A stretch of DNA of 39,868 nt, taken from Nitrososphaerales archaeon. Its GTDB lineage: Archaea > Thermoproteota > Nitrososphaeria > Nitrososphaerales > Gagatemarchaeaceae. Below the pieces are notes generated by a model, which was not told where the DNA came from, did not search any database, and saw nothing but the letters and a program-made list of their open reading frames with translations. The DNA lies in contig JACWAI010000074.1 of assembly GCA_014874415.1 (NCBI GenBank), positions 1 to 39,868 of the forward strand, in the 5' to 3' direction. A program made the position numbers and the translations under genes. Of this stretch, positions 1 to 39,868 are shown in pieces; position 1 is the stretch's first letter; each line of letters begins with the position of its first letter.

Positions 1-28
1 ATCTGGCAATCTCCTTCTCTCCGCTCAT
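1..28 (-). CDS. 5' end of a leftward gene, cut by the window edge
   Basis: An ATG on the minus strand at 28-26 is preceded by a purine-rich stretch that could serve as a ribosome-binding site, and it opens a frame running off the left edge (MSGEKEIAR...). A TATA-like sequence lies about 65 nt upstream. Only nine codons are visible, so the product cannot be identified and the call rests on start context alone. Confidence 0.35.
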
Positions 29-90
29 TTCTCTTTCACTCGTGCTTAACGGTCTTAATCGTTAATTGTTTCTTAGCGAAATTTGTCAGG

Positions 91-98
91 GATATAAA
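91..98 (-). promoter_or_regulatory. TATA-box-like element for the leftward edge gene
   Basis: The minus strand reads TTTATATC here, a good match to archaeal TATA boxes. A start site about 26 nt downstream would give a leader of roughly 40 nt before the ATG at 28. The rest of 29-174 is AT-rich and I see no gene in it. Confidence 0.3.
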
Positions 99-174
99 CT
101 TCTTGTTTTACGGTTCTGGTAACTCGGTTTCAGGTTGGCCGAATTTGTCTCATCGCCGACTTTGGTCTGGACAC

Positions 175-621
175 CTACTCTCTAATTCGCCTGAAGGTCC
201 CCTTCCGGCTAAATCCTCTCAGTCCCTCTCTGTACGGCTTGCCTGGCTTTGGGGGTGAATTGCCGACTCTCTGCTCCCACCTGCTTGCATCCGTTCTGGC
301 GAATCTCACTAGGTTCTCGACGTGCAGGAACACCCCTCGCGAGGCTGCCTTCAGCCTCCTGCGCTCGCTGAGCGAAGTCTCGATCCCCTCGTGGTTCAGC
401 CTCTTTACGAACTTCGATGCGAGCATGGCGCCTTCCCGGTCCAGGTCGGTGAGGATGACCACCTTCTTCAAACCTATCAAAGCGGCCGCGCCGTTCCTCC
501 CCATGAGAGATAGAGTCATCAGGGAACCGCGGTATCCTAACAGCCTGAGGGCCCTTTGGTCCCTTAGACCTTCGACCAAGAGGGACCACCCTTCTTCAGA
601 CCTGTTGTTTAGGTCGCGCAC
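175..621 (-). CDS. Small Toprim-domain protein
   Basis: A 148-residue protein with a Toprim core. An early acidic residue sits in 'LLVEGLRDQRAL' (residues 15-26), the first Toprim signature, and 'VVILTDLDREGAML' (about 53-66) is the DxD signature for metal binding. Stand-alone archaeal proteins of this kind resemble the Toprim part of DnaG or RNase M5 and are mostly uncharacterised; nucleic-acid cleavage or nucleotidyl transfer is inferred only. The first usable start is a GTG at 621. The same frame stays open upstream to about 725 and encodes plausible sequence (...RERVYQAFGIFLADF) but has no ATG, GTG or TTG, so the true N-terminus is uncertain. It lies downstream of pheT on the same strand. 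Confidence 0.75.
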   Translation of the reverse strand: MRDLNNRSEEGWSLLVEGLRDQRALRLLGYRGSLMTLSLMGRNGAAALIGLKKVVILTDLDREGAMLASKFVKRLNHEGIETSLSERRRLKAASRGVFLHVENLVRFARTDASRWEQRVGNSPPKPGKPYREGLRGFSRKGTFRRIRE

Positions 622-768
622 AAAGTCGGCGAGGAAGATCCCGAACGCCTGGTAGACCCGCTCCCTGTTGTCTATCGTCTCATTCGCCTCTTTGGAATTG
701 TTGCCCGTCTCTGACAGCCCGGATCATGTCCCAGCTTTCAGCGGGGATCATCACCTAGCCTCTTCAAC

Positions 769-879
769 GGGCAAACGGCTTTCGTCTGTCGCGCGACTGG
801 GTAAACCATCCGCTCATCAAAGCGTTTCCGCCTTCGCAGGTGGCCGTTTGGCGCGCTTTAGTACGAAAGCCGTCTGCCC
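769..879. repeat. 111-nt fold-back element, possible structured RNA
   Basis: Bases 769-785 pair with 863-879 in a 17-position stem with one mismatch (774/874). A nested 6-bp stem pairs 819-824 with 854-859, and 772-779 can alternatively pair with 843-850. The interval 622-895 between the Toprim gene and pheT holds no convincing ORF apart from the open frame upstream of the Toprim start. The fold does not match tRNA, 5S or any family I recognise. It could be an untranslated RNA on either strand, a processing or termination structure downstream of pheT, or a miniature inverted-repeat element. Confidence 0.45.
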
Positions 880-895
880 TGCCGAAGGTCCAGAG

Positions 896-2530
896 CTATT
901 TTAGCAGTTCGAAAAGCTTTGAAAGGTTCAGCTCGAAACCTGAAACAGGGACCCCGAGCCCGAAGGCTTCGATAGATTCCGGTTTCACCTCTCCTACGTG
1001 ACCTAGGTGGCTTCCTGCGACGGAGACCTCCGCGCACCTGCCCGGGGAGAACGCCCAGTGCGTAGACTCGTGGGCGTTGGCTTCTTTCCCTGACAAGAGG
1101 CGACAGGCAGACTCCACGTACATCTTCGCCTCGCTGAACGACGCCTGCGCGTGGGCGATCAGGCACCCCAGCTGCCAGGACTCTGAGACCCCTCCCTTCT
1201 CCCTGCCGTACACCCTTCCTACCTCGTAGACCCTCTGAGGGTAATCAGACTTCACGTTCCCCGAGAGTGAAGCCATGAGAGTCGGGAGGAGGTTGTCCCG
1301 CAGCACCGAGTGGTCGATGCTCTTCGGGTCCATCACAGCCAACCTTTCGGATGACGGCCTGCTGAACTTCGAGTAGAGTGAGGGCGCGTCGGTGAGCTCG
1401 AAGGTCATCATCTCGATCATGCCCGATTCTGCCATGACTGTGGATGCGGAGTCGAGGAAGTTCTCGAAATCGTTGAAGGCGCCCGGTTGCCTGCTGGCAG
1501 GATAGTCCGGTTTGAGCCTGTCGAAGCCATAGCCGAGGGCAACCTCTTCGGCTATGTCGACCGGATGCAGAATGTCAATCCTGTATCTCGGGACCAGCGC
1601 CCTTCCGCCCTTCACGTCTAGGCGACTCTTCCGGAGCGAACTTATGATCTCCTTCGTCGTAAGATTCATCCCAAGGGTCGATTTCACGAGTCCGAGGTCC
1701 GCACGCATCTTGGTGGGGGCGAGGTCTGGAGTGACCCTGGACCCATCGGTGTACTTTACATGAACGGTTCCTAGCCGTGAACCTGCTTCCGCCAAGGTCG
1801 TCGAGACGATTGCCAGGACGTCGTCCCCTGCCCTGCCATCCATGCTCGTGACGTCGATGAACATGCTCCTGGTCTTTGTCGTCACCCTGGTCGCTGCGCC
1901 GTTGATGATAGGCGGAAATGAGAGTACGGTACCTTTGGAATCCACTATCACTGGGTATACTCTTGCCCCGGAAAGCGCTCCTCTGTAGGCTCTCCCTTCG
2001 GGGAGGTCCTTCAGAATAGACACGACAGTCACCTCCCTTTTGCTGTCCAAAGGTCTGAATCTGAAGGAGGGACCCACCGCCTTGTAAGAAAGTGGGGGCT
2101 TGATTGCATCCATGTCGTGGAGACCGATGGCCACTGCCCTCCTCTTCCTGCCGAGCCCGTTGTGCAGGTCTTCCTGGAGGGAAATCAACTGGCGGACGTC
2201 CTCGTCGTCCAAGCGGAGCCCGGTTGCTGTGGCGCAGGCTATGAAAGGCCGCACCCCAGACAACCGCCTGTCGACAGTGACAGAGATCCCCGAAGGCTTC
2301 GCCGGGAACTTGGGGAGCCCCGTCTCCTTGCCGAGCAGGCCTTTCATGGCGCGAGCGATGCCGAAGTCGGTCCCAAAGTCTGGCCTGTTGGGGCTGTATT
2401 CAACGCGGACGGAGTTTCTCTCCACGCTCTCTATGTCGAGGCCAACATAGGGGAGGCGGTCGATGATCTTCTCTCTCTCGGCTCCCACCATCTTTGAGAA
2501 CCTCGGGAAGTCGATTCTAACTACCGGCAA
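896..2530 (-). CDS. pheT: Phenylalanyl-tRNA synthetase beta subunit
   Basis: A 544-residue archaeal-type PheRS beta subunit, beginning MPVVRIDFPRF. It has the B3/4 region (roughly residues 90-250), where editing of mischarged Tyr-tRNA takes place in this family, the B5 region (about 270-350, with 'DIAEEVALGYGFDRLKP') and the catalytic-like C-terminal domain. The long bacterial N-terminal tRNA-binding and C-terminal anticodon-binding domains are absent, as usual in archaea. It forms an alpha2-beta2 enzyme charging tRNA-Phe. The start overlaps the end of pheS by 14 nt, implying translational coupling. Confidence 0.96.
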   Translation of the reverse strand: MPVVRIDFPRFSKMVGAEREKIIDRLPYVGLDIESVERNSVRVEYSPNRPDFGTDFGIARAMKGLLGKETGLPKFPAKPSGISVTVDRRLSGVRPFIACATATGLRLDDEDVRQLISLQEDLHNGLGRKRRAVAIGLHDMDAIKPPLSYKAVGPSFRFRPLDSKREVTVVSILKDLPEGRAYRGALSGARVYPVIVDSKGTVLSFPPIINGAATRVTTKTRSMFIDVTSMDGRAGDDVLAIVSTTLAEAGSRLGTVHVKYTDGSRVTPDLAPTKMRADLGLVKSTLGMNLTTKEIISSLRKSRLDVKGGRALVPRYRIDILHPVDIAEEVALGYGFDRLKPDYPASRQPGAFNDFENFLDSASTVMAESGMIEMMTFELTDAPSLYSKFSRPSSERLAVMDPKSIDHSVLRDNLLPTLMASLSGNVKSDYPQRVYEVGRVYGREKGGVSESWQLGCLIAHAQASFSEAKMYVESACRLLSGKEANAHESTHWAFSPGRCAEVSVAGSHLGHVGEVKPESIEAFGLGVPVSGFELNLSKLFELLK

Positions 2531-4004
2531 GCTCTCTCCTCTCTCTCAGCCATGAAAGGTCTGCGCCGTAGAGGGCCCTCATGTCGTCCAAACCGAATCG
2601 CATCATCATCAGGCGCTCTATGCCAGGTCCCCAGGCGAGGACAGGCACCTTGACACCAAGCGGGATGGTCACTTCGGGCCGGAACACACCTGAGCCTGAT
2701 AGCTCAATCCAGGCGTTGACCGCCTCCGAGAAACCGATCACCTCGAGTGAGGGCTCCGTATATGGGAAGTACGTAGGCCAGAGCTTGACACTCGACATCC
2801 CCAGCTTCTTGTAGAACTCGGTAAGGAACCCCATGAGGTGCCTGACGTTGAGGCCCTCCCCGACGATGATCCCGTCCATCTGGTGGAATTCCGCGAGGTG
2901 CTTGTAATCGAGGTTTTCATTCCTGTAAACCTTCGACACTGCGAAGACTCGTGTCTCCTTCTCTCTGGATTCCGAAAGGGCCTTCACGGACAAGACCGTG
3001 TTGTGAGTCCTCAGGACCAGGCGACGGGCCTCCTCAATCCGCCAGGTGTAGCCCCACCCTTTGCTCCCGGTCTTCCAGCCGTTCTCGTGCGTCGCCGCCA
3101 CGTTGGCGACCGTCCCGGTACGGGTCAGCTTCCTGTCAGCAAGGCCTTCAAGGTAGAAGGTGTCCTGCATATCCCTGCTGGGGTGATCCTGCGGGATGAA
3201 CAGTGCGTCGAAGTTCCAGAATCCAGGATGTATGCTGTCCCCCTCCAATTCTGTGAACCCCATCGAGATGTACGTCTCCCTGACCTCTTTGATGAAGTCC
3301 CGCACAGGATGCCTACGCCCTGGATGGAAGACGGGCGCCTTTGCTTCGACGTCGAGGGGTCTGAGTGATCTCCCCTTCCATGCTCCAGACGCCAAGATTT
3401 CAGGCGTCAGCCTGTCCAGTGCCTCCGAAGCGCCTGACTCCGGGACCTCGCCAAGGCCCTTCGAAGTTACGGCAACTGCAACGTCTGACTGTTCGACCGC
3501 TTTGACGAATCCCCTGTTCACCAGGTCCGGCAGTAACTCCCTTTCCCTCTCCGATATCGGCGCGTTACTTGAAACATGATCGAGTAGTCCTCGGATTTCC
3601 TTTAGGGAAGACAGGGAGTCCTCTGAGCCTCGTCTTACTGAAGTAAGTCCGCCTGGCCCGGTCTCGGTAACGATCCAGCCCCGGCTCCTCGCTCTCCCCA
3701 AGGCGGCTGAGAATTCTTGGTCCGAGCCAAAATTCGCGCGCAAATCGCTCAACGGAATCGGCGGCGGCGTGCCTTCCACCAACTGAACGACCTTGACTTC
3801 GGGAGGCAAACCGCCGTACTCGAGCTTGGACTTCGCGGATCTCGTCAGCGTGACGTACCCCTTGGTCGACAGCCACTCCAGGGCCCGCCTGACCTGGTCG
3901 ACCTGCAGCCCGGTCTTGCCCACGATGTCTTCCAGCCGCATGGTGGGAGTTTCTCTGAGCGCTTTCAGGATTCTCTGTTCGATAGGATGCAGCGAGCTCG
4001 ACAT
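2517..4004 (-). CDS. pheS: Phenylalanyl-tRNA synthetase alpha subunit
   Basis: A 495-residue catalytic alpha subunit of PheRS. The N-terminal part (about 1-90) has winged-helix character ('QRILKALRETPTMRLEDIVGKTGLQVDQVRRALEWL'), as in archaeal and eukaryotic cytosolic PheRS. The class II core follows: 'HPSRDMQDTFYL', 'RLVLRTHNTVLSVKALSE', 'EFHQMDGIIVGEGL', 'YFPYTEPSLEV' and motif 3 'AWGPGIERLMMMRFG', which contains the ATP-binding arginine. It lies 10 nt downstream of trpS and overlaps pheT, so trpS-pheS-pheT form one run of aminoacyl-tRNA synthetase genes. Confidence 0.96.
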   Translation of the reverse strand: MSSSLHPIEQRILKALRETPTMRLEDIVGKTGLQVDQVRRALEWLSTKGYVTLTRSAKSKLEYGGLPPEVKVVQLVEGTPPPIPLSDLRANFGSDQEFSAALGRARSRGWIVTETGPGGLTSVRRGSEDSLSSLKEIRGLLDHVSSNAPISERERELLPDLVNRGFVKAVEQSDVAVAVTSKGLGEVPESGASEALDRLTPEILASGAWKGRSLRPLDVEAKAPVFHPGRRHPVRDFIKEVRETYISMGFTELEGDSIHPGFWNFDALFIPQDHPSRDMQDTFYLEGLADRKLTRTGTVANVAATHENGWKTGSKGWGYTWRIEEARRLVLRTHNTVLSVKALSESREKETRVFAVSKVYRNENLDYKHLAEFHQMDGIIVGEGLNVRHLMGFLTEFYKKLGMSSVKLWPTYFPYTEPSLEVIGFSEAVNAWIELSGSGVFRPEVTIPLGVKVPVLAWGPGIERLMMMRFGLDDMRALYGADLSWLRERRELAGS

Positions 4005-4014
4005 CTATCTTCAC

Positions 4015-5145
4015 TCATTTCCCTGAGGATGAAAGGTACTTCCTGCTCTTCGCAAGGAGCTCCTTCGCCTCACCCATCAACGAGTCGCGCCTCCTGTGAT
4101 GATCCTCGAGGAACGCCTTCACCAATCCTGTTGCCTCCTGCTTGCATTCCCCGCAGAGCCTGATCCCTTCGGTGCACTCGTGATAGACGCGCTTGACGTG
4201 CTCGTCGTCCCGGGCGAAGTGGAACCGATACAAGTCGTAGACCGGGCAGATGTTCGCCCTTCCCCCCAGCCTCCGCTGCTCTTCGACCGTGTCCCTCCCG
4301 CCTGTGAAGGCGGTGGATATCTTGCGAGCGGCATCCTTCGTGGTGTCATCCAGGGTCAGGAGCGAGGATTCGGACCTCTTGGACATCTTGTCCGAGCCGC
4401 CGAGGCTGAGCATAAGCCTGTGATATACCGCCGAAGGGGGGATGAAGCCATATTCGTCGTCGTACCTTGCGGCCAAGTCCCTGGCGAGCCTGATGTGCGG
4501 GTCCTGGTCAGCCCCCACGGGCACGAGGACCGGCTTCGGTCCGCCCAGCTCGGGGAGCTGAGGCATGAGAATGTCCCCGGCCTGGTAGAGGGCAGCCATG
4601 TAGAGCCCGATCTGCCTCTCCCCGTAGATAGCCTTCAGCATGTTGTTAGTGACACCCTTCGAAAAGACGGTCCCAAGCCTCATCACCTTCAGTTCTTCGC
4701 TCTGAAGATACACCACGGCCCTTTCCGGGTCGAGCCCCAAGGCTAGGATGTCGGCCACGTTGCGAGTGGCGATCTTGGAAGTCTGCTCGAAGGACAGGCC
4801 GTTGTCGGCGTACGCCTCGACGTCTGCGACCGCGTAGTAGACCGTCGCCTTCCTGGAGAGGGACTGGAAGTAGACCATGTCGTCGGCTGTCATCTTGGTG
4901 CCGAGATGGAAGTCCCCCGTCGGCTTTATCCCGCTCATCACCGCGTAGGGCTTGTTGTTGTCCACGGCGTCCAAGATCCGCCCCAGATCTCGCTGGCCGA
5001 AGTCTATGCCCCTGCTGAGATGAGGGCTGGGTTTCTTGAACCTCGATAGAAGGGGGGCAGCAGGCCCGATGCCGAACTCCGACTGGAGCCTTTCGTAATC
5101 CTTGACCGCGCTCGTCCCCCAGGGATCCAGCCTGTCCTTGTCCAC
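4015..5145 (-). CDS. trpS: Tryptophanyl-tRNA synthetase
   Basis: A 376-residue class I TrpRS of the archaeal/eukaryotic type. The HIGH-equivalent is in 'GIKPTGDFHLGTKM' and the KMSKS-equivalent is 'SDKMSKRSESS' before the C-terminal helical domain. 'GADQDPHIRLARDLA' is a conserved active-site segment. It activates tryptophan and charges tRNA-Trp, whose gene lies at 8598-8757 in this window. The start is a GTG at 5145. It heads the synthetase run with pheS and pheT. Confidence 0.96.
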   Translation of the reverse strand: MDKDRLDPWGTSAVKDYERLQSEFGIGPAAPLLSRFKKPSPHLSRGIDFGQRDLGRILDAVDNNKPYAVMSGIKPTGDFHLGTKMTADDMVYFQSLSRKATVYYAVADVEAYADNGLSFEQTSKIATRNVADILALGLDPERAVVYLQSEELKVMRLGTVFSKGVTNNMLKAIYGERQIGLYMAALYQAGDILMPQLPELGGPKPVLVPVGADQDPHIRLARDLAARYDDEYGFIPPSAVYHRLMLSLGGSDKMSKRSESSLLTLDDTTKDAARKISTAFTGGRDTVEEQRRLGGRANICPVYDLYRFHFARDDEHVKRVYHECTEGIRLCGECKQEATGLVKAFLEDHHRRRDSLMGEAKELLAKSRKYLSSSGK

Positions 5146-5200
5146 ACTACTTTCGCCTGCAGGGGTTTGGATTTAAGGCTCTGTTAGCGTCTCTTTCGTC

Positions 5201-5683
5201 TCATCGCCGGGGCTCGCGCTTTGTGAGCCTCCCCTCGGCGTCTATCTCGCCGTTCCGTATGCGCGTGGAGGATATCGGCTTTGAATCTCCGGCAAGGACG
5301 TAGTCCACCACCACGGTCTTCAGAGGTGGGTACCCCTTTGCCTCCCTCAGGGCGTTGGCTATCGAAACGCGCTTGGCCGTCTCCCTGCTCACGACTATCG
5401 CCTGGACCTCCGGAGACGCGATCCCGGGACCAAAGTAGTCGTCGAGCTTCGAGACCAAGTACCTCCTCCCTGGAAAGCTCTTGCGGATGTGTGCTTCAAG
5501 ACGACTGACCCTTTCCTCATAGTCCTGGTCCGGGCTTTTTCCTTCCTTCAGGGCGAAAGCGTCCGAAGTGACCCCTATCACGACCACGGCCCCGACTTCG
5601 AAGCTCTTCGCCAGCAGCGCGGCATGCCCCTTGTGGAGGTGATCGAAAGTCCCGCCCGTGGCGACCGTCTTGTATTTCGTCAA
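5201..5683 (-). CDS. coaD: Phosphopantetheine adenylyltransferase, archaeal type
   Basis: A 160-residue cytidylyltransferase-fold enzyme. 'ATGGTFDHLHKGHAALL' near the N-terminus contains the HxGH nucleotide-binding motif, and 'ISSTRIRNGEI' near the C-terminus is the ISSTxxR motif contacting ATP phosphates. It transfers AMP to 4'-phosphopantetheine to form dephospho-CoA. Length and motif spacing fit the archaeal/eukaryotic PPAT family rather than the bacterial hexameric one. The start is a TTG at 5683; it is divergent from map across an 84-nt gap and lies 55 nt upstream of trpS on the same strand. Confidence 0.93.
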   Translation of the reverse strand: MTKYKTVATGGTFDHLHKGHAALLAKSFEVGAVVVIGVTSDAFALKEGKSPDQDYEERVSRLEAHIRKSFPGRRYLVSKLDDYFGPGIASPEVQAIVVSRETAKRVSIANALREAKGYPPLKTVVVDYVLAGDSKPISSTRIRNGEIDAEGRLTKREPRR

Positions 5684-5767
5684 ATAACCCCCTTTTCGGA
5701 AATCAGTTGAAATACCTCGGACGGCGCCCGCCAGCCTCTGAACGCAAAAAAGGGTTTGTGAAGAGAG

Positions 5768-6661
5768 GTGTCAATCATCCCACAGCAGTACAAGGCGTCA
5801 GGAAAGATAACCAATGAGGTGAAGCCCCTGGTCCAATCGGCCGTCAGGCCCGGGGTCAAGTTCATCGAAGTGTGCGACTTGGTCAGGCGCGAAGTGGAAT
5901 CGAGAGGCGGGCGTCTCGCGTTCCCCACGGGCATTGGCGTCAACGAGGTGACCGCGCACTACGCCCCCCAGGACGGGGACGAATCTGCATTCGGAGAGGA
6001 GGACCTGGTGAAGGTCGACTTTGGGACGCATATCGAAGGGTACGTCACTGACACTTCAGTGACGGTCACCCTGAACCCGGAATACAACCTGCTGCTGGAG
6101 GCCACCCAGAGGTCACTTGACGCTGCTGTCGCGACCGCGAGAAAGGAGACGAGGACAGGGGAGATAGGGAGGGCGATACACCACGAGGCTGCTCGCTTCG
6201 GCTTCAAGACGATCGAGAACCTGACCGGCCACACGCTTGACAGGTACGTGGTTCACGCAGGGAAGAGCATCCCCAACCTGTACATGCCAGGGATGCAGGA
6301 TCTCAGGAGAGGCGACGTCTTCGCAATCGAGCCGTTCCTCACGCTGGGGTCGGCCGCCGGTTACGTAGTAGACGCTCCCAGCCAGACGATATTCTCCATC
6401 GTGGCAAGGAAGAAGACCGGGGCGGCCGAATTAGACGCATTCGCAGACAGGGTCTGGGAAGAGAGGAAGACGCTCCCGTTCACGCCCAGCTGGTATTCCG
6501 GTGACTACGGAAGGGACAAACTCCAAGGCATGGTAAACAAGCTCGTCGCGAAGAAGATCATGAGGGCCTACCCGACCCTTGTGGAAGCCTCGGGGAGCCC
6601 GGTGGCCCAGTTCGAGCACACCATGGCCTTGGACGAAAGCGGCTTGACAGTCCTAGCTTGA
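5768..6661 (+). CDS. map: Methionine aminopeptidase, type II
   Basis: A 297-residue metallopeptidase that removes the initiator methionine from nascent proteins. Metal ligands can be placed: Asp in 'VKVDFGTHIEGYVTDTSV' (two), His after 'GHTLDRYVVHAG', Glu in 'FAIEPFLT' and Glu in the final 'FEHTMALDES'. The insertion before the last ligand, rich in Lys and Arg, is the alpha-helical subdomain typical of type II enzymes. The start is GTG at 5768. The last 9 nt overlap tail-to-tail with the zinc-ribbon gene on the other strand. Confidence 0.95.
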   Translation: MSIIPQQYKASGKITNEVKPLVQSAVRPGVKFIEVCDLVRREVESRGGRLAFPTGIGVNEVTAHYAPQDGDESAFGEEDLVKVDFGTHIEGYVTDTSVTVTLNPEYNLLLEATQRSLDAAVATARKETRTGEIGRAIHHEAARFGFKTIENLTGHTLDRYVVHAGKSIPNLYMPGMQDLRRGDVFAIEPFLTLGSAAGYVVDAPSQTIFSIVARKKTGAAELDAFADRVWEERKTLPFTPSWYSGDYGRDKLQGMVNKLVAKKIMRAYPTLVEASGSPVAQFEHTMALDESGLTVLA

Positions 6662-6853
6662 CTTCGCGCCCTCGGCATAGACCAGGCTGACCCTGGTCTG
6701 GTTGGAACACTTCGCACATTTCGCGCCATCCTTCGTCACATAGTCCCCCACGGTGAAGGCCCGCTTCGTCTTCTGGCCGCAGGCAGGGCACTCTTCGATG
6801 GTGTACACCAGGAGCTTGGACTTTTTGTCAGCTCCCGGGACTGAGCTCATCAT
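6653..6853 (-). CDS. Small zinc-ribbon protein
   Basis: A 66-residue protein with two Cys pairs, 'CPACGQK' and 'CAKCSNQ', about 23 residues apart, forming a probable single zinc ribbon with a short acidic/aromatic flank. No specific function is recognised; such proteins are found in archaeal transcription and translation, but nothing here identifies the partner. It starts at the ATG overlapping the stop of the DUF1512 gene (ATGA), so it is translationally coupled to that membrane protein. Confidence 0.8.
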   Translation of the reverse strand: MMSSVPGADKKSKLLVYTIEECPACGQKTKRAFTVGDYVTKDGAKCAKCSNQTRVSLVYAEGAKSS

Positions 6854-7971
6854 TGCGCTACGCCCAGGGTGTTTCCGATGCCCGCCACGACGACGTCGTC
6901 CCCCTCTTTCGTCTTCTCCTCGATAACCCTGTTGAGCACTTGGAAGGCCTTGTCACCGGCCTCGGCTATCTCCTTCCTCATCACCGTAATCGCCTCGAGT
7001 AAGCTCTGTTTCACGAGTATTGCGTAGAGGGGCACCTTCGCCTTGGTGGCTGCCTCTTCTATCTGGAACTTCTCCACCCCGATCCCCCCGATTGCGGCTC
7101 CCACTCCTTCGGCTATTTCTCCCGTCTTCTCCCCTTCCAGCTTGAGCGCTGCGTCAATCATCACAATCGCGCTCGGCTTGACCCCCATCTCCTCGATGAT
7201 CTTCTTGATGGCGACGCCAGGCTGGCCGACGTAAGCCATGGGCCCGTCTGCCTTCAGGACGTAGAGCTTCCTCCCCTTGTACTCAGCCACTGCCATGACC
7301 GTGTCCTTGGCCACCGCCCTCTTCTCCTTCCCTGCCATGTATCTCGACACTATGACAGGGCCGATGCCGTCACCTACCGGTTGGCCCAGTTTGAACGAGT
7401 CCACGGCATTGAGGAGAGCGTCGGCCTCCTGGATGATCATCGGCATCAGCATCTGAAGCTGCAACAGGGTGATGTACGAATTTGTCTTCTTGCCGAGCAG
7501 ATAGAAGTGGCGTACAATCTTGTGTATCATGTTGAGCGATGTGGCCACCTCGAGGAGGTTCTCGGAGATGGAGATCGTGACAGGACTGCCCTGACCCAGT
7601 AGGGTACCCACCTCGGCCCTGACCCTGTCGTTGTTCGTGGTCACCACGTGGTCGATCTTGCCGACCAAGCCTGCTGGGTCGATGTCGACCGGCATTATGG
7701 TCACGTAGTCGAGGAATTGGTCCACTCTCTGGGTTGGGTCGCTGGGAGCCTTCCCCACGTTGACCAAGTAGTCGATGGCCTCCTTCCTCGACTTGTCCTT
7801 CATGACCTTCAACTTGTTCAAGCCGCGGCTAATGTCGTTAAGGGCCATGTACGACTGCAGCCTCGCCTGATAGAAGAAAGTGACAAAGAAGAAGCCGACC
7901 CAGAAGATAAGGAAAATTGTGTTGCTATCAATGCCTATAGCCTGTAACGCAATCCCTGGCAGGATAAACAC
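6850..7971 (-). CDS. DUF1512 membrane-anchored protein
   Basis: A 373-residue member of the archaeal DUF1512 family, function unknown. An N-terminal membrane helix ('GIDSNTIFLIFWVGFFFVTFFYQA', about residues 13-36) anchors a large cytoplasmic part with 'MPVDIDPAGLVGKIDHVV', 'YKGRKLYVLKADGPMAYVGQPG' and a Gly-rich 'GEIAEGVGAAIGGIGVEKFQIEEAA' segment. The C-terminus overlaps the start of a zinc-ribbon gene. The family is largely restricted to archaea of the TACK branch, which supports the lineage assignment. The family call is made from recall of its characteristic sequence. Confidence 0.8.
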   Translation of the reverse strand: MFILPGIALQAIGIDSNTIFLIFWVGFFFVTFFYQARLQSYMALNDISRGLNKLKVMKDKSRKEAIDYLVNVGKAPSDPTQRVDQFLDYVTIMPVDIDPAGLVGKIDHVVTTNNDRVRAEVGTLLGQGSPVTISISENLLEVATSLNMIHKIVRHFYLLGKKTNSYITLLQLQMLMPMIIQEADALLNAVDSFKLGQPVGDGIGPVIVSRYMAGKEKRAVAKDTVMAVAEYKGRKLYVLKADGPMAYVGQPGVAIKKIIEEMGVKPSAIVMIDAALKLEGEKTGEIAEGVGAAIGGIGVEKFQIEEAATKAKVPLYAILVKQSLLEAITVMRKEIAEAGDKAFQVLNRVIEEKTKEGDDVVVAGIGNTLGVAQ

Positions 7972-8048
7972 GGACCTTCAATTTTCGCCTTTTGTGCGCT
8001 CGGACTTAAATGTTCTGTAGTATTGATACATGTATTCTCGTTTTCGCG

Positions 8049-8056
8049 AAAAAGGT
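8049..8056 (-). terminator. Oligo-T terminator after 5S rRNA
   Basis: Directly after the 3' strand of the 5S terminal helix, the minus strand reads ACCTTTTT. Such T tracts are the usual intrinsic termination signal for archaeal RNA polymerase. It separates the 5S gene from the downstream DUF1512 gene. Confidence 0.5.
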
Positions 8057-8186
8057 GCCAGCATCAGGGTTTCACGAGGGCTCTCGCACCTCACTACCGC
8101 CCTGACGACGTGTGGTTTGACTTCTTCCCCTCTTGCGAGTCTGGGATCGGAACGAGTCCAGGTCGGACCCACACGCTATGGCCGGC
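8057..8186 (-). rRNA. rrf: 5S ribosomal RNA with a 17-nt intron
   Basis: The minus strand follows the 5S consensus from end to end: terminal helix GCCGGC (8186-8181) with GCTGGC (8062-8057), 'CATAGCG' as loop A, GTGTGG/CCACAC as helix II, 'CCGATCCCAG...AAGTCAAACC' as helix III with loop B, then 'GCGGTAGTGAGG' and TCAGGG/CCCTGA in the helix IV/V arm. The homologous E. coli stretch is CCGAACUCAGAAGUGAAAC. A 17-nt segment (8140-8124) interrupts this motif. Without it the RNA is about 113 nt by this conservative end placement; one to three more nucleotides per end are possible. A TATA box lies 26-33 nt upstream and a T tract follows. The gene is solitary, away from 16S and 23S genes. Confidence 0.88.
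8124..8140 (-). other. BHB intron in 5S rRNA
   Basis: On the minus strand the sequence is TCCC-AGA-CTC-GCAA-GAG-GGGA-AGA. TCCC/GGGA form the 4-bp central helix, the two AGA triplets are the two 3-nt bulges, and CTC/GAG with a GCAA tetraloop is the inner hairpin. This is the exact BHB geometry recognised by archaeal splicing endonuclease. Cutting after the second bulge base on each side (AG|A) removes 17 nt and joins CCCAG to AAGTC, restoring the conserved 5S sequence at E. coli position 51/52. Confidence 0.8.
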
Positions 8187-8211
8187 TGAGATTGGGCTAT
8201 CCGCCGCGGTA

Positions 8212-8219
8212 GATTAACG
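8212..8219 (-). promoter_or_regulatory. TATA box for 5S rRNA
   Basis: The minus strand reads GTTAATCT, 26-33 nt upstream of the predicted 5' end of the 5S RNA. This is the expected position for an archaeal box A with transcription starting at the mature terminal helix. Confidence 0.5.
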
Positions 8220-8267
8220 TTTCCAAGGGCCCAAGCGTTTTTTACGGGATGAGATGCAAGCAAGGAC

Positions 8268-8537
8268 ATGCAGAGGAGACTCCTGGACATCCTAGCTTGC
8301 CCCATCGACAAGCACTACCCGCTCACGCTGCTCGAGTTCGAAGTGAAAGGAGAGGTAGTAGTCGAAGGGGTCTTGACCTGTTCCGAATGCAGCAGATACT
8401 ACCCAATCATCGACGAGATCCCTGTGATGCTCCCAGACAATCTCAGAAACAGGAAGGAGGATATTGGGTTCCTCGAGAAGTGGAACTCCAAGCTTCCTGA
8501 GGCTGTCGTTCACGGCGGGAAGCCCTGGAGCCTTTGA
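8268..8537 (+). CDS. Trm112-family zinc protein
   Basis: An 89-residue protein with the Trm112 pattern: 'LLDILACPIDKHYPLTLL' at the N-terminus, 'GVLTCSECSRYYPIIDEIPVMLPD' in the middle, and a short tail. Trm112 proteins bind and activate several S-adenosylmethionine methyltransferases acting on tRNA, rRNA and translation factors in archaea and eukaryotes. Three cysteines (one in CPxD and two in CxxC) are visible, matching forms that keep a partial zinc site. It sits between the 5S and tRNA-Trp genes; no methyltransferase partner gene is adjacent. Confidence 0.85.
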   Translation: MQRRLLDILACPIDKHYPLTLLEFEVKGEVVVEGVLTCSECSRYYPIIDEIPVMLPDNLRNRKEDIGFLEKWNSKLPEAVVHGGKPWSL

Positions 8538-8612
8538 CTCGGCCATCCGATGAAGGAAACCCTAAAGCCACCTGAACGCCGCCCCGGCGGACGTGTCGGG
8601 GGTATAGCCCAG

Positions 8613-8633
8613 AACCTTGAGGTGGTTGGGCAG
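8613..8633 (+). other. D-loop intron of tRNA-Trp (15/16)
   Basis: The 5' D-stem strand GCCC (8607-8610) can pair with GGGC inside the insertion (8628-8631) as a 4-bp central helix. The 5' bulge is AGA and the 3' bulge AGC, with a TA/TA outer pairing and a weak inner AACC/GGTT stem that competes with the 5' bulge. Cuts after AG on both sides give a 9-nt D-loop AGCTAGGCA of standard type, with the intron between positions 15 and 16. Confidence 0.7.
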
Positions 8634-8656
8634 CTAGGCAGGGCGACAGGCTCCAG

Positions 8657-8721
8657 TGCGACAAAGATTACAGCCGCTGACACGGAAACGTGGATGATTG
8701 AGCTTTGGAGCGGCCTAAGAA
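8657..8721 (+). other. Anticodon-loop intron of tRNA-Trp (37/38)
   Basis: The 5' splice side is canonical: CTCC (8651-8654) pairs with GGAG (8707-8710), leaving AGT as the 5' bulge with a cut after G37. The 3' side is not: 12 nt (8711-8722) rather than three separate GGAG from the anticodon 3' strand. The 3' boundary at 8721 is therefore set by the mature tRNA fold, not by a perfect BHB. tRNA-Trp is a common intron host in archaea. Confidence 0.65.
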
Positions 8722-8798
8722 ACCTGTAGACCGTCGGTTCAAATCCGACTACCCCCACACTCTGACTTGCACCTTCCGGCTTCGTTCAACCTGTTACG

Positions 8799-8807
8799 AT
8801 TAAATAC
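8799..8807 (+). promoter_or_regulatory. TATA box upstream of the archaeosortase gene
   Basis: ATTAAATAC matches the archaeal TATA consensus. Transcription would begin near 8830, about 60 nt before the TTG start of the archaeosortase gene. Confidence 0.45.
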
Positions 8808-8891
8808 GCAGACGTCTATGTTTAGATGGGTTGTTCAGCAGACATTACCTCGCCTTTACCCCTCACGCCGACGCGCCGAAACTGATGGCAA

Positions 8892-9791
8892 TTGAGGACT
8901 GAACTCCGCTTCCTTGCCTGGGCCGGGACGGCTTTCGCCCTCAGCGCAGTAACTGCGCCCAAGTTCCCCGCCCTCGTGAGCCAGTCGGCAGGGGATGACT
9001 TCGGCGGGCTCTTCGTAGCCATCCCCATCGTCGCCCTGCTCACCCTGATCTTCGCGCTGCGCTGGAGGGAGCTCCGCGGAGCCATCGAGGCTGACAGCGC
9101 TTTGAGGTCACGGCTCCTTGCCCGTGTCGTCGGCGCGTGCATGGTTGGAGCGCTGGTCGTCCTAGAGCCCCTCAGCGGACAGAGCCTTGCGGCGTCCGCG
9201 ATCGCCGTGGTCCTGACGTTCTATGGCGTGTCCCTTGTGACTATCCCGGCTGCGGCCAAATTCATGCTTCCCTATGCCGCCGTCTATGCTGCCGCCGCAG
9301 GCGCGCCGGCAGTGCTGCTCTGGATATTCGGGGAGCCGCTGGCGGCCCTCTCATCTCTCTTTTCCGGCAGACTTGTCGGGCTAGCCGGACTCCCCGTGCT
9401 GTGGCAGGGGACCCAGTTCGAGTTCATATCGAAGTCCGGAGAGGCTGTAAGCGGGGCGGTTACCCCCGGCTGCTCGAGCATCGCCTCGGTCACCATGTTC
9501 CTCGGGCTGCTGGCCCTGATGCACCTTGACATGAAGAAGGACCTCCGGTCGACCGTGCGGCTGGCGGCGGTAGGAACCTTCGCGCTGGTGCTGCTGAACT
9601 CGGTCAGGATACTCGTAATCCTTTGGGTCGGCTATGAATACGGCTCGGCCGCCCTATGGGGAGTCCATGAGTGGATCGGCTATGCCATCTTCCTGGGATT
9701 CTTCTTGGCCGTCCTGCCTCTATATGCCAGGATGAGGGGGCCCGTGGAAGAGGTGCAAGCGGCGGCCGGCGCCCCAATTGTCTCCGTCTGA
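8892..9791 (+). CDS. Archaeosortase/exosortase-family transpeptidase
   Basis: A 299-residue polytopic membrane protein with about eight hydrophobic segments. The exosortase triad is present in order: Cys194 in 'VTPGCSSIAS', Arg239 in 'LNSVRILVIL' and His259 in 'GVHEWIGYAIF'. Enzymes of this family cleave C-terminal sorting signals of surface proteins and attach the product to the envelope, often a lipid. The start is a TTG; an in-frame stop at 8883 excludes a longer protein. It is convergent with a large surface-protein gene ending at 9834 that has a C-terminal membrane helix followed by basic residues, a possible substrate (inference). Confidence 0.88.
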   Translation: MRTELRFLAWAGTAFALSAVTAPKFPALVSQSAGDDFGGLFVAIPIVALLTLIFALRWRELRGAIEADSALRSRLLARVVGACMVGALVVLEPLSGQSLAASAIAVVLTFYGVSLVTIPAAAKFMLPYAAVYAAAAGAPAVLLWIFGEPLAALSSLFSGRLVGLAGLPVLWQGTQFEFISKSGEAVSGAVTPGCSSIASVTMFLGLLALMHLDMKKDLRSTVRLAAVGTFALVLLNSVRILVILWVGYEYGSAALWGVHEWIGYAIFLGFFLAVLPLYARMRGPVEEVQAAAGAPIVSV

Positions 9792-9833
9792 CCTTGGCAA
9801 CGCTGGTCCCAAGAGCCGAGACCACGGCCGCAT

Positions 9834-11444
9834 TCAGTCGTAGGCCCCTCTCCTCTTGATGTAGAGGCGCCAGATGAAGACGTCGAATGCTGCCGCCGCC
9901 AAGCCCACGGCGACAAGCAGATAGAGGACCGCCGGGGCTGAAGGCATGCTAAGATCCAAGTTCACTGTGCTGACAGTCCCTTCCGTAACCTGGGCCAACG
10001 CGTTCGCGGAGACTCCTCCATAGGACGCCGAGAGCGCGTAGTTGCCAGGGGGGAGAAGGATCGAGAAGCTTCCGAGCGGGCCTGGCTCCAATGTCGCCGG
10101 TTGCGACCCGGTGACGCCCAAAGTGAAGGTGGCATTGCTGACAGGCTTGCCCTGGGTCGTGGCCGACGCCTCAAGGGTCCCGGCGCGGACCGAGACCGAC
10201 TGCGCCTGGTATGGTCCGGGAACGGATACGTTGAATCGTTCTTCGGTCACCCCGCTGAACGACAGTTCGACGGTGACGGTGCTGGGGTATCGCGGAGCAA
10301 GGAGGTAGACCGCGCTGTTGTAGGAGTCCCATTCCCCCGCCCGGAGGCCGAGGCCCGAGGCGCTGATGACCACCCCTGTCAGGGGCTTGTTGTCCGGGTA
10401 GTCCCTCAGATGGATGGCGGTCTCGTTGCCCGGCACGGAGACCACTGAATACGAGTCCAGGCCGTCATGGGTGTACATCGTGAAGAGATGGCGGGGCCAG
10501 GTGGAGTTGGAAGAGTCGAGGTCTGTGGTCAAGGAGAAGGTGCTCGAGAATACGCTGACCAGGGACGTGCATCCCGCCATGGATATCCAGCTGCCGTCAT
10601 ACATTCTGAGGAACTCACCCTCCTGGACCGTGAGGCCAGACGTCGTCCTTTCGAACAGCCTGAGGTCGAAGCGGCCGTAGCGCAAGGGCATCTGGGGGAC
10701 GAGGGGAAAGGCTTCGCCTGTGGCAGGCGGGGCGATGGACTGGACCGGAGACTTGGCGACGAGGAGGCTTTCGGAAGCTGTGACCCCCGGGGCCACGGAG
10801 TAGGTGTACTCGGAGTAGAGTTCGAGCCAGACGGCAACCGAAGCGGACGAGCGGGAGAGCGTGACCTGAGACACGTTCTGGCCAAGCGATACTTTGACTG
10901 TCCCGTTTTTCCCGCCCGCGACTTCGAAGGTGGCCGTGGGCCCGGTCGAGTTTCCAGCTGAACACGCCTGGACGTTATAGGCGTCAGAAGCCGGGAGGGA
11001 AAAGAACTGGCCAAGGCGATTGGCAGTCACGTTTGATCCCTGATAGCTCGGGGTGAGGTTGTAATCATTCGCGGCGAGGGTCAGGGGGACCTCTGAGCTT
11101 CCCAAAGTGGACAGGATGGAGAGGGTCCACTGTCCTGCCGGGTCGCTGGGCAGGAAGGTGTAGATCTCGACCAGCTGGCCTGGGTCGAGGGTCACGAGGG
11201 AAGTCGCTGTCTCCCCTCCCGGATTCAGGAGTTGGGCGATGACAGTGGTGTTGTAGTACGATTCGAGCCAGACGTTGTCCCCAGATGAATAGATGGGTAT
11301 CCCATCTGCGACGGGCTGCACGTTGGCGGGGCCGAACCCCAGCCCGAGGTCAGGGGCGCTTGCCGCGAAGCTGGGGCGGATTTGAAGAAAGGCCGAGCAC
11401 AGCAGCAGGACCAGGCAGAGGAGGAAGCCCGTCCTAGACCCCAT
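9834..11444 (-). CDS. Large surface protein with C-terminal membrane anchor
   Basis: A 536-residue secreted protein. A signal peptide (residues about 5-27, ending 'SFAAS') is followed by a long extracellular beta-rich region with many potential N-glycosylation sites (NxS/T). Near the end is a carboxypeptidase-regulatory-like beta domain ('TTQGKPVSNATFTLGVTG...LPPGNYALSASYGG'), then one membrane helix ('VLYLLVAVGLAAAAFDVFIWRLYI') and a basic tail 'KRRGAYD'. No enzymatic motif is recognised. It is the last gene of the MoxR/DUF58 cluster, and its start overlaps the preceding membrane gene by 11 nt. Confidence 0.75.
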   Translation of the reverse strand: MGSRTGFLLCLVLLLCSAFLQIRPSFAASAPDLGLGFGPANVQPVADGIPIYSSGDNVWLESYYNTTVIAQLLNPGGETATSLVTLDPGQLVEIYTFLPSDPAGQWTLSILSTLGSSEVPLTLAANDYNLTPSYQGSNVTANRLGQFFSLPASDAYNVQACSAGNSTGPTATFEVAGGKNGTVKVSLGQNVSQVTLSRSSASVAVWLELYSEYTYSVAPGVTASESLLVAKSPVQSIAPPATGEAFPLVPQMPLRYGRFDLRLFERTTSGLTVQEGEFLRMYDGSWISMAGCTSLVSVFSSTFSLTTDLDSSNSTWPRHLFTMYTHDGLDSYSVVSVPGNETAIHLRDYPDNKPLTGVVISASGLGLRAGEWDSYNSAVYLLAPRYPSTVTVELSFSGVTEERFNVSVPGPYQAQSVSVRAGTLEASATTQGKPVSNATFTLGVTGSQPATLEPGPLGSFSILLPPGNYALSASYGGVSANALAQVTEGTVSTVNLDLSMPSAPAVLYLLVAVGLAAAAFDVFIWRLYIKRRGAYD

Positions 11445-12228
11445 GTGTTGTCCACCAGAGTGTCCCAGAGGCTATCAGAGTGGATGGGAGAACGAAGAAT
11501 ACCAGAGCGACCGAGATCTGCGAAGCGGCGTAGGCAACGCCGTAGGTGACCAGGGTGGCGAAGAGGGCCAGGGAGAGTACCCCGATGAACCGCCTCCGTG
11601 GCATTTCCCCTGGAACTAAGGCGTAAAGGATAAGTGAAATGTAGAGGAATACGAACACGAGAAGGGTCGGGATGTCCGCCTTATAGTAGCCCTGCCCCAC
11701 TATCCCGGAGCTCCCAAGCAGCACGTCCCTCGCCAGATTCCCTAGCCCTCCTCCGGAGGATGATAGTTCGTCTGCTCCCATGAGGAGCAATACCGCCAGC
11801 TCAGAGAGCACCAGCGCCGAAGGGAGGACTACTGTAAGCTTCCCCCGGCTGGCCATGCTCTTGGCCAGCCTGTAGATGCCGAAGGGTACCCCGGCGACAA
11901 TGACCCCCGCGGTCCAGCCAAGAAAGACCTGGTTCATGAGCCCGAGGACCGACGCGCTCCCCGTGAGCACGAAGTCGAGCGCCAGAAGGGGGAGCAGGGC
12001 GGCCAATTCGGCCCCCAGGATATCGACTACGGTGATGAAATTGAGAGTCCTGAGCCTTTTTACGGCCCCGAGGACCGAGACCTTCCCGACCTGGAGGGCG
12101 AAGACGGCCAACTCGAGAGCCGCGGTCTTTGACAGCGTGTCAGACCGCAAGAAGACGAAAGCGAAGTTCAAGTAAAGGAATAGGATCGATCCGGTTGCCG
12201 TCAAAGTGACGTAAAGATAGAATCTCAT
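11434..12228 (-). CDS. Polytopic membrane protein of unknown function
   Basis: A 264-residue protein with about seven hydrophobic segments, including one at the very N-terminus and one at the C-terminus, and basic loops such as 'GAVKRLR' and 'PRRRF'. I do not recognise the family. Its ATG overlaps the stop of the DUF58 gene (ATGA) and its end overlaps the next surface-protein gene, so it is an integral part of the cluster. A membrane role together with the MoxR/DUF58/DUF4129 machinery is inferred from position only. Confidence 0.7.
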   Translation of the reverse strand: MRFYLYVTLTATGSILFLYLNFAFVFLRSDTLSKTAALELAVFALQVGKVSVLGAVKRLRTLNFITVVDILGAELAALLPLLALDFVLTGSASVLGLMNQVFLGWTAGVIVAGVPFGIYRLAKSMASRGKLTVVLPSALVLSELAVLLLMGADELSSSGGGLGNLARDVLLGSSGIVGQGYYKADIPTLLVFVFLYISLILYALVPGEMPRRRFIGVLSLALFATLVTYGVAYAASQISVALVFFVLPSTLIASGTLWWTTHGV

Positions 12229-13250
12229 CTGCTCATCACCCTGTAGACCAGGCTGCTGATGTTCTCGTTCCCTGTGAAGAAGACAACTCCGGTTCCTTGG
12301 GTCGGCCGGCCGCTCACATAGCTCAGAACGACCGTCGGCTTCTTGGAGAGAAGGCCGAATGTAGTGGAATCCTGTAGTTCTGCCTCCCCGGTGACTATGA
12401 TGCCTGCGTCCTCAGGCGATTCCTGGGTCTTCTCCTTGAGCGGGTCAGCCCTCCACAACCACGCGACGAGGTCTGCCAGCCCCTTGAGGTCGCTCGCTTC
12501 AGAGACCGTAGTATCTTTCCCGACCCTGTGGACGAGCCTCAGCTTTGACCTGGTGCCCAGGATCGTAAGGCCTATCAGCGACACGGCCTCGGAACCGAGG
12601 TCCATCCAACCGGGCAGGGTCCTTGGAGGCCTGGGCAGTGATTCGAGAAAACACACGGTGAGGGTGTCGGGGATGTTCGCCTCCCCCACCCGGACCATCA
12701 GGTTGTCTCCCTCCCCAGCCGCAAGCCTCTTCCAAAGGATGCCCTTCGAGTCGTGGGCCGAGTCGTAAAGCTCGGCGTTGTAGAACTCCTGGCCGGAGCC
12801 CCTGCTCCCCGCCGGGCGGTCCCCGAGCATCGTTGCCATCACGCTGATCTCCCCCCTCGATGTGAGCAGGGAGTAGGGGAGGAACTCCGCCGCGAGGTCC
12901 AGCCTGCGAGCCTCGTACCTGGCGAAGAGGCCGAGCGGGTCGAAGACACCTATCTTCAGCGTGAACCCCGAGAACACCCCCGAGAACTTCGAGCTTATGC
13001 TGAGGGAGAGGTGATGATCCCCGCCGGGCAACAGGGCCGCCTGGACCCCCTCGGGGACGTCCAGAAGCTGGACGTTGGCGGTCTGCTCGTTCCTCTGGGA
13101 AGCGAAGACGAGGGGAAGGTTCAGGGTCCCCCCCTTGAACGCCCTCCTCTCGCCGGCACCCAGGTCGATTTCGAACGCCCTCTGGCGGGCGAGACGCAGG
13201 AAGAAGAAGGAGACGGTGGCCCCTGCGGTTAGCGAAAGGGCCAGCGCCAT
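12225..13250 (-). CDS. DUF58-domain protein
   Basis: A 341-residue (as called) protein with a DUF58 signature in 'GSGQEFYNAELYDSAHDSKGILWKRLAA', corresponding to the GxxFxxxRxYxxGDxxRxIDWk block, with some conserved charged positions replaced. DUF58 proteins occur beside MoxR ATPases and are related to von Willebrand A-like proteins. The ATG at 13250 falls inside a hydrophobic stretch. The frame continues upstream to the end of moxR and encodes 'GLTKRGRDFLAALLFTSLVGTFGSFYWG', a typical family N-terminus, but without ATG, GTG or TTG. The true start is therefore probably near 13331 at a non-standard codon. Confidence 0.75.
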   Translation of the reverse strand: MALALSLTAGATVSFFFLRLARQRAFEIDLGAGERRAFKGGTLNLPLVFASQRNEQTANVQLLDVPEGVQAALLPGGDHHLSLSISSKFSGVFSGFTLKIGVFDPLGLFARYEARRLDLAAEFLPYSLLTSRGEISVMATMLGDRPAGSRGSGQEFYNAELYDSAHDSKGILWKRLAAGEGDNLMVRVGEANIPDTLTVCFLESLPRPPRTLPGWMDLGSEAVSLIGLTILGTRSKLRLVHRVGKDTTVSEASDLKGLADLVAWLWRADPLKEKTQESPEDAGIIVTGEAELQDSTTFGLLSKKPTVVLSYVSGRPTQGTGVVFFTGNENISSLVYRVMSR

Positions 13251-13333
13251 CCCCCAGTAGAAGCTTCCGAAAGTGCCGACCAGGGATGTGAAGAGGAGGG
13301 CTGCTAGGAAGTCCCTCCCCCGCTTCGTCAGTC

Positions 13334-14269
13334 CTATCGTGGGGGCCTCACTTTTGTGAATATGTCCTGGACGACTTCGGAGGGTTCCGCTACCTTCCCA
13401 GTAAGCACCGCCGACTGGTCCAGCTTGAGCCTGTGAGGGAGCACGAACGAAGACACCATCTTGATGTCTTCGGGCGTGACGAAGTCCCTCCCCCTGAGAT
13501 AGGCGGTGGCCCTGGCGCAGTGCACCAGGTGCACCATCGCCCTCGGGCTGGCTCCCAGCCTCAGCCTCCGCTCCTTCCGCGTCTCCTCGGCTATTGCCGA
13601 CAGGTACTGGATTATCTCGTCGGAGACGTGGACCTCCCCGACCTCTTTCATTATCTTCTCAAGTTCTTGGGCCGTCAGGACCTGGTCGATGTTCAAGGTG
13701 TCCATGTCGCTCAGGTTCCTCCTGATGATGAGCTCCTCGGTCGACTGGTCTGGGTAGGGAAGGTCGACCTTCATCAAGAACCTGTCCAGCTGGTTCTCGG
13801 GCAGCGGGTAGACCCCCTGGAACTCCTGCGGATTCTGCGTCGCTATTACCATGAACGGGGAGGGGAGCTTCTGGGTGAGGCCCTCTACCGTGACCTGTCT
13901 CTCCTGCATGGCCTCGAGGAGGGCGCTCTGCACCTTGGGCGGAGCCCTGTTGATCTCGTCGGCCAGGAGGAGGTTGGTGAACACGGGGCCTCTTCTGAAC
14001 TCGAACTCCCTGTCCTTCGTGTTGAAGACGAAGCCTCCGATCATGTCAAGCGGGAGCATGTCCGGGGTGAACTGGATCCGCTTGAAGTCCAGTCCCATGC
14101 ACCTTCCGAACGACTTCGCCAGTATCGTCTTCGAGATCCCTGGCACCCCTTCGAGGAGGACGTGTCCTCCTGCAAGGAACGAGATTAGGAGGAGTTCTGA
14201 CTCCCTGTCCCTTCCCACGACGACCCGTCTAATTTGTCCTAGGACTCTTTCCTTGATCTCGATATCCAA
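13334..14269 (-). CDS. MoxR-type AAA+ ATPase
   Basis: A 311-residue MoxR-family ATPase. Walker A is 'GVPGISKT' and Walker B 'LLADEINRAPPK'; 'ALLEAMQERQVTVEG' and 'MVIATQNPQEFQGVYPLPENQLDRF' (sensor 1 and arginine-finger region) follow, with the C-terminal lid 'GASPRAMVHLVHCARATAYLRGRDFVTPEDI'. MoxR ATPases act as chaperone-like partners of DUF58/VWA proteins in maturation of other complexes. It overlaps the DUF4129 ORF by 41 nt in another frame and is followed directly by DUF58. Confidence 0.92.
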   Translation of the reverse strand: MDIEIKERVLGQIRRVVVGRDRESELLLISFLAGGHVLLEGVPGISKTILAKSFGRCMGLDFKRIQFTPDMLPLDMIGGFVFNTKDREFEFRRGPVFTNLLLADEINRAPPKVQSALLEAMQERQVTVEGLTQKLPSPFMVIATQNPQEFQGVYPLPENQLDRFLMKVDLPYPDQSTEELIIRRNLSDMDTLNIDQVLTAQELEKIMKEVGEVHVSDEIIQYLSAIAEETRKERRLRLGASPRAMVHLVHCARATAYLRGRDFVTPEDIKMVSSFVLPHRLKLDQSAVLTGKVAEPSEVVQDIFTKVRPPR

Positions 14270-14558
14270 TTATCTTCCTCCTCAGCTTCATGGCGAGGCG
14301 GACTACTTCGGCGTCGACGCCGCTAGGCATCGGGCGCCCTCCGTACCGGAACGCCTCGTATTCGGCAAGGGTTGTCTCCATCTTTCCCCAGTTGATATCC
14401 ACATGGGACTTCAGCCGTTCGACAGCCTCCCCCCACGTGAAGCCCGTCGAAAGAGAGGGGACGAACTTTACGATGGACTTGTCCAGGACCTGGAAGGCGC
14501 CCTGTGCGTCCAGGACCGTCGGGGGGCGGGACCGCTTCAGGGCGATGATCCCCACCAA
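14229..14558 (-). CDS. DUF4129-like cytoplasmic domain
   Basis: A 109-residue ORF starting at GTG. The C-terminal half ('TWGEAVERLKSHVDINWGKMETTLAEYEAFRYGG') matches the DUF4129 pattern of a helical domain ending in a Tyr-rich 'YE..RYG' block. Just upstream in the same frame, without a standard start except a TTG at 14563, is 'AEVLLLAADTALIAASLVGIIALKRSR', a membrane helix with a basic stop-transfer. This ORF is probably the cytoplasmic end of the ectodomain ORF at 14617-15411, separated from it by a frame change. Confidence 0.6.
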   Translation of the reverse strand: MVGIIALKRSRPPTVLDAQGAFQVLDKSIVKFVPSLSTGFTWGEAVERLKSHVDINWGKMETTLAEYEAFRYGGRPMPSGVDAEVVRLAMKLRRKIIGYRDQGKSPRTN

Positions 14559-14616
14559 GGAGGCGGCAATCAGAGCGGTGTCCGCCGCAAGGAGAAGGAC
14601 TTCCGCGGGGGGGAGC

Positions 14617-15411
14617 TCAGCCGGCAGTATAGGTCACCTGAGCGCTCGGTCTGTACTGGAAGAGGAAGAGGCCGTAGGTAGGATATGGGATGAACGCCCC
14701 CGATGGAGAGATGGCCACCCAAGTTTCGCCTCCTCCTGGATGCGTTCCCACCACAGTGCCGTTGACCTCCAGCTGTCCCCCCGCACCTGCGTTGGAAGAT
14801 TGGAGGCCCACTATCTCGGCGAAGCCCTGGGTGGGGCGCGTCCCCCCGGCCACGGTAGCGTAGAGCTCGCTCGCTGACTCGATTCCGGATATGGAGTCGG
14901 GGGAAACTACATTGATGGAAGACAGCTTCGTAGGCTGTGGAAGGAGCCTGAAGTCCAGGGTGGTGGTCGAATTGCTCCTGAAGGTTAGCGTGGTGTTGAA
15001 CGCGAAGATCGATCCCTTCACAGACACCGTGTAGTTGCCCGGGGAGACGATGGCCTCGGCCATCCCGGAGGAGTTGGTGAAGACGACCCGGATTTCAGGA
15101 TGGAGGGGGTTGCGTGCAAGGGGCTGACTCTCCTGGACCAGTGCGATCTGCAGGTCTCTCAACGGGACGAGCATGAAGGTCGGGACGGTGAGGAAGGAGG
15201 CGGAGTCGTAGAGGTAGGCAGGATTGATGCCCTCCGCCCTTATGATCAAGGTCGGGGGATTAACGGATCCCCCTCTGCCCGCGAGCACCTGCGATATGCC
15301 CGGGTTGGACAAGGTCCCTGCGAGCCCTGTCCCTCCGAATCCCAGGCCAAGGGCGAGCGTCACCACGAAGAGCAAGGCGATGAGACCCGCTGCCTCGAAA
15401 CCTGCCTTCAT
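14617..15411 (-). CDS. Exported ectodomain protein at head of MoxR cluster
   Basis: A 264-residue protein with an N-terminal membrane helix/signal ('AAGLIALLFVVTLALGLGFGGTGLAG'), then an extracellular beta-rich region. Residues about 75-155 look like an Ig- or carboxypeptidase-regulatory-like domain ('GMAEAIVSPGNYTVSVKGSIFAFNTTLTFRSNSTTTLDF') with several NxS/T sites. It ends abruptly at 'QVTYTAG'. In this class of clusters an ectodomain is commonly followed by a membrane helix and DUF4129; here that continuation exists in the +1 frame. A TTTAAA box at 15443-15448 lies about 32 nt upstream of its ATG and may drive the cluster. Confidence 0.65.
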   Translation of the reverse strand: MKAGFEAAGLIALLFVVTLALGLGFGGTGLAGTLSNPGISQVLAGRGGSVNPPTLIIRAEGINPAYLYDSASFLTVPTFMLVPLRDLQIALVQESQPLARNPLHPEIRVVFTNSSGMAEAIVSPGNYTVSVKGSIFAFNTTLTFRSNSTTTLDFRLLPQPTKLSSINVVSPDSISGIESASELYATVAGGTRPTQGFAEIVGLQSSNAGAGGQLEVNGTVVGTHPGGGETWVAISPSGAFIPYPTYGLFLFQYRPSAQVTYTAG

Positions 15412-15509
15412 CTAGACCAGCATTCCCTTTTGTGATGCAGCGTTTAAAGGAGTTTGGTTTGCCTGAAGGAACAAGGAGCATTTTCAATGGTGGCCGGCAG
15501 GGGACGTTG

Positions 15510-16109
15510 ATGCGGCTCCGGAGAGCTTTCTTCGAGAGGTACACCCCTGCGGTGGCGAGAGACTTACTGGGCTGCAGACTCGTCAGGATCGACGGGGGGA
15601 GGAGGCTCTCGGGGGTCATAGTGGAGACCGAGGCATACAGAGGAAGCAGAGACCCGGCCAGCCATGCGTACGCCGGTAGGACGTCGAGAAACGCGGTGAT
15701 GTTCGGACCTGCCGGCTGCGCCTACGTCTACTTCACGATGGGAATGCACCACTGCCTCAATGTGACGACCGAGTTCCCGGGGACACCGGGCGCGGTCCTC
15801 CTCAGGGCGATCGAGCCCTTGGAGGGGGTGTCGGAGATGGTCAGGAATAGAGGGTCAGGCGCGCCGGCCCACATCGCCGACGGTCCCGGGAGGCTCACGA
15901 AGGCACTCGCCATAGACAGACGCCTGAACGGAGAAGACCTGGTCACGTCCGAAGCGCTCTGGCTCGAAAGCGGGTCCAGACCTGCGAGGATAGAGACTAG
16001 CGGGAGGATTGGGATTTCGAAAGGCACGGCACGCAGATGGAGGTTCTTCGTGGAGGGCAGCGGGTTCGTATCGTCAGGGAGACCAGCGGCCAAGGCACAG
16101 AACCCATAA
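15510..16109 (+). CDS. 3-methyladenine DNA glycosylase (AAG/MPG family)
   Basis: An alkyladenine-type DNA glycosylase that removes alkylated purines from DNA in base excision repair. Diagnostic segments are 'ARDLLGCRLVRIDGGRRLSGVIVETEAYRG' with the catalytic Glu, 'DPASHAYAGRTSRNAVMFGPAGCAYVYFTMGMHHCLNVTTE' and 'AVLLRAIEPLEG'. I chose the ATG at 15510 because family members begin a few residues before 'FFERYTPAVARDLLG'. The frame is open from a GTG at 15432 (225 residues), but the extra 26 residues look unlike the family and contain the TTTAAA box. Confidence 0.9.
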   Translation: MRLRRAFFERYTPAVARDLLGCRLVRIDGGRRLSGVIVETEAYRGSRDPASHAYAGRTSRNAVMFGPAGCAYVYFTMGMHHCLNVTTEFPGTPGAVLLRAIEPLEGVSEMVRNRGSGAPAHIADGPGRLTKALAIDRRLNGEDLVTSEALWLESGSRPARIETSGRIGISKGTARRWRFFVEGSGFVSSGRPAAKAQNP

Positions 16110-16169
16110 CTACGCCTGAAGGCGACGCCGAGAACGCGGGGTCGTCGGCTAGTCTGGTCTAGGCTTCAA

Positions 16170-16184
16170 ACCCACTTGGAAGTA
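16170..16184 (+). other. 15-nt intron of tRNA-Pro (29/30)
   Basis: CTTC (16164-16167) pairs with GAAG (16179-16182) as the 4-bp central helix. The 5' bulge is AAA, the 3' bulge TAG, and AGG/CCT forms the outer helix; the inner part is only a loop. Cuts after the second bulge base give CAA+GC, the intact 5' anticodon strand. This intron must be removed before the 37/38 intron can adopt its own BHB. Confidence 0.75.
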
Positions 16185-16192
16185 GCCTTGGG

Positions 16193-16206
16193 ATTCTAGA
16201 CGAGAG
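16193..16206 (+). other. 14-nt intron of tRNA-Pro (37/38)
   Basis: After removal of the first intron, CTTG (16187-16190) pairs with CGAG (16201-16204; one U-G pair), with bulges GGA and AGC and a 7-nt terminal loop. Cuts after the second bulge base place the intron at the canonical 37/38 position. At 14 nt it is close to the minimum that can form this fold. Confidence 0.75.
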
Positions 16207-16277
16207 CGCTTGAGATCCCCGGTTCAAATCCGGGCGACCCCATCCCTCTCGCTTTGTGAACTTCAATCATCATACCG

Positions 16278-16285
16278 TTAAATAC
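16278..16285 (+). promoter_or_regulatory. TATA box for the NrdD-like regulator gene
   Basis: TTAAATAC lies 27-34 nt upstream of the GTG start at 16312, so the transcript would be leaderless or nearly so. Confidence 0.5.
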
Positions 16286-16311
16286 AATTGACAACGACCT
16301 AGAACGCTGAC

Positions 16312-18399
16312 GTGCAGGCTGCTCCCCGTAGGGTCAAGACGATCTACAGCGTGATTGCCTCCCCTCAAAGGCTGGAGATACTCCGCATCCTGAACATCAA
16401 GGGCCCGCTCACATACAGCGCCCTGAAGACCCTCGCCGGCTTCAAATCGAAGAAGGAGTCGGGGAAGTTCGCCTACCACCTCAGGAAGCTCGTGAAACAG
16501 CTGCTGATCCAGCTCAACAGGCAGGAGAGGAAGTACACCGTGACGAATCTTGGACGCCTCGTCCTCAACCTCACCAGGCAGATAGAAGAGCAGTCTCTGG
16601 TCGAGAGCGGGAAGCTCTACGTCAGGACGTCCCACCAGACGATGGAGGAGTTCAACGCCAACAAGATCCTCCAGTCCCTCGTGAAAGAGGCGGGGATGCC
16701 TGTCGAGCTTGCCCAGAAGATAACGAGCGAGACCGAGTCGAGGCTCTACAAGTTCCAGACACAGTATCTCACGGCGCCCCTCATTCGTGAGATTGTGAAC
16801 GCCCTCCTCGTGGAGCACAGCATGGAAGAGTACAGGCACAAGCTGACAAGGCTTGGGATGCCCATCTACGACGTGACCCAACTGCTGGGGAAGGCAGGAG
16901 ACGACGGGGGGAACGTCGAGTCGCTCATCCACCAGACAGGGAAGCAGGTGTTCTCCGAGTATCTCCTGCTCGAGCAGCTCCCCCGCGACGTCGCCGACGC
17001 CCATCTCTCGGGAGACATCCACATCACGAACGCCGGTTCGTGGGGGCTCACCCCGGACACGGTCTTCGTGGACCTCCTTTCCATGAGGAGCGCCGGGCTC
17101 AACCCGAGGGGCAAGATAGCTAACACGTCGATGATCCCGAGCCCCGAGAACGCCGAGAGGGCCCTCAACATCGTGCTCAACCTGGCATCCATGCTTACGC
17201 GCGAGGCATCGGATGAAGTGACGTTCAGGAACTTCCTCCAGTACGTCGCTCCCTACTGCAAATCAAGGGGGAAGAGGGAGCTCGAAACGGTGTTACTGAG
17301 GTTCTTCGAGACCATCGGATCCCCAGTGGCCGGCTCCGTCGGACCAGGGATAAGCATCGACCTGAATCCCTACAGGCATGACGAGGTCAGCCGGGAGGTC
17401 ATGGACAAGACTCTGGACGCTGCATTGGGAGCGTACAGGAACTACGTGGAGGAAACCCCCAGGCCCGACGTCAGGCTCCTGCTCGCCAAGCCCAACAGGG
17501 TGGATGAGACAAAGACCCTTAAAGACGCGGCTTCGATAATATTCAACGGAGGGAGGATAGCGTTCTTCTCGTCCGACCAGAAGAGGAGCTTCCTCGGGTT
17601 GAACGCCAACGTCCTTTCCCAGGATTCACAGGGGGACAACGTCAGCTTCCTCCATGGGCTGAGCCTCAACCTCCCGAGGCTTGCCTACGACTCGAACCAG
17701 GACGAGACATACTTCAGGGCTAAGCTCGCCCTCCTGATAGGGGTGGCATCAGACGCGCTATCCACGAGGAGGAGGCTGATCGAGAGGACCCTGAAGCGCG
17801 GACTGCTCCCGTCCCTCGCCTCCGGATCGGACGCGGTCACCTCCGACGCCATGCCTCTCATCATGAACATGGTCGGCCTCGACGAGACGCTTGCGAGCCT
17901 GATAAGAGACCCCACCACCGCTTCTCGCTACGATCTGGCGGACAAGATAGTCGGCACTGCCACCCAGGTGGCCGACGACAAGTCGACGAAGATAGACAGG
18001 CTGGCGGTGGCCATGCTTGACCTCGACGGGGCCTTCAGGCTGGCCAGCCTTGACTCCGAGAAGTATGGGAAGGCGAACCTGCAGCCTCTTCAGAAGGGGG
18101 CATACACGCAGGCGCCCAGGCTCCAGCTGGCAGACCTCGAGAACCCCGAGAAGATGGACTACATGTCGAAGCTCTCGGTCGGGCTGCACGGCGGGATGTC
18201 CCTGACGCTGGACGGCTCAGCAGAGGAGGTGAGGGGGATTTACAACCTCATCCTGAACGCGACCCCCAAGCTCCCCTACTTCAAAGTGGACAGGACGATA
18301 TCCGTGTGCAGGAACTGCGGGGCGAAGCTGCCGCAGAACGGGGCCAGATGTCCGCGGTGCAAGTCTGTGGCGATGTCGCAGTATTCGACGGCGGCCTAG
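16312..18399 (+). CDS. HTH/ATP-cone protein on a degenerate class III reductase scaffold
   Basis: A 695-residue protein with a striking domain order. Residues 1-90 are a winged helix ('IYSVIASPQRLEILRIL...YHLRKL'). About 100-190 is an ATP-cone ('KLYVRTSHQTMEEFNANKILQSLVKEAG...YRHKL'), the allosteric dATP/ATP-sensing domain of reductases. About 200-660 resembles anaerobic reductase NrdD ('AHLSGDIHITNAGSWGLTPDTVFVD'). It ends with a zinc site C666-x2-C669...C680-x2-C683. Only 12 residues follow the zinc site, so the glycyl-radical loop found there in NrdD is absent; catalysis by the class III mechanism is not expected. It lies directly upstream of nrdJ, so a nucleotide-responsive transcription regulator is the best guess (inference). 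The start is GTG with a near TATA box. Confidence 0.8.
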   Translation: MQAAPRRVKTIYSVIASPQRLEILRILNIKGPLTYSALKTLAGFKSKKESGKFAYHLRKLVKQLLIQLNRQERKYTVTNLGRLVLNLTRQIEEQSLVESGKLYVRTSHQTMEEFNANKILQSLVKEAGMPVELAQKITSETESRLYKFQTQYLTAPLIREIVNALLVEHSMEEYRHKLTRLGMPIYDVTQLLGKAGDDGGNVESLIHQTGKQVFSEYLLLEQLPRDVADAHLSGDIHITNAGSWGLTPDTVFVDLLSMRSAGLNPRGKIANTSMIPSPENAERALNIVLNLASMLTREASDEVTFRNFLQYVAPYCKSRGKRELETVLLRFFETIGSPVAGSVGPGISIDLNPYRHDEVSREVMDKTLDAALGAYRNYVEETPRPDVRLLLAKPNRVDETKTLKDAASIIFNGGRIAFFSSDQKRSFLGLNANVLSQDSQGDNVSFLHGLSLNLPRLAYDSNQDETYFRAKLALLIGVASDALSTRRRLIERTLKRGLLPSLASGSDAVTSDAMPLIMNMVGLDETLASLIRDPTTASRYDLADKIVGTATQVADDKSTKIDRLAVAMLDLDGAFRLASLDSEKYGKANLQPLQKGAYTQAPRLQLADLENPEKMDYMSKLSVGLHGGMSLTLDGSAEEVRGIYNLILNATPKLPYFKVDRTISVCRNCGAKLPQNGARCPRCKSVAMSQYSTAA

Positions 18400-18518
18400 C
18401 CTGCCACGAATCGCATTAACATCTTGTCAATAAGAGTTCACAGCGATGCATCTCATGTTGTCGAAGCCCGCGGCCATGCCCTTGCTTGATGGTTAACTAA
18501 GAATCAGCCGAGGGTGAG

Positions 18519-18526
18519 ATATATAT
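18519..18526 (+). promoter_or_regulatory. TATA box for nrdJ
   Basis: An ATATATAT tract lies 29-36 nt upstream of the nrdJ ATG. The reductase therefore has its own promoter, separate from the upstream regulator-like gene. The 155-nt intergenic region 18400-18554 would hold any operator; I see no clear palindrome in it. Confidence 0.55.
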
Positions 18527-18554
18527 CGCGGGAGATGGGGTCAAGGCCAAGGTT

Positions 18555-20861
18555 ATGACGTCAATAGTTGAACAACCACGTGACTCTCCGGACGCCGGAG
18601 ATCAGACCAAGGAAGTCAAGCTTCCGACAGAGACCCTTGCGGCGTTCGAAGGAGATGAACTGCGCGCCAGGGTATTTTACGAAAAGTACGCGCTGAGAGA
18701 CGCCGACGGCAAGCAGACCGAGAAGGTCCCCGCAGACATGTGGCGCCGGGTGGCGAAGGAGCTCGCCTCGCCTGAAATGGAGGACGAGAAGAAGAAGGAA
18801 TGGGCGTCGAAGTTCTACTGGCTACTTGAGAATTATCGATTCGTGCCAGGCGGAAGAATTCTATTTGGCGCAGGACAAAATAGAAAGTCTACGTTATTGA
18901 ATTGTTATTTTTTCAAAATCCGTGAAGATTCGATCGAAGCTATCTTCGATTGGTGCAAGGAAGCCGCAAGAACTTACAGCTTCGGGGGCGGGGTCGGCAC
19001 CGACATCTCCGTGCTGAGGCCAAGAGGGGCCCCGGTGAACAACTCGGCCATCTACAGTTCCGGCGCCGTCTCGTTCATGGAGCTCCTTTCGACGACGACA
19101 GGGACCATAGGCCAGGCCGGAAGGAGGGGCGCCCTGATGATCACGATCAGGGTGGACCATCCCGACGTCATGGACTTCATCAACGTCAAGAAGGACCTCA
19201 AGAAAGTCAACTACGCGAACATCTCGGTGAAGATTACCGACGACTTCATGAGGGCGGTCGAGACAGACGGGGACTTCCTCCTGCACTTCAAGAACGAGAA
19301 GGTCGAGGTCAACCGCACGGTGCGGGCCAGGGACGTCTGGAAGTCCCTGATCAAGGGATCTTGGCAGTCGGCCGAGCCCGGAGTCCTGTTCTGGGACAAC
19401 ATCAAGCGGGACTCGACGACGGAGTACAACGGAATGGAGGTCCAGGGGGTCAACCCGTGCAGCGAACAGACTCTCGAAAGCTACGGGTGCTGCTGCCTGG
19501 GTTCGGTCAACCTCAGCGCGTTCGTGAAGGAGCCGTTCACCGAGAGGGCGAGCATAGACTGGGACGGCCTGACGAGGGCGACCCAGTACGGCGTCCGCTT
19601 CCTCGACAACGTCCTCGACTACAACGCCGAAAGGCACCCGCTCCCGCAGCAGAAGGACGCCTCGCTCCACAGCAGGAGGATAGGGGTAGGCATCACCGGG
19701 CTAGGGGACATGCTGATCAAGCTGGGCTTGAAGTACGACGAGGACTCGACCATCGGTTTCGTCGACCACCTCTTCGAGAGGATCAAGAATGCTATCTACG
19801 ACTACTCCACCGACCTGGCCAAGGAAAAGGGAAGCTTCCCTGCCTTCGACGCCGAGAAGCACCTCGCCCAGCCTTTCATGTCAAGGCTGGACGGGAAGGT
19901 GAAGGAGAAGATCAGGAGCCAGGGCATACGGAACGCCGCGGTCACGACTATCCCGCCCGTGGGCTCTGGTTCGATCCTCGCGGGGACGAGCAGCGGGGTC
20001 GAGCCTGTCTTCGCGCTCTCCTACACCAGGAGGAGCAAGTCCCTCAGCGAAGGGGAGTTCAAGGTGTTCCACCCGCTCGTGAAGGAGTACATGGGCGCCA
20101 CCGGGGCGAGGAACGAGGGCCAGCTCCCGAACTACTTCGTGACTGCGCACCAGATCAAGCCCGAGATGAGGGTGAGGATGCAGGCCACAATCCAGAAGCA
20201 CATAGACACGGCCATATCGAGCACGGTCAACCTTCCGGAGGAGATTACGCCCGACGAGGTCGAGAAGATCTACACGCTCGCCTGGAGGCTTGGGTGCAAA
20301 GGGATCACTGTCTACAGGGAAGGGAGCCGTGAGGGGATACTCGAGACCGAGAAGGTGGCGAAGAAGGTCGAGCCCAAGCCAGCCGCCTCCTTCGAGAGGC
20401 CCAAGATGATGGATGGGAAGACGCTGAAGCTGAAGCTCCCCCAGGGGAGCATCTACCTGACCGCCAACCTCGTGGAGGGCGAGATAAAGGAGGTCTTCGT
20501 GACTCTGGGAAAGTCGGGAGCGGACGAGAACGCCGACGCTGCGGCCCTGGGGAGGCTGATCAGCCTCTATCTCCAGCACGGAGGGGACATCAACAGCGTC
20601 ATTGGCACCCTGAAGGGGATCAAGGGGAAATACGTCTCCTGGGACGAGGGGACCCAGCTCCAGTCGATCCCGGACGCCATAGCCAAGGCGCTGGAGCTCC
20701 TGACACTGAACCACGTGGTGAAGGAGTCAGGTACCCCCGAGGCGGCCAACCCGAAGGGTCAGAGGCAGGGGGCGACGTGCCCAGATTGTCACGAGCCTAC
20801 CCTGATTTTCGAATCGGGTTGCTATAAGTGCACCACTTGCGGCTACTCGAAATGTGAGTGA
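18555..20861 (+). CDS. nrdJ: Class II (B12-dependent) ribonucleotide reductase
   Basis: A 768-residue adenosylcobalamin-dependent reductase making deoxyribonucleotides. The first redox cysteine is C117 in 'STLLNCYFF', the NxCxE radical motif is N300-P-C-S-E304, and 'TIPPVGSGSILAGTSSGVEP' is the phosphate-binding segment. The C-terminus ends in a Cys-rich tail 'CPDCHEPTLIFESGCYKCTTCGYSKCE', combining a zinc-ribbon-like site with possible redox cysteines. No N-terminal ATP-cone is present in this protein; the neighbouring gene carries one instead. Codons from about 18823 to 18960, around C117, are AT-rich, unlike the rest. The 3' end overlaps a converging HNH remnant by 19 nt. Confidence 0.95.
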   Translation: MTSIVEQPRDSPDAGDQTKEVKLPTETLAAFEGDELRARVFYEKYALRDADGKQTEKVPADMWRRVAKELASPEMEDEKKKEWASKFYWLLENYRFVPGGRILFGAGQNRKSTLLNCYFFKIREDSIEAIFDWCKEAARTYSFGGGVGTDISVLRPRGAPVNNSAIYSSGAVSFMELLSTTTGTIGQAGRRGALMITIRVDHPDVMDFINVKKDLKKVNYANISVKITDDFMRAVETDGDFLLHFKNEKVEVNRTVRARDVWKSLIKGSWQSAEPGVLFWDNIKRDSTTEYNGMEVQGVNPCSEQTLESYGCCCLGSVNLSAFVKEPFTERASIDWDGLTRATQYGVRFLDNVLDYNAERHPLPQQKDASLHSRRIGVGITGLGDMLIKLGLKYDEDSTIGFVDHLFERIKNAIYDYSTDLAKEKGSFPAFDAEKHLAQPFMSRLDGKVKEKIRSQGIRNAAVTTIPPVGSGSILAGTSSGVEPVFALSYTRRSKSLSEGEFKVFHPLVKEYMGATGARNEGQLPNYFVTAHQIKPEMRVRMQATIQKHIDTAISSTVNLPEEITPDEVEKIYTLAWRLGCKGITVYREGSREGILETEKVAKKVEPKPAASFERPKMMDGKTLKLKLPQGSIYLTANLVEGEIKEVFVTLGKSGADENADAAALGRLISLYLQHGGDINSVIGTLKGIKGKYVSWDEGTQLQSIPDAIAKALELLTLNHVVKESGTPEAANPKGQRQGATCPDCHEPTLIFESGCYKCTTCGYSKCE

Positions 20862-21353
20862 AATCGTGTAGCTACAGCGGCGCAGTACTCGATGAACTCT
20901 TTGAGAGTCCTGTCTCGCCTTGTGGCGTTGCATTTGTAACAGAGAATGGCAATGTTATCAGCTCTGATTGTCATTTCATTATCCAGTCGGTCGAGGCTTG
21001 GGCTATCTCTCCGCATCTTCCACTTGTTCCCTAAGCCCCAATTGAGCTTGCAGCCACAGATGTAACAGTTGTCCTCCTTGCTGGCCAACTCGTAGAGTTG
21101 TTCCGAGGTCATTTCTACGACATAGCCGGGCCCTCCTATGACTCGCCGGACAAGCGTGGGCCCACTTTCTCCTAGGATTCTCCGCTGCGTACTTTCGGTC
21201 GTACTGTATCTTCTCGTCGCGGTGAGCTCGATTGTAAGACTTGGCGCTGGCGATATCACATGCCTTGCATACGTACCTGAATCCCGACGGTGGTGTAGAA
21301 GCTAGAAATGGGCAAGTTTCTATTGCAGCGCATGCAGTCCGGGTCTCTTCCAT
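20843..21353 (-). pseudogene. Frameshifted HNH homing-type endonuclease
   Basis: Two overlapping frames together make one HNH protein. The N-terminal part (ATG at 21353) gives 'METRTACAAIE'-like Cys-rich sequence continuing 'VCKACDIASAKSYNRAHRDEKIQYDRKYAAENPRRKWAH', a zinc-finger-like head common in phage and homing HNH enzymes. The C-terminal part, in another frame, gives 'LVRRVIGGPGYVVEMTSEQLYELASKEDNCYICGCKLNWG', then 'DSPSLDRLDNE' and 'NIAILCYKCNATRRDR', the HNH/zinc core. A single +1 shift near 21160 joins them. Composition is less GC-rich than the neighbours. It is convergent with nrdJ, overlapping its last codons. It is probably a decayed mobile endonuclease, although a sequencing indel is possible. 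Confidence 0.7.
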
Positions 21354-21540
21354 ACCCTACTACGGGCCAGGGGGATTTAACACCAAACCCCCACAATGAA
21401 GTGGCTACTCAAAGTGCGAGCAAGCCGCAGGGACGGTTCTGTTGCGTTCATGGGTGCTGGGAATCCTCCCTGTTGCGCCACTGGTGCTGGACTGTTCTCA
21501 GAGTTGGTCTTAATTGCCCCTCGATACTGATAGGATACCG

Positions 21541-21753
21541 ATGAACCGAAGACTGTTAGGCATTCTCGTCGTTGCTGTTCTCGCCTTTCTTTTCTTTGCC
21601 CCTGTAGTCTATGTCCTCCCGTTGAGTCCTATCGACCAAGTCAGTTGTGTGGCCAGAGGATGCAATCTCCCCCTGTATGGTTCGGTCACCTATTGGGCCT
21701 TCCGGGTAGGTGGTGTGTGGATGCAATACGGATACTTCGCTATGATTCTCTGA
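21541..21753 (+). CDS. Small exported or membrane protein
   Basis: A 70-residue ORF from ATG 21541: MNRRLLGILVVAVLAFLFFAPVVYVLP followed by a short tail with two cysteines ('VSCVARGCNLPLYG') and a weaker C-terminal hydrophobic stretch. It looks like a signal-anchor mini-protein. No family is recognised. The upstream interval 21354-21540 holds no gene that I can support; it contains a GGGGG...CCCCC hairpin (21370-21392). Short inverted repeats flank the gene (21434-21445 and 21806-21817). Confidence 0.45.
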   Translation: MNRRLLGILVVAVLAFLFFAPVVYVLPLSPIDQVSCVARGCNLPLYGSVTYWAFRVGGVWMQYGYFAMIL

Positions 21754-21865
21754 GCCGTTCGGGGGTGTTGCGAGGCTGGTGCCGACTCTCCCCGCTCCGG
21801 TTTATGCAACAGAACCGCAGGGACCCCGGCAACGGTTTTACCCTGGCACCTAGGGCCGGGGATCG

Positions 21866-22096
21866 TTGAACAAGGGAAAGAGGGCGCTTATCATCGTCGT
21901 GCTGACCACGGCCCTGGTGCTGACCCCGTTAATTCTCGGCGGCGTCTTCCTGGGGTTCTACGTTGGGGACGCTGTGGGCTACTCCGGGAACGTGCTCGCC
22001 ATCACCTTCTCGACCTTCGGTTTCGTGGCTGGGATGTTCGTAATATTCCAGGTCATAAAGGCGGTAGTCGCCAGGACAGACGAGGCTAGCCGCTGA
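21866..22096 (+). CDS. Small two-helix membrane protein, AtpZ/AtpI-like
   Basis: A 76-residue protein from a TTG start with two membrane helices ('ALIIVVLTTALVLTPLILGGVFLGFYVGD' and 'VLAITFSTFGFVAGMFVIFQVIKAV'). The Gly-rich pattern GGxxLGxxxGD...GfxxGxxxxxxxIK resembles the bacterial AtpZ/AtpI proteins associated with ATP synthases, although similarity at this length is weak. It is convergent with the ATP synthase operon and overlaps the last small gene of that operon by 11 nt. Function in Mg2+ supply or assembly would be inference only. Confidence 0.55.
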   Translation: MNKGKRALIIVVLTTALVLTPLILGGVFLGFYVGDAVGYSGNVLAITFSTFGFVAGMFVIFQVIKAVVARTDEASR

Positions 22097-22223
22097 CTTT
22101 CTTAAGGGCCGCTGACTTCGCCTTCTGGACGCTCGCCTTCAGCGATTCCGCGGCCTGGTCGTAGGTATCCTGCACGCGCTTGGCAGCGGATTTGAACGGC
22201 TCGTCGACCAGATCTTCGCTCAT
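22086..22223 (-). CDS. 45-residue protein at end of the ATP synthase operon
   Basis: An ATG at 22223 overlaps the atpD stop (ATGA), the same coupling seen for atpA-atpB. It opens a frame beginning MSEDLVDEPFKSAAKRVQDT and ending KKVSG, 45 residues in total. The sequence is a single Lys/Ala/Gln-rich amphipathic helix without cysteines or membrane segments. Codon use is like that of the operon. I know of no named A-type ATPase subunit of this size at this place; a small accessory or stalk-binding peptide is a guess. Confidence 0.6.
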   Translation of the reverse strand: MSEDLVDEPFKSAAKRVQDTYDQAAESLKASVQKAKSAALKKVSG

Positions 22224-22861
22224 TGGGCCACCTTCTTCTCCAGCATCTTCTTCACATGCTTGAGCCTCGAGAACTCCTCTCTTTCCCTTTCCTCGAGGGT
22301 AGCCTGGATGAAACGGATGGAGCTCTCATAGCGGGGTATGATCATGTATTCGAGGGCATTGAGAAGCCTCTGGGTCTTCTCGAGCTCCTTCGCCAGCCTG
22401 AATATGGCGTTCTCAAACTCTGCCGCGCGGAAAATCGATGGGAGGACCTTCCTCATCTGCCTTGATGCCCTGTCGACTGCGACGTTGCTGTCTGCGAACC
22501 CATAGGTCATACCCACCTCTTTCTCCGAAAGCTTTAGCGAAGGTATGTCCACGTCGACTATCCTGCGGACGCTCACGTCAGCCTCCACCATTGGCGGGGT
22601 GTTGGCGGCTATGCCCTCGAGGCGGAGGGGGCCGAGCTTGAGGTATGCGTCGTAGAGCGCGAGGTAGGCGTCTGAGAGGGGTTGCGATATCTCGTCCCGG
22701 GCAGCGGTCGCATGCTCTATCATTTCGTCCAGGCGCTTCAGGAGCACGTCACGCTTGTCGTCCAGGACCTTCTTCACTCTGACAGCTGTCTGGAGCCTCT
22801 TGCGGGTGCCGATGAGCTCGATCTTGGTCGGGAGGACGTTGCCGCCTGATGCTACGGACAT
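22220..22861 (-). CDS. atpD: A-type ATP synthase subunit D
   Basis: A 213-residue subunit D, the central rotor shaft. It starts with 'LPTKIELIGTRKRLQTAVRVKKVLDDKRDVLLKRLDEMI', the conserved N-terminal coiled-coil signature ('T+ EL...L......LL+.K+D.L'), and ends with the matching C-terminal helix 'LNALEYMIIPRYESSIRFIQATLEEREREEFSRLKHVKKML'. It links the catalytic A3B3 head to the membrane ring. It begins 3 nt after the atpB stop and overlaps the next mini-gene. Confidence 0.95.
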   Translation of the reverse strand: MSVASGGNVLPTKIELIGTRKRLQTAVRVKKVLDDKRDVLLKRLDEMIEHATAARDEISQPLSDAYLALYDAYLKLGPLRLEGIAANTPPMVEADVSVRRIVDVDIPSLKLSEKEVGMTYGFADSNVAVDRASRQMRKVLPSIFRAAEFENAIFRLAKELEKTQRLLNALEYMIIPRYESSIRFIQATLEEREREEFSRLKHVKKMLEKKVAQ

Positions 22862-22864
22862 TTC

Positions 22865-25800
22865 CTACCCAGCCGACTTCCCCTTGATGTAGTGCTGTTT
22901 GATGAACTCTTCCTTGATGTTGGTCAGCTCGTTCTCGGGGAGGACGGACAGAGTCTCCCAGGCGATGCGGTGGGTGTCTTCGAATGTCCTGTTCTCGTCG
23001 TACCCTTGGTTGAGGAACTTCTGCTCGAACTCGTCCCCGAACTGCAGGTACCTGAGGTCCGAGCCAGTTAGGCCTGACTTGCCGACTATCTCGGCGAGAG
23101 CCCTTAGCTCGACCGCCCTGGCGTAGGCGTTGTACAGCTGGTTCCCCACCTGGTGGTGGTCTGGGTTCGCCTTCCCCTGCTTGATCACGTAACCGAGAGC
23201 CGGCCCCATGAGCCTGCTGAGGCTTGAGAGGACGTACACCGGGGGATAGATGCCCTTCCTGAACAGTTCCCTTCCAAGGAATATCTGGCCCTCTGTGATG
23301 TAGCCAGTCAGGTCTGGGATGGGATGGGTGACGTCGTCGCTCGGCATCGAGAGGATAGGCATCTGGGTGATGCTCCCCTTCTTCCCTTTGATCCTCCCTG
23401 CCCTCTCGTAGTTGGTGGCAAGGTCGGTGTAGAGGTAGCCCGGGAAGCCCTTCCTGCCCGGGACCTCTTCTCTGGCGGCTGAAATCTCCCGGAGGGCCTC
23501 GCAGTTTGAGGACACAATCCCGTCCCCGGTCACAATCTTATGGGTGTCCGAGACGGTGTAGTCATACACGAATTCCTCGCCCGCGTTGGGAATGACTTCG
23601 GCTTCGGTGACCGCGTCTAGCACGTAGTTGCCTTCGACTAGGAGGCGCAACCTCTGGTATTCCGAATCGCTCTCTCCGACAGCTTTTCTAGCCGAGTCCA
23701 GCCAACGGCCGAGCAGGGTCCTTGAGACGCGTCGTTCGTTCGCCTCGAACTGGGAAATCGTGCTCGAACGGCCCAGGCGAACGGCACTGATTCCGTGCTT
23801 CTTCCTGAAAGCTTTGAACAGTCGGCTGCTCTCAAGGGGTGCGAGATCGAAGTAGTCGGACCTTTCGTGCCTATGCGAGCTTAGATCCCTGGCGAGTTCC
23901 TCGAGTCGACTTCGCTTTTCTGGGTGGCGAAGCTCAACCATCTCCGCGAACCTCAGAACATTCCTCTTTCCCCTGACTATGACGTCGAACATGTGGCTGC
24001 GTCCGAACGTGCCCTCCGAGTCGCGCTCCTGTATGCAACTTGCTACTCCTAGACGCTTCAGGAGCTGTTGCAGGCGCTTCGCCCGGATTCTGCTCGTCGT
24101 TGTGAGTTGTACCAGGCTCTTTCCCTGCGGGATTGAGCCGTCCCCGTCGAGGTAGCCGGCTAGAAACGCCGCTATGAACTCGGGGGGCATCTTGAAGACC
24201 GCTGACAGCTCCTCGTCCTTGCCATCCAGTAGCAGTCGTCCAAGAACCTGACATAGAGCACGACTGCTCACTGTCGCCATTAGCACGCCGTCCTGGTTTG
24301 GTGCGACGTAGACGTCCGTGCCTGGGAACAGCATTTTTACCTCCCCGATGAATTCACCGATGAGCTGCTCGTTCCGGTTCCCGAAGGTCACATGGTAGTT
24401 GTGTTGGCCCTCGTTTTCGTAGATCGTCCCATCGGAGGCTACCCACCCTAGAATCCTCAGCCAGCCCGGCGTCATAATCGGTTCCGCGAAATTGAGCCTG
24501 TCCTTCTTGCCTGCGGTGACGTACGCTATTTTGCTCGAGGTCTCCTCCAAGGTGAGGCCCAAACTGGCGCTGATGGCAAGAAGCTCGTCGGCACTAAAGC
24601 ACCTCTTACGATAGGAGTCGGAGGCCCTACGGTAGTTGAGAGAAAGCCTCTCACAGGCCGCCCTTAGGCTGCTGAATTTCTCCGCTAGCTTCGCCTCAAG
24701 TTCCTGGCTCCTGAGGTGGAAGTAGAAGTTGGTCGTGCAGTCAAGAAATTGACCGAGCAGGCTGGGGCGAACCGAGGGGAACTCGAACCTCCCAACAGAA
24801 TAAAGCTCTTGGCCTGCCCTGATGGACTCCGCAGCCAGCATTTGCGGGCCAGCCGGGGTGTCGACCTGGACCTTGTGGTCGGGCGTCACGGTGAGGATGG
24901 CGCCTGACCGCGTTCTGATGCGTACCAACTGCTTAGGCGACGCCACCTTTTGCACCGACATGACACTGGAAGGGAGCGTACGGTACCCCTCCCAGCTAAG
25001 GGCGCTCAAAGGTGACGTCGTGCTAATCCGAGGGACGCTGAGCATGACCCGACCCGACGTGGACGGCAGGTCGGCCGAGTAATCCACGGGACCAGCCACG
25101 GACTCGACGTACTTTCCTATCTTTGTGATGGTGCCGTCGCCCAACACGACCTCGGTGTCCCCCCGGAAGCAATAATTTGTGATATCTGTGATTATGACCA
25201 GGACGTGCATGCCCAGCTCGAAGGCCAGATATTCGGCGGCGGTTAGCGCCACCCTCGGCGTGATTATCCTTTCGATAGCCGGGTCGTCCGCCAGGTTCAG
25301 GTAAAGTATGCTCCTCCTGATCGCCCCTGACTCGGCCAGCGTCCTCTGGAAGAACGAGGCTTCGCTGTGTGACACCCCGACCGCGGCGAACACGACCGCG
25401 AACTCTTCTCCTTCGCCGACGACCGTCGCCTGCCTGGCTATCTGGGCGGCGAGCATGTTGTGAGGCATCCCGGCGCCCGAGAAGATGGGGAGCTTCTGCC
25501 CCCTGACAAGCGTCAGCATCCCGTCGATCACAGACACTCCTGTCTGTATCAGGTCGGTGGGGTATTCCCTCCTTTCTGGGTTGATGGGCGCGCCGTTCAC
25601 ATCGAGGAATGTCTTGGCAACAGGTTCGGGGAGCCCGTCCTGGGGCCTTCCGAGGCCGTCGAAGACCCTTCCAAGAAGCTGGTCCGAGACAGGGAGCTCC
25701 ATGGTCTTCCCGAGGAAGCGCGCCCTTGTCCCGCTGACCGAGAGCCCCGACGTCCCTTCGAATACCTGGACGACCGCCTTGCCGAACCCGGTCTCCAGGA

Positions 25801-25945
25801 CCCTGGCTAGCCTCCTGTTGCCGGTATCGTCTTCTATCTCCACGAGCTCGTCGAAGGCGGCCCTGTCGACCCCGTCCACCACCAGTAGCGGGCCCCTGAT
25901 CTCCGCCACCTTGCTGTACTCGAGCCCCGAAGAGGACTTGCTCAT
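22865..25945 (-). CDS. atpB: A-type ATP synthase subunit B with intein
   Basis: A 1026-residue precursor. The exteins (residues 1-258 and 815-1026, 470 in total) form the regulatory, non-catalytic B subunit of the A3B3 head: '[20 protein letters not shown]' in place of a P-loop, '[36 protein letters not shown]' and '[26 protein letters not shown]'. The intein interrupts the stretch after ITDITNY, at the nucleotide-binding interface, where inactivation of unspliced protein is certain. The start overlaps the atpA stop (ATGA). Confidence 0.96.
23504..25171 (-). mobile_element. Intein with LAGLIDADG endonuclease domain in AtpB
   Basis: A 556-residue in-frame insertion, precursor residues 259-814. 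Block A begins at the splice Cys ('[23 protein letters not shown]'), block B is '[14 protein letters not shown]', block F '[24 protein letters not shown]', and the C-extein starts with Cys815. Endonuclease motifs are '[18 protein letters not shown]' and '[19 protein letters not shown]', the two LAGLIDADG blocks, both with an acidic residue. The residue before the final Asn is Ser rather than the usual His, which is unusual but tolerated in some inteins. The element appears full-length and possibly active for homing. Confidence 0.95.
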
Positions 25946-27729
25946 GCCGCCTTGAGCTCCTGGACCCCCGAGATGGAGGAGAACTCGTCGAACATCTGCT
26001 TGGAAAGTGACTCGAGCTTACCTAGATCTTCGCTCTTGATGGCAAACTTCGCCCGGAGCATCGGCGCTATCACCTGCATCCCTCTGATCTTGGAGAGAGG
26101 GGTGCCGTTCCTTAGCGCCTTCAGGGCCTCCTGATGGTACTGGACGAACATCTTCATCATGACGAACTGCTTCTGGGGGCTGCAGTAGGCGTCGACGTCG
26201 TCGTAGGCGTTCTGCTGAAGGAACCCAATCTGGACCATCCTGGCGACATCCAGTATGAGCTTCTCCTCGTCGGGGAGCGCCTCGGGCCCGAGCAGGCGGA
26301 CGATCTCCTTCAGAGCGTCCTCTCTCTGGAGGATGCCATATGCCTCGGCCCTCACTGACGACCATTCTTTGTCCACTCTCTCGGCCCACCATTTGCCGAC
26401 GGAGTCTATGTATCCTGAGTAGGAGCTCATCCAGTTGATGGACGGATAGTGCCTCGAGTAGGCGAGCCTTGCGTCCAGGGCCCAGAAGTTCTTCACGAAG
26501 CGGATGGTCTGCGAGGTGACAGGTTCGGTGAAGTCCCCGCCTGCCGGGGAGACCGCACCAACGAGAGTGATCGATCCCGTCCTCGCGGGCGTGCCCAAGG
26601 TGTCGACCCTCCCCGCCCTTTCGTAGAACTCGGCCAGCCTCGATGCAAGGTAAGATGGGTAGCCCTCCTCGGCGGGCATCTCTTCCAGCCTGCCGCTGAT
26701 CTCCCTGAGTGCTTCGGCCCAGCGGCTTGTGGAGTCTGCCACGAGCACGGTGTCGTATCCCATGTCACGATAGTATTCCGCCATGGTCACCCCTGTGTAG
26801 ATGCTTGCTTCCCTTGCGGCGACAGGCATGTTGCTGACGTTCGCAACTAGGATGGTCCTCTCCATCAGGGGACGGCCTGATTTGGGGTCGGTCAGCTCGG
26901 GAAACTCCTTTAGGACCTCCGTCATTTCGTTGCCCCTCTCTCCACACCCTAATTGGAAAATGACGTTAGCATCTGCCCATTTTGAGATTGATTGGAGAGC
27001 GACGGTCTTTCCCGTGCCAAACGCACCAGGAATAGCCCCTGTTCCTCCCTTGGACATCGGAAAAAACGAATCAAGAACTCGTTGCCCTGTAATCAGAGGG
27101 ATTTCAGGGTCGAGCCTTTCGCGAATGGGCCTGGGAATCCTAACAGGCCACTTGTGATGCATCGACAGCTCGAACTTCCTGCCTGACTTGTCCTCGGCTG
27201 TCACCATCGTATCGGCTATGGTGTATTTGCCTGTCTTTGCGACGTCTTTGACCGTAGCCTTGGGAGTGTTTGGGGGAGCGAGTATCCTGTGTTCGATGAG
27301 GGCCGTCTCCTGGACCGTACCGAGTATGGTACCGCCCTCCACTGCGTCTCCCTTCTTGACTGCAGGCTTGAACTCCCATTCCTTGCCGAAGTCGACCGAA
27401 TCAGCTACAATACCCCTAGTGATGAAGGGGCCCGCCTTCTTCGAAATTACCTCGAGGGGCCTCTGAAGGCCATCGTAAATCTGGTTAATCATTCCGGGAG
27501 CCAATGTCGTCGAGAGGGGTTGGCCGGTGCCGATGACCGGCTCACCCGGCCTGAGACCGCTGGTCGACTCGTAAACCTGGACGAACGCTATGTCCCCTGT
27601 GAGCTTGATGACCTCGCCGATGAGCTTCTCTTCACCGACCTGGGCGACTTCGTACATCTTGGCGGCGGACATGCCCGAGGCTTTGACAGCAGGCCCGGAA
27701 ATCCACTCAATCTTTCCTTTGACTGGCAA
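25942..27729 (-). CDS. atpA: A-type ATP synthase catalytic subunit A
   Basis: A 595-residue catalytic subunit. The P-loop is 'GAFGTGKT' at residues 235-242, followed by '[20 protein letters not shown]' (C262), '[29 protein letters not shown]' and the family's large non-homologous insertion (about 110-200). It hydrolyses or synthesises ATP in the A3B3 head. It contains no intein, although both the P-loop and the site before CGERGNE host inteins in other organisms, and codons over exactly that stretch (about 26935-27130) are AT-rich. The start is TTG at 27729. Confidence 0.97.
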
Positions 27730-27762
27730 AACGAGACCCGTTCGACCGGCGATTTTGTCGGC

Positions 27763-27772
27763 CTTATAATGT
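27763..27772 (-). promoter_or_regulatory. Internal TATA box upstream of atpA
   Basis: On the minus strand the 68-nt gap between atpE and atpA contains ACATTATAAG, a good TATA box about 35-43 nt before the atpA start. Catalytic subunits may thus be transcribed separately from the stalk genes. Confidence 0.45.
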
Positions 27773-27797
27773 TTAGACGGCCTGGCGAATCTTTGGT

Positions 27798-28400
27798 CTA
27801 AGATTGGGCGCCGCCGGTCAGGATGGCTGCGACCTCTTTCCTGAGAACCGGCTTCATCCTTTCAAGCCTCGCTTCGAAAGTGTTGTCGAACCTTACCGCC
27901 CCGTCCGGCGTCGAGAGGACCACGCCCCCCATTGTCTCGATGGGCTCGTCGTCGAAAGTGACCTTCGCTCTGCCCTCGGCCTTCTTTATGGCGGCTAAGA
28001 CCGCCTTCTTGTCTTTGCTGGCGCATTGGACCTTCGCTTTCGGCCCGATCACAGCGACGCCCTCCTCGATGAGCCCCGTGATGGCCTTCTCGTAGGATGA
28101 CCCTGAAGAGCCAGATATCTTGCTCGCGGCGAGTTCGAAGGTCCCGTTGATCGCTCTCTCCAGCGACCTGAGCTGGGCGTTCCTCGACTCGAGCTCCGCC
28201 GCGCCTATGATCTGCCTCTTCACCGATTCAGCTTGTTTCACCCCAGTCTCGATGATCTTGGCGACGGCCGCCTCGGTCTCCTTCCTCACCGACTCGACCC
28301 TGGCCAGCGTCTCGGAACGGCCCGCGTCTAGGTCGGCGAGCGCCTCGGACTGGAACTCACCTGAGACCTTCTCCAGGGTGTCTGCGGCTGCCTTGCTCAC
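27798..28400 (-). CDS. atpE: A-type ATP synthase subunit E
   Basis: A 200-residue peripheral-stalk subunit. The N-terminal half is a long charged helix ('[38 protein letters not shown]...') that pairs with subunit H in a coiled coil. The C-terminal globular half with '[28 protein letters not shown]' is the E-family hallmark that binds the AB head. The start is GTG at 28400, 4 nt after atpF. Confidence 0.92.
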
Positions 28401-28404
28401 GCCC

Positions 28405-28701
28405 TCATACCCCCAGGATCGCCCTCAGCATCGCCCGGTACTCGACCTTCTCCTTCTTGCTCCCCGGCCCTGGTACCTCGTAGATCAGAGGTATCGCCTT
28501 CTTTGCCCTCATGAGTGTGAGTTGCTCCGCTATCGGCTTCGCGACGTCGTCGCTCACCATGATCAGCCCGACCGCGGGGTCCTTGGAGAGAGATTGGACC
28601 TTCTCGAGCGCAGCCGTTGGGGTAGAGACGTATTCCCCGTTCACCCCTGAAAGGACGAAGCCTGTGACGAAAGCCTTCCCACCCACGGCCACGACCTTCA
28701 T
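28405..28701 (-). CDS. atpF: A-type ATP synthase subunit F
   Basis: A 98-residue subunit F with the Rossmann-like pattern of the family: 'MKVVAVGGKAFVTGFVLSGV', 'VGLIMVSDDVAKPI', 'IPLIYEVPGPGS'. In the enzyme F binds the central shaft subunit D and influences its regulation. It overlaps the upstream stalk gene (ATGA-type) and is followed after 4 nt by atpE. Confidence 0.92.
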   Translation of the reverse strand: MKVVAVGGKAFVTGFVLSGVNGEYVSTPTAALEKVQSLSKDPAVGLIMVSDDVAKPIAEQLTLMRAKKAIPLIYEVPGPGSKKEKVEYRAMLRAILGV

Positions 28702-29027
28702 GCCGACTCGCCCAGCAGCCTCGACGCTGCCAAATCTGCCGCCCTGGTCCTGTGCTTGGATATCGAACCCTCGAAAGCCCTCAGGTCTGCCTCCCCCTTT
28801 TCCTTGATCTTGGCCGCCTCAGCCTCCGCTTCGGCCTTCGCCTGGGCTACCCTCCGAGAAGCGATCTCCTGGGCCCTCGCTATCGCAGATGACTTCGCTG
28901 ATTCAGCCCAGTCCATGGCGTCCTTCATCGCCCTTGCCTTTGCGCTGGCGGCCTCCGCCTTGGCCCTGTCGAGCTCCGATTCGAATTCAACGAGCGCTTT
29001 CACGGTCTCTTCGATGGCAGAGGTCAT
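28698..29027 (-). CDS. atpH: A-type ATP synthase peripheral-stalk subunit H
   Basis: A 109-residue, almost wholly helical Ala/Lys/Glu-rich protein (coiled coil across about residues 10-95), first in the operon, the usual place of subunit H. Low-complexity coiled coils are hard to assign by sequence; the call rests on size, composition and order. Subunits I, K and C are not in this window and must lie elsewhere. Confidence 0.8.
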   Translation of the reverse strand: MTSAIEETVKALVEFESELDRAKAEAASAKARAMKDAMDWAESAKSSAIARAQEIASRRVAQAKAEAEAEAAKIKEKGEADLRAFEGSISKHRTRAADLAASRLLGESA

Positions 29028-29059
29028 GTGAAGTGATTTTCGTCTGCCACGGATTTGCG

Positions 29060-29068
29060 TAATTAAAC
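29060..29068 (-). promoter_or_regulatory. TATA box for the ATP synthase operon
   Basis: The minus strand reads GTTTAATTA 33-41 nt upstream of the first ATG (29027), giving a transcript start a few bases before the atpH start. Confidence 0.5.
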
Positions 29069-29080
29069 GTTAGGAGTCGG

Positions 29081-29956
29081 TCAGTCTCTCCAAGGGCTGT
29101 CGTAGCAGAACCCGTTAGGATAGCAGATCTGGGCTCCCCAGAAACCCGAAGAGGTCGACACGACAGCGCCGGCGCTCATGTCGACGTATGCTGCGAGATT
29201 GTGGGCACCGTCAACTTGGAAGAGGAAGACTTCGAACTTCCCGGTGAACGTTAAGTTGTCGTATAGGGGACCCGCATACTCGACGTATGACGGATACGCT
29301 TGGTTGAACGACCTGACGGTCGAGTTGGCCAAGGCTATCGAGATAGCCTTCTGCTGGGTCGTGTTGTAAGAGAAGGAAAAATAGCCCGGCACAGAGTAGT
29401 TCTGGGCTACGAAGTTGATGACCTGATAGGTGTTCGGGGGAGTGTACTGGAATGTGACGTTGAGCACGCTCCGGTAGGGGAACGAGAAGCTGTAGCCTGT
29501 CGTCCAGTTCCCTCTCATGATCATTGGCCCGTATAGCCCAACGATGGCTGAGACCAGGACAGGGCTCGCGCCCGTCTGGGAAATGTAAATCGAGTAATTA
29601 TAGGCGACCTTTACCAAAGGCAGGACCTTGTAGTAATACAGTGTCATGTTGGCTACTGTCCCAGCCTGCCAGCCCTCCGAGGTTGAGGTCGTTGTGGTGG
29701 TGAAAGGATACGAGGTCGTATTGGAGGCGCTGTAGAATGTCGTGGTCGAGTAGGAAGTCGGAAATGCGCTAGTGGTCACCGGAAACGTTGTCGTATTGGT
29801 GGTTGTCGCAGTCGAGCTGCTGTTCCCACCCGCCTTTGCACCCGCCAAGGTCGGATACAGGTAGACCGCGGTGACCCCAGCCGTGACTACAATCACGGCC
29901 GCAAGCACGGCGGCCGGCGATATCCCTCTTCTGCCTTGCAACGCCCAGCTGTCCAA
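29081..29956 (-). CDS. Thr/Ser-rich membrane-anchored surface protein
   Basis: A 291-residue protein with an N-terminal membrane anchor ('ISPAAVLAAVIVVTAGVTAVYLYPTLAGA', residues about 12-40), a Thr/Ser-rich stalk (about 44-95, probably O-glycosylated) and a beta-rich globular region of about 190 residues with many NxS/T sequons and aromatic residues. Two cysteines near the end ('ICYPNGFCYDSPW') could form a disulfide. I recognise no family. The start is TTG at 29956. It is transcribed in the same direction as the ATP synthase operon but ends upstream of its promoter. Confidence 0.7.
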   Translation of the reverse strand: MDSWALQGRRGISPAAVLAAVIVVTAGVTAVYLYPTLAGAKAGGNSSSTATTTNTTTFPVTTSAFPTSYSTTTFYSASNTTSYPFTTTTTSTSEGWQAGTVANMTLYYYKVLPLVKVAYNYSIYISQTGASPVLVSAIVGLYGPMIMRGNWTTGYSFSFPYRSVLNVTFQYTPPNTYQVINFVAQNYSVPGYFSFSYNTTQQKAISIALANSTVRSFNQAYPSYVEYAGPLYDNLTFTGKFEVFLFQVDGAHNLAAYVDMSAGAVVSTSSGFWGAQICYPNGFCYDSPWRD

Positions 29957-30001
29957 ACGGATTCAGAGTCGAGGGGGTTTATCAGACTAGGTATTAGAAC
30001 A

Positions 30002-30014
30002 GGAGCGAAGCTCC
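30002..30014 (-). terminator. Small hairpin downstream of NAC gene
   Basis: On the minus strand GGAGC-TTC-GCTCC, followed by TGTTCT, lies 10 nt after the NAC stop. It is a weak candidate for transcription termination or 3' end stabilisation. The rest of 29957-30024 holds nothing else I can support. Confidence 0.3.
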
Positions 30015-30024
30015 CCAACCAAGC

Positions 30025-30357
30025 CTAGGAGGTAAGCTTCAAGATTGCCCTGGCGACCTCTCCATCGGACTCCTCCAGGGCCGCTGCCGCCCCCTCCTTT
30101 GAAACGCCGGTCTGCTGCTGCACGAGGAGTATGTCCTCCTCGCTGAATGTCTTCCTCTCGACCTCCACCTCTTCCACCTCCCCCATGACCTGGAAGACCC
30201 GCTGGCCCTGGGCGTTCACTTCGGAGACCGAAGCGTTCGTTATGTGCATCTCTTTGTCGGGGGTCTTGATCACGACCTCCTGCACGTTCGGTATCTCTTT
30301 CATGTTGATGCCGAGCCGGTCCATCATCCTGCGGGCATTCCGATTGTCCATCTTCAT
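30025..30357 (-). CDS. Nascent polypeptide-associated complex protein
   Basis: A 110-residue archaeal NAC. The NAC barrel is at about 20-75 ('NVQEVVIKTPDKEMHITNASVSEVNAQGQRVFQVMGE') and a UBA domain at the C-terminus ('SEEDILLVQQQTGVSKEGAAAALEESDGEVARAILKL'). It forms a homodimer that binds ribosomes near the exit tunnel and shields nascent chains. The start overlaps the PUA gene end by 4 nt; nac with a PUA gene is a recurrent archaeal pair. Confidence 0.95.
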   Translation of the reverse strand: MKMDNRNARRMMDRLGINMKEIPNVQEVVIKTPDKEMHITNASVSEVNAQGQRVFQVMGEVEEVEVERKTFSEEDILLVQQQTGVSKEGAAAALEESDGEVARAILKLTS

Positions 30358-30836
30358 TTCTTGACGCCTACTCTTACCTTCACGGCCGCCCCCGACTTAA
30401 ACTGTGCCATGACGGAACCATTTAGTACTGCCATCCCCACTCCGATGATCTTCCCCTTGCCGTCTATTATGGCGACCTCTCCCTTCGGGTAGACGTTCTT
30501 CCCGGCCCATTTCACGAACTTGCAGAAGACGGACTTGCCCCCCCTCACGAACTCCGCTACTTCATCTGAGACTTGGACGCAGTTCGCCCTGAACCTGGGG
30601 CTCTTGGACAGTATGGTCGCCCCTTCCATCGACAGGGCCATGGCTCCGTTGGGCTTGACTGTTGCGAAGAGCTTCCCATCCAGGTAGACAGATTTCACCC
30701 GTCCGGACCTGCGCGAGTGGTAGAGCCTGAAGCCTTCCTTCGGCAGAGCCTTGCTTACCCCCCTCCCGAAGAGATAGTCGACCATGAGGGCCAGCGTCCG
30801 GTTCTCGCCATGGGGTTCCAAGGGTCGGGCTGGCAT
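30354..30836 (-). CDS. PUA-domain RNA-binding protein
   Basis: A 160-residue protein with a pre-PUA-like N-terminal half ('MVDYLFGRGVSKALPKEGFRLYHSRRSGRVKSVYLDGKLFATVKPNGAMALS') and a C-terminal PUA domain ('VQVSDEVAEFVRGGKSVFCKFVKWAGKNVYPKGEVAIIDGKGKIIGVGMAVLN'). PUA domains bind structured RNA, often tRNA; the specific target is unknown. It is translated with NAC (4-nt overlap), suggesting a ribosome- or tRNA-linked role. Confidence 0.85.
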   Translation of the reverse strand: MPARPLEPHGENRTLALMVDYLFGRGVSKALPKEGFRLYHSRRSGRVKSVYLDGKLFATVKPNGAMALSMEGATILSKSPRFRANCVQVSDEVAEFVRGGKSVFCKFVKWAGKNVYPKGEVAIIDGKGKIIGVGMAVLNGSVMAQFKSGAAVKVRVGVKK

Positions 30837-30871
30837 GGGAGCGGGGATAATAGAGGTAGGCCCATCCGGCC

Positions 30872-31405
30872 TTGAATAAGAACCCGTCCAATCCTCTGAT
30901 CTTGGTTCCGGAAACAGTCACTCAGATATTCGCGTTTGGCCACGTCCTCGCGGCGATGGTTTGGCTGGGAGGAGGGATGTTCACAGCCTTCGCACTGGGC
31001 CCCAATATCAGGAAGATGCCTCAGGGAGCCGCCCTGGAGTTCAACGCCAGGGTGGTGCCTAACCTGACCCGTTTCATCCAGGCTTCCATCGGCTCGACCC
31101 TGCTCTTCGGCCTTCTCCTCCTCTATGCTGTGTCAGACGGGGACTCGTCCTGGTTCTCGACGACCCAGGGGGAGGAAGTCTCCGTCGGGATCGCCCTGGC
31201 GCTCGTCACGGCGATAATGGCTTTCACAGTCACGATGCCTGCGTTCCGGAAGGTGAGCAAGGCAGCGGCGGAGGCGTTGGAAGGGAAGCAGCAGGGACCT
31301 CCGACAGAGATGATGGCCAATGCAAAGAGGGCAAGGCAAGGCTCGATGGCAGGGATCATCCTCCTCCTGATCACACTGGCCACCATGGTCGCAGCAGGGT
31401 TCTGA
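30872..31405 (+). CDS. Four-helix membrane protein, CopD-like
   Basis: A 177-residue membrane protein with four predicted helices: 'TQIFAFGHVLAAMVWLGGGMFTAFAL', 'FIQASIGSTLLFGLLLLYAVS', 'SVGIALALVTAIMAFTVTM' and 'GSMAGIILLLITLATMVAAGF'. The first helix (HxxxxxxWLGGG) resembles CopD/DUF2269-type proteins that may bind heme or copper, but this is a weak resemblance. The start is TTG at 30872, with a second in-frame TTG nearer the first helix. It is divergent from the PUA gene. Confidence 0.7.
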   Translation: MNKNPSNPLILVPETVTQIFAFGHVLAAMVWLGGGMFTAFALGPNIRKMPQGAALEFNARVVPNLTRFIQASIGSTLLFGLLLLYAVSDGDSSWFSTTQGEEVSVGIALALVTAIMAFTVTMPAFRKVSKAAAEALEGKQQGPPTEMMANAKRARQGSMAGIILLLITLATMVAAGF

Positions 31406-31465
31406 ACGCTCTCGCTGTAATCGTTCATCTAGGGGCTCGACCCCGGGCCAGCTCGGGTCTGGACG

Positions 31466-31993
31466 ATGGAAAGGAGCATTAAGGTCCTGAGGATCGGCCA
31501 GAGGTACGTGAGGGACGACCGGACGCTAACTCACCTGTGTCTGGTCTCCAGGGCGTTCGGGGCCGAGACGATCTATCTCGAGGACGCGGAGAAGGACGTG
31601 ACGGCGACCCTGGAGGAGGTCAACAGGACCTGGGGAGGGGACTTCAAGGCAGTCCTGGGGGTGCCCTGGCGGAAGACGATCCTGGAGGCGAAGAAGGAGG
31701 GGAGGAGCGTCGTCCACCTCACGATGTACGGGCTCCCGATACAGGAAGTGACCCCCAAACTGCGGGGGCTCGACAAGATCCTGGTCGTGGTGGGGGGCCC
31801 CAAGGTGCCCGGGAAGGTGTACCATGAAGCGGATTATAACATCGCAGTCACTTCGCAGCCGCATTCGGAGGTCGCAGCCCTGGCGATCGCATTACATGAA
31901 ATCCAAAGCGGGGAAGAGCTTAAGAGGACGTTTCAAAAAAGCAAGCTCAGAATCTTGCCGACGGCCCGGGGCAAGAGGGTTGTAGAAAATTGA
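31466..31993 (+). CDS. trm56: tRNA (cytidine(56)-2'-O)-methyltransferase
   Basis: A 175-residue SPOUT enzyme that 2'-O-methylates C56 in the T-loop of archaeal tRNAs. The family start 'IKVLRIGQRYVRDDRTLTHLCLVSRAFGA' is clear, and the knot region includes 'SVVHLTMYGLPIQEV' and 'ILVVVGGPKVPGKVYHEADYNIAVTSQPHSEVAALAIAL'. Its T-loop substrate is interrupted by an intron in the initiator tRNA-Met gene in this window, so splicing presumably precedes this modification. The stop overlaps the tfe start. Confidence 0.93.
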   Translation: MERSIKVLRIGQRYVRDDRTLTHLCLVSRAFGAETIYLEDAEKDVTATLEEVNRTWGGDFKAVLGVPWRKTILEAKKEGRSVVHLTMYGLPIQEVTPKLRGLDKILVVVGGPKVPGKVYHEADYNIAVTSQPHSEVAALAIALHEIQSGEELKRTFQKSKLRILPTARGKRVVEN

Positions 31994-32499
31994 AAATCGA
32001 ATATGAGGACACGTTTGTAAAGGTAGCCGGGCTGATTGGCGGACCCGACTACGTGAGGGTGGCGAGGGCGCTCCTGAACAACGAGAACGCCACCGACGAA
32101 GAGATCGCCTCTGCGACGGGGCTGAAGATCAAGACCGTCAGGAAGGCCCTCTACGACCTGTTCGGCCGGAGCCTCATCACGGGGGTGAGGGTGAGGGATC
32201 CCAAGAGAGGATGGTTCGTCTACAGGTGGAAGGCCCAGCGGGACCAGACCGACGGCTTCATCCAGACGCAGAGGAAGAAGGTCCTCAACAGGTTGAAGCA
32301 GAGGCTCGACTACGAGGACATGCACGAGTTCTATCACTGCGGCACCCCGACATGCCTCACGAGGACGTTCGAGGACGCCATGGAGAACTTCTTCAAATGC
32401 CCGACCTGCGGGAAGCCCCTGAACCGCCTCGACAACGCCGAGCTGAAGGACGCACTCCGCTGGAAGATCAATCAGCTGGAAGAGGAACTCGCCAAGTGA
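31990..32499 (+). CDS. tfe: Transcription factor E, alpha subunit
   Basis: A 169-residue general transcription factor. The N-terminal winged helix (about 1-90, 'NATDEEIASATGLKIKTVRKALYDLFGRSLI') is followed by a zinc ribbon ('YHCGTPTCLTRTFEDAMENFFKCPTCGKPL') and a C-terminal helix. It binds RNA polymerase with TBP and TFB and helps promoter opening. The start is TTG at 31990 overlapping the trm56 stop; the end overlaps the HD gene. Confidence 0.96.
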   Translation: MKIEYEDTFVKVAGLIGGPDYVRVARALLNNENATDEEIASATGLKIKTVRKALYDLFGRSLITGVRVRDPKRGWFVYRWKAQRDQTDGFIQTQRKKVLNRLKQRLDYEDMHEFYHCGTPTCLTRTFEDAMENFFKCPTCGKPLNRLDNAELKDALRWKINQLEEELAK

Positions 32500-33062
32500 T
32501 ACCCAACGTGGAGCAGGCCATGGCGCTCCACGCGAAGTGCGGCACCCGTGAGTACACGATACGACATTGCCAGGCCGTAACCATGGCGGCGAAGATGATT
32601 GCCGAGGAGTTCAGACGCCAAGGGCGCGACATCGACGTTGACGTTGTCGTCGCCGGGGCGCTGCTGCACGACATCGGGAGGTCGATGATCCAGACCGTCG
32701 CTCATGGGGTCGTGGGGGCGGACATCCTAGAGAAAGAGGGGGTGGACAAAGTCGTTGTGGAGATAGTGCGGAGGCATGTCGGGGCGGGGATCTCTCCCGA
32801 GGAGGCCGAGAGGCTTGGGCTCCCCGCGCTCGACCTTGTCCCCCGCACCATTGAAGAAAGGATAGTCTGCTTCGCTGACAAGATGGTCGACGCGGACCGG
32901 GTGAGGCCGTTCGGGGAGGAAGTCCACAGGTTCACTGTCAAGGACCACGACGTGAGGAGGCTTCTAGCTCTCAAGGAGGGGCTGAAGGAAGAGCTGGGGG
33001 AAGACCCGGAGAAGCTGATCCTTGACAAGATTAAAGAGGTTGGGCCGAAGGCGGCGAAATAA
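32496..33062 (+). CDS. HD-domain phosphohydrolase
   Basis: A 188-residue HD-domain protein. The metal ligands are His in 'TIRHCQAV', His-Asp in 'GALLHDIGR', His in 'VRRHVGAG' and Asp in 'CFADKMVDADR'. Members hydrolyse nucleotides or phosphodiesters such as 2',3'-cyclic phosphates; the substrate here is unknown. I use the GTG at 32496, which overlaps the tfe stop. The frame is open further upstream, but that part lies within tfe and is a shadow. The coupling to trm56 and tfe suggests RNA-related housekeeping. Confidence 0.88.
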   Translation: MIPNVEQAMALHAKCGTREYTIRHCQAVTMAAKMIAEEFRRQGRDIDVDVVVAGALLHDIGRSMIQTVAHGVVGADILEKEGVDKVVVEIVRRHVGAGISPEEAERLGLPALDLVPRTIEERIVCFADKMVDADRVRPFGEEVHRFTVKDHDVRRLLALKEGLKEELGEDPEKLILDKIKEVGPKAAK

Positions 33063-33175
33063 TGGCGTCCTGCATCTGCAAGGTCTGCAAGCACAAGGAC
33101 TACGAGAGCTGCGGAAAGTGCACCTGCTGCAGATACTACAGGGCGGCCTGCATGCCGTATCCTGTTTCGAAGTAG
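33062..33175 (+). CDS. Cys-rich 37-residue mini-protein
   Basis: The ATG overlaps the stop of the HD gene (TAATG). The frame encodes 37 residues beginning MASCICKVCKHKDYESC, with eight cysteines in CxC, CxxC and CC arrangements, enough for one or two zinc sites or a metal cluster. Overlap, strand and codon use all fit a fourth gene of the trm56-tfe-HD run. No family is recognised. Confidence 0.6.
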   Translation: MASCICKVCKHKDYESCGKCTCCRYYRAACMPYPVSK

Positions 33176-33181
33176 TCAAAC

Positions 33182-33201
33182 CCTCCTCCGAATCGAGGAG
33201 G
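33182..33201 (+). terminator. Hairpin after the trm56-tfe-HD run
   Basis: CCTCCTC and GAGGAGG form a perfect 7-bp stem with a 6-nt loop, 6 nt after the Cys-rich gene stop. It probably ends or protects the transcript. The 60 nt between here and the LAGLIDADG ORF contain a CGGCCG inverted pair but no gene. Confidence 0.4.
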
Positions 33202-33235
33202 TTGGGCGTTATTAGCACCGGCCGTATACGATTAC

Positions 33236-33676
33236 GTGCGGCCGTTTCCTCTTGAGGACCGCGATGGGTTCGAAATTGGATGGCTGGCTGGCTTGGTGGA
33301 TGGGGAGGGATTCATCCATATTCGATACAGAAGCGACAGACGTACCATGTATCATCGTCTCAGAATTTACGGGACTAGTAAACCGATAATCGCCGAAGCA
33401 GCTCGATTGATGGGGGTGAACCCGTTCGTCAGGCGCGACCATGGAGTTCTTGTTGGGTGGTACGCTTCGGTCTCTCACCTCAAAGCGCTTGTGATATTAC
33501 GCATTATCCTGCCATACCTGAGAGACCCTTCGAAGAAATGCCGTGCGAGGAAGATTTTGGAAACGTTTGGGAATATTGGAACCGTTCACGGCAACTTGTC
33601 CACTCCGGAATTCTTCGCCGAGTGTCCTCCACCAACCAGAATAAGGAAACCAAGAAGGCTCTTAAACAGCTCATAA
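33236..33676 (+). CDS. LAGLIDADG homing-endonuclease-like protein
   Basis: A 146-residue ORF with a single LAGLIDADG block near the N-terminus ('FEIGWLAGLVDGEGFIHIRYRSD', residues about 12-34), followed by the alpha-beta sequence usual for these enzymes ('YGTSKPIIAEAARLMGVNPFVRRDHGVLVGWYASVSHLKAL'). Single-motif enzymes act as homodimers. Composition is less GC-rich than the surroundings. It ends 13 nt before initiator tRNA-Met and its last codons contain that gene's promoter box. Archaeal enzymes of this type are typically encoded in rRNA or tRNA introns, but no flanking exon halves are visible here, so it appears free-standing or left over. The start (GTG) is uncertain. Confidence 0.8.
   Translation: MRPFPLEDRDGFEIGWLAGLVDGEGFIHIRYRSDRRTMYHRLRIYGTSKPIIAEAARLMGVNPFVRRDHGVLVGWYASVSHLKALVILRIILPYLRDPSKKCRARKILETFGNIGTVHGNLSTPEFFAECPPPTRIRKPRRLLNSS
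33660..33667 (+). promoter_or_regulatory. TATA-like box for initiator tRNA-Met
   Basis: TCTTAAAC lies 23-30 nt upstream of the first tRNA base, the expected box A position. It lies inside the last codons of the LAGLIDADG ORF. Confidence 0.45.
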
Positions 33677-33708
33677 GTCAGGTCATTTCAGCGAGGTGGG
33701 GAAGCCAG

Positions 33709-33725
33709 TCCCTGACGGGGGCTAG
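33709..33725 (+). other. D-loop intron of tRNA-iMet (17 nt)
   Basis: AGCC (33703-33706) pairs with GGCT (33720-33723) as the central helix, with bulges AGT and AGG and an inner CCC/GGG stem capped by a 4-nt loop. Cutting after the second bulge base joins AGCCAG to GTACA, placing the intron between G18 and G19. Confidence 0.8.
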
Positions 33726-33746
33726 GTACATCCCGGCGGGCTCATA

Positions 33747-33761
33747 AGCGAAAGCTGTGAC
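33747..33761 (+). other. Anticodon-loop intron of tRNA-iMet (15 nt, 37/38)
   Basis: The inner hairpin is GC-GAAA-GC (33748-33755). The central helix CTCA/TGTG has one T-T mismatch in four positions; the bulges are TAA and ACA. Removal leaves loop CTCATAA closed by GCGGG/CCCGC. Confidence 0.75.
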
Positions 33762-33776
33762 ACCCGCAGAGCGGAG

Positions 33777-33797
33777 ATCGGGGAAACCCGACCGTGC
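33777..33797 (+). other. T-stem intron of tRNA-iMet (21 nt, 52/53)
   Basis: GCGG (33771-33774) pairs with CCGT (33792-33795; one G-U) as the central helix. Bulges are AGA and GCG, and the inner stem is TCGGG/CCCGA with a GAAA tetraloop. Cutting after the second bulge base joins GGAG to G, completing the T-stem 5' strand. Confidence 0.8.
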
Positions 33798-33804
33798 GTT
33801 CAAA

Positions 33805-33826
33805 CGGGAGTCCAACTCCCTGAAAA
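33805..33826 (+). other. T-loop intron of tRNA-iMet (22 nt, 59/60)
   Basis: TTCA (33799-33802) pairs perfectly with TGAA (33821-33824). Bulges are AAC and AAT, the inner stem is GGGAG/CTCCC with a 5-nt loop, and the outer helix is the mature T-stem itself. The T-stem intron must therefore be removed first. Removal restores TTCAAAT. Confidence 0.8.
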
Positions 33827-33918
33827 TCCTCCCCTCGCTATTCGAGTCCCTTGCTTCCCACGTTATGCGATCTGGGCAAACACTCAGAATTACCAGGTTA
33901 GTCGGATGTTACTACTAG

Positions 33919-33926
33919 GTTAAATT
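33919..33926 (+). promoter_or_regulatory. TATA box for the LUD gene
   Basis: GTTAAATT lies 23-30 nt upstream of the ATG at 33949, indicating a leaderless transcript. The remainder of 33841-33918 shows no gene. Confidence 0.5.
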
Positions 33927-33948
33927 CCGGTGCTAATACCGCTCTACT

Positions 33949-34593
33949 ATGAGGCCGCCACTTCAGGCAAGTCAAAGCGTAACCGCAGAATGGGAGAACA
34001 TTCCGGACACGCACGCGTTAGAGAGGACCATCGACGCGCTCAGTGCCAGGGGCTTCAATGCCGAGTTCGTCCCGGATCGGGCGGCCGCCCTTGAGAAGGT
34101 GCGCTCGCTCCTCCCCGAAGGCGCGCGCGTGATGACGGCAGGGTCGAAGACGCTTGAAGAGATCGGGTTCACGCCTCTCCTCACGTCAGGAGACCACGGT
34201 TGGGTCAACCTGAAGTCAAAGATCATAGCCGAGAAAGACAAAGAAAAGCAACTCGCCCTGCGGAGGGAGGCTACCTTTGCCGACTATTTCCTCGGAAGCG
34301 TGCACGCGGTCACCACCTCGGGACAGCTCGTCGCCGGGAGCGCGTCCGGGAGCCAGCTCGCTGCCTACGCCTTCGGCGGGAAGAACCTGATACTCGTCGT
34401 CGGGGTGCAGAAGATCACGGAAGACCTCGACCAGGCTCTCGCGAGGTTGCGGGAACACTCCGTCCCCCTGGAGGATAAGAGGATGAAGAGCCTGGGCGCC
34501 CCTGGGACCTACCTTTCCAAGATATTCATCTTCGAACGGGAGGCGCAGCGTAACGTCCACGTCATCCTGGTCAACGAAAAGCTAGGCTTCTAG
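33949..34593 (+). CDS. LUD-domain protein (LutC-like)
   Basis: A 214-residue protein of the LUD (DUF162) superfamily. Typical segments are 'ALEKVRSLLPEGARVMTAGSKTLEEIGF' and 'ATFADYFLGSVHAVTTSGQLVAGSASGSQLAAYAFGGKNLILVVGVQKI'. In bacteria LutC partners iron-sulfur proteins in lactate oxidation; no such partners are adjacent here, so the substrate is unknown. It is followed after 40 nt by a PLP enzyme of sulfur amino-acid metabolism on the same strand. Confidence 0.88.
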   Translation: MRPPLQASQSVTAEWENIPDTHALERTIDALSARGFNAEFVPDRAAALEKVRSLLPEGARVMTAGSKTLEEIGFTPLLTSGDHGWVNLKSKIIAEKDKEKQLALRREATFADYFLGSVHAVTTSGQLVAGSASGSQLAAYAFGGKNLILVVGVQKITEDLDQALARLREHSVPLEDKRMKSLGAPGTYLSKIFIFEREAQRNVHVILVNEKLGF

Positions 34594-34633
34594 GCGGCGC
34601 GTTTTTACGCCGGCTTCCGGAGGCGCCCGCGAG

Positions 34634-35806
34634 ATGCCTGGAGATTCTACGAAATCAGTTCATGAAGCAGAGCCGTTTGACGAGCGTACAGGGTCCCTAA
34701 CCACGCCCATCTACGAGACCTCGACCTTCGGGTTCGCGAAAGCAGCGGACGTCCCGGTCGCAGTCGCGGGCTTCGGGGAGAAGGGGTACACCTACTCCAG
34801 ATGGGAGAACCCCACCGTCGTCACGCTGGAAAAGAAGCTCGCCGCCTTCGAGCACGGAGGGGTGGGCGCGGCGTTCTCCTCAGGCATGGCTGCCATCTCG
34901 ACGGCCGTCTTCGCGTTCATCAAGAAGGGGACGCACGTCCTCGGGATCAAGGACCTGTACGGCGGGACCTACGCCCTCCTGCACGACATCCTACCAGAGC
35001 TGGGTTTCGGCACGACCCTGGTGGAGAGCTCGGACTTCAATGCTCTGGAGGGCGGGATGAAGAAAAGCACCGGTATCGTCTACATCGAGAGCCCCACCAA
35101 CCCGACCCTGAAGCTTGTCGACATCCAGAAGGCCGCGAAGCTCGCACATTCGAACGGCGCGGTGCTCATGGTCGACAACACCTTCGCTTCCCCCATAAAC
35201 CAGAACCCCCTCGATTTCGGTGCAGACGTGGTCCTCCACAGCATGACGAAGTACATCAACGGCCACGCCGACCTGATAGCAGGGGCGGCCATCGCGGACA
35301 AAGCAAACTCGCACAAGATCAAGATGATGAGGCGTGACTTCGGCGGGACCCTTGACCCGATCCCGGCGTGGCTGATCCTGCGCGGGATGAAGACCATGGC
35401 CATACGGGTACGGCAGCAGAACGCCACTGCCATGGCGCTCGCCGAGTTCCTCTCTACCCACAGGAAGGTAACCGCTGTGAACTACCCTGGCCTGAAGACA
35501 CACCCCCAGCACCAGCTTGCGAAGAAACAGATGAAGGGGTTCGGCGGGATGCTCAGCTTCGAGATAAGGGGGACGACCAGGGATGCGATGCGGTTCACGG
35601 AGTCGGTGAAGACAGCCACCCTCGCTGCCAGCCTCGGAGGGGTGGAGACCCTCGTGTCACAGCCTTACAACATGACCCACGCCCAGATGTCTGCAAAGGA
35701 GAGGGCGGAGACGGGGATACCTGAGACGCTGGTCAGGGTGTCCATCGGAATCGAAGATGTGGAAGACCTGCTTGGCGACTTCAAGCAGGCGCTGGCTGCG
35801 GTATAG
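34634..35806 (+). CDS. Cys/Met-metabolism PLP enzyme (gamma-synthase/lyase type)
   Basis: A 390-residue fold-type I PLP enzyme of the trans-sulfuration family. 'YTYSRWENPTVVTLEKKLAAFEHG', 'FSSGMAAIST', 'YIESPTNPTLKLVDI', 'LMVDNTFASP' (Asp to the pyridine nitrogen) and 'HSMTKYINGHADLIAG' (Schiff-base Lys) are all present, ending with 'ETLVRVSIGIEDVEDLLGDF'. Members include cystathionine gamma-synthase, gamma-lyase, beta-lyase and methionine gamma-lyase; sequence alone does not separate these. A metB/mdeA-type activity is likely. Confidence 0.93.
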   Translation: MPGDSTKSVHEAEPFDERTGSLTTPIYETSTFGFAKAADVPVAVAGFGEKGYTYSRWENPTVVTLEKKLAAFEHGGVGAAFSSGMAAISTAVFAFIKKGTHVLGIKDLYGGTYALLHDILPELGFGTTLVESSDFNALEGGMKKSTGIVYIESPTNPTLKLVDIQKAAKLAHSNGAVLMVDNTFASPINQNPLDFGADVVLHSMTKYINGHADLIAGAAIADKANSHKIKMMRRDFGGTLDPIPAWLILRGMKTMAIRVRQQNATAMALAEFLSTHRKVTAVNYPGLKTHPQHQLAKKQMKGFGGMLSFEIRGTTRDAMRFTESVKTATLAASLGGVETLVSQPYNMTHAQMSAKERAETGIPETLVRVSIGIEDVEDLLGDFKQALAAV

Positions 35807-35908
35807 GATCCGTCGGGTCTGCTGGCAGCTCAAGAAGCGAAGGCGAGCGCGTCCCCCCAAGCTTGCCATTTCCACAAGGGAAGATTCAATCGGACGGCCT
35901 CTGCCCGA

Positions 35909-38188
35909 CTAGGTGACCACAATCGTCGTGGTCAAGGGGGAAGCCAGGGCGGCGAAGGAAGACCCCTTCTGGGATGGGAATCCGTTCCAGACGAAACCTG
36001 TGATGGCATAGCTCCCGGGCGGCATGCTCGATGGGAGAGCGAAATCGAAGGTGACTGTGCTGCTCCCCGGCTGGAGCGACTCCTTCAGAGTAGCCTCCGT
36101 GAAAGTCTGGCCGTTGCCGTTGGTCACCTGGACCCCGGCTAGGCCCGTCCCGGAGAATCCCGCGGCCACGGCCAGGTTCATTCTCACGGCCAGCAGCTGC
36201 CCCGGTGCGAAGCTGGTCTGTGGTTCACCAGCCTGGTTCAAGGCCGAGAGGCCCGTTATCGTCACAGGGAGCGTCGGAGCGAAGAGGCTGAAGCCCCCCG
36301 TCTGGCGGATGAAGTCCTGCCAGGCGAGGCCGTCCGGGGTATTGACGTCGGTGGAGACGGATAGGTCGACGAAGCCTGTCCGCGGGTCCAGGTTGAGGTA
36401 TGAATACTCCGCCAAGTTCCGGTTGGCCCCTTCGAGGTTGCAGGTCAGCCCCATCAGGCAGATCGCTCCGACGTGGTCGACCCCGTTGGTCCCGATTGCC
36501 CCTCCCCCGCTCGCCACCACCTGGTAGAAGGTAGGAGAGCTCGTCTCCGCGTCGGGGGAGAAGGCGTAGAACCCTTTCCACTGCTGCCCTGGGAACTGAA
36601 GCGTGCTGTTGCTGCCATACCAGAAGATGCCCAGCCTCCCGGGGCTTCCTGCCACTTCCCAGGGGAGGACGGCCATGACAGTTTCTGGCCCGTGGTTGAC
36701 CTGGACCGGGGTGTCCCAGACTGCTCCCCCGTCGGTCGAGGATATCAGGTAGACGTTGTTTCCGTCGCTGAATGTGACATAGAGGTTCCCTGCCGAATCG
36801 GTCGCGACGTCGGGGAACACCGAGCTCGTGATCTTGACGGGCCCGGCCGTCGCGTTGTAAATCATGCTGAGCTGGACGGGGCCCTGCGTGTCGAGCCCTG
36901 CCGGCAGCGACGGGAGGCCGCATGGCGCGGGACACTTCATGAGCCAGAGGTCCTGCGACGAATCTGAGAAGACGGTATAAAGGGTGCCGTCTGGGCCCGC
37001 TACCATCGGGCCGTGGGTGTCTGACTGGGGGTTGTTGCTCGCCGAGTTGACTTCTCTGGGGAACGTTATGGCCGCCCCCTGGGTGAATGTGAGCCCTCCG
37101 TTGGTCGACTCGGTGAGGATCAGGTTGTCGGTGCCGGACAGATCGGCTCCCAGGTAGTGGGTGTAGAGGTAGACCGTTGACGGACCCACGGCAGCTATCC
37201 ACTGCCGGTCCTGCTCAGGCACCGGGGACTGGCTGTCCGTCCAACTGGTTCCGCCGTTGTTGGAGGCCGCGACTGTGCTTGAGCCGAGCCAGAGGGATGA
37301 GAGGTAGATCGTGCCCGTGCTCCCGAGCTTCATGTCCTCGTCCCCGCCCCCGAGTCCCACGCCGGTCGTGTTCTGCGTGCAAGAAGCGCACTGCGTCCCG
37401 TCTGGTTGCCCGAGGTACTGGAACGTACCCCCGCCATTGGTGGACTTCCAAAAGTCGACCCCTGTCGGGACACCCTGGATCGCTGCGACGTACACCGTCC
37501 CGTTGCCTGTGACCTGGACGTCGGGCTCGGCGTCCTGGCCCGACTTTGTGGTAGAGCTGCTGCTGTAGCCTGCCCCCTGCAGCCGAAGGTCGTTGCTAAA
37601 TGTGAACTGCTGGTTCCCGAACTTCGGGCCGGTGTCGATGTAGTTCCCCCTCAGGGTCGACCCCGAGCCCGAGCTGCCGAAGGTGAGGGCGGCGCTCCCG
37701 CCGTATGGGTAGGGAGGGGCGGCCGTCCCGAGAGACATGACCGCATAGACTGTGTAGGTCCCCGGAGGCGGGGCGTTCAGGACCACCGTCTCGGAGTTCC
37801 CGGAGCCGAGGGTGGACGCCCCCACCTGGCTCCCACCAAGGTAGACGTAGAGGTCGTAGTCGTTGGCGCCGTCCGGCCAGGTGATGGTCACCGTCATCGC
37901 ATAGCCTCCTGCCTTCGACGTCGACGTAGACAGGCTCAGGTCCAGGGCGTACACGTCGCAATAACCTGCTGTCGTGCAGTCTGTCGGGGTGAATACCCCT
38001 GACCCATACTGGATCGCGTCGCTGGTCGTGGTGCTCCCCGTCCAGCTGACGGACGTGCTGCTTTCGCTTAGGGTCCCGGACGTGGGGGTGGCCGCGTGGA
38101 TTATCAAGACGGACGCCAGCGAGGAGGTGAAGAGCAAGATTGCGAGGACAAGCCATGCGGCCCTCGGATGAGAAGAGGAGGTCTTCAT
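35909..38188 (-). CDS. Secreted Asp-box (BNR) beta-propeller protein
   Basis: About 759 residues from ATG 38188 (17 more if an in-frame upstream start at 38239 is used, but that lies in the preceding gene). A signal peptide ('AAWLVLAILLFTSSLASVLIIHA') is followed by a PPC-like beta domain ('VTITWPDGANDYDLYVYLGGSQVG'). Then come repeated Asp-box motifs ('STNGGGTFQYLG', 'SNNGGTSWTD', 'STNGGLTFTQG', 'STDGGAVWDTP') typical of sialidase-like propellers, and a C-terminal Ig-like domain. The catalytic arginine triad and acidic residues of sialidases are not evident, so a binding or structural surface role is equally possible. It starts 2 nt after the stop of the upstream surface gene. Confidence 0.8.
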   Translation of the reverse strand: MKTSSSHPRAAWLVLAILLFTSSLASVLIIHAATPTSGTLSESSTSVSWTGSTTTSDAIQYGSGVFTPTDCTTAGYCDVYALDLSLSTSTSKAGGYAMTVTITWPDGANDYDLYVYLGGSQVGASTLGSGNSETVVLNAPPPGTYTVYAVMSLGTAAPPYPYGGSAALTFGSSGSGSTLRGNYIDTGPKFGNQQFTFSNDLRLQGAGYSSSSTTKSGQDAEPDVQVTGNGTVYVAAIQGVPTGVDFWKSTNGGGTFQYLGQPDGTQCASCTQNTTGVGLGGGDEDMKLGSTGTIYLSSLWLGSSTVAASNNGGTSWTDSQSPVPEQDRQWIAAVGPSTVYLYTHYLGADLSGTDNLILTESTNGGLTFTQGAAITFPREVNSASNNPQSDTHGPMVAGPDGTLYTVFSDSSQDLWLMKCPAPCGLPSLPAGLDTQGPVQLSMIYNATAGPVKITSSVFPDVATDSAGNLYVTFSDGNNVYLISSTDGGAVWDTPVQVNHGPETVMAVLPWEVAGSPGRLGIFWYGSNSTLQFPGQQWKGFYAFSPDAETSSPTFYQVVASGGGAIGTNGVDHVGAICLMGLTCNLEGANRNLAEYSYLNLDPRTGFVDLSVSTDVNTPDGLAWQDFIRQTGGFSLFAPTLPVTITGLSALNQAGEPQTSFAPGQLLAVRMNLAVAAGFSGTGLAGVQVTNGNGQTFTEATLKESLQPGSSTVTFDFALPSSMPPGSYAITGFVWNGFPSQKGSSFAALASPLTTTIVVT

Positions 38189-38190
38189 GA

Positions 38191-39868
38191 TCACTTCACC
38201 TGATAGTCGGCCGAGGCCCTGGGCGAGTATGCGTTCCACGCCGCTCCCTCCTGGGAGACAAGGCCGTTCCAGGCCAGGCCCAGGACGAAGTACTTCCCAT
38301 GGGAGTAGGAGAAGGTGGTGCCGACTGTCACGGAGATCGTCACCGAAACCGTCTGTCCGGCTCCGACCGTAACGTACTCCGCTCCGATGAACAGCGGGCT
38401 ACCGTGCTGGTTCAGGAACTCGAGAGAAACAAGAACCGTCTGGGATGCGCTCCCCGAGTTGGTGAGCGTGATGTTCGCGACCACCTGCTCCCCGTCGGCG
38501 AAGGTGGTCTGTGCCTGGTCGGTGCCGTTAAGGATCACAAGCCCGTCGACCGATACGGCGCTTGGGGATGAGTAGATTGTCCCAGAAGAGGTACCCGACG
38601 AGGCCCCGCCTACGTTGCTCCCCACCGTGAAGGTCGTCGAGGCGACCAGCCCCCATATGGCGGCGTTCAGCGTGTAGTTCCCGGACTGGGCGCCCTGGGG
38701 GATCTGGAAGCTAGTCTGGTACTGGCCGGTGGCGGACGTCGACACCTCGTCGAGGAAGAGCGGGGACCCGGAGGGCCCGTCTGCTTCGATCCCGATCGTC
38801 CTCCCGGCCAGCGGCTGACCTGCGGGCGTCAGCAGTGTGCCGGACACCTGGACCGGATGCCCGGGCGCGTAGCCCCTGTTGTTGGACTGGACTGAGAGTA
38901 TGGCGTGCGCCGCCGTGGGCGAAAACAGGTTGAACGAGACGGAGGCGGAGATGCCTGGGATCCCTCCTACGACCTGCCTTGCGTAGACGGTGTAGGCCCC
39001 GGACGGTAGTCCGGCGAGCTCGATGACGGCCGTCCACTGGTCGGAGCCTGGGAAGCCGACGAGTGTGGCGTTGACCGCTCCCACGTACTGGTCGTTCAGG
39101 GCAGCCTGGACGAATCCTGCAGCCTCGAGCGGGTCCCCGAGCCTGTAGGAGAAAGAGCTGGGATCGAAGGCCTGATGGACCGTGAACTGCAGCCACAGCG
39201 CGGGGGTCCCGATGAACTCCTGGGCGTCAACGGAGGCGGAGAGGAAGGCAGACCCCAGGGCAGGGTTCGTCACGTCAGCGGCCGGGACGGTCATCGTGAT
39301 CAGGCCTGGGGCGGCGGCGGTGTACGAGCCGTTGACCACATCCTGGGCCACCGTCGTTCCAGCGGTGCCTGTAGTGATCGTCCCGGCGTAGAAGAACAGC
39401 CCAGCCACCCCTGTCCCGGCGCCGGAGATCGTGACGCCGCTGGTGTACCACTCCAGCATCTCGGCGTAGTTGGTGGCCCCGCCGAACGACCACTTGATCT
39501 CCCAGTGCTCGCCCAGCGCCCCCGTCGCCGGGACCAGTATGTTGGTGAGGTCCTGCACCCGGATGTTGACGTTGAACGCCTTCTGCCCCGTGGCCAGGGT
39601 CCTGTAGTCGCTGAACCACGCCTGCAGGATGTCCAGTGAGTTCGCCTGGTTCCCTGCGTAGTCTGTCGCAGAGTTGGGCTCCCCCGTCTGGAAGTTACCG
39701 GGGGAGAGCGTGTGAGTGCCGCTCACGTCCAGGGTCGAAGTGGTGAAAGTCTGCCCAGCGGTAGGGGAGGTGATTGTCACCCCGGCCGACGGGCCTTTCG
39801 CTACTCCCGCGCACTTCACCCCGGCGGCGCCCTGGGTGCAGGTCACGAAATTGCCGATGTTGGGGGAG
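38191..39868 (-). CDS. Large secreted beta-domain protein, 5' end beyond window
   Basis: At least 556 residues, open to the right edge. A GTG at 39846 is in frame, but the frame continues upstream (...PNIGNFVTCTQGAAGVKC), so the N-terminus is probably missing. It contains serial beta-sandwich regions: 'VTITSPTAGQTFTTSTLDVSGTHTL', a large central domain, 'VQVSGTLLTPAGQPLAGRTIGIEADG' (Big/CarboxypepD-like) and a C-terminal 'QVVANITLTNSGSASQTVLVSLEFLNQHG' CARDB-like domain. There is no membrane anchor at the C-terminus. It forms a two-gene unit with the Asp-box protein and is probably part of the cell envelope or an extracellular matrix. Confidence 0.75.
   Translation of the reverse strand, partial: SPNIGNFVTCTQGAAGVKCAGVAKGPSAGVTITSPTAGQTFTTSTLDVSGTHTLSPGNFQTGEPNSATDYAGNQANSLDILQAWFSDYRTLATGQKAFNVNIRVQDLTNILVPATGALGEHWEIKWSFGGATNYAEMLEWYTSGVTISGAGTGVAGLFFYAGTITTGTAGTTVAQDVVNGSYTAAAPGLITMTVPAADVTNPALGSAFLSASVDAQEFIGTPALWLQFTVHQAFDPSSFSYRLGDPLEAAGFVQAALNDQYVGAVNATLVGFPGSDQWTAVIELAGLPSGAYTVYARQVVGGIPGISASVSFNLFSPTAAHAILSVQSNNRGYAPGHPVQVSGTLLTPAGQPLAGRTIGIEADGPSGSPLFLDEVSTSATGQYQTSFQIPQGAQSGNYTLNAAIWGLVASTTFTVGSNVGGASSGTSSGTIYSSPSAVSVDGLVILNGTDQAQTTFADGEQVVANITLTNSGSASQTVLVSLEFLNQHGSPLFIGAEYVTVGAGQTVSVTISVTVGTTFSYSHGKYFVLGLAWNGLVSQEGAAWNAYSPRASADYQVK

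Follow-up and report, generated by a model that had tools for sequence, protein, structure and literature searches.

The window analysed here is a stretch of 39,868 nucleotides from the genome of a soil-type Nitrososphaerales archaeon. On its minus strand lies a 5S rRNA gene that is interrupted by 17 nucleotides; the question is whether these are spliced out of the transcript or kept in the mature rRNA. Introns are known in archaeal tRNA, 16S rRNA and 23S rRNA genes. A search of titles and abstract openings in the open-licence literature found no report of an intron in 5S rRNA. The host family is probably Thaumarchaeota group I.1c; the accessible portion of PMC10640624 treats Gagatemarchaeaceae as that group.

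A 5S rRNA gene with 17 additional nucleotides

The strand from 8189 to 8053 matches the 5S rRNA model RF00001 with cmscan (44.4 bits; gathering score 38). It scores 122.6 bits with covariance model R1, whose 35 source sequences include the window's own 5S. The 5S core aligns over its full length and differs from intact relatives by one clean 17-nt block, 8140 to 8124, located between CCCAG and AAGTC at the bulge separating the two halves of helix III. Both the RF00001 match and the alignment with relatives agree with the initial annotation, which had read a minus-strand 5S rRNA with 17 extra nucleotides at 8124-8140. The ends of the insert are not fixed; it can slide within an AGA...AGA repeat. 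The features are as follows, all on the minus strand.

8053 to 8189: 5S rRNA gene, 137 nt with the insert and 120 nt without it (RF00001 and R1 scores)
8124 to 8140: 17-nt insert ACTCGCAAGAGGGGAAG, a proposed mini-intron (alignment with intact relatives, excision register)
8143 to 8146: exon strand of the central helix, UCCC; its CC is also part of helix III in intact 5S
8126 to 8129: insert strand of the central helix, GGGA (geometry, pair counts)
8130 to 8139: inner hairpin CUC-GCAA-GAG (stem in 11 of 11 distinct sequences, loop variable)
8140 to 8142: 5' bulge AGA, with a proposed cut between 8141 and 8140 (from geometry)
8123 to 8125: 3' bulge AGA, with a proposed cut between 8124 and 8123 (from geometry)
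8210 to 8217: TATA-like TTAATCTA, preceding the 5S start by some 20-28 nt (read from the sequence)

Stretches similar to the TATA-like element are also found upstream in relatives, and a run of T lies downstream of the gene. Excision at the cut points of a bulge-helix-bulge (BHB) motif gives the same junction as in intact relatives; the CCCAG-AAGTC junction foreseen in the initial annotation occurs insert-free in genomes G034, G007, G012 and G027.

The interrupted gene could be a silent or faulty copy (a pseudogene or an assembly error) whose function is served by an intact 5S elsewhere. The genome assembly (G000; 1.69 Mb) consists of 114 contigs with a listed contamination of 3.55%, and an additional 5S match, intact and scoring 101 bits, lies on a 5.3-kb contig (C20, L039). 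A second uninterrupted 5S gene had been named in the initial annotation as evidence against its reading, but C20 bears bacterial 16S, 23S and 5S genes; its intact 5S is therefore contamination and is rejected as a second gene of the same archaeal genome. Moreover, the near-complete genome G016 (8 contigs, listed as 100% complete and 2% contaminated) has a 137-nt gene as its sole 5S match. This sole, interrupted match also counts in favour of an intron. The insert is common to 13 genomes from two families, six insert-bearing genomes correspond to public records from several projects, and a DUF1512 gene neighbours the 5S locus in every family genome with a 5S match. A silent or faulty copy is already largely contradicted by these data and is highly improbable.

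Occurrence of the insert among relatives

Model R1 finds a 5S match in 275 of 300 genomes of the order. Order-wide 5S lengths were compared among the matches listed (to E 8.3e-25) together with 38 chosen low-scoring or missing genomes that were rechecked, 27 of which have a 5S match. In the window's family (f1), 39 of 46 genomes have a match; the seven others are 60-85% complete. Ten of the 39 carry the insert: G000, G003, G013, G016 and G026, which belong to one genus, and G031, G068, G069, G032 and G033 from three other genera. Genus g36 of family f13 also has 137-nt 5S genes in all three genomes sampled (G086, G093, G099), with ACTCTTAGGAGGGGGAG, or a version ending in A, at the same site; their f13 relatives G048, G105 and G070 have 120-nt genes. 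The covariance-model check of related genomes suggested in the initial annotation has thus found a 17-nt insert at one site in 10 of 39 f1 genomes and 3 of 3 sampled g36 genomes. Interrupted 5S genes can be hidden by a length filter or by a weak score; five of eight fall below the Rfam cut-off.

Among 400 genomes of the class, 27 match a pattern that fits the f1 and g36 inserts with up to three mismatches; 11 of these match exactly, and every one of the 11 belongs to f1 or g36. The same pattern occurs in 36 of 398 genomes of a phylum sample, where only G000 matches exactly. Inexact matches are meaningless since a read-backwards control also gave scattered three-mismatch matches. One such match, in G079, was rejected because there is no 5S at that place. 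An insert pattern scan of public genome contigs returned six records, all of them metagenome-assembled genomes.

Two further observations concern 5S genes in single genomes. A partial match on contig C155 of G007 was rejected as an interrupted gene; another intact 5S begins there and is cut off by the contig end. G007 has two intact copies, on C64 (L085) and C155 (L084, cut by the contig end), with different upstream sequences. In G060 and G079, listed as 99% and 94% complete, R1 finds no 5S; contigs may be missing, or the 5S genes may be otherwise interrupted.

Within f1 the 5S gene occupies one orthologous locus, as a DUF1512 gene lies beside it in 39 of 39 genomes; further neighbour order was checked where flanks allow. 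The window's neighbour proteins have no match at the g36 5S loci. On a two-protein tree comprising only the 39 family genomes, ten of them insert-bearing, the insert requires at least six changes, compared with 9.1 +- 0.9 for shuffled labels; 10 of 1000 shuffles need as few. A single gain on this tree implies nine losses, or ten when weak branches are collapsed.

Relatives without the insert lack exactly the 17 nt, patchily across the tree. G007 and G026 are sisters on the tree, although not close (branch lengths 0.39 and 0.23), and their 5S sequences differ only in two near-terminal bases and in the 17 nt. Such exact, patchy presence in otherwise near-identical 5S genes argues against a segment that is retained in the mature rRNA. 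It is no proof of splicing by itself, since the flanking AGA...AGA repeat eases exact loss by slippage. Presence that varies among very close archaeal genomes is also described for a tRNA-Thr intron of Caldiarchaeum in the available part of PMC3293823; that intron is in a tRNA locus and linked to a mobile element, whereas the present insert is in 5S.

The exon strand of the proposed central helix differs between interrupted and intact genes. All 10 interrupted genes of the family have CCC; its 28 parsed intact genes divide into 12 with CCC and 16 with CCT (G067 could not be parsed, and related genomes are not independent counts). This bias fits a second duty of CCC in pairing with GGG of the insert, and the presence of CCC in every interrupted gene counts in favour of an intron. 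As a separate observation, the helix III strands are swapped (CUGG/CCAG instead of CCAG/CUGG) in 12 of the 28 parsed intact genes and in none of the 10 interrupted ones. Some intact family 5S genes have a loop C that is one base shorter.

Fit to a bulge-helix-bulge motif

The initial annotation described the insert as a perfect BHB. The elements are present: a UCCC/GGGA central helix, AGA bulges on both sides, a CUC/GAG stem and a GCAA loop, and the bulges keep their register in all seven contexts tested. An outer helix is absent from the same seven contexts (0 bp in each); the motif is consequently relaxed rather than perfect. GGG of the insert pairs with CCC of the core in 11 of 11 distinct sequences. 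The central helix has four base pairs in three of these and three in the others; the fourth pair is C-G in two, U-A in one and A.G in eight. A strict BHB conserved in all relatives is therefore rejected. What stood of the initial description is the set of elements and their register; what did not is the perfection of the motif, as it lacks an outer helix and has a standard fourth pair in only 3 of 11 sequences. Both features, with the fourth pair mostly A.G, count against an intron.

Among shuffled 17-nt inserts, 0.06% show the full motif by chance (central helix of at least three contiguous base pairs, inner stem of at least three, junction restored); the corresponding share of random inserts is 0.19%. 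If the hairpin is kept constant, 4.7% yield three or more central pairs and 1.7% yield four. These trials used the G000 context, 200,000 each, and a motif that was picked after being seen.

Instead of being spliced, the 17 nt may persist in mature 5S rRNA, forming a short hairpin on the ribosome surface at the bulge of helix III. We consider this unlikely. Its precedents, in the part of PMC7812874 that is available, are expansions of 41-46 nt at positions 52/53 in Thermoanaerobacterales; this site is ranked there among the least obstructed ones of bacterial 5S. The 17 nt lie within the 13-109 nt range of known expansions. The expansions of the Thermoanaerobacterium group occupy the same helix III bulge and leave the core otherwise conserved, like the insert (PMC7812874, in part). 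They are longer and bacterial, whereas the insert is 17 nt long, archaeal and complementary to the core. Since the described segments lack noticeable core complementarity according to the same source, the match of the insert's GGG to core CCC speaks against retention. The archaeal expansions covered there are from Halobacteriales only and at another site. Halococcus 5S, with a 108-nt insert, resembles the present case in being archaeal and the sole 5S type in the cell; it differs in site (104.1-105) and in size, and cryo-EM finds that insert retained in ribosomes (PMC7812874, in part). If the 17 nt were retained, this would be an archaeal 5S expansion outside Halobacteriales, at a site described for bacteria only in what is accessible of PMC7812874.

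Conservation bears on both possibilities. The insert is 17 nt long in 13 of 13 genomes and its inner CUC/GAG stem is invariant in 11 of 11 distinct sequences. This uniformity is rRNA-like and favours retention, as does the fact that 100% of the cells pair in a structure with an intact core and a CUC/GAG hairpin. On the other hand, a retained hairpin would have only three base pairs and its loop sequence is free (GCAA, GAAA, CAAA or UUAG); only the loop and the 3' tail of the insert vary. Covariation cannot arbitrate because the BHB and the retained structure are both nearly invariant.

Computed folds agree with the BHB proposal only in part. Helix III is predicted in the minimum free energy (MFE) folds of all 13 spliced transcripts and of 3 of the 13 unspliced ones, which counts in favour of an intron at the level of modelled structure. 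A strict BHB helix is predicted in only 2 of 13 unspliced transcripts, which counts against one. When either structure is forced, energy favours the BHB over the intact core for 6 of the 13 sequences and disfavours it for 7, the penalty in the three g36 genomes being 1.2-1.3 kcal/mol. These energies are compatible with retention, too; folding energy was set aside as an uninformative arbiter.

Small tRNA introns and the proposed maturation of 5S rRNA

The deciding context comes from tRNA genes. Those of these genomes, including G000 and G016, hold many small BHB introns, both at canonical sites and elsewhere. Removal of the BHB segments gives ordinary tRNAs; without it there would be no working tRNA, so these inserts must be removed. 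Small introns, several of them in the D, variable and T regions, are seen at tRNA loci L127-L147 (G016), L148-L166 (G026) and L296-L313 (G000). The intron finder forces a product of some 70-odd nucleotides; its calls for tRNA-Leu and tRNA-Ser are wrong and were set aside by eye, and other single calls may err. Many noncanonical tRNA introns in Thaumarchaeota, for which a separate model was trained, are described in the part of PMC8450103 available.

Several of these tRNA introns are built like the 5S insert. The intron of tRNA-Arg(CCG), an identical 15 nt in G000 and G016, has a CUGA/UCAG central helix, AGU and AGA bulges and a GC-GAAA-GC hairpin; a tRNA-Arg of G016 with anticodon UCG has AGA and AGA bulges. 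Several have an outer helix of only 0-2 bp. Similarly, the small BHB introns of archaeal tRNAs (Thermoproteales, Thaumarchaeota) resemble the insert in several ways. The 5' exon supplies one strand of the central helix, the cuts (proposed ones in the insert) follow the second base of each 3-nt bulge, the inner hairpin is small, and presence is patchy. The 5S insert differs from them in its rRNA host and in the lack of any outer helix. Two apparent signs against an intron are weakened by the tRNA-Arg intron. Its GAAA loop, together with CAAA and UUAG among the 5S loops, weakens a GNRA loop as a sign of retention; its identity in G000 and G016 weakens uniformity as a sign against an intron.

Uniformity stands in comparison with tRNA-Ala. 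An insert of 17-21 nt in the variable loop of this tRNA is present in 16 and absent in 9 of 25 parsed rows, and such equally patchy presence counts in favour of an intron in 5S. In tRNA-Ala of G023, G025, G028 and G029, A-U replaces G-C as the third central pair, and the fourth pair is broken. The 5S insert varies less than the tRNA-Ala introns do, both in length and in sequence, and its uniform length and stem count against an intron. Full-length tRNA matches of at most 77 nt make up 2 of 30 in G016, 5 of 26 in G000, 9 of 26 in G005 and 23 of 39 in G034, counts that include the naturally long Leu and Ser tRNAs. Small tRNA introns are thus not confined to insert-bearing genomes, as G005 and G034 also have them without a 5S insert. 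Their frequency in G005, and the uninterrupted tRNA-Ala of insert-bearing G003, are further points against an intron. Conversely, the occurrence in the same genomes' tRNA genes of spliced-type inserts of the same build speaks against retention.

Other interrupted genes in the window were noted in passing. A tRNA gene at 16138-16242 on the plus strand (36 bits, probably tRNA-Pro) has about 30 nt of intron sequence and was missed by the gathering-threshold scan and by ARAGORN. At 22865-25945 on the minus strand, a probable intein interrupts a gene of the ATP synthase alpha/beta type, taken to encode A-type subunit B; the intein has a LAGLIDADG_3 domain and an Intein_splicing match below its cut-off.

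Genes for EndA-type splicing endonucleases (PF01974) are present in 15 of 16 genomes scanned; ten, including G000 and G016, have two each. The alpha-like EndA of G000 has its best match, and closest solved relative, in 3p1z (E 4.2e-43), which we take to be the Aeropyrum pernix enzyme, with no gap through a loop near the N terminus. This is probably the loop that bears a conserved lysine. This loop and lysine confer broad specificity according to the available part of PMC6379350. In the portions available of PMC6379350 and PMC12397907, alpha-beta-type enzymes with the loop cut relaxed motifs, and the Methanopyrus enzyme without it cuts them poorly. Judged from sequence, the host endonuclease resembles the broad-specificity type and may be able to cut relaxed motifs.

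The 17 nt are quite probably a relaxed BHB mini-intron in a single-copy archaeal 5S gene, excised by the splicing endonuclease with subsequent ligation. The intron reading of the initial annotation remains the best supported given the small tRNA introns in the same genomes, in a form without an outer helix and with a standard fourth pair in 3 of 11 distinct sequences. In the transcript, CCC of the exon would pair with GGG of the insert, beside the CUC/GAG hairpin and around an AGA bulge. EndA would cut AG|A on both sides, and a tRNA ligase, presumably RtcB, would join CCCAG to AAGUC to give CCCAGAAGUC. The freed CCC could then pair in helix III, giving a normal 5S rRNA of 120 nt. We infer the cleavage, the ligation and the identity of the intact RNA as the ribosomal one. 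Archaeal 16S and 23S BHB introns share the rRNA host, and EndA-type excision is expected for both; those known are much longer than 17 nt and often contain homing endonuclease genes. If spliced, the insert would to our knowledge rank with the smallest introns of any rRNA. According to the available part of PMC12918454, circularisation is often a step in the maturation of 16S and 23S rRNA, but not of 5S.

Since the central helix uses CCC of helix III, 5S rRNA would stay out of its ribosomal fold until splicing. The chances are about even that the intron is obligatory in two archaeal families, with the 5S ribosomal fold awaiting the tRNA-splicing enzymes. If this is true, 5S maturation would be coupled to tRNA splicing. 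The species pair G007 and G026, whose 5S genes differ by little beyond the insert, makes its gain, loss and function testable. If the insert is spliced, 5S rRNA would join the hosts of archaeal introns.
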